From: an uncultured Clostridia bacterium
Lineage (GTDB): Bacteria > Bacillota > Clostridia > Oscillospirales > Ruminococcaceae
Assembly: GCA_947584375.1 (NCBI GenBank)
Contig: CANPWL010000019.1
Location: 1 to 36,814, forward strand
Length of the DNA: 36,814 bases
Reading direction: 5' to 3'
Part shown: positions 1 to 36,814 of the stretch, piece after piece
How the letters are laid out: each line of letters opens with the position of its first letter
How positions within the stretch are numbered: the stretch's first letter is position 1
Made by a program: the position numbers and the translations under genes
Notes under the pieces: generated by a model
Databases searched by the model: none
Told to the model about the DNA's origin: nothing
Seen by the model: only the letters and a program-made list of their open reading frames with translations

Positions 1-26
1 CCCTTTTAGGGGTTAAGCCTGTAATA

Positions 27-75
27 GCCCCTTATAGGGGCTGTGCAAGCCACCAGTTTACTGGTGGTCTTGACT
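27..75. repeat. Modular hairpin repeat, unit C (copy 1)
   Basis: Two small hairpins lie side by side: GCCCC-TTATA-GGGGC at about 27-41, and CCACCAG-TTTA-CTGGTGG a few bases later. A related copy lies at 1157-1205 with several differences. An additional CCC/GGG hairpin is visible at 1-12. Unit C runs directly into unit B. The function is unknown; it looks like an intergenic repeat built from RNA-hairpin modules. Confidence 0.7.
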
Positions 76-207
76 TTATATCTCGCGTTATTAGTGCATA
101 TTTTTGAAAAAGTATTTCCAGCAGGTGTGACCCCTGCACGCATTGCCGCCTTTGGCTAGCTTGCCAAAGGCGGTTAATTTTATGCAACGGTGGGCTAACA
201 CTTAGAA
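76..207. repeat. Modular hairpin repeat, unit B (copy 1)
   Basis: This 132-base block recurs at 34110-34241 in the same orientation and at the same length, with only a few mismatches by eye. It contains a GCAGG...CCTGC hairpin at about 121-137 and a long hairpin with arms CCGCCTTTGGC and GCCAAAGGCGG at about 146-175. In the other copy the second hairpin has changed bases but keeps pairing through G-U wobbles. A short hairpin related to the unit at 34079-34108 follows at about 238-260. No protein-coding content is convincing. Confidence 0.8.
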
Positions 208-299
208 TAAATAGTAACATTAATGTTTCATTATATCTGCGTACTGATATAGTATGTGTATTTTGACAAAAAATAGATGCTCTCAATATTTGAGGGCAT

Positions 300-518
300 C
301 TATTTTAATTTTCTTTTAACATTAGTTAGATTAGTTAAATAGTCAAGACTTATGTTGTAGTATTTTGCAAGTATAATGATTTTGTGTAGTGGAATTTCTC
401 TTATTCCTTTTTCATATTCACTATAAACCTGTTGTGTGGTTTGCAAGATTGCTGCTATTTCACGCTGTTTTAAGTCGTTGTCCTCTCGCAGGTCACGAAG
501 GCGACGGTAATAATACAC
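300..518 (-). CDS. XRE-family helix-turn-helix repressor, 72 aa
   Basis: This is a small cytoplasmic DNA-binding protein consisting almost entirely of one Cro/C1-type HTH domain. Residues about 7-62 carry LREDNDLKQREIAAILQTT, then the recognition helix QQVYSEYEKG and the usual tail ISLDYLTNLT. The first codon is GTG. The upstream ATG at 528 is in another frame and stops quickly. A weak AAGG lies about 13 bases upstream of the GTG. The gene is divergent from the membrane protein at 640, and the 120-base gap between them carries a perfect 18-bp palindrome plus a near copy. It therefore probably represses itself and its neighbour. The ligand or trigger is unknown. Confidence 0.85.
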   Translation of the reverse strand: MYYYRRLRDLREDNDLKQREIAAILQTTQQVYSEYEKGIREIPLHKIIILAKYYNISLDYLTNLTNVKRKLK

Positions 519-560
519 AAAATTTCATCTGCCTTTTTATACGATTTTCACAATTATAAC

Positions 561-608
561 ATACATGAAATATTATGTATTGACTTTACATGAATATTCA
601 TGTATAAT
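561..608 (+). promoter_or_regulatory. Divergent promoter with palindromic operators
   Basis: TTGACT (580-585) and TATAAT (603-608) are separated by 17 bp and point at the gene at 640. Positions 587-604 between and over these boxes form a perfect palindrome, TACATGAATATTCATGTA. A second imperfect copy (561-580, ATACAT...ATGTAT, 8 of 10 paired positions) lies 25 bp away centre to centre. On the minus strand a TATAAT at about 552-558 could serve the XRE gene. The arrangement is a classic repressor site; binding by the adjacent XRE protein is inferred. Confidence 0.75.
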
Positions 609-639
609 AAACATATAAAAATTATTAGGAGGTTTTTAA

Positions 640-1062
640 ATGAGTAAGTTAAAACCAATAAGAATAGTTTCGGGGATACCGTCACTAATTTCTTTAATTA
701 TTATTCTATTTTGTCCAGTTATAACATTTGGTTCATGGAAAAGTTATAATTTATTTTCCCTAATCGGTGAAAATGGTGATGATGAAATCACAACTGCAAT
801 TGCTATATCTTGTTCCGCAATTATTACTTTAATTGCAATTATAGTAACAATATTCGGCACAAGCAAGAAATCAAAAATTGCAGCGATAATTCTAAATATT
901 ATAGGTCTAATACCTATTATTTTTTTAGTTACATGGTTGACTTCTAATAATGATGCAGACTTGATCGGTGTTGCAATTTATTTATATATTATTTTTAATA
1001 TAATTGCTGTTATAGTATTAAGTATCTCGGATATGATTTTAAATAATAAGAATGAAAAATAA
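640..1062 (+). CDS. Small membrane protein with four predicted helices, 140 aa
   Basis: The protein has four hydrophobic stretches (about residues 12-32, 50-70, 80-100 and 110-130) separated by short polar loops, including an acidic GENGDDE segment. A strong AGGAGG site sits 9 bases before the ATG. I recognise no named family; it resembles the generic small multi-pass proteins often paired with XRE regulators. The divergent XRE gene and the palindrome over this promoter suggest it is the regulated target. The gene is AT-rich like its surroundings. Its function is unknown; membrane stress, immunity or toxin roles are possible, but nothing in the sequence decides. Confidence 0.75.
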   Translation: MSKLKPIRIVSGIPSLISLIIILFCPVITFGSWKSYNLFSLIGENGDDEITTAIAISCSAIITLIAIIVTIFGTSKKSKIAAIILNIIGLIPIIFLVTWLTSNNDADLIGVAIYLYIIFNIIAVIVLSISDMILNNKNEK

Positions 1063-1156
1063 TTACGTAATATATGCTGAAAGTTCGAAAAAATACAAAG
1101 GATTATTTGATTATAAAAATTACTTGGATTTGGAACAATGATACTTTTATAAGTAT

Positions 1157-1205
1157 GCCCCTTTAGGGGATGTGCAAGCCACCAGTTTAGTGATGGTCTT
1201 TACTA
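1157..1205. repeat. Modular hairpin repeat, unit C (copy 2, diverged)
   Basis: The block GCCCC-TTTA-GGGG followed by CCACCAG-TTTA-GTGATGG matches 27-75 closely but with decayed pairing in the second hairpin. No unit B follows here, so unit C can occur alone. It lies in the gene-free stretch 1063-1617, which otherwise holds the hairpin at 1247, the terminator-like hairpin at 1385 and the tetR promoter. Confidence 0.65.
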
Positions 1206-1246
1206 TTTCATATTTTACGATAAAGTTGCAGTTATAAAGATTTTTA

Positions 1247-1280
1247 GCGAGAAAGCCCTGATTTCTCGGGGCTTTCTTGC
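1247..1280. other. Strong 12-bp stem hairpin
   Basis: Arms GCGAGAAAGCCC (1247-1258) and GGGCTTTCTTGC (1269-1280) pair over 12 bases with one G-U wobble and a 10-base loop. The hairpin is not followed by a T run on either strand, so it is not a standard intrinsic terminator. No gene overlaps it. Confidence 0.55.
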
Positions 1281-1384
1281 GTTAAAAAAGCAATAAAAAT
1301 GAATAGTTTTTTATAGATGCATTTTGCTGAATTTACAAAACTGTATGGACTCGAACTATCACCAACCAAATATTTAAAAAATCA

Positions 1385-1420
1385 GGCACATAGAAGTAAA
1401 TAATCTGTGTGTCTTTTTTA
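1385..1420 (+). terminator. Intrinsic terminator-like hairpin
   Basis: GGCACATAG (1385-1393) pairs with CTGTGTGTC (1405-1413) through two G-U wobbles and is followed directly by TTTTTT. The 5' arm is identical to the one at 6777-6785, the terminator after the redox operon. The nearest upstream gene ends over 300 bases earlier, so its transcript of origin is uncertain. Confidence 0.6.
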
Positions 1421-1484
1421 TATACATAGAAAGATTAAAGTCATAAAATGTAGAAAAAATAAGTATAAAAATTTTAAAAAGCTA

Positions 1485-1534
1485 TTGACACTGTGTCAGA
1501 ATAATGATATACTATATATATTGACATAATGTCA
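1485..1534 (+). promoter_or_regulatory. tetR operon promoter with two TetR-type operators
   Basis: TTGACA (1485-1490) and TATACT (1508-1513) are exactly 17 bp apart. Two 13-bp palindromes, TGACACTGTGTCA (1486-1498) and TGACATAATGTCA (1522-1534), lie over the -35 box and just after the -10 box, 36 bp centre to centre. Both sit inside the longer shared pattern TTGACAnnnTGTCAGAATAA. This placement fits repression by the downstream TetR protein and its release by a ligand. Confidence 0.85.
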
Positions 1535-1617
1535 GAATAACCTATAACTACTTGAAAACAGGAGATGTGATAGGTAAATGGCTTTCTTTTAAGAATATGA
1601 ATAGTGAGGAATAAACT

Positions 1618-2241
1618 ATGCCAAAAGGATCACCGGAGCTGACAAATGCCCGAAAAGAAGAAATTATAAACGCTTGCGAGGAACTGTATAAGTCAAAGAG
1701 TTTTAAGGAGATCTCCCTAAAGGATATTGGCAACGCTACCAGTTTTAGCCGTACCTCAATCTACAACTATTTTCAGACAAAAGAAGAAATCTTTCTTGCA
1801 CTTTTGCAGCGGGAATATGAGTTATGGATCGTTGATTTGAACAAAATCATTGAGGAAAATGCTGCGCTTTCAAAAGACGAATTTGCCGACAAGCTGGCGA
1901 GATCATTGGAAAAACGGGAACAGCTTTTGAAAATTATGTCTATGAACCACTATGATATGGAGAGCAGCAGCCGACCTGAGCAGTTGGCTGAATTCAAAGT
2001 AGCTTATGGAGAATCGCTGCATACGGTTATGAGATGTTTAGAAAAGTATTTTCCTTATATGTCGGTTTCTGAAAAACAGGACTTTATATATTCATTTTTT
2101 CCGTTTATGTTCGGGATTTACCCCTATACTGTCGTAAATGATAAGCAAAGGTCAGCTATGGAAAAAGCAAATGTCAATTATGTGTTTATGACGATTTACG
2201 AAATTACTTATAATTGTGCGAAACGCTTATTGAAAGATTGA
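1618..2241 (+). CDS. TetR/AcrR-family transcriptional repressor, 207 aa
   Basis: The N-terminal HTH (about residues 10-56) reads LTNARKEEIINACEELYKSK, then FKEISLKDIG and the recognition helix region SFSRTSIYNYFQTKEEIF, which is typical of TetR repressors. The rest is the variable helical ligand-binding and dimer domain, similar to the TetR_C_33-type domains seen in Clostridia. The length is normal. A GAGGAA site precedes the ATG. It is the first gene of the redox operon, ending 13 bases before the aldo/keto reductase, and two matching palindromes flank the promoter, so autoregulation is likely. The inducer is unknown; reactive aldehydes or quinones are a guess from the neighbours. Confidence 0.92.
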   Translation: MPKGSPELTNARKEEIINACEELYKSKSFKEISLKDIGNATSFSRTSIYNYFQTKEEIFLALLQREYELWIVDLNKIIEENAALSKDEFADKLARSLEKREQLLKIMSMNHYDMESSSRPEQLAEFKVAYGESLHTVMRCLEKYFPYMSVSEKQDFIYSFFPFMFGIYPYTVVNDKQRSAMEKANVNYVFMTIYEITYNCAKRLLKD

Positions 2242-2254
2242 CAGGAGGATTAAA

Positions 2255-3265
2255 ATGAAGTACACATATTTAGGAAAATCTGATTTGAATGTATCCCGTA
2301 TTTGTATGGGCTGCATGGGATTTGGAAATGCTGCTACCGGGCAGCATAGTTGGACGATCGGTGAAGCGGAAACACGGGAAATAATAAAGCATGGTCTTGA
2401 TCTGGGGATAAATTTCTATGATACCGCTATTGTCTACCAAAACGGCACCAGTGAGCAATTTGTAGGCAGGGCACTTAGGGACTTTGCAAAGCGTGATGAT
2501 TATGTTATTGCCACAAAGTTTACTCCTAGAACGCAGGACGAGATTGACAACGGCGTTACAGGACAACAACACATTGAGAACTATCTGAACAAGAGCCTGC
2601 AAAATCTCGGTTTAGATTATGTTGACCTTTATATCTATCATATGTGGGACTATCACACCCCTATGGAGGAAATTATGGATGGTCTTCACAATGCTGTGAA
2701 ATCCGGCAAAGTACGGTATACCGGCATTTCAAACTGCTTTGCATGGCAGCTTGCAAAAGCAAACTATTATGCAAGAGCCAATGGACTGACTGAGTTTATC
2801 TCAATTCAAGGACATTACAACCTGATTGCCCGTGAGGAAGAACGTGAGATGGCTCCGTTCTGTGCATCTGAGGGGATAGCAATGACGCCGTATAGTGCTC
2901 TGGCAAGCGGAAGATTATCCCGACATCAGGGGGAAACCTCAAAACGTTTTCAAGAGGATTCATATGCCCGATTTAAGTATGATGCTACCGCCGAAGCAGA
3001 CGGCAAGATCATTCGCCGTGTTGAGGAGCTGGCAGAAAAACGCGGTGTATCTATGACAGAGATTTCTCTTGCATGGCTGCTTACAAAAGTAACTTCACCT
3101 GTCGTTGGAGCTACAAAGCTTTCCCATGTTGACGGTGCAGTAAAGGCTGTAGATTTAGAACTGACTCCAGATGAAATAAACTACTTAGAGGAACTGTATG
3201 TACCTCATGCACTGGCAGGAGTTATGGCACAAAACGGCAAGCAGAAAGCCGGAAATGTAATATAA
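2255..3265 (+). CDS. Aldo/keto reductase, 336 aa
   Basis: This is an NADPH-dependent carbonyl reductase of the (beta/alpha)8 barrel AKR superfamily, cytoplasmic. The start MKYTYLGKSDLNVSRICMG is the family N-terminus. The catalytic tetrad is visible: Asp in GINFYDTA, Tyr in the following IVYQNG, Lys in VIATKF, and His in LYIYHMWD. The C-terminal cofactor segment includes SPVVGATKLSHVDGAV. An AGGAGG-like site lies 8 bases before the ATG. Length and composition are normal. It sits second in the TetR operon between the regulator and a flavodoxin, fitting a role in reducing reactive carbonyls. The substrate cannot be read from the sequence. Confidence 0.93.
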   Translation: MKYTYLGKSDLNVSRICMGCMGFGNAATGQHSWTIGEAETREIIKHGLDLGINFYDTAIVYQNGTSEQFVGRALRDFAKRDDYVIATKFTPRTQDEIDNGVTGQQHIENYLNKSLQNLGLDYVDLYIYHMWDYHTPMEEIMDGLHNAVKSGKVRYTGISNCFAWQLAKANYYARANGLTEFISIQGHYNLIAREEEREMAPFCASEGIAMTPYSALASGRLSRHQGETSKRFQEDSYARFKYDATAEADGKIIRRVEELAEKRGVSMTEISLAWLLTKVTSPVVGATKLSHVDGAVKAVDLELTPDEINYLEELYVPHALAGVMAQNGKQKAGNVI

Positions 3266-3298
3266 ATTAGGAGAAAACAGAAAGGACTAGTGATTGAT

Positions 3299-3775
3299 AT
3301 GAGTAAAATTTTAGTTGCATATTTTTCTGCGAGCGGAAAAACCGCAAAAGCTGCCGAGAATCTCGCAAAAGTAATCGGCGCAGACCTATACGAGATAAAG
3401 CCTGCTGTACCATACACACAGGCGGATTTGAACTGGATGGATAAAAAATCACGCAGCTCCGTTGAGATGAGCGACAAAACAAGCCGTCCTGTTCTTGCGG
3501 ACACGAAAGCTGATATTTCAGGACATAATACTATACTGCTTGGTTTTCCGATATGGTGGTATGTTGCCCCGACTATCATCAATAGTTTTCTTGAAAGCTA
3601 TGATTTTTCGGGTAAGAAGATCGTTCTTTTTGCGACTTCGGGCGGAAGCGGATTCGGAAAAACCGTTGCAGGATTAAAGAGTTCTGTTTCGGCAGACACA
3701 GTAATAACAGAGGGTAGGCTCCTTAACGGTTCGCCCTCTGCGGACGAACTGAAAAAGTGGGTGGAAAAGCTTTAA
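3299..3775 (+). CDS. Flavodoxin-family protein, 158 aa
   Basis: This is a small FMN-binding electron carrier. The N-terminal strand and phosphate loop read ILVAYFSASGKTAKAAENLA. The middle carries GFPIWWYVAPTIINSFLE and FATSGGSGFGKT, both typical of the flavodoxin_4 type that travels with aldo/keto reductases. An in-frame GTG at 3290 is possible, but the AAAGGA at 3281-3286 is too close to it and suits the ATG at 3299, so the shorter start is chosen. It lies 33 bases after the reductase gene. It may supply electrons to operon members; its partner is not known. Confidence 0.9.
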   Translation: MSKILVAYFSASGKTAKAAENLAKVIGADLYEIKPAVPYTQADLNWMDKKSRSSVEMSDKTSRPVLADTKADISGHNTILLGFPIWWYVAPTIINSFLESYDFSGKKIVLFATSGGSGFGKTVAGLKSSVSADTVITEGRLLNGSPSADELKKWVEKL

Positions 3776-3781
3776 AATCGC

Positions 3782-3810
3782 TTGCTTTTATTCGCTTTAC
3801 ACTATATAAT
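3782..3810 (+). promoter_or_regulatory. Possible internal promoter before the iron alcohol dehydrogenase
   Basis: TTGCTT (3782-3787) and a perfect TATAAT (3805-3810) are 17 bp apart in the 91-base gap after the flavodoxin gene. The -35 box is weak. It may give extra expression of the distal operon. Confidence 0.4.
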
Positions 3811-3866
3811 TAAGAAGATATTAACAGAAAATTCTGTAATTTTAACCAGATACAAGGAGGCTAATT

Positions 3867-5036
3867 ATGTTAGGTAATTTCAGTTATTGCAATCCAACAA
3901 AACTCTATTTTGGTGACGATTCGTTAAAGTATTTGAATGAAGAACTTCCGCAATACGGTAAGAACGTGCAGTTGATTTACGGAGGAGGTTCTATAAAGAA
4001 AAACGGGATTTACGATCAAGTTGTTGAAATTCTGAAAGCACAGGGCAAAAACATTATAGAAGACGGTGGTGTAATGCCAAATCCTACTGTAGAAAAACTA
4101 TATGAGGGAATTGAGATTGCCAGAAAAAATAATGTTGATCTGCTGTTGGCTGTAGGCGGAGGCTCCTGCTGCGATTATGCAAAAGCGGTTTCTGTTTCCG
4201 TAAACTGCAAGGAAGACCCGTGGGAGAAATATTATATCCGATTTGAGGAGCCTGACTGCGAGACTTTGCCAGTAGGCTGTGTTCTGACGATGGCCGGAAC
4301 TGGTTCAGAAATGAATGCCGGTTCTGTAATTACTAATCATAAAAGTAAGATGAAAGTCGGTCATGTATTCGCCGACGAACGTATTATGCCTAGGTTTTCA
4401 ATTCTGAATCCTAAATTTACTATGACACTTCCTAAACGCCAGATGATTGCAGGTGTTTATGACATTTTCAACCATATTTGCGAACAGTATTTCTCGGGCG
4501 ATGATGACAACACCAGCGACTATTTGAGTGAAGCTTTAATGCGTTCGGTGATTCATAGTTCTAAAATTGCTGTTAATGATCCGCAGGATTATGAAGCACG
4601 TTCCAATATTATGTGGACTGCGACATGGGCTTTGAATACTCTTATATCCAGAGGTAAAAGTACAGACTGGATGGTTCATATGATCGGTCAGGCGGTGGGT
4701 GCTTATACCGACGCTACACATGGTATGACGCTTTCTGCTGTTTCACTGCCATACTACCGTTATATTATGCCTTATGGCATCTCTAAGTTCAAACGCTTTG
4801 CCGTTGAGGTTTGGAATGTTTCAACTGATGGCAAAACAGATGAGCAAATAGCTTTGGAAGGCTTGTCTGAAATGGAAAACTGGATGAAAGAACTGGGTCT
4901 TGCTCTCAATATTACAGAGTTAGGTGCAAATATGGGTATGATTAAGAGTATTGCTGATTCAACTCTTATTATGAACGGCGGTTACAAAGTTTTGAACCGT
5001 GACGAAATAGTTGAAATTCTGAAGAAAAGTCTGTAA
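3867..5036 (+). CDS. Iron-containing alcohol dehydrogenase, 389 aa
   Basis: This is a group III metal-dependent dehydrogenase of the YqhD/BdhA kind, reducing aldehydes to alcohols with NAD(P)H. The nucleotide site shows IYGGGSIKKNGIYDQV and GGGSCCDYAKAV, and the family block MAGTGSEMNAGSVIT follows. All four metal ligands are visible: Asp and His spaced as DxxxH in VYDIFNHICEQYF, then His in DWMVHMIG and His in DATHGM, 14 residues apart. The length is standard. AAGGAGG precedes the ATG. Its position in the TetR operon supports aldehyde scavenging, overlapping in role with the aldo/keto reductase. Confidence 0.95.
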   Translation: MLGNFSYCNPTKLYFGDDSLKYLNEELPQYGKNVQLIYGGGSIKKNGIYDQVVEILKAQGKNIIEDGGVMPNPTVEKLYEGIEIARKNNVDLLLAVGGGSCCDYAKAVSVSVNCKEDPWEKYYIRFEEPDCETLPVGCVLTMAGTGSEMNAGSVITNHKSKMKVGHVFADERIMPRFSILNPKFTMTLPKRQMIAGVYDIFNHICEQYFSGDDDNTSDYLSEALMRSVIHSSKIAVNDPQDYEARSNIMWTATWALNTLISRGKSTDWMVHMIGQAVGAYTDATHGMTLSAVSLPYYRYIMPYGISKFKRFAVEVWNVSTDGKTDEQIALEGLSEMENWMKELGLALNITELGANMGMIKSIADSTLIMNGGYKVLNRDEIVEILKKSL

Positions 5037-5079
5037 TCATTAATATTATAAGATAAAATGAATTTAAGGAGGATTAAAA

Positions 5080-5403
5080 ATGAAAAAAATCGTACAAACC
5101 GCAGGAAGAGAGTCACTTGGGGAATTTGCTCCCGACTTTGCACATTATAATGATGATGTACTTTTCGGTGAGAACTGGAATAATGAGGATATTGATTTAA
5201 AAACTCGTTGTATAATAACGGTAGTTGCATTGATGTCATCAGGAATAACCGATTCTTCATTAAAATATCATCTGGAAAACGCAAAAAATGCAGGCGTGAC
5301 GAGAAAAGAAATCGCTGCCATTATTACACATGTAGCGTTTTATGCCGGATGGCCGAAGGGTTGGGCTGTTTTCAATATGGCAAAAGAAGTATGGGCAGAA
5401 TAA
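5080..5403 (+). CDS. Carboxymuconolactone decarboxylase-like protein, 107 aa
   Basis: This is a small all-helical protein of the CMD/AhpD-like fold. The family pattern is seen in the LKTRCIITVVALMSSGI helix, the KYHLENAKNAGVTRKEI turn and the HVAFYAGWPKGWAVFNMAKE segment. The CxxC redox pair of AhpD-type peroxidases is absent, so a disulfide reductase role is unlikely; the conserved His residues in YHLENA and THVAFYAG remain. AGGAGG precedes the ATG. It sits 43 bases after the dehydrogenase gene and 37 before the next flavoprotein. Such proteins are frequent in TetR-controlled redox operons, but the reaction is not established here. Confidence 0.88.
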   Translation: MKKIVQTAGRESLGEFAPDFAHYNDDVLFGENWNNEDIDLKTRCIITVVALMSSGITDSSLKYHLENAKNAGVTRKEIAAIITHVAFYAGWPKGWAVFNMAKEVWAE

Positions 5404-5440
5404 TCACCAACAGATATTTGTTTACAGAGGAGTGGAAATT

Positions 5441-6064
5441 GTGAAAGTTTTAATTTTAAATGGAAGTCCACATAAAGATGGCTGCACTTCAAGAGCATTA
5501 AAAGAAGTGGAAAATACTTTGAATAAAGAAGGCATAGAAACAGAAACTATCATAGTTGGAAATAAAGATATTAGAGGCTGTATTTCCTGCAATGGTTGTC
5601 AAGCTAAAGGAAAATGTGTATTTGATGATTTAGTAAATGAAATAGCAGATAAATTTAAAAATTCAGAAGGAATACTTATCGGAACTCCTGTATATTATGC
5701 AGGAGCAAATGGTACGATATTATCATTACTGGATAGATTATTTTATAGCACACATTTTGATAAGACAATGAAAATAGGCGCTGCTGTTTTATCTTCAAGA
5801 AGAGCCGGAAGTACATCTGCTTTCGATGAAATCAATAAATACTTTACAATATCTAATATGCCGATTGTATCCAGTTCATATTGGAATGAAGTTCACGGAC
5901 ACACTGCTGAAGATGTTGAAAAGGATTTAGAGGGGTTGCAGACAATGAGAAATCTGGGAAGAAATATGGCTTTTATGATCAAGTCAATAAATCTCGGAAA
6001 AGAAAAATATGGGCTTCCTGAAAATGAAAGCGGAACTTTTACAAGTTTCCCGGACGGACTATAA
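5441..6064 (+). CDS. Flavodoxin-fold NAD(P)H-dependent FMN reductase, 207 aa
   Basis: This is a flavoprotein of the NADPH-dependent FMN reductase family. The N-terminus VKVLILNGSPHKDGCTSRA gives the flavin phosphate loop. A four-Cys segment, GCISCNGCQAKGKC (about residues 47-60), is typical of the multimeric flavodoxin WrbA/Isf-like clostridial branch. GTPVYYAGANGTILSLLDR is the second flavin loop. The reading frame is open further upstream into the previous gene, but GTG at 5441 has an AGAGGAG site 8 bases before it and matches the family start, so it is chosen. It may reduce quinones or nitro compounds; no iron-sulfur binding can be proven from the sequence. Confidence 0.88.
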   Translation: MKVLILNGSPHKDGCTSRALKEVENTLNKEGIETETIIVGNKDIRGCISCNGCQAKGKCVFDDLVNEIADKFKNSEGILIGTPVYYAGANGTILSLLDRLFYSTHFDKTMKIGAAVLSSRRAGSTSAFDEINKYFTISNMPIVSSSYWNEVHGHTAEDVEKDLEGLQTMRNLGRNMAFMIKSINLGKEKYGLPENESGTFTSFPDGL

Positions 6065-6100
6065 ATATAAATCATCTGATACTGAAAGCTGAAAGGTATA

Positions 6101-6129
6101 TTGAAAAAAGTTAAAAGTAATGGTAAAAT
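6101..6129 (+). promoter_or_regulatory. Possible internal promoter before the flavin reductase
   Basis: TTGAAA (6101-6106) and TAAAAT (6124-6129) are spaced 17 bp in a 97-base gap. Both boxes have mismatches, so this is tentative. Confidence 0.35.
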
Positions 6130-6161
6130 TATAATTAAAGCAATGAAAGGAACGATTAGTT

Positions 6162-6713
6162 ATGAAAAAAAACATTAAAACAACAGAAGCGATATTTCCA
6201 ATGCCTGTACTTATGGTTGCGACATACAATGAAGACGGAAGCATTGATGTTATGAATGCGGCATGGGGAACAATGCTTGAAAGGGATAAAGTTATTTTAA
6301 ATTTAACAGAAACACATAAAACAGTTCAAAACATCAAAGAAAGAAAAGCATTTACTGTTTCAATAGCAGATAGTAAGCACGTTATAGAAGCAGATTATTT
6401 TGGAATTGCATCAGGAAACAATACTCCAAATAAATTTGAAAACAGTAAATTAACGGCTGTAAAATCAGAAAATGTAGACGCACCAATTATAAATGAGTTC
6501 CCAATTTGTATAGAATGTGAATTTATCGAATATGGAGATTGCGGAGTTATTGGAAAAGTTATAAATACATCGGTAGATGAAAGTGTAATGAGTGGAGACA
6601 AGGTTGATATTGAAAAACTTTCAGCAATTGCATTTGACCCGTATACACATGGATATTATACCGTAACTAAAAGAGTTGGTAACGCATTTAAAGATGGTTT
6701 GCAGTTAAAATAG
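6162..6713 (+). CDS. Flavin reductase-like, FMN-binding split-barrel protein, 183 aa
   Basis: This belongs to the DIM6/NTAB flavin reductase-like family, which binds FMN in a split beta barrel. The pattern PMPVLMVATYNEDGSIDVMN followed by AAWGTMLERDKVILNL and the HKTVQNIKERKAFTVSIAD block is characteristic. The C-terminal half has EFPICIECEFIEYGD and YYTVTKRVGNAFKDGLQL. AAAGGAA precedes the ATG by about 9 bases. It is the last gene of the operon, ahead of a good terminator. It may exchange flavin electrons with the preceding flavoproteins; its substrate is unknown. Confidence 0.9.
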   Translation: MKKNIKTTEAIFPMPVLMVATYNEDGSIDVMNAAWGTMLERDKVILNLTETHKTVQNIKERKAFTVSIADSKHVIEADYFGIASGNNTPNKFENSKLTAVKSENVDAPIINEFPICIECEFIEYGDCGVIGKVINTSVDESVMSGDKVDIEKLSAIAFDPYTHGYYTVTKRVGNAFKDGLQLK

Positions 6714-6776
6714 AGATTTGATATTGGTTATTTTACGGTCGTAGAAGAACTAAAACTATTATAAATCAAGTAAAAG

Positions 6777-6812
6777 GGCACATAGAAAAATAACTATGTG
6801 CCTGATTTATAT
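6777..6812 (+). terminator. Terminator of the redox operon
   Basis: GGCACATAG (6777-6785) pairs perfectly with CTATGTGCC (6794-6802) over 9 bp with an 8-base loop, followed by TGATTTATAT. The tail is only moderately T-rich. Confidence 0.7.
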
Positions 6813-6889
6813 ATGAACATATTTATTATGTTTTTATAGTTTTCGGTGTTTGCACGCTTTTAAAGACCAAAAGACACTAAAAAATATTT

Positions 6890-8545
6890 TTAACTGTCAT
6901 ATATAGTCTTTCGGAGCAATGATGAGTTCTTTTCAAAGTCTACAATCAGTATTGAAGAGCCTCCTGCACCCGTTCCGTACTCCCAATATCTTTTTTCCGA
7001 TGTGCTGTCCTCATCACCGTAAGGAATTCTTAGTTCTGTTCGGTCATACCCAAGAATAAACGGAGATCTCAGAGATAGGAAGTAAAGCTGATTCTTAGTC
7101 ATATTGGTAGTTATTTTCGGAAGTACATTTTCAAGCATTTTGTTAATGTCAAAAATGTTTGCATTTTTAATTTTGTCAATAACCATATTTAGAACCTTTC
7201 TCTGTCGGTCGGTTCTGCCAAAATCAGTACCCGTTGTTCCCGCAATATGCCTTATTCTTGCGTATGCAAGGGCTTGATTACCATTCATATGGATCTCTCC
7301 GCCTTTTTTGATATAGTCGGTGCCTCTGTCATTCTCAAGATACTTATTTTGCTCACCAAGAGGATCAGTCATGGCTAGCGCTTCAGCATCTGTAATTTTA
7401 ATATCCAAACCTCCAAGAGCGTCAATAATATCAATGAATGAGAAGAAATCTATTTGTATATAATAGTCAATCTGAATATTAAAGTTTTGTTCAATCGTGT
7501 CCATAACAAGTTCCGGACCGCCGTTGTTGAATGCTGCGTTTATTTTATTTTCTCCAAAGCCGGGAATATTAACGTACATATCTCTCATAAATGAGGTTTG
7601 TATAAGCTTTTTGCTGTCCTTGTTAATAGACAATAGAATCATAGAATCTGAACGTGCGTTTTCATCTTCGGTTCTTGAATCACTGCCTATAATAAGTATG
7701 TTTTCAACATTATCAGACGAAATAACGCTTGCTGAATTAGCAACTCTGTCGCCTGTATCTACAAGATTCATAAGTCCGATATAGTGAAGAATAAGCGCAG
7801 ATAGAAGTACAAAAACAACAAGAATTAGCAGGAGTAGAATTAAAAGAAACTTTTTAAAAGTGAATTTTCTTTTTTTCTTTTCTTTTTTGTTTGGCTTATT
7901 ATAATTGTCGTAATTGTATTTTTTTTGACCGGAGCGGTAATCTTTATTATAAGCACTATTGTTATAACTATGAGGCTGACGGTTGTTTGCCTGAGAACGC
8001 CTTCTGCTTTGATGATTATGGTCATTCATATAGGAGTTTTGTCTTGACGTGGGATTTTGATTCCTGTTCGTATAGTTTCTGTTCTGATTATATCTGTTTT
8101 GATTTTTATTTGCTTTATTCTGAAGTCTTGTATAGCGGTCTTCATAACCGAAATCGTTTTGATTATTCATATTTGCTTGTCCGTTTCCTTTGTTTTGATT
8201 TTGATATCCGTAATGTGGATTTTGAACATTTTCTTTATAGTAATCGTTATACGGATTTTGCTCGTAATCATTATAACCGCTAAGGTCATTATAATATCTA
8301 TCATTGCCGGAGCGCCTGTAATTAGGATTCTGAAATGGATTATCTTTCCTTGTATCTCTGTGAGGATCCATATCTATATTTATCTCTTCGTGAAAGCCTT
8401 TTGCAAATTCTGCACCCAGTTCTTCCTCTTTAGGTTCTGCATTAAAGGCTCTGTCGTAATAATCGGTGAAGTTTTTCTTGTTTTTATCGCCTTTAAAGTG
8501 ATATGTTCCATCGTTATTCACAGAATTATTATCGTCATATTTCAT
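6890..8545 (-). CDS. LCP (LytR-CpsA-Psr) family cell-wall polymer ligase with long disordered N-tail, 551 aa
   Basis: LCP enzymes transfer lipid-linked teichoic acids or polysaccharides onto peptidoglycan outside the membrane. Residues 1-220 form a cytoplasmic tail very rich in Asn, Tyr, Gln, Arg and Asp. A basic KKEKKKRKF segment and one membrane helix (about 233-257) follow, then the extracellular LCP domain (about 280-500). Family motifs are clear: ILIIGSDSRTEDENARSDSM, SFMRDMYVNIPG, KINAAFNNGGPELVM, ALGGLDIKI, ALAYARIRH and DFGRTDRQRKVL. The Arg and Asp residues of the pyrophosphate pocket are kept. The AGGAGG at 8576-8581 lies 30 bases from this ATG and serves a 7-codon mini-ORF (8550-8573) instead. 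A wall polymer cluster lies about 13 kb away. Confidence 0.93.
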   Translation of the reverse strand: MKYDDNNSVNNDGTYHFKGDKNKKNFTDYYDRAFNAEPKEEELGAEFAKGFHEEINIDMDPHRDTRKDNPFQNPNYRRSGNDRYYNDLSGYNDYEQNPYNDYYKENVQNPHYGYQNQNKGNGQANMNNQNDFGYEDRYTRLQNKANKNQNRYNQNRNYTNRNQNPTSRQNSYMNDHNHQSRRRSQANNRQPHSYNNSAYNKDYRSGQKKYNYDNYNKPNKKEKKKRKFTFKKFLLILLLLILVVFVLLSALILHYIGLMNLVDTGDRVANSASVISSDNVENILIIGSDSRTEDENARSDSMILLSINKDSKKLIQTSFMRDMYVNIPGFGENKINAAFNNGGPELVMDTIEQNFNIQIDYYIQIDFFSFIDIIDALGGLDIKITDAEALAMTDPLGEQNKYLENDRGTDYIKKGGEIHMNGNQALAYARIRHIAGTTGTDFGRTDRQRKVLNMVIDKIKNANIFDINKMLENVLPKITTNMTKNQLYFLSLRSPFILGYDRTELRIPYGDEDSTSEKRYWEYGTGAGGSSILIVDFEKNSSLLRKTIYDS

Positions 8546-8588
8546 ATTTTTAATTATTGCTCATATAGAGCATTTCCTCCTTCTGCTT

Positions 8589-8617
8589 TTATTAGGAAGT
8601 AATATGCAAAATGTCAA
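8589..8617 (-). promoter_or_regulatory. Promoter of the LCP gene
   Basis: On the minus strand TTGACA (8617-8612) and TAATAA (8594-8589) are separated by 17 bp. The start of transcription would be near 8582, which coincides with the AGGAGG at 8581-8576. Either the 5' leader is extremely short for the mini-ORF, or another upstream promoter is used. The rest of 8618-8771 shows no other feature. Confidence 0.5.
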
Positions 8618-8771
8618 ATACAAGACTCAATAGTGGCGAGACTGATAAAAGTAAGCTGCCATTGGATAGTATGATATAAGTTTTTGTACAATGGCTGTTT
8701 TGTAGTACCGAGATTATAACTTTTGACGTAAACATTTTCGTTGCATATTATATAGTTTTTACACAAAAAAG

Positions 8772-9437
8772 TCAAATAATCAGCTTTTTTGTATTTTCTA
8801 AAATATCAATAAGCATATCAAGACTGTCTATTCGCTTAAACAGAATTTTTTTCAGTTCTTTGTCAGGTTCAGATAAATCAGGGACCATAACAGCCTTACA
8901 TCCTGCGCTGTGTGCAGAGATAATTCCGTTAGGGGAATCCTCTAATGCGATAGCTTCGCAGGGAAGTACGTTAAGTTCCTCACAGGCTTTTAAATAAATG
9001 TCGGGCTTAGGCTTTCCGTTTTTCACCATTGAAGCGCAGATTATCTTATTAAAATAATTTGTCACATTGATTATATCGAGATACATTGATGCGCGTTTAA
9101 AATCGGTTGCAGTTGCAACTGCTGTCTTATAACCGTTATCTTTCAGATATAATAAAAGCTCATCAAGACCTTTTTTCTTCTCAATTCCGTTTTTTAGTAT
9201 GTATTCGTTCATAAGGTCAATACGTTTAGCGCGAACCTTTTGGTAATCAAATGTTTTGCCAAATCGTTTTTTCAGCTTTGCTTCTGTAAGCTTGCCTGCA
9301 AGACTTCTTATAGATAGGACATCTTCTTTTGTCATTTCAAAACCAAAGCTTTTAGCAGATTCGATCCAGAATCTCATAAGAAGCTTTTCTGTGTCTATCA
9401 TAAGACCGTCCATATCAAAAATAACTGCTTTGATCAT
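8772..9437 (-). CDS. HAD-superfamily phosphatase (beta-phosphoglucomutase-like), 221 aa
   Basis: This is a Mg-dependent sugar-phosphate phosphatase or phosphomutase of HAD subfamily IA. Motif I is KAVIFDMDGLMIDTE with the nucleophile and acid Asp pair. Motif II is VATATDF, where the usual Ser/Thr is Thr. Motif III is the Lys in KNGKPKPDIYLKA, and motif IV is ALEDSPNGI. The helical cap lies between residues about 15 and 85. Although the frame is open seven codons further up, the CGGAG spaced before ATG 9437, and a promoter whose start point would fall near 9457, support the shorter form. It stands alone on its strand. The exact substrate is unknown. Confidence 0.93.
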   Translation of the reverse strand: MIKAVIFDMDGLMIDTEKLLMRFWIESAKSFGFEMTKEDVLSIRSLAGKLTEAKLKKRFGKTFDYQKVRAKRIDLMNEYILKNGIEKKKGLDELLLYLKDNGYKTAVATATDFKRASMYLDIINVTNYFNKIICASMVKNGKPKPDIYLKACEELNVLPCEAIALEDSPNGIISAHSAGCKAVMVPDLSEPDKELKKILFKRIDSLDMLIDILENTKKLII

Positions 9438-9463
9438 AATTTTTCTCCGTTCCTTCATAACTT

Positions 9464-9492
9464 AGTATAACACAAAATGCATAAAGTGTCTA
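9464..9492 (-). promoter_or_regulatory. Promoter of the HAD gene
   Basis: On the minus strand TAGACA (9492-9487) and TATACT (9469-9464) are spaced 17 bp. It is back to back with the plus-strand promoter at 9508-9536. Confidence 0.65.
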
Positions 9493-9507
9493 ATTCAGGG
9501 ATTTAAG

Positions 9508-9536
9508 TTGCAGAGTATTCATAAGTATGGTATAAT
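9508..9536 (+). promoter_or_regulatory. Promoter of the small membrane pseudogene
   Basis: TTGCAG (9508-9513) and TATAAT (9531-9536) are spaced 17 bp, placing transcription just ahead of the ATG at 9562. Confidence 0.6.
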
Positions 9537-9561
9537 AATATAAAAAGAAAGTGTGTGTATA

Positions 9562-9760
9562 ATGAGCAAACACAATGGTAAAGCAACAGCGTCAATGGTT
9601 AATTGCTTGGTTTCTTCCTTTGTTTGGATATCCTGATAATGGCTTTTTTGGAGTCAAAAGTGAAAAGAAGCCTTTTGGTATGGCAGGATTGATTATGTCT
9701 GTAATTGGACTTGTTCTGACACTTGCAAATTCTGCAATTGGCGCTTATATGGGTGAATAG
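9562..9760 (+). pseudogene. Frameshifted small membrane protein (DUF4190-like)
   Basis: Two overlapping frames together look like one small membrane protein. The frame from ATG 9562 begins MSKHNGKATASMV, a typical start for short DUF4190-like proteins, but runs into a stop at about 9634. The frame one base over (readable from 9575) has the hydrophobic LIAWFLPLFG and the expected ending SEKKPFGMAGLIMSVIGL, then VLTLANSAIGAYMGE. The switch must lie at about 9595-9625, and part of the first helix seems to be missing. A promoter is intact. Sequencing error, decay or a true short product from 9575 are all possible; the frameshift is an inference from protein style, not an alignment. Confidence 0.55.
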
Positions 9761-9832
9761 GTCGATTATTTATTAAGATTTGCTTATCTCAAATTTAATT
9801 ATGACGTTTAGTTAAAAGATACGGTGATTTTT

Positions 9833-10399
9833 ATGAAAGAGAAAATACTTTATACAATTGCAAGAATAGGAATTTTGCTTATGGCAAATGTTATCTGTTC
9901 AATACTTGCTATAACCTTAGTTTCGTGGGTATCAAATTTATTTGTCACGGGCAGCGGGGGTAAAATCAAAATCAAGGAGGCTTTCTTTGAAAGCGGAGGA
10001 GTTTATTCTTTTGTTGCATGGATCCTTGTTCTGCTTATTTTGTTGATATTATTTATCGACGACGGTGTAAAACATTCTGCATATGAAAGCTATGACAGCA
10101 CGTCAACGTCAATAGTACTTATACTGTTGTTTGCGGTTTATTATGTTCCTGTTTTATTTATGAGCAGAACTTCCGGAAATACCCGAACAGGATTTAAGGG
10201 ATTTTATTTTCCGTGCAAATGGATAAGCGAACGGTTTTCTCTTTCCTATGAGGTTTCTGCACTCATTAGCATTGGCATAATACTTATATTATGTCTTGCG
10301 GGATATGTGTTAGCCCATGCAATATATATGAAAAAACATCCTGTTCTTGACTGGAGAGTTAAGAACCCGAACGAAGAGTATGCGTCAAAGGACGAGTAA
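9833..10399 (+). CDS. Hypothetical multi-pass membrane protein, 188 aa
   Basis: No family was recognised. Four hydrophobic segments can be seen: about residues 8-33 (IGILLMANVICSILAITLV), 58-75 (FVAWILVLLILLILFI), 92-108 (SIVLILLFAVYYVPVLF) and 143-165 (LISIGIILILCLAGYVLAHA). A soluble loop around TSGNTRTGFKGFYFPCKW lies between the last two, and the C-terminus DWRVKNPNEEYASKDE is charged. A GTG at 9824 is in frame, but the GGTGAT at 9823-9828 is better placed as the ribosome site for ATG 9833. It ends just before a bidirectional terminator shared with the carboxypeptidase gene. Confidence 0.7.
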   Translation: MKEKILYTIARIGILLMANVICSILAITLVSWVSNLFVTGSGGKIKIKEAFFESGGVYSFVAWILVLLILLILFIDDGVKHSAYESYDSTSTSIVLILLFAVYYVPVLFMSRTSGNTRTGFKGFYFPCKWISERFSLSYEVSALISIGIILILCLAGYVLAHAIYMKKHPVLDWRVKNPNEEYASKDE

Positions 10400-10420
10400 A
10401 GAATTTGTATATGTAAATAA

Positions 10421-10450
10421 AACAGCACTCCTATTGAAGTGCTGTTTTTT
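10421..10450. terminator. Bidirectional terminator between convergent genes
   Basis: AACAGCACT (10421-10429) pairs with AGTGCTGTT (10438-10446), followed by TTTT on the plus strand and by a T-rich run on the minus strand. It ends both the membrane protein gene and the carboxypeptidase gene. Confidence 0.85.
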
Positions 10451-10461
10451 ATTAACAATTC

Positions 10462-11838
10462 TTATTTTTTATTTTCATTTTCCTCTGGTTTGTAATTCTT
10501 TTTAGTTATTGCTTTAAATATAACAATATAAATAATAATTGCGAAAATTATTATAACAAGAGCGATCTTGAATTGCTTTGAAGAGAAGAATCTGCTTGCG
10601 ACAGCGGCTTCCGCCTTAACTGTGGCACGGGGAAGATCGCTTGTTGCAACCAGTTTAACCGAGCCTATTGTTTCGCCTTCATAAATAAGTTCTAGGTTTC
10701 CCAGATTATCGCCTTTATAAACAGGTGCTATAATATTTTCATCAACGGTTATTTTACGTTCAACCTTGCTTACGTCAATTGAGTTAAGCCAAATTTTTGA
10801 TACCTCATTAGCAGGCTTTAGTGTGACAAAGTCTGCATCTTTACCATAGGAAACATCAGCCTCTGTTATTTCTTCATTTTCTTCAACGAAGACATTATAA
10901 CTCAAATTATCAAAAGCCCACATATAAAGATTTTTGTGATCCTGACAATTATACATTACATCAGTTCCGTTTTTGTTTTTTGCAGGAGCTTTCATAGAAA
11001 CTATAAGATATGTATAACCGTTTTTTGTTGCGACTGACGCAAGGCATCTTCCTGCTTCATCGTAAAATCCCGTTTTAATTCCGTTTACATAACCGTAATA
11101 GAAGTCAGAAGTTTCGTCAAGCAGTGAGTTTGTGTTTACAACAGTAGTACCGTTAGAGAGCGTGTAGCTGTATTTAGAAGTTATTTCGGTAAAAATGGGG
11201 TAGTTGTTTAAAGCGTATTTGCAAAGAATTGCCTGATCTCGGCATGTTGTTACATTATTGTTCCCGTCCAAATCAAGACCGTGTGTGTTGTAATAAATCG
11301 TATTTTTCATACCCAAAGCTCCTGCTTTGGCATTCATCATTTCTACAAAGCCGTCAATAGAACCTCCTATATTTACTGCAAGGATATTAGCTGCCTCACA
11401 GGCTGATGGAATCATTAATGCACAAAGTAAATCATAGTAGCTGAGTTTCTCATTCTTTTGTATTCCTGCCGTTGACGCAAATGTGTTTTCGAGTTCTTTA
11501 AACGCCTCAGAACCGGCAGAAATTTTCTCCTTTTTTAGACCGTCAACATCATCCTTAAAAGCGTCTAAAACCAAAACGCAGGTCATAATTTTTGTAAGTG
11601 ACGCAGGATAATATTGTGTTTCAGAATTAATGTCTATAATAGTGTTTTCTGTATCTAAATTTTCCATATAAACGGCTTCTGATTTAATATTTATATTATC
11701 AGGAGTAAAATCATAAGCACAGCTTGAAATAGCTGACATACATGAAAATATTGAAAAACTTACTGCTAAAGCGATTATTATGCTTAATATTTTATATTTT
11801 CGTTTAGTAGACCTTGTATCTTTTAAGAAAATATTCAT
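10462..11838 (-). CDS. D-Ala-D-Ala carboxypeptidase (peptidase S11, PBP5-like), 458 aa
   Basis: This is a serine DD-carboxypeptidase that trims the terminal D-Ala from peptidoglycan stem peptides outside the membrane. An N-terminal hydrophobic export segment (about residues 17-40) precedes the catalytic domain. The SxxK motif is ASLTK (Ser80, Lys83) and KTG is GIKTGF (Lys255). The second motif reads SAC (Ser145 to Cys147) in IPSACEAAN, where SxN is usual. A C-terminal beta domain (about 310-405) and a membrane anchor IALVIIIFAIIIYIVIF close the protein. The start at 11838 has GAGGG spaced 8-9 bases upstream; an ATG 12 codons earlier lacks a ribosome site. It forms its own transcription unit. 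Confidence 0.93.
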   Translation of the reverse strand: MNIFLKDTRSTKRKYKILSIIIALAVSFSIFSCMSAISSCAYDFTPDNINIKSEAVYMENLDTENTIIDINSETQYYPASLTKIMTCVLVLDAFKDDVDGLKKEKISAGSEAFKELENTFASTAGIQKNEKLSYYDLLCALMIPSACEAANILAVNIGGSIDGFVEMMNAKAGALGMKNTIYYNTHGLDLDGNNNVTTCRDQAILCKYALNNYPIFTEITSKYSYTLSNGTTVVNTNSLLDETSDFYYGYVNGIKTGFYDEAGRCLASVATKNGYTYLIVSMKAPAKNKNGTDVMYNCQDHKNLYMWAFDNLSYNVFVEENEEITEADVSYGKDADFVTLKPANEVSKIWLNSIDVSKVERKITVDENIIAPVYKGDNLGNLELIYEGETIGSVKLVATSDLPRATVKAEAAVASRFFSSKQFKIALVIIIFAIIIYIVIFKAITKKNYKPEENENKK

Positions 11839-12081
11839 TATGTATCCCTCAACAATCAAAAAATTACTATACACAATTATATGTTAATATATAAATATAT
11901 ATTGATATTCGACTAAATTATTATAACAAATATTATTGATTTTGAAAAGAGTTTTTTATATTTAATTTAATTTTAATTTATGGTAAAGATAAAAATTAAA
12001 AGTTTATTATAACTTTGTTATATATTTTAATACAATGAAATCAGTATTTTTGGATAATTGGACAGGGGATATAAGAACTAA

Positions 12082-12825
12082 TTATATGATTGGGGTTACT
12101 TTATATAAATATGCCTTACCTGTTTTACCTGTTTTTTCGACGATTCCAAGATATGATAGAATATTAAGCGTTGTCTGAGCGACATTTCTGTATATTCCTG
12201 CACAATCTGCAAAGTCCTTTGATGTGAAATGTTCAGGGAGATTTTTTGGAATGAACTGTCTGTAATCATGCACACAATTAAATTCAATCTCATCAATAAT
12301 ATCGATTGGTATTCTGTCACATCTTGAAGAACCTCGCTTTTTGTTTTTTGACCATCCGTTTAAATACCTTATATCCTCGACCTCTAAAAGCAAAATTCTA
12401 ATATGCATTCGTGGATTATCAAGGGTATATTTTATTGAATACATCTCATTCACAGCGTCATATATAGAAGCTTTATAGGGGGATTTTCTGCGGTTTGAAC
12501 ATTTTCCTGTTTCGGGGTCCAGCCACGAAATATATTTTATGGCAGGAAGTGCAGTGACAACAGTAACATCACAAAACTCTAAAAAACAGTCAAGCTTTTT
12601 GATCAGCTTATAAAAAGAACGTGTTTGTATTTCTATAATTCCGTTCTCGCTTACTATATCAGCAACAAAGTTTCCTACCTTTACCTCCTGACTTTCAGAA
12701 TAGGGCTGATAGTATTCTTTTAATACTGCATGCATTGTTTTCTCGCCGAGTGTTCCTATTCCTTTTAAATCACGTTTATTTCCTACAATTTTGTCGCAAG
12801 CGAGCAAAAAAGCTTGTCTGTCCAT
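12082..12825 (-). CDS. Uncharacterised protein with nuclease-like core and winged-helix end, 247 aa
   Basis: No named family was recognised. Residues 20-75 have the layout of a PD-(D/E)XK fold: Glu28 in GTLGEKTMHAVL, Asp56 in GNFVADIVSENG and Glu65-x-Gln67 in GIIEIQTRSFYKL, with Gln in place of the usual Lys. A middle part (76-160) contains strands VTVVTALP and IRILLLEVEDI. The C-terminal part (about 175-247) looks like a winged helix: FTSKDFADCAGIYRNVAQTT followed by LNILSYLGIVEKTGK. AGGAG lies 5-6 bases before the ATG. It stands alone between a carboxypeptidase and khpA. DNA or RNA binding or cleavage is an inference from motif spacing only. Confidence 0.7.
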   Translation of the reverse strand: MDRQAFLLACDKIVGNKRDLKGIGTLGEKTMHAVLKEYYQPYSESQEVKVGNFVADIVSENGIIEIQTRSFYKLIKKLDCFLEFCDVTVVTALPAIKYISWLDPETGKCSNRRKSPYKASIYDAVNEMYSIKYTLDNPRMHIRILLLEVEDIRYLNGWSKNKKRGSSRCDRIPIDIIDEIEFNCVHDYRQFIPKNLPEHFTSKDFADCAGIYRNVAQTTLNILSYLGIVEKTGKTGKAYLYKVTPII

Positions 12826-12856
12826 AAAAACTCCTAATAATTTTAATACTTATGAT

Positions 12857-12909
12857 ATTATATATACTTTTCAGATTTATCTTTAAGCGCTGAACAATTA
12901 ACGCTTAAA
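12857..12909 (-). promoter_or_regulatory. Promoter and inverted repeat upstream of the nuclease-like gene
   Basis: On the minus strand TTAAAG (12886-12881) and TATAAT (12862-12857) are 18 bp apart. An inverted repeat TTTAAGCG (12882-12889) / CGCTTAAA (12902-12909), with a 12-base gap, covers the -35 box, which suggests an operator. Confidence 0.5.
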
Positions 12910-12920
12910 AATTTTCTGGT

Positions 12921-12964
12921 TAATAAAAGAGCATCAAAACTATTTTATAAACAGAATTGATGCT
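12921..12964 (-). terminator. Terminator of the ylxM-ffh-rpsP-khpA operon
   Basis: On the minus strand AGCATCAA (12964-12957) pairs with TTGATGCT (12937-12930) and is followed by CTTTTATTAA. It lies 28 bases after the khpA stop, so rimM, trmD and rplS, often found next in Bacillota, are not part of this operon. Confidence 0.75.
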
Positions 12965-12991
12965 AAATTTTCGATATTTGTTTTATTGAGG

Positions 12992-13240
12992 TTATGCTGG
13001 TTCTTTGTCTTCAATTTCAACCATAATTTTTTTACCTTCTTTTGCAGCTTTTGCTCGCATTACTATGCGGATAGCTTTTGCAATTCTTCCTTGTTTTCCA
13101 ATTACTCTGCCCATATCGCTGGGTGCAACGTTAAGGTGAAACGTTATAATACCTTCTTCGTTTGGTTCATCTTCAATAACCTCAATGGAGCTCTTGTCTT
13201 CAACAAGCTCAGAAACTATTGTCATTAGTAGTTCTTTCAT
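12992..13240 (-). CDS. khpA: KH-domain RNA-binding protein KhpA, 82 aa
   Basis: This is a small single-KH-domain RNA-binding protein of the KhpA/YlqC family. In related bacteria it works with KhpB/EloR in RNA metabolism and cell-envelope control. The KH core has the GxxG loop in MGRVIGKQGRIAKAIRIVM, followed by strand KKIMVEIEDKEPA. It starts MKELLMTIVSELVEDKSSIE; ATG 13240 is preceded by GGTGAC at a good distance, whereas the ATG four codons earlier is too close to any site. The length is standard. It is the last gene of the SRP/S16 operon, separated from rpsP by an unusual 225-base gap that holds a structured RNA. Confidence 0.93.
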   Translation of the reverse strand: MKELLMTIVSELVEDKSSIEVIEDEPNEEGIITFHLNVAPSDMGRVIGKQGRIAKAIRIVMRAKAAKEGKKIMVEIEDKEPA

Positions 13241-13273
13241 AATAGTCACCATACCTTTTTGGGTTTATGATCT

Positions 13274-13477
13274 GTTCCGCCAACGGAACTTCTGTGAAAT
13301 TTTTCGACATCTGCTCAAAATGAGCGTTAAAAAGCGTTTTCACTCTTTCTTGTCTTAATACCCCACCAAGAGGAAGCCTACGCTTTTGCAGTAGGCTTAT
13401 AAAAGCAGGAATGATATGTTGAAATTTGTGTGGGGTTTGTAATGAACTCCTGCTTTTAGTCGGTATTAAAGAATACC
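13274..13477 (-). ncRNA. Structured pseudoknotted RNA between rpsP and khpA
   Basis: Read on the minus strand, the rpsP-khpA gap contains, in order: hairpin GGTATT-CTTT-AATACC over the rpsP stop (13477-13462); a perfect 11-bp stem TAAAAGCAGGA (13458-13448) with TCCTGCTTTTA (13410-13400); inside its loop ACCCCAC (13436-13430), which pairs with GTGGGGT (13366-13360) beyond the stem, giving a crossing pseudoknot; an 8-10 bp hairpin AAGCCTAC/GTAGGCTT (13398-13374) nested between; then hairpins at 13325-13313 (GCTCA-loop-TGAGC) and 13289-13274 (GTTCCG-CCAA-CGGAAC type). No good reading frame was seen. It could be a leader controlling khpA, a processed small RNA or a riboswitch-like element. I recognise no known class. 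Confidence 0.7.
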
Positions 13478-13708
13478 ATTCTTTTTTAACAGTGTCTTTA
13501 CAGTATCTGTCGGCTGTGCACCGTTAGCGATCCAAGATTTAGCTTTTTCACCGTCAACACTTACTACTGATGGTTCTTTAGTTGGATCATAGTATCCTAT
13601 TTCTTCTATGAATCTTCCATCCCTAGGATATCTTGAATCAGCAACAACAATACGATAGAAAGGAGCTTTTTTAGCGCCCATTCTTCTCAATCTGATTTTA
13701 ACTGCCAT
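13466..13708 (-). CDS. rpsP: 30S ribosomal protein S16, 80 aa
   Basis: This is a small-subunit ribosomal protein that binds 16S rRNA during early assembly. The sequence opens [20 protein letters not shown] and continues [20 protein letters not shown] then DPTKEP, which are diagnostic of S16. It ends [20 protein letters not shown] then IL. GGAGGTGA lies before the ATG. It follows ffh by 71 bases, as in Bacillus. The stop codon is embedded in a small hairpin that begins the structured RNA ahead of khpA. Confidence 0.98.
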
Positions 13709-13779
13709 TTTAATTTCACCTCCAAAATAGAATATATTAAATTTTGCTATTGCAATTAATTAACTTAATAATACTTAAA

Positions 13780-15180
13780 TCAAAACGGCATTCCTTTTCC
13801 GTGATAGCCGCCATTTCCCGGCATACTTGGAATGTTTCCTCCCAAGCCGCTTAGCATATTTCGCATTTTCTTTTTGCTTTTTCCTTTGCCTGACATACCA
13901 AGCTGTTTCATCATTTTATTCATCTGTTCATATTGTTTTAAAAGACGGTTGACATCTTCCACTTTAGTTCCGCTTCCCGAGGCAATTCTTCGTTTTCTGT
14001 TAGGATTTATAATACTTGGTTTTTCTCGTTCAGCAGGAGTCATAGACTGAATTATGGCCTCAAGTCTTGTAAACTGCTTTTCATCTATATCAGCGTCTTT
14101 TATCTGATTACCTATTCCGGGAATCATTCCTAGAAGAGATTTAACGGAACCCATCTTCTGAATCTGTTTGAGTTGACTTAAAAGATCGGTCAAATCAAAG
14201 CCTTTTTCCTTGACTTTCTTTGCAAGACGTTTAGCGTCCTCCTCATCAACATTTTCAGACGCTTTTTCTATGAGTGTAAGCATATCTCCCATACCGAGAA
14301 TTCTGGAAGCCATTCGCTCCGGATGAAAAACTTCAAACTCGTCAAGCTTTTCACCTATACCTACAAACTTTATTGGCTTTCCCGTAACTGCTAGAACGGA
14401 AAGCGCCGCACCGCCTCTGGTGTCAGAATCAAGCTTTGTCAGAATAACGCTGTCTATACCCAAAGCCTTGTCGAAGCTTTCGGCAACATTGACCGCATCT
14501 TGTCCGGTCATAGCGTCAACAACAAGAATAATTTCGTTAGGCTCAGCAATTTTCTTAATATCCAAGAGCTCGTTCATAAGCTCTTCGTCTATATGAAGAC
14601 GTCCTGCAGTATCAAGCAGAACAAGGTCGTTTCCGTGGTCGCCGGCGTGTTTAAGCGCTTCTTTTACAATCTTTCTTGGGTTTATCTGTCCCATTTCAAA
14701 AACGGGAACGCCTGCTTTTTCACCGACTATTTTTAACTGGTCTATGGCTGCGGGACGGTAAACGTCACAAGCAACCAAAAGCGGACGTTTACTTTGCTTT
14801 TCTTTAAAGTATTTTGCAAGTTTTGCAGAGTGAGTAGTTTTACCGCTTCCTTGAAGTCCGCACATCATTACGATGCAAGGCGGTTTGTTAGGAAAGTTGA
14901 TTTTAGCGTTTGATTCTCCCATAAGAGCAACAAGCTCATCGTTAACAATTTTAATAACCTGTTGGGCAGGGGTAAGGCTGTTTAAAACCTCTTCACCGAC
15001 TGCACGTTCTGAAACCTTTGATACAAAATCTTTTACTACCTTATAGCTTACATCTGCTTCAAGCAATGCCATTTTAACTTCACGCATTGCAGCTTTAACA
15101 TCAGCTTCGTTAAGCTTTCCTTTATTTTTAAGACGCTTGAAAACGCCGTTTAATTTTTCTGATAGACCTTCAAACGCCAT
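13780..15180 (-). CDS. ffh: Signal recognition particle protein Ffh, 466 aa
   Basis: This is the GTPase subunit of the bacterial SRP, which binds 4.5S/6S RNA and delivers nascent membrane proteins to FtsY. The N domain starts MAFEGLSEKLNGVFKRL. The G domain shows GLQGSGKTTHSAKLA (P loop), DVYRPAAIDQL, LLDTAGRLH and LTKLDSDTRGGA. The Met-rich M domain begins about residue 300 with GMGDMLTLIEKA and has the signal-sequence and RNA-binding region MGSVKSLLGMIPGIG plus INPNRKRRIASGSGT. The C-terminus is Lys/Gly/Met-rich. AGGAGA precedes the ATG. It follows ylxM in the usual order. Confidence 0.98.
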   Translation of the reverse strand: MAFEGLSEKLNGVFKRLKNKGKLNEADVKAAMREVKMALLEADVSYKVVKDFVSKVSERAVGEEVLNSLTPAQQVIKIVNDELVALMGESNAKINFPNKPPCIVMMCGLQGSGKTTHSAKLAKYFKEKQSKRPLLVACDVYRPAAIDQLKIVGEKAGVPVFEMGQINPRKIVKEALKHAGDHGNDLVLLDTAGRLHIDEELMNELLDIKKIAEPNEIILVVDAMTGQDAVNVAESFDKALGIDSVILTKLDSDTRGGAALSVLAVTGKPIKFVGIGEKLDEFEVFHPERMASRILGMGDMLTLIEKASENVDEEDAKRLAKKVKEKGFDLTDLLSQLKQIQKMGSVKSLLGMIPGIGNQIKDADIDEKQFTRLEAIIQSMTPAEREKPSIINPNRKRRIASGSGTKVEDVNRLLKQYEQMNKMMKQLGMSGKGKSKKKMRNMLSGLGGNIPSMPGNGGYHGKGMPF

Positions 15181-15265
15181 AAGTAATCTCCTTTGCTAAT
15201 TTGTTGTTTACTATACAATTTATTGATAACAGATAATTGAAATATATATCATTTAAAATTATTTA

Positions 15266-15688
15266 TTACTTAACGATCTTAAATCCGCTTTCTTTTGGCG
15301 CGTCAATATTTTCCTCAATCTCAAAAAGGTTGCTGTTTTGGTCAATATATCCGATGATAGCCTCGCTTCTTGCAACAATACTTCTTGTAAAGCTTATTGT
15401 TTTACACTCTTCAATTATGAGCTTTGTTTGCTCCTTTAAATTTTTGATAAAGTCATCATACTTTCTGATTTTTTTCAAATAACCCAACTTTTCTTCAAGG
15501 TCAATAAGAGTTTCCTCGCCGCGTTTAATACTGTCACGGACGCCTTGCCTTGTTATACCGAGATTTTCAGCGATTTCTGCAAGAGAGAGGTCATCAAAAT
15601 AATAAAGCTCAAGAACATCTTTTTGCTTTTCTGTAAGCATATAACCGTAAATGTCGATCAAAATAGTTATATCAAGATTCTTTGCCAT
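15266..15688 (-). CDS. ylxM: YlxM/p13-family SRP-associated DNA-binding protein, 140 aa
   Basis: This belongs to the UPF0122 family (YlxM), a helix-turn-helix protein that accompanies ffh and has been reported in streptococci to act with the SRP. The HTH region is GYMLTEKQKDVLELYYFDDL then SLAEIAENLGITRQGVRDSI, like a sigma-70 region 4. It is followed by the helical stretch KRGEETLIDLEEKLGYLKK. The family is normally about 110 aa; this one carries a C-terminal tail ending IEENIDAPKESGFKIVK. It is the first gene of the operon, behind a perfect consensus promoter. Confidence 0.93.
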   Translation of the reverse strand: MAKNLDITILIDIYGYMLTEKQKDVLELYYFDDLSLAEIAENLGITRQGVRDSIKRGEETLIDLEEKLGYLKKIRKYDDFIKNLKEQTKLIIEECKTISFTRSIVARSEAIIGYIDQNSNLFEIEENIDAPKESGFKIVK

Positions 15689-15777
15689 TAAAATCTAACC
15701 TCTCTTATATAATAAAGACGTTTAAGACTGATGTTTACATAGCAACAATGTAAAGCATACAACCTTTACAAATATGT

Positions 15778-15806
15778 ATTATAACCTAAGTTTACTGAAT
15801 TGTCAA
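15778..15806 (-). promoter_or_regulatory. Consensus promoter of the ylxM-ffh-rpsP-khpA operon
   Basis: On the minus strand TTGACA (15806-15801) and TATAAT (15783-15778) are both perfect and exactly 17 bp apart. Transcription would start near 15771, giving a leader of about 80 bases with a small GTAAAG/CTTTAC hairpin. Confidence 0.88.
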
Positions 15807-15835
15807 TACTTTTTTAAAAATTTTATTATAACAAA

Positions 15836-15862
15836 TAAAAATACAGCCCGACGGACTGTATT
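15836..15862 (-). terminator. Terminator after mgtE
   Basis: On the minus strand the arms AATACAG and CTGTATT are joined by a GC-rich inner stem TCC-GTC-GGG, followed by TTTTATTTG. It lies about 45 bases after the mgtE stop. Confidence 0.85.
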
Positions 15863-15906
15863 AAAAGTATTTAATTAAACTTGAATGAGTATGTATAAAT
15901 TGATAT

Positions 15907-17274
15907 TTAACCCAAAGTGTTAAATATCATTATTGCTATGTTGCAATATAAAAATACAGAGCATGCGTCAACAATAGTTGAAATAAGAGGCGCTGCCATA
16001 ATTGCAGGGTCAAAGTGAAGTTTTTTTGCAATCATAGGAAGAACACAGCCTACTGTTTTTGCAAGTATAACAGTTGCTATGATGGAAAGTCCTATTACAA
16101 ATCCAAGAAGTGCTGAATTAACATCAGCGTCATTTCGGTATACAAACCATATTCTGACTCCGTTTACCGCCGCCAGAATAAAGCTCACTAGCAGAGCTAT
16201 TCTAAATTCTTTAAACATTACCTTAAAAAAGTCTTTAAATTCTATTTCGTCAAGAGCAAGGCTTCTTATGACGATTGTTGATGATTGAGAACCGCAGTTG
16301 CCTCCTGTACCTGTAAGCATGGGAACAAAAGAGAATAATATGGGTATTGACACCAAAAGATTCTCATAGTGGTTTATCACAGCACCTGACAGGGTAGCTG
16401 ACAGCATCAAAAACAAAAGCCACGGTATTCTGCTTTTTGCATGGGAAAAAACAGAGGTGTTGAAATATGATTCATCAGTGGGCGAGATACCTGCCATCTT
16501 GTGAATATCCTCAGTTGTTTCTTCATGGATAACATCGATAATATCGTCGACTGTGATAATTCCGACTATTCTTTTTTCGTTATCAACAACAGGTATAGCC
16601 ATAAGGTCGTAATTTCTTATAGTGTTTGCAACCTCTTCCTGGTCATCAAGGGTGTTCGCATAAATTATATTTGTATCCATGATGTCTTGGATCTTGGTTT
16701 CTTCATCTGCGGTGATAAGGTCAAGAAGTTCAACTGTTCCTATTAGTTTCCTTAATTCGGTTACATAACAGGTATATATTGTTTCCTTAACAACACCGAC
16801 CTGTCTTATCTTTTTCATAGCATCCGCAACGGTCATATCCTTTGCAAAGAAAACATATTCGATAGTCATAAGACTTCCTGCACTGTCATCAGGATAGTTT
16901 AAGACTTCATTGATCCTTTTTCTTGTTTGGGAATCTGTATTTTTTAAAATTCTTGATACGACATTTGCAGGCATTTCCTCAATAAGGTCCACCGTGTCGT
17001 CAAGAAACAATTCATCTAAAACTCTTCTAAGTTCGTTTTCAGAAAAGGAGTTGATAAGTTTTTCCTGAATTTCACTGGGCAGGTATGAAAATATTTCGGA
17101 CGCATTATCTTTGGGAAGAATTCTGAACACCAAAGTTAAATCCATTTCATCAATTTCTTCCATCAATGATGCGACATCATATGGATTCAGGTCTTTTAAG
17201 AAAGCCTTAAGCTTTGTATACTGCTTGTTTTCAATAAACTCAATGGCAGTTTGCTGAATTGTTTTTTCGTCCAT
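15907..17274 (-). CDS. mgtE: Magnesium transporter MgtE, 455 aa
   Basis: This is an integral-membrane Mg2+ channel whose cytoplasmic part senses Mg2+ and closes the pore. The N domain (about residues 1-130) has the helical repeats with DLNPYDVASLMEEIDEMDL and VDLIEEMPANVVSRIL. The two CBS domains follow (about 130-255) with TCYVTELRKLIGTVELLDLI and MAIPVVDNEKRIVGIITVDD. Five membrane helices end the protein; the family motif MLTGTGGNCGSQSSTIVIR is present. ATG 17274 has AGGAGG 8 bases upstream; the ATG two codons earlier is too close. It is preceded by an M-box riboswitch, a terminator and a small leader ORF, and followed by a terminator. Confidence 0.97.
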   Translation of the reverse strand: MDEKTIQQTAIEFIENKQYTKLKAFLKDLNPYDVASLMEEIDEMDLTLVFRILPKDNASEIFSYLPSEIQEKLINSFSENELRRVLDELFLDDTVDLIEEMPANVVSRILKNTDSQTRKRINEVLNYPDDSAGSLMTIEYVFFAKDMTVADAMKKIRQVGVVKETIYTCYVTELRKLIGTVELLDLITADEETKIQDIMDTNIIYANTLDDQEEVANTIRNYDLMAIPVVDNEKRIVGIITVDDIIDVIHEETTEDIHKMAGISPTDESYFNTSVFSHAKSRIPWLLFLMLSATLSGAVINHYENLLVSIPILFSFVPMLTGTGGNCGSQSSTIVIRSLALDEIEFKDFFKVMFKEFRIALLVSFILAAVNGVRIWFVYRNDADVNSALLGFVIGLSIIATVILAKTVGCVLPMIAKKLHFDPAIMAAPLISTIVDACSVFLYCNIAIMIFNTLG

Positions 17275-17320
17275 CGGCATATCCTCCTTAATTTATTTAG
17301 CAAGACAGCCGTGGGTTTAC

Positions 17321-17404
17321 TTATTTGTTACGGACAGCTAAAGTCCGGAAAATAATAAGCGTCCCTCGCGGCTTTGAAGATTTGTTTTTACTTCCGCTGT
17401 CCAT
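17321..17404 (-). CDS. 27-codon leader ORF between the M-box and mgtE
   Basis: A short frame starts at ATG 17404 with an excellent AAAGGAG site 8 bases before it and ends at 17321, 46 bases before mgtE. The peptide begins MDSGSKNKSSKPRGTLII and ends FRTLAVRNK; it is basic, with no membrane helix. Its first bases, GGACAGC (17402-17396), can pair with GCTGTCC at 17338-17332 within the same ORF, or the shorter GACAGC part with GCTGTC at 17309-17304, just before the mgtE ribosome site. The alternatives exclude each other, which is the hallmark of translation-coupled leader control. Whether the peptide itself has a function is unknown. Confidence 0.6.
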   Translation of the reverse strand: MDSGSKNKSSKPRGTLIIFRTLAVRNK

Positions 17405-17431
17405 AATATCAACTCCTTTATTTTTAAAATA

Positions 17432-17494
17432 TAAAAATAATCTTCTCATAGGTGATAACGCATGCATGAATGCTTAAACCAAATCAGAAGATTA
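17432..17494 (-). terminator. Riboswitch-controlled terminator in the mgtE leader
   Basis: On the minus strand AATCTTCT (17493-17486) pairs with AGAAGATT (17446-17439) around a 39-base loop that contains its own GCATTCATGCATGC-type hairpin. ATTTTTATATTTT follows. It directly follows the M-box aptamer and is the probable Mg2+-dependent expression platform. Confidence 0.75.
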
Positions 17495-17529
17495 TAATAA
17501 TATAATGATACAGTACTATAATGACTGCA

Positions 17530-17693
17530 AACGTTCAAGCTTCAGCTTCACAGGGCATAGAATTATTGCGTTGGAACTGCGTTAGGTTATGCCTTGAATT
17601 CGACATAGCCTGTTGACCAGCTGATAGTGTCTCCACCATTTTGCGGCAGCATTCCGTATCCCTTTGGTAGCCTCACCTACCGAATTATTTAAT
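17530..17693 (-). promoter_or_regulatory. M-box (ykoK leader) magnesium riboswitch
   Basis: The minus strand carries the conserved M-box beginning TCGGTAGGTGAGGCTACC (about 17684-17667), then GGGATACGGA and ATGCTGCCGC, GGTCAACAGG in the middle and a distal TATGCC...GGCATA arm pair. These match the remembered consensus GTTAGGTGAGGCTCC, GATACGCTGCTGCC and GGTCAACAG closely. The class binds several Mg2+ ions and turns off Mg2+ importer genes when Mg2+ is plentiful. The target here is mgtE. The boundaries are approximate. Confidence 0.93.
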
Positions 17694-17700
17694 TTATAAT

Positions 17701-17729
17701 ATTATATGTTATTTTTCTGTTTTTGTCAA
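17701..17729 (-). promoter_or_regulatory. Consensus promoter of the M-box/mgtE unit
   Basis: On the minus strand TTGACA (17729-17724) and TATAAT (17706-17701) are perfect and 17 bp apart. Transcription would begin about 17694, right at the first base of the aptamer. The stretch from 17730 to 18050 is AT-rich and shows nothing else certain. Confidence 0.9.
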
Positions 17730-18050
17730 TGTTTTTTGAGCATATAATTAAATATAGTAAGCCGGTCAAAAAGGGTTAATAAAACGAAAATTTTAATATA
17801 AAGTTAAAGTTCTAATAACCGATATATAATTTATTGGGACAAAATTTGATTTAACATTTAACAAACGAATATAGTTTTCACATTTTAATAAATAAGTTAA
17901 GTATTATGAACAAAATAGAACTACTTATTTTTGTAGAAGTTTAACAAAATAAATGCATTTTATTTATAAAATTTAAAACTATATTGAAAATATAATTTAA
18001 AAATGATATACTTAATAAAAGAAAAGTCTTTATTATACGAGGTGATATTT

Positions 18051-19976
18051 TTGTATAAATTTGATAAACCGGTTGTAGCGGTATGTATGTCAAAAATCCA
18101 TGAACAAATGCATAAGAATTTACTGTATTCTCTATGTAAAAATGCGGAGAAAAAAGGCTTTTATCTACATTTTTTTAATGTGTTTACGGATTTGTATAAT
18201 AAAGATAATAATGATTTGGGCGAGCAAAGTGTATTTGAACTGATTGACTACAAAAGCTTGTCAGTGCTTGTTATTCTTTCTGAAACAATAAAAGATGAGT
18301 TGGTATTGAACAATATTATTCAAAAAGCAAGAAGCAATAATGTTCCTATTATATCGGTTGATAAAAAGATAGACGGATGCTATAATGTTCTGTACGACTA
18401 TTACTGCATTGAGAAGATAATTACTCATGTAATAGAAGTTCACAAGTGTAAAAAAATTGCATTTATGGCAGGTATGCGTAACAACGCTTTTTCTGATGAA
18501 AGAATAAGTACATTTAAAAGTGTTTTATCAGAACACGGTATTCCTGTTCGTGAGGATTGGATCTTATACGGCGACTTTTGGGAATATCCTGCAAGGCTGG
18601 CATGTGAAGAAATGCTGAAGAATACAGACGAACTGCCGGAGGCTATCATATGTGCTAATGATTCTATGGCTATTGCAGTTTGCACAACATTATTTGAACA
18701 CGGTATAAGGGTGCCTGATGATGTTATTGTTACAGGTTTTGATGGCATAGAACTGGGTAAATTTTATACGCCGAGAATAACAACTGCCAATGATGACAAG
18801 ATAAAAACAGGAGAAGTAATTACAGATATTATTAAGGATATACTTGACGGAAACCCTCCTGAAAATAAAAATTTTAATGTTGAATATGAGATTGTGTATT
18901 CGCAATCCTGCGGATGTGAAAAGATTCATTCAAATAATTTTAACGACCATGTTGAAGCTTTGTATACTGAGTTGGGTGAATTCAAGCATAATCAGACTTA
19001 TATGAATCAGATGGTCGTTCATCTTACTGATGGGATAACGCTTGATGAAGTGCCGTATGCTGTTAAAAGCTATCTGTCAGAGCGTGAATATGACAGCATT
19101 TCTGTGTGCTTAAATGCAAAGCTTTTTGAAAATTCTGATTTGGTTTCAATTTCACACGATGCAATTTTAAAAAGTGATTCTATGATACTTATGTGTCAGT
19201 TGATACACGGTGAATACCATGTGCCTTTTACAGAGTTTAATATCAAAGAGCTTTTGCCGAATATGGGTAAAATACAAAGTTTAAATAATCAGCTTTTGTT
19301 TATGCCGCTTCATTGTCAGCAAAAGGTGTTCGGATATTTTGTAGCAAGCTATGAGGTCGATTCAATCAATTACCAGAGGTTATATGAACTGACAATTAAT
19401 TTTGAACAGGCTTTGGATACGATCATTAACCAGACCCGTCTTATTGCAATGAATAAGAGACTCAATGATCTGTATTGCCATGATCCTTTGACCGGGGTTT
19501 TAAACAGACGTGGATTCTATCAGGAGTATACGCGGCTTACCAAACAGATAAGCGGGGATGACGAATGGCTGCATGTATTCTCAATCGACATTAACAGATT
19601 GAAATATATAAATGACACATTTGGTCACAATGAGGGAGATTATTCAATAAAAACAATTGCGAGAATTGCTGAAACCTGTGCTGGAAGCGGAGGTATTTGT
19701 GCAAGATTCGGCGGAGATGAGTTTGTTGTTGCTATGTTTGATAAGGAGACGGGAGAAACATCCAGCAGTTTTATTGAATACTTCCGTAAAATGATGAAGG
19801 ATTTCAATGACCGCCATCATAAGGATTATGAAGTTATGGCAAGCGTCGGGGTATGCTCGGCTAAGTATTACGATGATATTAATGTTGACGAATTAATGCT
19901 TAGTGCGGATAAAGAGATGTATGTTCAGAAAGAAAGATCCAGACGTGATAATTTCAGAAAATCCAGAAGGGATTGA
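18051..19976 (+). CDS. Cytosolic periplasmic-binding-domain diguanylate cyclase, 641 aa
   Basis: This is a c-di-GMP synthase fused to a sugar-binding fold. Residues about 1-275 form a LacI/RbsB-type binding domain without an HTH and without signal peptide or membrane helix: KPVVAVCMSKIHEQM, FELIDYKSLSVLVIL, AIICANDSMAIAVC and VIVTGFDGIELGKFYTPRIT. A Cys motif SQSCGCEK follows. A middle region of about 150 residues joins to the GGDEF domain (about 475-640) with FSIDINRLKYINDTFGHNEG and the intact active site RFGGDEFVVAMF. The frame is open 16 codons further up, but the strong GAGGTGAT site is placed 5-6 bases before TTG 18051, which is chosen. It is monocistronic and probably senses an intracellular ligand. 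Confidence 0.9.
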   Translation: MYKFDKPVVAVCMSKIHEQMHKNLLYSLCKNAEKKGFYLHFFNVFTDLYNKDNNDLGEQSVFELIDYKSLSVLVILSETIKDELVLNNIIQKARSNNVPIISVDKKIDGCYNVLYDYYCIEKIITHVIEVHKCKKIAFMAGMRNNAFSDERISTFKSVLSEHGIPVREDWILYGDFWEYPARLACEEMLKNTDELPEAIICANDSMAIAVCTTLFEHGIRVPDDVIVTGFDGIELGKFYTPRITTANDDKIKTGEVITDIIKDILDGNPPENKNFNVEYEIVYSQSCGCEKIHSNNFNDHVEALYTELGEFKHNQTYMNQMVVHLTDGITLDEVPYAVKSYLSEREYDSISVCLNAKLFENSDLVSISHDAILKSDSMILMCQLIHGEYHVPFTEFNIKELLPNMGKIQSLNNQLLFMPLHCQQKVFGYFVASYEVDSINYQRLYELTINFEQALDTIINQTRLIAMNKRLNDLYCHDPLTGVLNRRGFYQEYTRLTKQISGDDEWLHVFSIDINRLKYINDTFGHNEGDYSIKTIARIAETCAGSGGICARFGGDEFVVAMFDKETGETSSSFIEYFRKMMKDFNDRHHKDYEVMASVGVCSAKYYDDINVDELMLSADKEMYVQKERSRRDNFRKSRRD

Positions 19977-19996
19977 TTATTTTAAAAGATATAATT

Positions 19997-20030
19997 ACAG
20001 CGGAAAGATATGCTTTCTGCTGTTTTTTTA
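19997..20030 (+). terminator. Terminator after the diguanylate cyclase
   Basis: ACAGCGGAAAG pairs with CTTTCTGCTGT around an ATAT-type loop, with one wobble, followed by a run of seven T. Between it and the promoter at 20180 the sequence is AT-rich with nothing recognised. Confidence 0.88.
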
Positions 20031-20179
20031 TTTTGAGTATTTATTTTAATTATAATCAAATAATAATATAAATTCTGTCATTTAATAAAATATCATATTA
20101 TGTTTTAATGGTTTAAATAATATATAGTTGTTTTATAAAGCTAATGATTACAACATATAGTGGTAGAAGTTAGAGAAAT

Positions 20180-20220
20180 AAGTCAAATTTGTTGACTTTT
20201 AATATTTATTGTTGTATAAT
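20180..20220 (+). promoter_or_regulatory. Promoter of the wall-polymer cluster with overlapping inverted repeat
   Basis: TTGACT (20192-20197) and TATAAT (20215-20220) are 17 bp apart. The inverted repeat AAGTCAA (20180-20186) / TTGACTT (20192-20198) with a 5-base spacer overlaps the -35 box. This could be a repressor site; no regulator gene is adjacent. Confidence 0.7.
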
Positions 20221-20258
20221 ACTTATCGAGTATATGTTAGTAAATTAAACCATATTTT

Positions 20259-21428
20259 ATGCCAAAAAAGATAAAAGCAGGTGATATTATATTTTTTATA
20301 AAACAGTGCTTAAAGATGGCTTTACAGAATATCATACTGCCTGTTGTTTATTTTTTTGCAAAAACAAGACATATAGTAAATGGCTTGGTAGTTTTCGCAG
20401 ACGCTCATCACGATAATTGCCCTATAAGTATGGAATATATTTATCAAAGGCTAAAAAGTGACAGTGATTTTACGGTTTTGGAGTTTTTTCATGATTTCCA
20501 AAGCTGCGGAAGTTTTAGAAGTTTTAAATATTCAATTGAATTTATGAAGCTTTATGCAAAGGCTGAATTTGTTTTTATATGCGATAATTTTCTGCCTGTA
20601 TCCGCATGCAAAAAAAGAAAGGATACCACTGTGATTCAGCTTTGGCACGGATGCGGTGCGTTCAAGAAATTCGGATATGACACTTACGGAGATATTCCAA
20701 AGTATTATAAAGGTAACGTATATAAGAATTATGACATTGTAACAGTGTCGTCAGATGAATGTATAAATCATTTTGCAAGTGCTATGAGGCTTGACAAGAG
20801 CATATTCAAGCCGATAGGAGTAAGCCGTACAGACGCTTTTTTTGATGAAGATTTTATAGAACGGTCTAAGGAAATGTTTTTTAGGGAAAATCCTAATGCT
20901 AAGGGTAAAAAGGTCGTTTTATGGGCGCCTACCTTTCGGGGGAATCCTAGTAATCCTTATCAGGTAGGAGATATGGCTGTGATGGAGTTAGCGGCTCGTC
21001 TTTTTGCAAGTGATAGCTGGTATTTTGTTAATAAGTCGCATCCGCATATGAAAAAGCCTGTTATAGCTCAAACTGAGTCTGATATTCCGGTTGATATGAT
21101 TTTTCCTGTTGCGGATTTGCTGATAACTGATTATTCTTCAGTAATATATGAGTATGCGTTGTTTAAAAAACCGATATTGATATTTTCACCTGATTTGGAT
21201 GAATACAAGTCTGAAAGGGGCTTTTACCTGGATTTCGAGAGCTTGCCTGCCAAAATTATTACAAATGCAGACGAATTGACTTTGAGATCCGTTGAGGACG
21301 CCGTATCAGAGTTTGATGTAAATAAGATAAATAAATTTTTGGAAAAGTATATGACTTCTTGTGATGGGAAGTCAACTGACAGAATTATAGAATGTGTAAA
21401 AGAAATAAAAAAACAAAAACAAAAATAA
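20259..21428 (+). CDS. CDP-glycerol/CDP-ribitol phosphotransferase family protein, 389 aa
   Basis: This is a GT-B-fold polyol-phosphate transferase of the TagF/TagB/TarL family, acting at the inner membrane face on teichoic acid chains. The active-site region is VIQLWHGCGAFKKFG (about residues 125-139, His being catalytic in relatives). The second His is in VNKSHPHMKKP (about 256), and the donor site block is LLITDYSSVIYEYALF (about 286). An amphipathic, partly hydrophobic N-terminus precedes residue 40. The C-terminal tag SCDGKSTDRII recurs in the other transferases here. No clear ribosome site precedes the ATG, and the mRNA leader would be about 30 bases. It is first in the cluster and probably a primase or polymerase. 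Confidence 0.9.
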   Translation: MPKKIKAGDIIFFIKQCLKMALQNIILPVVYFFAKTRHIVNGLVVFADAHHDNCPISMEYIYQRLKSDSDFTVLEFFHDFQSCGSFRSFKYSIEFMKLYAKAEFVFICDNFLPVSACKKRKDTTVIQLWHGCGAFKKFGYDTYGDIPKYYKGNVYKNYDIVTVSSDECINHFASAMRLDKSIFKPIGVSRTDAFFDEDFIERSKEMFFRENPNAKGKKVVLWAPTFRGNPSNPYQVGDMAVMELAARLFASDSWYFVNKSHPHMKKPVIAQTESDIPVDMIFPVADLLITDYSSVIYEYALFKKPILIFSPDLDEYKSERGFYLDFESLPAKIITNADELTLRSVEDAVSEFDVNKINKFLEKYMTSCDGKSTDRIIECVKEIKKQKQK

Positions 21429-21441
21429 GGAGGATATCAGA

Positions 21442-22155
21442 ATGAAGAATGTTTATGGAGTAGTTCTTGCCGGCGGAAAAGGTACTCGAATGGGTAATGT
21501 TGAAAAGCCAAAGCAGTTTATGGAAATCGGCGGCAAGCCTATTATTATTCATACTATTGAGAAGTTTGTTGTTTGTCATGAGTTTGACAAGGTTTTGGTT
21601 TTGTCACCAAAGCAGTGGATAAACCATACTCAGGATTTGATAAAGAAGTTTATTCCAAATTGCGGTAATATAGTAGTTTTAGAGGGCGGTTCAACAAGAA
21701 ACGAAACTATTATGAATTCAATAAAATATATCGACGAGCAGGGCTGTTTAGATGAGAACACAATTATTGTTACTCACGATTCGGTGAGACCTTTTGTTAC
21801 TCACAGAATTTTAGAGGAAAACGTAAAATTCGCCAAGGAGTACGGTGCTTGCGATACGGTAATTCCTGCAACAGATACTATTGTTGAAAGCACAGACAAT
21901 AATCTTATTACAAATATACCGGATCGCTCTAAAATGTATCAGGGACAGACTCCGCAGACCTTTAAAGCACAGATGTTGAGAGAGCTTTACAGTTCTTTAA
22001 CCGAGGAAGAAAAAACTGTTCTTACCGATGCTTGCAAGATTTTAGTTTTAAAGGGTAAAAAAATTCATCTGGTTGATGGAGAAGTGTTTAACATAAAAAT
22101 AACCTATCCATATGATTTGCGTGTTGCCGAATCTTTGTTAGGGGGCGGGAAGTAA
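21442..22155 (+). CDS. tarI: D-ribitol-5-phosphate cytidylyltransferase (TarI-like), 237 aa
   Basis: This enzyme would join CTP and ribitol-5-phosphate to make CDP-ribitol. It is of the IspD-like cytidylyltransferase fold: GVVLAGGKGTRMG with the CTP-binding signature at residues 6-18, then EKPKQFMEIGGKPIIIHTIE, THDSVRPFVT, ATDTIVES and QTPQTFKAQML. IspD is the main alternative, but the gene is followed by tarJ with one base between and lies among CDP-polyol transferases, so TarI is much more likely. AAGGAGG precedes the ATG. The length matches the family. Confidence 0.93.
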   Translation: MKNVYGVVLAGGKGTRMGNVEKPKQFMEIGGKPIIIHTIEKFVVCHEFDKVLVLSPKQWINHTQDLIKKFIPNCGNIVVLEGGSTRNETIMNSIKYIDEQGCLDENTIIVTHDSVRPFVTHRILEENVKFAKEYGACDTVIPATDTIVESTDNNLITNIPDRSKMYQGQTPQTFKAQMLRELYSSLTEEEKTVLTDACKILVLKGKKIHLVDGEVFNIKITYPYDLRVAESLLGGGK

Positions 22156-22156
22156 T

Positions 22157-23182
22157 ATGCTTAATGCAGTTTATCAGCTAAAAAAACCAAGACAGCTTGA
22201 TATATTATTTAAGGATATTACACTCGATGATAAGCATATAATAGTAAGACCTACGCACTTGTCGATTTGTAATGCTGATCAAAGATATTATCAAGGAACA
22301 AGAAGCGAAGAAGTTTTATCAAAGAAGCTTCCTATGGCTCTTATACATGAGGGTATAGGAAAGGTGGTTTACGACCCTACCGGAACATTCAATGTCGGTG
22401 ACGAAGTTGTAATGATACCTAATGTTCCCGAAGAAGTCGATGAGGTTATTGAAGAAAACTATCTGCGTTCCAGTAAATTCAGAGGAAGCGGCTTTGATGG
22501 TTTTTTGCAGGAATATATTCAGACAACGGAGGACAGGCTTGTTCTTCTGCCTGAGGGAATAAATAAGGCAGTTGCCGCTTTCACTGAAATCGTAAGCGTA
22601 AGTTTTCATGCAATAGATAGGTTTTACAGGTTTTCACACAGCAGGAGAAAAAAAATAGGAGTTTGGGGAGACGGAAATCTGGGATATATAACTTCATTGC
22701 TTTTAAAAAGTCTGCATCCTGAAATAAATCTTTATGTATTTGGAATAGATGAGTCAAAGATGAATGACTTCACATTTGTTGACGAGACATATCATATCAG
22801 CAGGATCCCGGATGACTTGCAGCTTGACCATGCTTTTGAATGTGTGGGCGGAGGAGCTGCTCATAAAGCCATAAATCAGATAATTGATTATATAAATCCC
22901 GAGGGTACCATATCCATTTTGGGGGTATCTGAGGATCTTGCTCCTATAAATACCAGAATGATCCTTGAAAAGGGTTTGACTGTTTTTGGAAGCTCACGAA
23001 GCGGAAGAAAAGATTTTGTAGGGCTTATAGAACTTTACAAGAAAAAACCTGAGGTTGTAGCTTATCTTGAAAATATCGTAGGAACGGTAATAAACGTACG
23101 TGATGTTAAGGATATAGCTTATGCGTTTGAAACAGATATACACAAGCTTATTGGAAAAACGGTTATGGTCTGGGATGAATAG
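22157..23182 (+). CDS. tarJ: Ribulose-5-phosphate reductase (TarJ-like), 341 aa
   Basis: This is a zinc-type medium-chain dehydrogenase that would reduce ribulose-5-phosphate to ribitol-5-phosphate using NADPH. The N-terminus carries RPTHLSICNADQRYYQGTRS, a Cys and neighbouring residues typical of TarJ/BcsI. ALIHEGIGKV gives the catalytic-domain His-Glu pair. The Rossmann segment is KKIGVWGDGNLGYITSLLL, and the cofactor end is ISILGVSEDLAPINTRM with VFGSSRSGRKDF. It follows tarI by one base, so the two are translationally coupled. TarI and TarJ together supply CDP-ribitol to the three transferases around them. Confidence 0.93.
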   Translation: MLNAVYQLKKPRQLDILFKDITLDDKHIIVRPTHLSICNADQRYYQGTRSEEVLSKKLPMALIHEGIGKVVYDPTGTFNVGDEVVMIPNVPEEVDEVIEENYLRSSKFRGSGFDGFLQEYIQTTEDRLVLLPEGINKAVAAFTEIVSVSFHAIDRFYRFSHSRRKKIGVWGDGNLGYITSLLLKSLHPEINLYVFGIDESKMNDFTFVDETYHISRIPDDLQLDHAFECVGGGAAHKAINQIIDYINPEGTISILGVSEDLAPINTRMILEKGLTVFGSSRSGRKDFVGLIELYKKKPEVVAYLENIVGTVINVRDVKDIAYAFETDIHKLIGKTVMVWDE

Positions 23183-23221
23183 GGGAAATCTCGGGGTAAA
23201 TTTTCAGAACAGGACAGACTT

Positions 23222-24415
23222 ATGAAGATAAAAAGGGTTCTTAAGAAATATTACAATAAAGCGGCTTCAAGAATATATAAATTTGCAACTTTAAAAGTCA
23301 TCTATCCGTTTGTTTATAATTTATATAAGAAAAAGCCGATTGATGAAAAAAAGGTCTTGCTGATAGAGGTTCGCTCGCTGACGCTTACTGACAGTTATGC
23401 TGTATTGGACCGTGAACTTAAGGCAAGAGGCGATTTTAAGATTTCGTATCAGTATCTCGGTGAAACAATCGTGGGAATTTTCGGTTGCCTTAAAAGAGGA
23501 CTTGCTTGCATAAAGGAGCTTGCAACGGCAAAGGCTGCGTTTATTACAGATGCATGTCAGATAACAAGCTGTGTAAATTTAAGAAAAGAAACCAGACTTG
23601 TTCAGATATGGCATGCCTGCGGAGCGTTTAAGAAATTTGGTTTTTCAACTGCTCTTTTGAAGTTCGGTGATTCCGAAAAGCGAATGCTTAAATATCCGTA
23701 TTATAAAAATATTTCGTATATAACGGTATCCTCTCCCGAAGTTGTATGGGCTTATGAGCAGGCTATGAACAGCAGCAGATTTAAAAGCAAGGTTGTTCCT
23801 GTGGGTATTTCAAGAACTGACTTGTTTTTTGAAAAGGACTTTATAAACAGTTCCAGAGAACGTGTTTATAAAGCTTTCCCTAATGCGCGTGATAAAAAGG
23901 TCATTCTTTATGCTCCTACATTTAGAGGCAAGGTGAGAAGCGCCAGAACCGGAATCATAGATATAGAACAGTTTTATCAAGAACTTAGCGATGAATATGT
24001 TCTTATAATAAAGCATCATCCGTATGTTAAGGATCCTCCGATCGTGGACGAAAACTATAAGGAATTTGCAGCAGATTTATCTAAAATCTGTGACATAGAA
24101 GATTTGCTTTGTGTTGCCGATATCTGTATATCTGATTATTCATCGCTGGTATTTGAGTATTCTCTGTTTGAACGTCCGCTTATTTTCTTCGCCTATGATA
24201 TTGAATCATACAATGACTGGCGAGGTTTTTACTATGACTATGATGAACTTACACCGGGTCCGGTGTTTATGACCGATGATGAAATAATAGAGTATATAAA
24301 GCATATTGATGAGCGGTTTGACAGACAAGCAGTTAAAGAGTTCAGAGATAAATTTATGAGCTCGTGCGATGGAAACGCAACAAACCGAATTATTGATTTA
24401 GCATTAGGGGATTAA
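23222..24415 (+). CDS. CDP-glycerol/CDP-ribitol phosphotransferase family protein, 397 aa
   Basis: This is a TagF/TarL-type transferase acting on the teichoic acid chain at the cytoplasmic membrane face. Catalytic positions are kept: VQIWHACGAFKKFG (about residue 127), LIIKHHPYVKDP (about 263) and ICISDYSSLVFEYSLFERPL (about 302). The N-terminal 40 residues are basic and Tyr-rich, fit for membrane contact. It shares long identical blocks with the next gene, including DWRGFYYDYDELTPGPV, so the two arose by duplication. It ends SCDGNATNRIIDLALGD. No strong ribosome site is seen before the ATG at 23222. Which of linkage, priming or polymerising step it performs cannot be told. Confidence 0.9.
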   Translation: MKIKRVLKKYYNKAASRIYKFATLKVIYPFVYNLYKKKPIDEKKVLLIEVRSLTLTDSYAVLDRELKARGDFKISYQYLGETIVGIFGCLKRGLACIKELATAKAAFITDACQITSCVNLRKETRLVQIWHACGAFKKFGFSTALLKFGDSEKRMLKYPYYKNISYITVSSPEVVWAYEQAMNSSRFKSKVVPVGISRTDLFFEKDFINSSRERVYKAFPNARDKKVILYAPTFRGKVRSARTGIIDIEQFYQELSDEYVLIIKHHPYVKDPPIVDENYKEFAADLSKICDIEDLLCVADICISDYSSLVFEYSLFERPLIFFAYDIESYNDWRGFYYDYDELTPGPVFMTDDEIIEYIKHIDERFDRQAVKEFRDKFMSSCDGNATNRIIDLALGD

Positions 24416-24444
24416 GGGCAAAATGTATAAGGAGATAATAGTAA

Positions 24445-25758
24445 ATGGGCTTTATAAAAAGTATTTTAAGAGTAACCAGGCTTAACCGACTATGGTGGAA
24501 AATTAAAAAACAGCCTGCAATAAAGCGTATATTAGATTTACAAAAGGAAATTAAGAAGAGACGAAAGAAATATCTCAATCAGCAATATCTGGAGAAATTT
24601 TTGCATCACACTATTCCTGAGGTTTATGACAGCTTTCTTGATATGCCTGTTGATGAGAGAAAGGTCGTTTTTATCGAGCCAAGATACAACACGCTCTCGA
24701 ACAACTTCGGCGAAATTTACAGCAAGCTTAAGAATGAGTATGATTTTGATTTGAAGGTTTGTATGCTTCACGATATTTATGTATCTAAAGAGGAATACGA
24801 GCAAAATTGCATAGATATGATAAAGGAAGTTGCAACAGCAAAATATGTCTTTTTGGACGAGGCTTCAAGACCTTTCAGTGCCTTTAATAAAAGAAAGGAA
24901 ACTATTGCAGTACAGCTTTGGCACGCCTGCGGCGCTTTCAAGAAGTTTGGTTTTTCAACTGCCGACTTGATTTTTGGGGCTGACAGAGAATCGCTTAAGA
25001 AATTTCCGTTCTACGCAAATCTGAATTATGTAACCGTAAGTTCTCCTGAGGTCACATGGGCTTATGAAGAAGCAATGGTGCTCAAAGATAAAGATACCGA
25101 GATTGTTGCCACAGGTGTTTCAAGAACAGATACTTTTTTCAGAGAAAGCACTATAAAAGAGGCTTATGAAAAGCTTTACAGCTTTATGCCTTCTGCAAAG
25201 GGCAAAAAAGTTATTCTTTATGCGCCAACATTCAGAGGAAGAATAAGAAAAGCAAAAACTCCGAATAAAATTGATTTGGATGCGTTTTGTGCTGAGTTTT
25301 CAGATGAATATGTACTTTTGTTCAAGCATCATCCTTTTGTAAAAAACCTGCCTGAAATTCCTTTAGAGTTTAAGGATTTTGCATGTGACGCTACAAATGA
25401 TATGACGATTGACGAGCTTTTATGCGTTGCTGATATTTGCATTTCAGATTATTCTTCACTTGTTTTTGAATATTCTTTGTTTGAGCGTCCGCTTATCTTT
25501 TTTGCGTATGATATAGAAAATTATCTCGATTGGCGGGGTTTTTACTATGATTATGATGAACTTACGCCCGGTCCTGTTTATAAAACGAATGAAGAGATAA
25601 TAAACTACATTAAGAATATTGATACAATGTTTGACAAACAGCAGATAATCGACTTTAAAAACAAATTCATGTGTTCTTGTGACGGACATGCAACCGAGCG
25701 TATATTAAAGCTTGTGTTTGGTGACGCTCTTGAAGATCACAAGCTTGTGAAATCATAA
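24445..25758 (+). CDS. CDP-glycerol/CDP-ribitol phosphotransferase family protein, tandem paralog, 437 aa
   Basis: This is the second copy of the preceding gene, with a 30-residue longer, Lys/Arg-rich N-terminus (IKKQPAIKRILDLQKEIKK). Active-site blocks are VQLWHACGAFKKFG (about residue 156), LLFKHHPFVKNLP (about 293) and ICISDYSSLVFEYSLFERPL (about 332). The middle variable part differs most from its neighbour, which suggests a different acceptor. AAGGAGA lies about 10 bases before the ATG. Thirty bases separate it from the previous stop. All catalytic His residues are intact, so it should be active. As for its sister, glycerol or ribitol donor use is open; tarIJ makes ribitol more likely. 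Confidence 0.9.
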   Translation: MGFIKSILRVTRLNRLWWKIKKQPAIKRILDLQKEIKKRRKKYLNQQYLEKFLHHTIPEVYDSFLDMPVDERKVVFIEPRYNTLSNNFGEIYSKLKNEYDFDLKVCMLHDIYVSKEEYEQNCIDMIKEVATAKYVFLDEASRPFSAFNKRKETIAVQLWHACGAFKKFGFSTADLIFGADRESLKKFPFYANLNYVTVSSPEVTWAYEEAMVLKDKDTEIVATGVSRTDTFFRESTIKEAYEKLYSFMPSAKGKKVILYAPTFRGRIRKAKTPNKIDLDAFCAEFSDEYVLLFKHHPFVKNLPEIPLEFKDFACDATNDMTIDELLCVADICISDYSSLVFEYSLFERPLIFFAYDIENYLDWRGFYYDYDELTPGPVYKTNEEIINYIKNIDTMFDKQQIIDFKNKFMCSCDGHATERILKLVFGDALEDHKLVKS

Positions 25759-25855
25759 AAAATTATACATTTTATTAATCTGATGACGTAGACTTTTCAG
25801 GGCGAAAAATAATACAGTATACAGTCATTTACGTTTTAAAGGCATGGTGATTATT

Positions 25856-27247
25856 ATGAGAAATATTTTAATGAGATCGGGATTGACACCGTTTGATAAA
25901 TTTGATCCCAGCAGGGTAATAGGGGACAATTCAATAGGGGGTAACTGCGGAAATTTGGTGTATGCATACAGTGTTTACCGTGCTCTTATGACTGAAAACA
26001 CTAATATAGATTCAACTTATTATAGAATTGATTATTCCCAAAAAGAAATTGATGAAATAAACGAAAAGTATGACTGCTTTGTTATACCTCTCGCAGATGC
26101 ATTCAGAGAAAATTTCGCAAGTTCATTAAAAGCTACCGCAAGATTAACTAAACGTCTTAAAATTCCGGTAATAGTTGTGGGAGTAGGCTTGAGAGCTCCT
26201 TTTGAGCCTGATCTGGACAAGGGCTTTCCCTTTGATGATGCAGTAAAAGAATTTATGGACGCAGTTCTTGAAAAATCTGCAATAGTAGGCGTCAGAGGAC
26301 AGATAACGGCAGACTATCTGACAAGGCTCGGTTATATAGAGGGAAAGCATCATATGGTTATCGGCTGTCCGTCAATGTATATGTTCGGAAGAGATTTGAA
26401 CATAAAAGAAACACATATTACAAAGGATTCGTTTGTATGTATAAATAACTCGGCTATCTCTCCGAAAAATGTGCTTGACTTTATTGAAAGAAGCACAGAG
26501 GAATTTCCAAACTGCTGTTTTATACCGCAGAGATTAAATGAGCTTAAAATGCTATATTTCGGAATACCTAATCCAAAGGATCAGAATAAGCCGAACTATC
26601 CGCATAACATAGATCATTATTTGTATGAACAGGATAAGGTAAGGTTTTTTATAAATTTCAGAGAGTGGAACAAATTTATATCCAAAGCTGATTTTTCATT
26701 CGGTGCAAGACTTCACGGTAATATTGCTTCCATTGTTTCAGGAACGCCAAGTTTGATCATTCCTAAAGACGCTCGTATGAGAGAACTTGCTGAATATCAC
26801 AATCTTACAAGAGTTGTATCAAATGATATTAAGGAAGACACAAGTATTTGGGATTTGATTGAAAAAGCTGACTTCCGGGCTCCGTGTAAAAATCAGCACA
26901 GGAATTTTGATAATTACTGTAATTTTCTTAAAATTAACGGGCTTGAAAATATTTATGAAAATGATGATAATCCGATAAACACACCGTTTGATTTAAAAAT
27001 TGCTGAAGCAGATTTACAGCCTCCTGTAACTTCTTATAATGCCTGCTCAAGAGATGAAAGGATAATGCGTACAGACGAGTATATCAGGTATTCTAATAAA
27101 ACTGTTAAAAATCTTAATTCAACAATTAAATCTAATAAAAAACTTGAGCTGAAATTGGAGCAGCAGGAGAAGTTTCTTAATAGGAAAAGTATTAAGTTGG
27201 TTTTGAAGATAAGCAAATTTGCAAAAAAATTCAGGGGAACAAAGTAA
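25856..27247 (+). CDS. Polysaccharide pyruvyl transferase family protein, 463 aa
   Basis: Members of this family (PF04230-like, CsaB/WcaK) add pyruvate ketal to sugars of wall or exopolysaccharides, cytoplasmically. Seen here are GGNCGNLVYAYSVYRALM at the start, IPVIVVGVGLRAPFEPD, VGVRGQITADYLTRLG, VIGCPSMYMFG and the C-terminal ADFSFGARLHGNIASIVSGT then PSLIIP, which together match the family. The last 60 residues form a basic coiled-coil-like tail rich in Lys and Leu (KSNKKLELKLEQQEKFLNRK). ATG 25856 has GGTGAT 5-6 bases before it, better than the in-frame ATG four codons earlier. It lies within the wall-polymer cluster and suggests an acidic decoration. Confidence 0.85.
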   Translation: MRNILMRSGLTPFDKFDPSRVIGDNSIGGNCGNLVYAYSVYRALMTENTNIDSTYYRIDYSQKEIDEINEKYDCFVIPLADAFRENFASSLKATARLTKRLKIPVIVVGVGLRAPFEPDLDKGFPFDDAVKEFMDAVLEKSAIVGVRGQITADYLTRLGYIEGKHHMVIGCPSMYMFGRDLNIKETHITKDSFVCINNSAISPKNVLDFIERSTEEFPNCCFIPQRLNELKMLYFGIPNPKDQNKPNYPHNIDHYLYEQDKVRFFINFREWNKFISKADFSFGARLHGNIASIVSGTPSLIIPKDARMRELAEYHNLTRVVSNDIKEDTSIWDLIEKADFRAPCKNQHRNFDNYCNFLKINGLENIYENDDNPINTPFDLKIAEADLQPPVTSYNACSRDERIMRTDEYIRYSNKTVKNLNSTIKSNKKLELKLEQQEKFLNRKSIKLVLKISKFAKKFRGTK

Positions 27248-27350
27248 AATATTTATGGCTTATGCTTTTTATGGCATTTAGTCTGTTAGTGGGGTAAATA
27301 ACACCCTTCTTGAAATATTAATTAAGATGTATTATTTCAAAGGAGAAAAA

Positions 27351-30300
27351 ATGATGAGTTCAAAAGCTAATAATAAAAACAGCAGAGGTATTGTCAGAAA
27401 AGTAGCTTCTAAGGTTAAGTATAATATAAAGTCAATATGCAATCCGATGTCTGACCCAAGACCTATATGGCTTTTTAATGCAGGAAATCTGTTTGACGGT
27501 AATCCTAAATGGCTGTTTATTTATATAAACAAATATAGAAAGGATATAAAGGCAGTATGGCTTTGCGATGATGACGATACTGTTGAATATATAAAAAAGC
27601 TGGGATATGAGGCTCATAATTATCATTCAGATATGGCATATGCATATGAACCTGAGGCTAAGGTCTATGTTGTTGAAAATGTAAAGGAGGTATTTCCTTT
27701 ACGGCTCAATCATAACGCAGTGATTTTGAATCTTTTCCACGGCGTTGGATGTAAATCAATTGAGCGCAAGGTTGATTATGGCTTTTTGTTTGAGAAAATT
27801 GCCAAAAAATATATAAAGCACAATTCCAGATATAAGAATAATCAGCTTTTTCTTGTTACTTCTCCGCTTATGGAAAAGCACTTCAAGGAGCAATGCGGAA
27901 TAGATGACAACAAGGTAATAAGAGCAGGATATCCGAGATGCGAGTATCAAAAGTATTTTGATAAAATTCAGACATATAATCACGATATTTTATCTGAAAA
28001 AGGTATGCCTGAAGATGCAAAAATAGCTGTATATGCACCTACTTATCGTGACGCTTCGCCTTTTGATTTCTTTGGCAAGGCAATACCCGATATGGAAGCA
28101 CTTTTACAAAAGCTAAAGGATAATAATACTCTTTTGATTTTTAAGATGCATCCGCTTATGGAACGTGATTCGGTTTATGTTCAAGTTAAGGAATATTATA
28201 AAGATTGTCCTAATTTTCTATTTTGGGATAATTCTAAGGACTTTTATGAGATAATGGATAAGATTGATTTGGCTATTGTAGACTATTCGTCTATCTATTA
28301 TGATTTGCTGGCGGCGGGAGTTAAAAATTTTGTAAGATATATTTTCGATTACGGACAGGAAAACACTATACGCGGACTTGTGTTTGATTTACTTGAAATG
28401 ACGTCGGGTAAAATATGCAGAAGTTATGATGAACTGTTAGATTCGTTCGGATATGAAAATACAAAAGAAGATGAAGAGGATACCAAGCGAATTGATAAGC
28501 TGTTTTGGGAATATGCAGGCAAAGATACCTTTGAAAAAATTATTAATGAAACAAAAAGTTTTGTTCCTGACAAAAGAGAATTGCCTGTCTTATATTCATT
28601 TGATATATTTGATACGCTTATTACAAGAAAGGTATTAAATCCTATTGGAATTTTCTATTATGTCAAAGAAAAAATTGAAAAGTCAGACTTAGATTTTCCT
28701 GCTTTTCTTGTTAAGAAATACCCCAAGATAAGACAAGAAGCTGAAAAGAATGTTCGTGATTTTTATATAAAAACTCTTACTCTTCGTGATGACGGAAGAA
28801 GAGAAATTTATTTTGATGAAATATTCGATAGAATACAGTATGTCTACGGTATTTCGGACGAGCAGAAGCAAATGCTGAAGGACCTTGAGCTTGAGGCTGA
28901 GTATGAAAATTCCATTCCTCTTTCTGAGAAAATCGGATTTATTGAGGAACTTCTTGAAAGAGGAGATAAGGTTGTACTTATAAGCGATATGTATCTTCCA
29001 AAGGAGTTTGTCAGAAAACTTCTTTACAAGGCAAATCCGGTTTTAGCAGAGCTCCCTATGTTCCTTTCTTCGGATTATGGTGTTCAAAAGACAACAAAGC
29101 TTTTGTATCTTGAGGTTTACAAGAGTTTTGATGAATACAATTTTTCAGAGTGGCGTCATTTTGGAGATAACAGTTTTGCTGATGGAAAACGACCCAGACA
29201 ACTTGGTATTAACGCAAAGGTTCACGGCGTGCCGGAGTTCAATGAGTATGAAACTGCTATGGTTGAATCTATCGGGACGTATGATTCTTTTTTGGTTGCT
29301 GCAAAGCTTGCAAGATTCAGGGATGAAAATACGAATATCAAGGATTATTATGCATATGCTCATGTTTCTATGTACATGGTTCCTTATGTAAGCTATGCAA
29401 TTAAAGATGCATTTAAAAATGGTATTAAAACATTATATTTCATATCAAGAGACGGTTATCATTTAAAGAGAATCGCCGACGCTATTATAAGGGCAAAAGG
29501 CATTGATATGAAAACAAAGTATATTTATGGTTCAAGAAGAGTATGGAGAGTTCCATCATTTGTGACCGATATTGACGAAGAGTTTTTTACAAGCTTTGGA
29601 AACTTTTCTCAGGTTCAGAGTTATGACCATCTACTTGGCGCAACCTGTCTTGATGAAAAGACTTTCCAGAGGGAATTTCCTGAGCTTGCATATCTGAAGG
29701 ATGTTGAAAGAATAGATCAGGGAACACTTGATGATATAAAAATCGTTCTATCAAATTCTAGTAAATATAAGAAATATATTCTTGATTATGCAAAGAAGAG
29801 CAGAAAAATCATAAACGAATATTTTAATCAGGAAATTGATTTTTCAGAAAAATTTGCTTTTGTTGAGTATTGGGGCAGAGGATATACTCAGGATTGCCAT
29901 GTTAGAATTATGCACACTGCTGCCGGCAAAGAAATTGATGTTCCGTATTATTATATGAGGAGCATTTATTCGACCGACGGAGCAAGCATTAAGAAAAACT
30001 TTACTACCCATATTCAGTCTTTGATATTTGTTGAGGCTATATTTGCAAACATTCCATACAAAAGTATTGAAAAATATAAATATGAAGGTTCAAAGGTTGT
30101 ACCTGTTATAGAGCCTATACAATGCGATAATGAGCTTCTATATTCGCTGGAGCGATTTTTAAAGCAGTTCTGCGTTGATTTTTATGACAGCGAAATACAG
30201 TATGATGATGAAGAAACCCTTGAACGTGAGTTGTTTGACTTTTCTTTCAATTATTATGCTGAGCATCAGGAGGATGACCTTATATTTACCGAGTGCTTGG

Positions 30301-31688
30301 GTCCTCTTGTTGATTCCGTAGGAACATACGGAGATAAGAGGGAATTTGCACCGCCGCTGTCAAAGCAAATGCTTGAAGATTTGAAAAACGGCATTCCGAT
30401 AAACAAAATGACATACTCGCTGCCAATAACATTTAATCGCTCTTCTGACGGGGATATTGCAGAATATGAACGTATAATTCAATCCTTTGAGGATGAGAAA
30501 GAGGAAAAGCGCTTAGAAAAGAAAAAGGACAGATTTGATGTCAAGGAGATAGAGTACAAAAGGCTTTATGAAAAATATATCTTGGAAAAACGAATGTATA
30601 ATAAGAATTACAAAAAGCTTTGCAGCGAATATGAAGTTGTTCCGAGAAGCGTTTTGATTTTTGATCCGTTTGTCAGCGGTTCAAATTTAAAGCCTGAGCT
30701 TTATTCCATTTATAAGGAGCTTTCTAAGTTAAATGATATTACTGTAAATTATTTTATCAATAAAAAATCATACTCCGAAAGCAACTTAAAGCTGTTTGCT
30801 AGAAGTGAGATAATAATAATAAGAGAGCAAATCGATATTATCAGTATGCTTGATATAAGACCGGAAACAAAAATCGTCCAGTTGTGGCAATGTGCTTTTC
30901 CATCAGTAAACTTCGGATATATGCGAAATGTTAAAAACATGTCAACATATGAGAGAAAGCTGTTTGAAGAAAAGGAGAATGTTAAATACTCAATCGTTAC
31001 AACTGCTTCAGAAACTCTTTCAGAGGTGTTCAAAGCGTCTTTAAAGAATACTGATGATTCGGGTATTATTCCAATTGGAAGTTCTTGTACTGATATCTAT
31101 TTTGATGAAAAATACAAAGAGCAGACAAGACAGGCTTTATATAAGAAATTCCCTCAGGCAAAGGGTAAAAAGATTATTGCATATGTTCCAAGTCACAGGT
31201 TCAGGACTGAACCATACAAAAGGCTTGAATTTTTAAATGTTCCTTTAATGTATAAATATCTAAAAGATGACTATGTATTAGTCTTTCACAGTTCAATTAA
31301 AAGTGATAATAAGTATCATATAACCAAGCAGCAGAAGGATTTTGCTTTTGATATTAAAGGAAGCATTGCACTAAGACCTCTACTTTCGATTGCGGATGTA
31401 ATAGTCGGGGATTACAGAAGTTGTTTCTTTGAAACTCCGCTGCTTAATGTGCCTATTTATGCAACTGCAAGTGATTTTGAAAATCATATGGAAAATAAAG
31501 AGCTTAATGAAAATTATAATGAAATAATAGGCGGACCTATTGTTGCAGATACCATGGATCTGATACAGAGGATCATTGAAATTGACCAATATGATTTTAC
31601 AAGACAGCATCAGATAGTTGAGAAATATCTTAATAAATGTGATGGAAAGTCAGCAAAAAGGTTAGTTGACTTACTGTTCGGAAAGTAA
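27351..31688 (+). CDS. Giant three-module protein: CDP-polyol transferase, HAD-like middle, degenerate transferase, 1445 aa
   Basis: Residues about 1-390 form a TagF-like transferase with its active-site pattern kept: VILNLFHGVGCKSIERK (about 127), LLIFKMHPLMERD (about 262) and LAIVDYSSIYYDLLAAG (about 308). Residues about 412-660 are a HAD-like domain with YSFDIFDTLITRKV, VVLISDMYLPKEF (about 542) and WRHFGDNSFADGKRPRQLGI, matching the COG5610 type. A further part follows with LYFISRDGYHLKRIADAII (about 693) and FVEYWGRGYTQDC. A charged coiled-coil (about 1030-1085) leads to a second transferase-like module (1098-1445) in which WHACG has become WQCAF, HHP has become SSI and DYSS has become DYRS. 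AAAGGAG lies 5 bases before ATG 27351; ATG 27354 is also possible. Confidence 0.85.
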   Translation: MMSSKANNKNSRGIVRKVASKVKYNIKSICNPMSDPRPIWLFNAGNLFDGNPKWLFIYINKYRKDIKAVWLCDDDDTVEYIKKLGYEAHNYHSDMAYAYEPEAKVYVVENVKEVFPLRLNHNAVILNLFHGVGCKSIERKVDYGFLFEKIAKKYIKHNSRYKNNQLFLVTSPLMEKHFKEQCGIDDNKVIRAGYPRCEYQKYFDKIQTYNHDILSEKGMPEDAKIAVYAPTYRDASPFDFFGKAIPDMEALLQKLKDNNTLLIFKMHPLMERDSVYVQVKEYYKDCPNFLFWDNSKDFYEIMDKIDLAIVDYSSIYYDLLAAGVKNFVRYIFDYGQENTIRGLVFDLLEMTSGKICRSYDELLDSFGYENTKEDEEDTKRIDKLFWEYAGKDTFEKIINETKSFVPDKRELPVLYSFDIFDTLITRKVLNPIGIFYYVKEKIEKSDLDFPAFLVKKYPKIRQEAEKNVRDFYIKTLTLRDDGRREIYFDEIFDRIQYVYGISDEQKQMLKDLELEAEYENSIPLSEKIGFIEELLERGDKVVLISDMYLPKEFVRKLLYKANPVLAELPMFLSSDYGVQKTTKLLYLEVYKSFDEYNFSEWRHFGDNSFADGKRPRQLGINAKVHGVPEFNEYETAMVESIGTYDSFLVAAKLARFRDENTNIKDYYAYAHVSMYMVPYVSYAIKDAFKNGIKTLYFISRDGYHLKRIADAIIRAKGIDMKTKYIYGSRRVWRVPSFVTDIDEEFFTSFGNFSQVQSYDHLLGATCLDEKTFQREFPELAYLKDVERIDQGTLDDIKIVLSNSSKYKKYILDYAKKSRKIINEYFNQEIDFSEKFAFVEYWGRGYTQDCHVRIMHTAAGKEIDVPYYYMRSIYSTDGASIKKNFTTHIQSLIFVEAIFANIPYKSIEKYKYEGSKVVPVIEPIQCDNELLYSLERFLKQFCVDFYDSEIQYDDEETLERELFDFSFNYYAEHQEDDLIFTECLGPLVDSVGTYGDKREFAPPLSKQMLEDLKNGIPINKMTYSLPITFNRSSDGDIAEYERIIQSFEDEKEEKRLEKKKDRFDVKEIEYKRLYEKYILEKRMYNKNYKKLCSEYEVVPRSVLIFDPFVSGSNLKPELYSIYKELSKLNDITVNYFINKKSYSESNLKLFARSEIIIIREQIDIISMLDIRPETKIVQLWQCAFPSVNFGYMRNVKNMSTYERKLFEEKENVKYSIVTTASETLSEVFKASLKNTDDSGIIPIGSSCTDIYFDEKYKEQTRQALYKKFPQAKGKKIIAYVPSHRFRTEPYKRLEFLNVPLMYKYLKDDYVLVFHSSIKSDNKYHITKQQKDFAFDIKGSIALRPLLSIADVIVGDYRSCFFETPLLNVPIYATASDFENHMENKELNENYNEIIGGPIVADTMDLIQRIIEIDQYDFTRQHQIVEKYLNKCDGKSAKRLVDLLFGK

Positions 31689-31728
31689 TAAAAAATTTAT
31701 AAACTATTAATGATTTCAGATTATTAGG

Positions 31729-31737
31729 TGTTATAAT
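31729..31737 (+). promoter_or_regulatory. Extended -10 promoter ahead of tagG
   Basis: TGTTATAAT is a perfect extended -10 box in the 147-base gap after the giant gene. No convincing -35 box is seen, which is acceptable for an extended -10 promoter. Confidence 0.5.
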
Positions 31738-31755
31738 ATATGAAATGTGTTTTCT

Positions 31756-31790
31756 ATCATTGCAAGATGATTAACTTCTCTTGCAATGAT
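31756..31790 (+). promoter_or_regulatory. 12-bp perfect hairpin in the tagG leader
   Basis: ATCATTGCAAGA (31756-31767) pairs perfectly with TCTTGCAATGAT (31779-31790) around an 11-base loop. No T run follows, so it is not a simple terminator. It could be a protein-binding site, an mRNA stabiliser or a processing hairpin between the synthesis and export genes. Confidence 0.6.
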
Positions 31791-31835
31791 AACAACTAAA
31801 ATCAGAAATATTTAGTTTAAATGGAGAATGAAATA

Positions 31836-32624
31836 ATGAGTAATGTGTATATTCAGAAGTTTATTAGCTATCGGCATTTACTTATTGAGCTTGTAAAAAA
31901 GGGAATTAAACTTAAATACAGAAGATCATATTTAGGTATACTTTGGTCTTTGATCGAGCCCTTGCTTACAATGGCTGTATTGACTGTTGTGTTTACAAAA
32001 CTTTTAGGTAAAGATGCAAAGGGCTTGCAGATTCCTTTTGCGCTTTATATTCTTATAGGACGTCTGATGTTTTCTTATTTTTCATCAGGAACAAAGACAG
32101 CAATGCGTTCAATAAGGACTAACGCACCTATGATAAAAAAAGTATATGTTCCAAAATACTTATATCCGCTTTCATCAACGCTTTATACTTATGTGATTTT
32201 TATTATATCTCTTATAGATCTCTTCGGAGCAGCTATTGTAATGGGTGTTAAACCGTCTTGGTATATGCTTCAGGCAATAATTCCCATAGTTTTAATTTTC
32301 TTTTTGACGTTCGGTGTGGGAATGATACTTGCTACTATTGACGTGTTTTTCAGAGATGTAGAATATATATGGGAAGTTATTTCAATGCTCCTTATGTATA
32401 CAAGTGCGATTTTTTATACAACAAGCAGGTTTAATGGTTGGATACTGAATATTTTCAGGTTTAACCCTATATACAGGCTTATAGAAGGTTTTAGAGACGC
32501 ATTTTCCGGTCAGCCGCTTCATCCTTACGGAATGTTATATGCAGCGTTGTTTTGCTTGATTGTAGTTTTATTCGGATTTTTTATTTTCTATAAAAAGCAG
32601 GATGATTTTATACTTCACATTTAA
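31836..32624 (+). CDS. tagG: ABC-2 type teichoic acid/polysaccharide export permease (TagG-like), 262 aa
   Basis: This is the membrane half of the exporter that flips lipid-linked wall polymer across the membrane. The family start is seen in FISYRHLLIELVKKGIKLKY then RRSYLGILWSLIEPLLTM. About six membrane helices follow, and the C-terminal ISMLLMYTSAIFYTTSRF and RFNPIYRLIEGFRDAFSG are typical of ABC-2 polysaccharide permeases. ATG 31836 has GGAG 9 bases before it; the ATG five codons earlier overlaps that site. The ATPase gene follows after 61 bases. Other ABC-2 exports such as O-antigen (Wzm) are relatives, but the context points to teichoic acid. Confidence 0.92.
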   Translation: MSNVYIQKFISYRHLLIELVKKGIKLKYRRSYLGILWSLIEPLLTMAVLTVVFTKLLGKDAKGLQIPFALYILIGRLMFSYFSSGTKTAMRSIRTNAPMIKKVYVPKYLYPLSSTLYTYVIFIISLIDLFGAAIVMGVKPSWYMLQAIIPIVLIFFLTFGVGMILATIDVFFRDVEYIWEVISMLLMYTSAIFYTTSRFNGWILNIFRFNPIYRLIEGFRDAFSGQPLHPYGMLYAALFCLIVVLFGFFIFYKKQDDFILHI

Positions 32625-32685
32625 TTAATTATGCGGTAAAAGTTCTCAAACATAAAATATGTTCAAAGGAGGGTGCAGATATACC

Positions 32686-33492
32686 ATGGGTAAAACTATA
32701 CTAAGCGTTTCTCACGTAGGGATGAAATTCAACCTTAGTAAGGAGAGAGTCGACAATATAAAAGAGTATGTTATTAAGCTTTTGAAAAAAGAGCTTCACT
32801 ATAATGAGTTTTGGGCATTAAAAGATATTTCATTTAAGGTTGAACAGGGTGACAGAGTAGGTATCCTCGGTTTGAATGGCGCAGGAAAGTCAACTCTATT
32901 AAAAATTATTTCCGGAGTTTTTAAGCCTACTGAGGGAAAGGTAACAGTGGACGGAAAAATCGTACCGCTTCTTGAGTTAGGCGCTGGTTTTGACAGACAG
33001 TATACAGGAGGAGAAAATATTTTCCTTTATGGAACTGTTTTGGGGTATTCCAGAGAGTTTCTTAAAGAAAAGTATAATGAAATTGTTGAGTTTTCCGGTC
33101 TAGGGGATTTTATTGACGTACCGATAAAGAACTATTCCTCAGGTATGAGAGCAAGATTGGGCTTTTCAATTGCAACTATTGTAGATCCTGAGATACTTAT
33201 TCTTGATGAGGTTTTATCTGTCGGTGACAGAAAGTTCAAGAAGAAAAGTCTTAAAAAAATCAAATCAATGATGGCAAGCAATGTGACAGTACTTTTTGTA
33301 TCGCACAACACTGATCAGATAAGAGAGATTTGCAATAAAGCAATATTGCTGGAACATGGTAAGCTTATTGCAAATGGCGAAGTGAATGAGGTTTGTGACT
33401 ATTATGAAAAATTGATAGACGAAGAATATGATATTGAAGATCTGCCAAAAAGATTGAGAAAGAAGCGTATACAGAAAAAACGGCAAGGATGA
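32686..33492 (+). CDS. tagH: Teichoic acid/polysaccharide export ABC ATPase (TagH-like), 268 aa
   Basis: This is the ATP-hydrolysing half of the exporter encoded just upstream. The Walker A motif is GILGLNGAGKSTLLKI, the Q-loop region follows with LLELGAGFDRQYTGGENI, the signature is YSSGMRARLGFSIAT, Walker B is PEILILDEVLSVGD and the H-loop is VLFVSHNTDQI. These features, especially LGAGFD and the EVLSVGD box, belong to the polysaccharide exporter subfamily (TagH/Wzt). The C-terminus is short and basic, without the extra substrate-binding domain of long TagH proteins. AAGGAGG lies 13 bases before ATG 32686. It is the last gene of the cluster. Confidence 0.94.
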   Translation: MGKTILSVSHVGMKFNLSKERVDNIKEYVIKLLKKELHYNEFWALKDISFKVEQGDRVGILGLNGAGKSTLLKIISGVFKPTEGKVTVDGKIVPLLELGAGFDRQYTGGENIFLYGTVLGYSREFLKEKYNEIVEFSGLGDFIDVPIKNYSSGMRARLGFSIATIVDPEILILDEVLSVGDRKFKKKSLKKIKSMMASNVTVLFVSHNTDQIREICNKAILLEHGKLIANGEVNEVCDYYEKLIDEEYDIEDLPKRLRKKRIQKKRQG

Positions 33493-33808
33493 CAACTTTA
33501 TGAATTTTCGATTTGGGTAATTATCAAATATAATGTGGTATGGTAAATGGTGGACGAAAAATTGCAGAGCATTTGAAGAGTAGCAATAACAGATCAGTGC
33601 GAACATAGGGAAGAAAAAGTCCGATTCAATTATTAAAGGAAAAGCTGTCAGTTTAAGCAGTTGTTTTGCATTTCTTTTCCGTTTCGCTATCTCAACTTCA
33701 AAGGAAAGGAAAAACATTATATCATATTTTTTACTATATTTTCTAATAAAAATGGGTTACATCTATTTACAACGCAGAAATTACTTAGTTAATTATTAAT
33801 GAAATGTA
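33493..33808. other. Gene-free stretch after tagH
   Basis: About 316 bases with no convincing gene. A minus-strand frame of up to 150 codons runs through it into tagH but has no family features and no ribosome site. No strong terminator is visible; a weak GCTG/CAGT hairpin near 33648-33670 is the best candidate. Confidence 0.5.
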
Positions 33809-33837
33809 TTGACAAACATATTTGATTATGATAAAAT
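33809..33837 (+). promoter_or_regulatory. Promoter of tRNA-Leu
   Basis: TTGACA (33809-33814) and TAAAAT (33832-33837) are 17 bp apart, about 30 bases before the tRNA. Confidence 0.85.
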
Positions 33838-33868
33838 AATTGGGTCGTTTAGAAGAACGGCTTGATAT

Positions 33869-33953
33869 GCGGATGTGGCGGAATTGGCAGACGCGCTAGA
33901 TTTAGGCTCTAGTGAGGAGACTCGTGAGTGTTCAAGTCACTTCATCCGCACCA
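33869..33953 (+). tRNA. tRNA-Leu (anticodon UAG)
   Basis: The acceptor arm GCGGATG (33869-33875) pairs with CATCCGC (33943-33949), followed by A and an encoded CCA. The anticodon stem CTAGA/TCTAG holds loop TTTAGGC, giving anticodon TAG for CUA. The long variable arm marks a class II tRNA, and the T arm GAGTG-TTCAAGT-CACTT is regular. Confidence 0.97.
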
Positions 33954-34108
33954 CCGGCGAGTCGCCGGAGCCTGTTCGCGTTTCACATTTTGTGGAACGT
34001 GAATTTTTTATATCTCGCGTTAGTGGTATATCTTTTTTTGCTAAGTATTTCCAGCAACGGTGACGTTGCATCCGGTCCGCGTACTGATTTAGTGCGTGGA
34101 TTTTTTTA
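33954..34108. repeat. Modular hairpin repeats directly after tRNA-Leu (units A, B-short and D)
   Basis: Immediately after the CCA comes CCGGC-GAGTC-GCCGG, then unit A with a CGTTTCACA-TTT-TGTGGAACG hairpin (about 33978-33999). A shortened B-like unit (about 34009-34078) follows, with GCAACG-GTGA-CGTTGC. Unit D (CGCGTACT-GATTT-AGTGCGTG, about 34078-34099) closes the block. Unit A recurs at 34256-34315, and a D-like sequence at about 238-260. Several stems keep pairing through G-U changes. Confidence 0.75.
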
Positions 34109-34109
34109 T

Positions 34110-34241
34110 TTATATCTCGCGTTATTAGTGCATATTTTTGAAAAAGTATTTCCGGCAGGTGTGACACCTGCACGCATTGCTGCCTTTGGCTAGTTTGCCG
34201 AAGGCGGTTAATTTTATGCAACGGTGGGCAAACACTTAGAA
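34110..34241. repeat. Modular hairpin repeat, unit B (copy 2)
   Basis: Same 132-base unit as 76-207, same orientation. Here the first hairpin is perfect (GCAGGTG-TGA-CACCTGC, about 34155-34171), and the second has arms CTGCCTTTGGC and GCCGAAGGCGG paired with wobbles. Confidence 0.8.
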
Positions 34242-34255
34242 AAAGCAGCATTGCC

Positions 34256-34315
34256 GCCGGAGTCTGTTCACGTTTCACATTTTGTGGAATGTGGATTTTT
34301 ATATGTCGTGTTAGC
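34256..34315. repeat. Modular hairpin repeat, unit A (copy 2)
   Basis: A copy of 33964-34022 with a few C-to-T and G-to-A type changes. The hairpin arms CACGTTTCACA and TGTGGAATGTG still pair with two wobbles. The stretch to 34552 is AT-rich and otherwise holds only the promoter at 34392. Confidence 0.7.
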
Positions 34316-34391
34316 AGTTAAGTATATTGACGAAACAATTTACAATGAATAAAACTGAATAAATAGAATTTTTAATAATCCTATTTTTTTC

Positions 34392-34420
34392 TTGAAATTT
34401 ACTGAGAAATATGATAAAAT
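34392..34420 (+). promoter_or_regulatory. Promoter of the PAS/GGDEF gene
   Basis: TTGAAA (34392-34397) and TAAAAT (34415-34420) are 17 bp apart. The mRNA leader would be about 125 bases. Confidence 0.5.
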
Positions 34421-34552
34421 AATCTATTATAATTACACACTATTAATTGAGAAATAATATAATTTAAATGTTTCTTAAACGATATAATGTAGGCTTTACG
34501 TATAGTAAATCAAGATATTATTTATAAAAATTTTGAGAAAGAAGTTTTCACC

Positions 34553-36259
34553 ATGAATATGACTGAACTTTATAGTTTTATTGAAAGCACATTGATAGAC
34601 ACTTTTCTCCAACTTGCGAAAGTAAATATAATTACAGGAGAATTTCAGTATTTAAAACAGGATTTTGAAATAAAAAATGATTTTGAAGGTATAACTAATA
34701 TTTATGAATACATGAAAAAATTTGTATCTGAGAAATATGTTTTTCCTGAATTTGTAGAGGAATACTTAAAATTTTCTGATCCTGAATATGTTCAAAAAAA
34801 AATTTTTGGCGGCGAAAGGATAATTGTTTACCGCTATAAGCGTAAAACTTCTAATGGCGGTAGATGGGTCATATTCAGTATAACTGCACCGAAGAACAGT
34901 TCTGTCGACAATCCGTGGGTAGTTTTCGGCTTGAGGGATTCAGATACTGCTTCCACCGCTCTTACCAATGCTATGTCAGCACTTTCGGTGATATATCATA
35001 AAATTCTTAAAATAAATATTACCGATGATAGTTTTGAGGTAATAAAGACTGCTAATTATGAAATGCCTGACAAAAGTCTATCTAAAATTACAGATTGGTT
35101 AAGAGTATTTGCTGAAACCGGAAATGTTCATGAAGAAGATATTGATGTTTATAGCAAATTTACTGAGATAGAACATATAAAAGAACATTTCCGCAAAAAG
35201 AATACCAGATTAAGCTGCCGTTACCGAAGAAAGCATATAGAAGGTGGATATCGTTGGGCACAGATGGATATTCTCCCCGATGTGGATTACAGCGACGATA
35301 ATGCAAGCCTTCTGCTGTTTGTTAAGGATGTACATGATGAACATATGGCTGAACTAAGGCACCGACAGGAGCTTGTGGATAATTTTAATCGCGATGCTTT
35401 GACTTTGCTATATAACAGACATAGGTTCAACGAAGATCTGGAACTTTTGAATAACAATATGCCACAGCTTTTGACGTGTTTGTACATAGATGTTAACGGT
35501 CTTCATGAGCTTAACAATCTTCTCGGACATCAGAAGGGCGACGACATGCTTTGTTGTGTTGCTGATACTTTGAAGATTTATTTTCCTGAAGAAAAACTTT
35601 ACCGTATTGGCGGTGATGAGTTTGTAATGCTGAGTAAAACTTTGACAAAAAATGATGTTGAACGAGTTATTGTGGAAGTTAGAAAAACTTTGGCAGAGAA
35701 TAAATATGAGATCTCTGCAGGTGCTGAAAGCAGCATACCTGGTATTTCTGTATACAAAACAGTTGGTGCAGCAGAGCTTGCTATGAGAAAGGATAAAGAA
35801 CTTTTTTACAAAAATAAATCAGGCATCAGAAGAAAGCGCTCAGTAAATGAAGAACTGGAAAAGCTGCTTACTGAAAAACGTGACGCAGAATACTTTCTTA
35901 AGCTTATTGCCGGAAGTTACGCAGGTGTCTATTTCGTTGACTTAGAGCGAGATACGCTAAGATATTTATACATCCCTGAATATTTTAAAAATATCCTTGA
36001 ACGAACGTCATTTTCATTTATTTCGGCAATGGGTATATATGCAAAAAAGTATGTAAAGGCTGAATATTATGATGAATTTATAGAACTTCTTGATAAAAAT
36101 TTTATTTTCAAAAAGCTTAAAAAAGATGAGATTATTTCCTATATGTACAAAAAAGTGAACGGAACAGTTATGAGATTGAAGATACTGAAAATCAATGAGA
36201 ATTCCAAGTTAAAAAATGAAACAGTATGGATTTTCTCTAGCGATGAGTCTGGTATTTAA
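34553..36259 (+). CDS. PAS-like/GGDEF diguanylate cyclase, 568 aa
   Basis: This is a soluble c-di-GMP synthase candidate with sensory domains on both sides. Two PAS-like repeats occupy residues about 5-130 and 140-270, each ending in a beta pair such as NGGRWVIFSITAPK and EGGYRWAQMDILP. The GGDEF domain (about 275-415) has DALTLLYNRHRFNEDLELL, CLYIDVNGLHELNNLLGHQK and an intact RIGGDEFVML active site. A third PAS-like part (about 440-568) begins GSYAGVYFVDLERDTLRYLY. No signal peptide or membrane helix is seen. GAGAAAG is a weak ribosome site. A C-terminal sensor after GGDEF is less common. It is monocistronic, with a terminator after it. Confidence 0.88.
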   Translation: MNMTELYSFIESTLIDTFLQLAKVNIITGEFQYLKQDFEIKNDFEGITNIYEYMKKFVSEKYVFPEFVEEYLKFSDPEYVQKKIFGGERIIVYRYKRKTSNGGRWVIFSITAPKNSSVDNPWVVFGLRDSDTASTALTNAMSALSVIYHKILKINITDDSFEVIKTANYEMPDKSLSKITDWLRVFAETGNVHEEDIDVYSKFTEIEHIKEHFRKKNTRLSCRYRRKHIEGGYRWAQMDILPDVDYSDDNASLLLFVKDVHDEHMAELRHRQELVDNFNRDALTLLYNRHRFNEDLELLNNNMPQLLTCLYIDVNGLHELNNLLGHQKGDDMLCCVADTLKIYFPEEKLYRIGGDEFVMLSKTLTKNDVERVIVEVRKTLAENKYEISAGAESSIPGISVYKTVGAAELAMRKDKELFYKNKSGIRRKRSVNEELEKLLTEKRDAEYFLKLIAGSYAGVYFVDLERDTLRYLYIPEYFKNILERTSFSFISAMGIYAKKYVKAEYYDEFIELLDKNFIFKKLKKDEIISYMYKKVNGTVMRLKILKINENSKLKNETVWIFSSDESGI

Positions 36260-36285
36260 TACTTTCTATGTAATATAACATTAAT

Positions 36286-36326
36286 AAAAACACTCCCTCG
36301 GCTGGCTTACCAAGGGAGTGTTTTTT
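36286..36326. terminator. Bidirectional terminator between convergent genes
   Basis: AACACTCCCT (36289-36298) pairs perfectly with AGGGAGTGTT (36313-36322), with A and T runs on the outer sides. It serves both the GGDEF gene and the minus-strand surface protein gene. Confidence 0.93.
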
Positions 36327-36355
36327 ATATGATTTTGATAGTATTAAAGAATAGC

Positions 36356-36814
36356 TTATTTAACTTTAACCTTTCTTATCTTCTTGACCCACTTGCTGTA
36401 TACCTTTTGAGCCTTGCCGTTCTTATCCTTGTAAGTTTTGTATGCTCTTACTCTTATATAGTAGGTCTTTTTGCTCTTTATCTTTGAGCTCTTAACTGTC
36501 AGCTTTGTCTTATTTATAAACTTCTTGAAAACTATCTTCTTAAAGTTCTTCTTTGCAGCTACCTGTACCTGATATCCTGTTGCTTTCTTTACTTTTTTCC
36601 ACGATACAGTTATCTTCTTCTTAGTCTTGCTCTTTGCTGTCAGCTTTGTGATCTTTGCTTGCTTCATAGCTTTCTTTGCAGCCGTTTTATCCTTCTTTAC
36701 AAGCTTAGGATCTCTGGTCGTCTTAGGCGGCGTCTTAGTTGTAGGCTTTGGAGTTGTAGCCGGTTTGTAATTCGGATCCTTTGCTTTACATACTGTGCAT
36801 ACGCCGTTTTGATA
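36356..36814 (-). CDS. C-terminal part of a secreted surface protein with a fibronectin type III domain (runs off window)
   Basis: The frame is open to the window edge, so only the last 152 residues are seen and the start is outside. It begins NGVCTVCKAKDPNYKP, a Cys-pair segment common at the end of clostridial surface repeat proteins, followed by a Thr/Pro/Lys linker (TTPKPTTKTPPKTTRDP). The last 100 residues are one very Lys-rich fibronectin type III domain: KKITVSWKKVKKATGYQVQV, then YYIRVRAYKTYKDKNGK and YSKWVKKIRKVKVK. No LPxTG motif or membrane anchor follows, so it may be released or held by charge to acidic wall polymer. The ATG at 36667 is an internal Met, not a start. Confidence 0.85.
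   Translation of the reverse strand, partial: YQNGVCTVCKAKDPNYKPATTPKPTTKTPPKTTRDPKLVKKDKTAAKKAMKQAKITKLTAKSKTKKKITVSWKKVKKATGYQVQVAAKKNFKKIVFKKFINKTKLTVKSSKIKSKKTYYIRVRAYKTYKDKNGKAQKVYSKWVKKIRKVKVK

Follow-up and report, generated by a model that had tools for sequence, protein, structure and literature searches.

A predicted pseudoknotted RNA conserved between rpsP and khpA of Ruminococcus and related genera, a candidate leader of a gene for a KH-domain protein

In the preQ1-I, preQ1-II and SAM-II riboswitches the loop of a hairpin pairs with a tail that lies next to, or overlaps, the Shine-Dalgarno sequence. The RNA element described here shares this loop-tail architecture, but it has no match in Rfam, is followed by khpA and has no known ligand. 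Pseudoknots are also present in ribosomal-protein leaders of Escherichia coli, i.e. those of rpsO/S15 and of the S4 alpha operon. Like these leaders and the candidates described in PMC7247131, the khpA element appears to be lineage-limited, cis-acting and specific to the gene of an RNA-binding protein, although khpA is not a ribosomal-protein gene. Likeness in architecture extends to the gene 32 operator of phages T4 and RB69, where a pseudoknot is located 5′ of the Shine-Dalgarno sequence of a gene for a nucleic-acid-binding protein (PMC535899). That pseudoknot is the nucleation site of the repressor gp32, and constitutes an autogenous operator of a single-stranded DNA-binding protein, known from T4 and also supported for RB69; it differs from the khpA element in its phage origin and in a less structured part of more than 40 nt located 3′ of the pseudoknot (PMC535899).

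The RNA-binding proteins KhpA and KhpB are widespread and are regarded as candidate partners of small RNAs in Gram-positive bacteria without Hfq and ProQ, and their targets differ between species (PMC12456014, PMC10117718). KhpA has been cross-linked to RNA in cells of Bacillus subtilis (PMC12456014), and KhpB co-precipitates with KhpA in Enterococcus faecalis (PMC10117718). In the portions of the KhpA literature available to us, we found no RNA recognition sequence of this protein.

The window, i.e. the whole stretch of DNA analysed (36,814 nt, from an uncultured member of the Ruminococcaceae), carries on its minus strand the gene order ylxM-ffh-rpsP-gap-khpA. The rpsP gene (13466..13708, minus strand), encoding ribosomal protein S16, is located upstream of khpA (12992..13240, minus strand), whose start codon was chosen to match that of its relatives (an alternative ORF start lies at 13252) and whose product is a KH-domain protein (KH_KhpA-B, PF13083, 71.7 bits). 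A second KH_KhpA-B match above the cut-off, in an open frame of 257 aa, is likely to represent the KhpB of this genome. Between positions 12850 and 13800 no promoter-like site was found on the khpA strand (three were found, all on the opposite strand), and the element RNA is therefore probably co-transcribed with rpsP. A consensus scan of the same interval, confined to the window, revealed no terminator-like site on the khpA strand (two were found, both on the opposite strand). Elsewhere in the window, an M-box magnesium riboswitch (17519-17691, minus strand; 99.1 bits) precedes mgtE (15907-17280), which is ordinary and expected.

The original prediction placed within the rpsP-khpA gap a stem (P1), a pairing of its loop that crosses the stem (P2) and a separate hairpin (P3), and all three are borne out by the minus-strand sequence. 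P1 is formed by the 5′ arm UAAAAGCAGGA (13448..13458) and the 3′ arm UCCUGCUUUUA (13400..13410), which were assigned from sequence and from the covariation of P1; it has 11 perfect base pairs (13458-13448 with 13410-13400) and two more pairs inward, one of them G-U. P2 (7 bp; 13436-13430 with 13366-13360) joins the strand ACCCCAC, located inside the P1 loop (13430..13436) and assessed by a swap test and pair counts, with GUGGGGU (13360..13366), which in most relatives lies directly 5′ of the khpA Shine-Dalgarno sequence; it crosses P1, which results in a pseudoknot. The optional P3 (13374..13398), located between P1 and the P2 3′ strand, consists of AAGCCUAC (13398-13391) paired with GUAGGCUU (13381-13374) and of two inner GC pairs, in total 10 bp with one bulge. 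A possible P4 (13348..13371), in which UCUUG (13371-13367) would pair with CAAGA (13352-13348), contains the P2 3′ strand within its loop.

Flanking hairpins had also been predicted. The one covering the rpsP stop codon (13477-13472 with 13467-13462) and a GUUCCG/CGGAAC hairpin (13289-13274) are present in the window, but neither is conserved: the former was detected in 7 of the 15 gaps of the window's genus (L009-L011 and L015-L018, L009 being the window), while the hairpins 3′ of P2 sit in a stretch of about 100 nt common only to the window and L016 among these 15 gaps. The view that the pairing exceeds chance was upheld, both by folding of the 261-nt strand 13240-13500 (z = −4.28; 0 of 200 shuffles as stable, in a fold without the pseudoknot) and by the relatives, which keep P1 and P2 through compensatory changes.

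Homologues of the element were identified between rpsP and khpA in five genera of the same family as the window, with Ruminococcus albus among the carriers. The genera are denoted by handles (g1, g66, g72, g113, g126 etc.), g1 being that of the window and g66 that of R. albus; the family was taken as that of R. albus because its locus L167 carries the same letters as the g66 locus L033. Within g1, khpA is present in 15/15 genomes, and P1 and P2 in 15/15 main rpsP-khpA gaps. The window and nine relatives possess P3, while five loci (L019-L023) are of a short form that lacks P3 and differs in sequence (P1 GCAAGGC/GCCUUGC; P2 UCCAC/GUGGA, CCCAC/GUGGG or CCCGC/GUGGG); P3 is likewise absent from the R. 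albus type, such as L033. One g1 genome (G006) contains on another contig a second, diverged khpA-rpsP pair (L024), judged by eye to be without the element and perhaps a contamination.

A family-wide search for khpA, positive in 280 of 297 genomes, yielded the four further carrier genera. The locus was obtained (i) from 26/29 genomes of g66, with the element in 26/26 (P1 of five loci was set by hand), (ii) from 14/16 genomes of g72 (12 in the data set), where L142 is cut at a contig end yet shows the motif and L146 is without the element, and (iii) from 3/4 genomes of g126, with two carriers and L153 without the element; (iv) in g113 all seven loci carry it (three in the data set). The 116 genera examined, out of 126 in the family draw, were compiled by hand and are mostly represented by one genome each, and absence elsewhere is thus given per genome. 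The median length of the rpsP-khpA gap is 108 nt with the element (67 loci) vs 42 nt without it (135 loci). A midpoint-rooted tree with 151 tips, built from two short proteins (RpsP and part of KhpA), groups 35 of the 37 carriers with three others in one clade (support 0.90); the two g126 tips fall outside this clade and are listed next to it.

We also searched with R1, a covariance model of P1 and its loop only, whose E-values are rough. Applied to 396 genomes it gave five matches, all in g1 (1 of 126 genera), and missed g66 and further g1 genomes; this first pass was too coarse for so short a model and was not used as evidence of absence. Among the fetched g72 and g126 loci, 14 of 17 were found at E ≤ 1 (the misses were L146, L147 and L153). 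In a set of 82 loci R1 missed the three g113 loci given and L101 (identical to L147), and its single weak match in another genus (L031, E = 0.0068) was not counted.

Base-pair changes provide a stronger argument for a conserved RNA than the fold does. When the arms of P1 (inner seven pairs) and P2 were joined in an ungapped alignment, the 33 distinct helix sets of 58 loci were paired in 98.8% of 429 cells, compared with 68.8 ± 1.5% in shuffled and at most 46.2% in slid controls, and two-sided changes were seen in 11 of 13 pairs. The P2 strand of each locus was chosen as the best partner of the CCNNC of the loop, and the paired share is thus partly obtained by construction, a bias that the two-sided changes and the slid controls do not share. 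The crossing stem, for which covariation among homologous gaps had been proposed as the check, does covary: P2 alone is paired in 97.5% of its cells, with two-sided changes in 4 of 6 pairs (U-A/C-G/A-U/G-C; C-G/U-A; C-G/U-A/G-C; A-U/G-C/C-G). With G-U pairs allowed, its core is complete (5/5) in 55 of 58 loci, and 4/5 pairs are formed in the three g113 loci. For P1 alone (37 sequences, 32 distinct), 91.5% of the cells are paired and 8 of 11 pairs have two-sided changes; its covariation score is 0.562, vs 0.252 ± 0.022 for shuffled and at most 0.207 for slid alignments. Two of five measures for P1 alone were not above shuffles, i.e. the number of pairs with two-sided changes (153/500 as high) and that of pair types (389/500).

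Swapping of loops among 56 distinct sequences gave a score of 17.08 with the own partner vs 15.49 ± 0.28 with swapped ones (0 of 5000 permutations as good, in a test that, like our other permutation tests, ignores relatedness). This signal comes mainly from g1 (18.6 own vs 14.3 across groups) and g126 (19.5 vs 15.2); the gain is small in g66 (17.04 vs 15.90) and g72 (16.03 vs 15.68). In g113 the result is reversed (13.0 vs 16.2), because P2 of this genus (UCCUG/CAGGA) is short and the GC-rich strands of the others score higher. An alignment-free finder, which accepts any hairpin with a loop able to pair at a site 10-30 nt ahead of the AUG, was positive in 66 of the 67 gaps picked as carriers (8.8/67 shuffled; a few loci were fetched twice), in 15 of 49 other gaps of at least 60 nt (7.1 ± 1.7 shuffled), and, irrespective of whether the element is present, in 61 of the 64 loci of the five genera that have both genes (L016, L146 and L153 were missed). 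For 52 of the 58 loci of the data set its best answer agreed with the annotated P1/P2, for five (L009, L062, L141, L147 and L032) it was a different pairing, and L016 gave none; in the case of the window (L009) the annotated pairing was missed because of its long spacing to the AUG. Taken together, comparison of the homologous sequences indicates that the element is almost certainly a conserved RNA.

The position of the element argues for its assignment to khpA. A spacing of 16-25 nt separates the P2 3′ strand from the khpA AUG in 53 of the 57 distinct gaps, with a median of 18 nt for the full set of 57; in most, the Shine-Dalgarno sequence is thus found within a few nucleotides 3′ of P2. The exceptions to this spacing are the window (121 nt), L016 (129 nt), L141 (44 nt) and L147 (40 nt). 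The distances from the rpsP stop to P1 (7-73 nt) and from P1 to the P2 3′ strand (6-67 nt) vary. Since the distance to the AUG is held and that to rpsP is not, the element is assigned to khpA. A stimulator of programmed frameshifting after rpsP was rejected on account of the same variation (7-73 nt) between stop codon and P1. We also discarded direct pairing of P2 with the Shine-Dalgarno sequence in g113, where the strand CAGGA ends 17-18 nt from the AUG and GAGG lies closer to it. A general anti-Shine-Dalgarno role of the P1 3′ arm was dropped as well, since g72 arms such as GUUCUGCC or GUUCCGACG do not fit; the R. albus type does fit such pairing (CCUUACC with GGUAAGG over the Shine-Dalgarno sequence).

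In many g66 and g72 loci the P2 3′ strand is located in the 8-nt loop of the short hairpin P4, which touches the Shine-Dalgarno sequence (stems CAUUU/GAAUG, UGAUUU/AGAUCA, GGUUU/AAACU, GGUAA/UUACU and GUUU/AAAC). A swap test of P4 with 41 distinct flanks from outside g1 gave 10.68 for the own vs 8.64 ± 0.38 for swapped arms (0/5000), and with all 52 flanks 9.13 vs 8.08 ± 0.38 (16/5000). For g1 alone (11 flanks) the test was negative, 4655 of 5000 permutations being at least as good, and the P4 of the window is thus not supported for its genus. One position of P4 is occupied, in 16 distinct strings, by A-U (7), G-C (5), U-A (2), G-U (1) and one mismatch; these pair types come from the 23 of 43 non-g1 loci that share one register, and in the remaining 20 the register differs, the loop is shorter or longer, or the stem is missing. 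Where P4 is present, P2 may join the two loops over 6 bp or form as an alternative to P4, and elsewhere it may be a plain pseudoknot. The P1 loop finds its best partner 5′ of the P2 strand, usually within P3, in 22 of 38 g66/g72 loci, and in L147 both partners match a single A-to-G substitution of the loop; the competing pairings of the P1 loop look like those of a switch. The loop letters YUAU, located 5′ of P2, are mostly kept in g66, g72 and g126. A transcription attenuator was rejected, given that the khpA strand of the window has no terminator-like site and that no long U run follows the P1 3′ arms of g66 and g72.

The copy of the window is an atypical specimen of the family, because its leader carries an insert. 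This extra stretch of about 100 nt (13250..13347, ends approximate; minus strand), which includes the 13289-13274 hairpin, separates the old Shine-Dalgarno site from the khpA start and, among the 15 genomes of the genus, is present only in the window and L016. The two stretches align with a local score of 81 (best of 300 shuffles, 42). The ffh fragments of the window and L016 share 83% identity, and those of the window and L010 or L011 83 and 84%; since the former pair is no closer, the stretch may have been gained once or lost elsewhere. Comparison with the relatives identifies UAAG (13354..13357, minus strand) as a decayed remnant of their Shine-Dalgarno sequence UAAGGAG. P1 and P2 being intact, the copy of the window probably retains some function; the insert would loosen the contact with the ribosome-binding site, and control of khpA in this species must be weaker or work differently. 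We also noted by eye an open frame (approximately 13343-13209, minus strand) that begins with GTG, has about 44 codons, crosses the insert and overlaps khpA in a different reading frame; the frame at the same position in L016 ends after two codons, and that of the window may be due to chance.

Association with khpA was examined in 84,980 species using the pattern GTAAGGY..TATCCCRC..GCCTTAC, which covers only the GTAAGG form of P1. Twenty-five stretches were retrieved, 22 from Ruminococcus and three from an "uncultured Clostridiales bacterium". A khpA start follows on the same strand, 22-45 nt downstream, in 23 of them. One of the other two (L177) ends just past the motif and is identical in its letters to L056, which precedes khpA; the last (L161) has no khpA and looks like a chance match. 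The conserved structured RNA is thus found upstream of a gene for an RNA-binding protein and, as regards the GTAAGG form, of no other gene. A repeat or mobile element was discarded, the genome of the window having no second copy (the next best match covers 25 nt, E = 0.05).

In agreement with the original view that the RNA belongs to no recognised class, Rfam 15 produced no match to the element in the window, the gap or 11 homologous loci. At gathering scores the window contains only the M-box and a tRNA, both outside the gap; the gap itself gave two chance-level matches (E = 1.5 and 2), far below gathering scores; and the matches of the 11 loci, with E = 0.5 as the limit, were confined to T-box, 6S and rsmX, each of them outside the element. 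No match to the preQ1 or SAM-II models, which we take to be included among the 4227 Rfam models, was obtained in any of these sequences. No khpA leader was among the matches listed in a literature search in which subscription papers are thinly covered and supplements left out, and "khpA" does not occur in the main texts of PMC7247131, PMC11109978 and PMC8632094. As judged by sequence comparison, the initial observation is that of a real RNA family, without a match in Rfam 15.

Other RNAs were observed close to khpA. A second type of pseudoknot precedes the gene in L098, L103, L212, L245, L246 and L046 (genera g22, g92 and g3) and is absent from the g22 locus L244 and the g3 loci L037, L097 and L247. 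Its P1 is GGCAAAGCC/GGCUUUGC, and its loop pairs as UUUCGUUA/UAACGAAA or UUCCGU/ACGGAA, 14-25 nt before the AUG. The loop sequence differs from that of the first type; the likeness consists in a pseudoknot before khpA. In g113, a 6S RNA match lies beside khpA (L025:1186-1404, plus strand; 47.8 bits, cut-off 46.4), and the gaps L025, L028, L032 and L240-L243 contain an extra hairpin of the GGCGGCGUACAUU...GUACGUUUGCC type after rpsP, upstream of P1.

We propose that the element is a leader of khpA. The C-rich loop displayed by the P1 hairpin would pair with GYGGG, located within a few nucleotides on the 5′ side of the Shine-Dalgarno sequence of khpA, creating a pseudoknot flush with the ribosome-binding site (H-type in short forms, possibly a contact between the loops of P1 and P4 in others). 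This closed form would hinder loading of the 30S subunit, and KhpA, alone or with KhpB, may bind the P1 loop or the pseudoknot and shift the balance, with feedback on its own synthesis as the result. To this explanation as a whole, i.e. leader, ribosome-binding-site pseudoknot and KhpA feedback, we assign a probability of roughly 0.5. Action in cis on khpA translation is very probable, whereas for KhpA or KhpA-KhpB as the effector, to which the identity of the gene points, we would put the chances slightly below even. A khpA leader was among the roles first suggested, and it is favoured by the held AUG spacing, the variable rpsP spacing and the khpA genes behind 23 of 25 scan matches. A purely steric effect at the start codon does not account for the window and L016, which keep P1 and P2 with the AUG 121 and 129 nt away.

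The same fixed spacing and the single gene found in the scan would also suit a pseudoknot without any effector, which sets a constant, low or standby-dependent level of khpA translation relative to the co-transcribed rpsP; a role of a pseudoknot in standby translation has been described for tisB (PMC7708055). This is an unlikely alternative, as the preserved YUAU letters suggest that something reads them and the better loop partners in 22 of 38 g66/g72 loci look like a switch. A switch of loop-loop type read by KhpA in g66 and g72 is likewise unlikely: the C-rich loop UAUCCCRC would pair either with a P3 strand or with the P4 loop, P4 being in contact with the Shine-Dalgarno sequence through its 3′ arm, folding of P3 would compete with the loop-P3 pairing, and KhpA bound to the loop would select the state. 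Conserved loop letters with alternative pairings, together with an architecture like that of the short preQ1 and SAM-II pseudoknots, might also point to a small-molecule aptamer abutting the Shine-Dalgarno sequence. Metabolite riboswitches, however, usually control several genes of a pathway, while the scan matches other than the contig end resembling L056 and the stretch without khpA all precede one gene; the restriction to a few genera and the lack of an Rfam match make this reading still more doubtful.

The remaining candidates connect the element with rpsP, after which it directly lies on the same strand. A leader read by S16 or another ribosomal protein would couple khpA to ribosome supply, but autogenous leaders normally precede the gene of their own protein, and here the distance to the rpsP stop varies, whereas that to khpA is held. 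In favour of this reading, an S16 leader candidate upstream of rpsP-rimM is reported in Flavobacteria (PMC7247131). The khpA element is downstream of rpsP, and we consider this coupling very unlikely. It is even harder to credit a 3′-UTR or processing element of the rpsP mRNA (a stability hairpin, an RNase site or a source of small RNA), as might be suggested in the window by the proximity of the rpsP stop and the hairpin covering it; that hairpin occurs in just 7 of 15 gaps of the genus, and the spacing is held to khpA, not to rpsP. The S16 target and the 3′-UTR small RNA, both entertained at the outset, are thus disfavoured by this spacing and by the association of 23 of 25 scan matches with khpA.

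If the switch-like reading were true, KhpA would have in this loop both a cis operator and a natural site of binding that sets its RNA specificity. For the preferred reading, that of a khpA leader, the conserved RNA before khpA represents a concrete candidate target of KhpA and a testable control circuit in Ruminococcus, bacteria of the rumen and gut.
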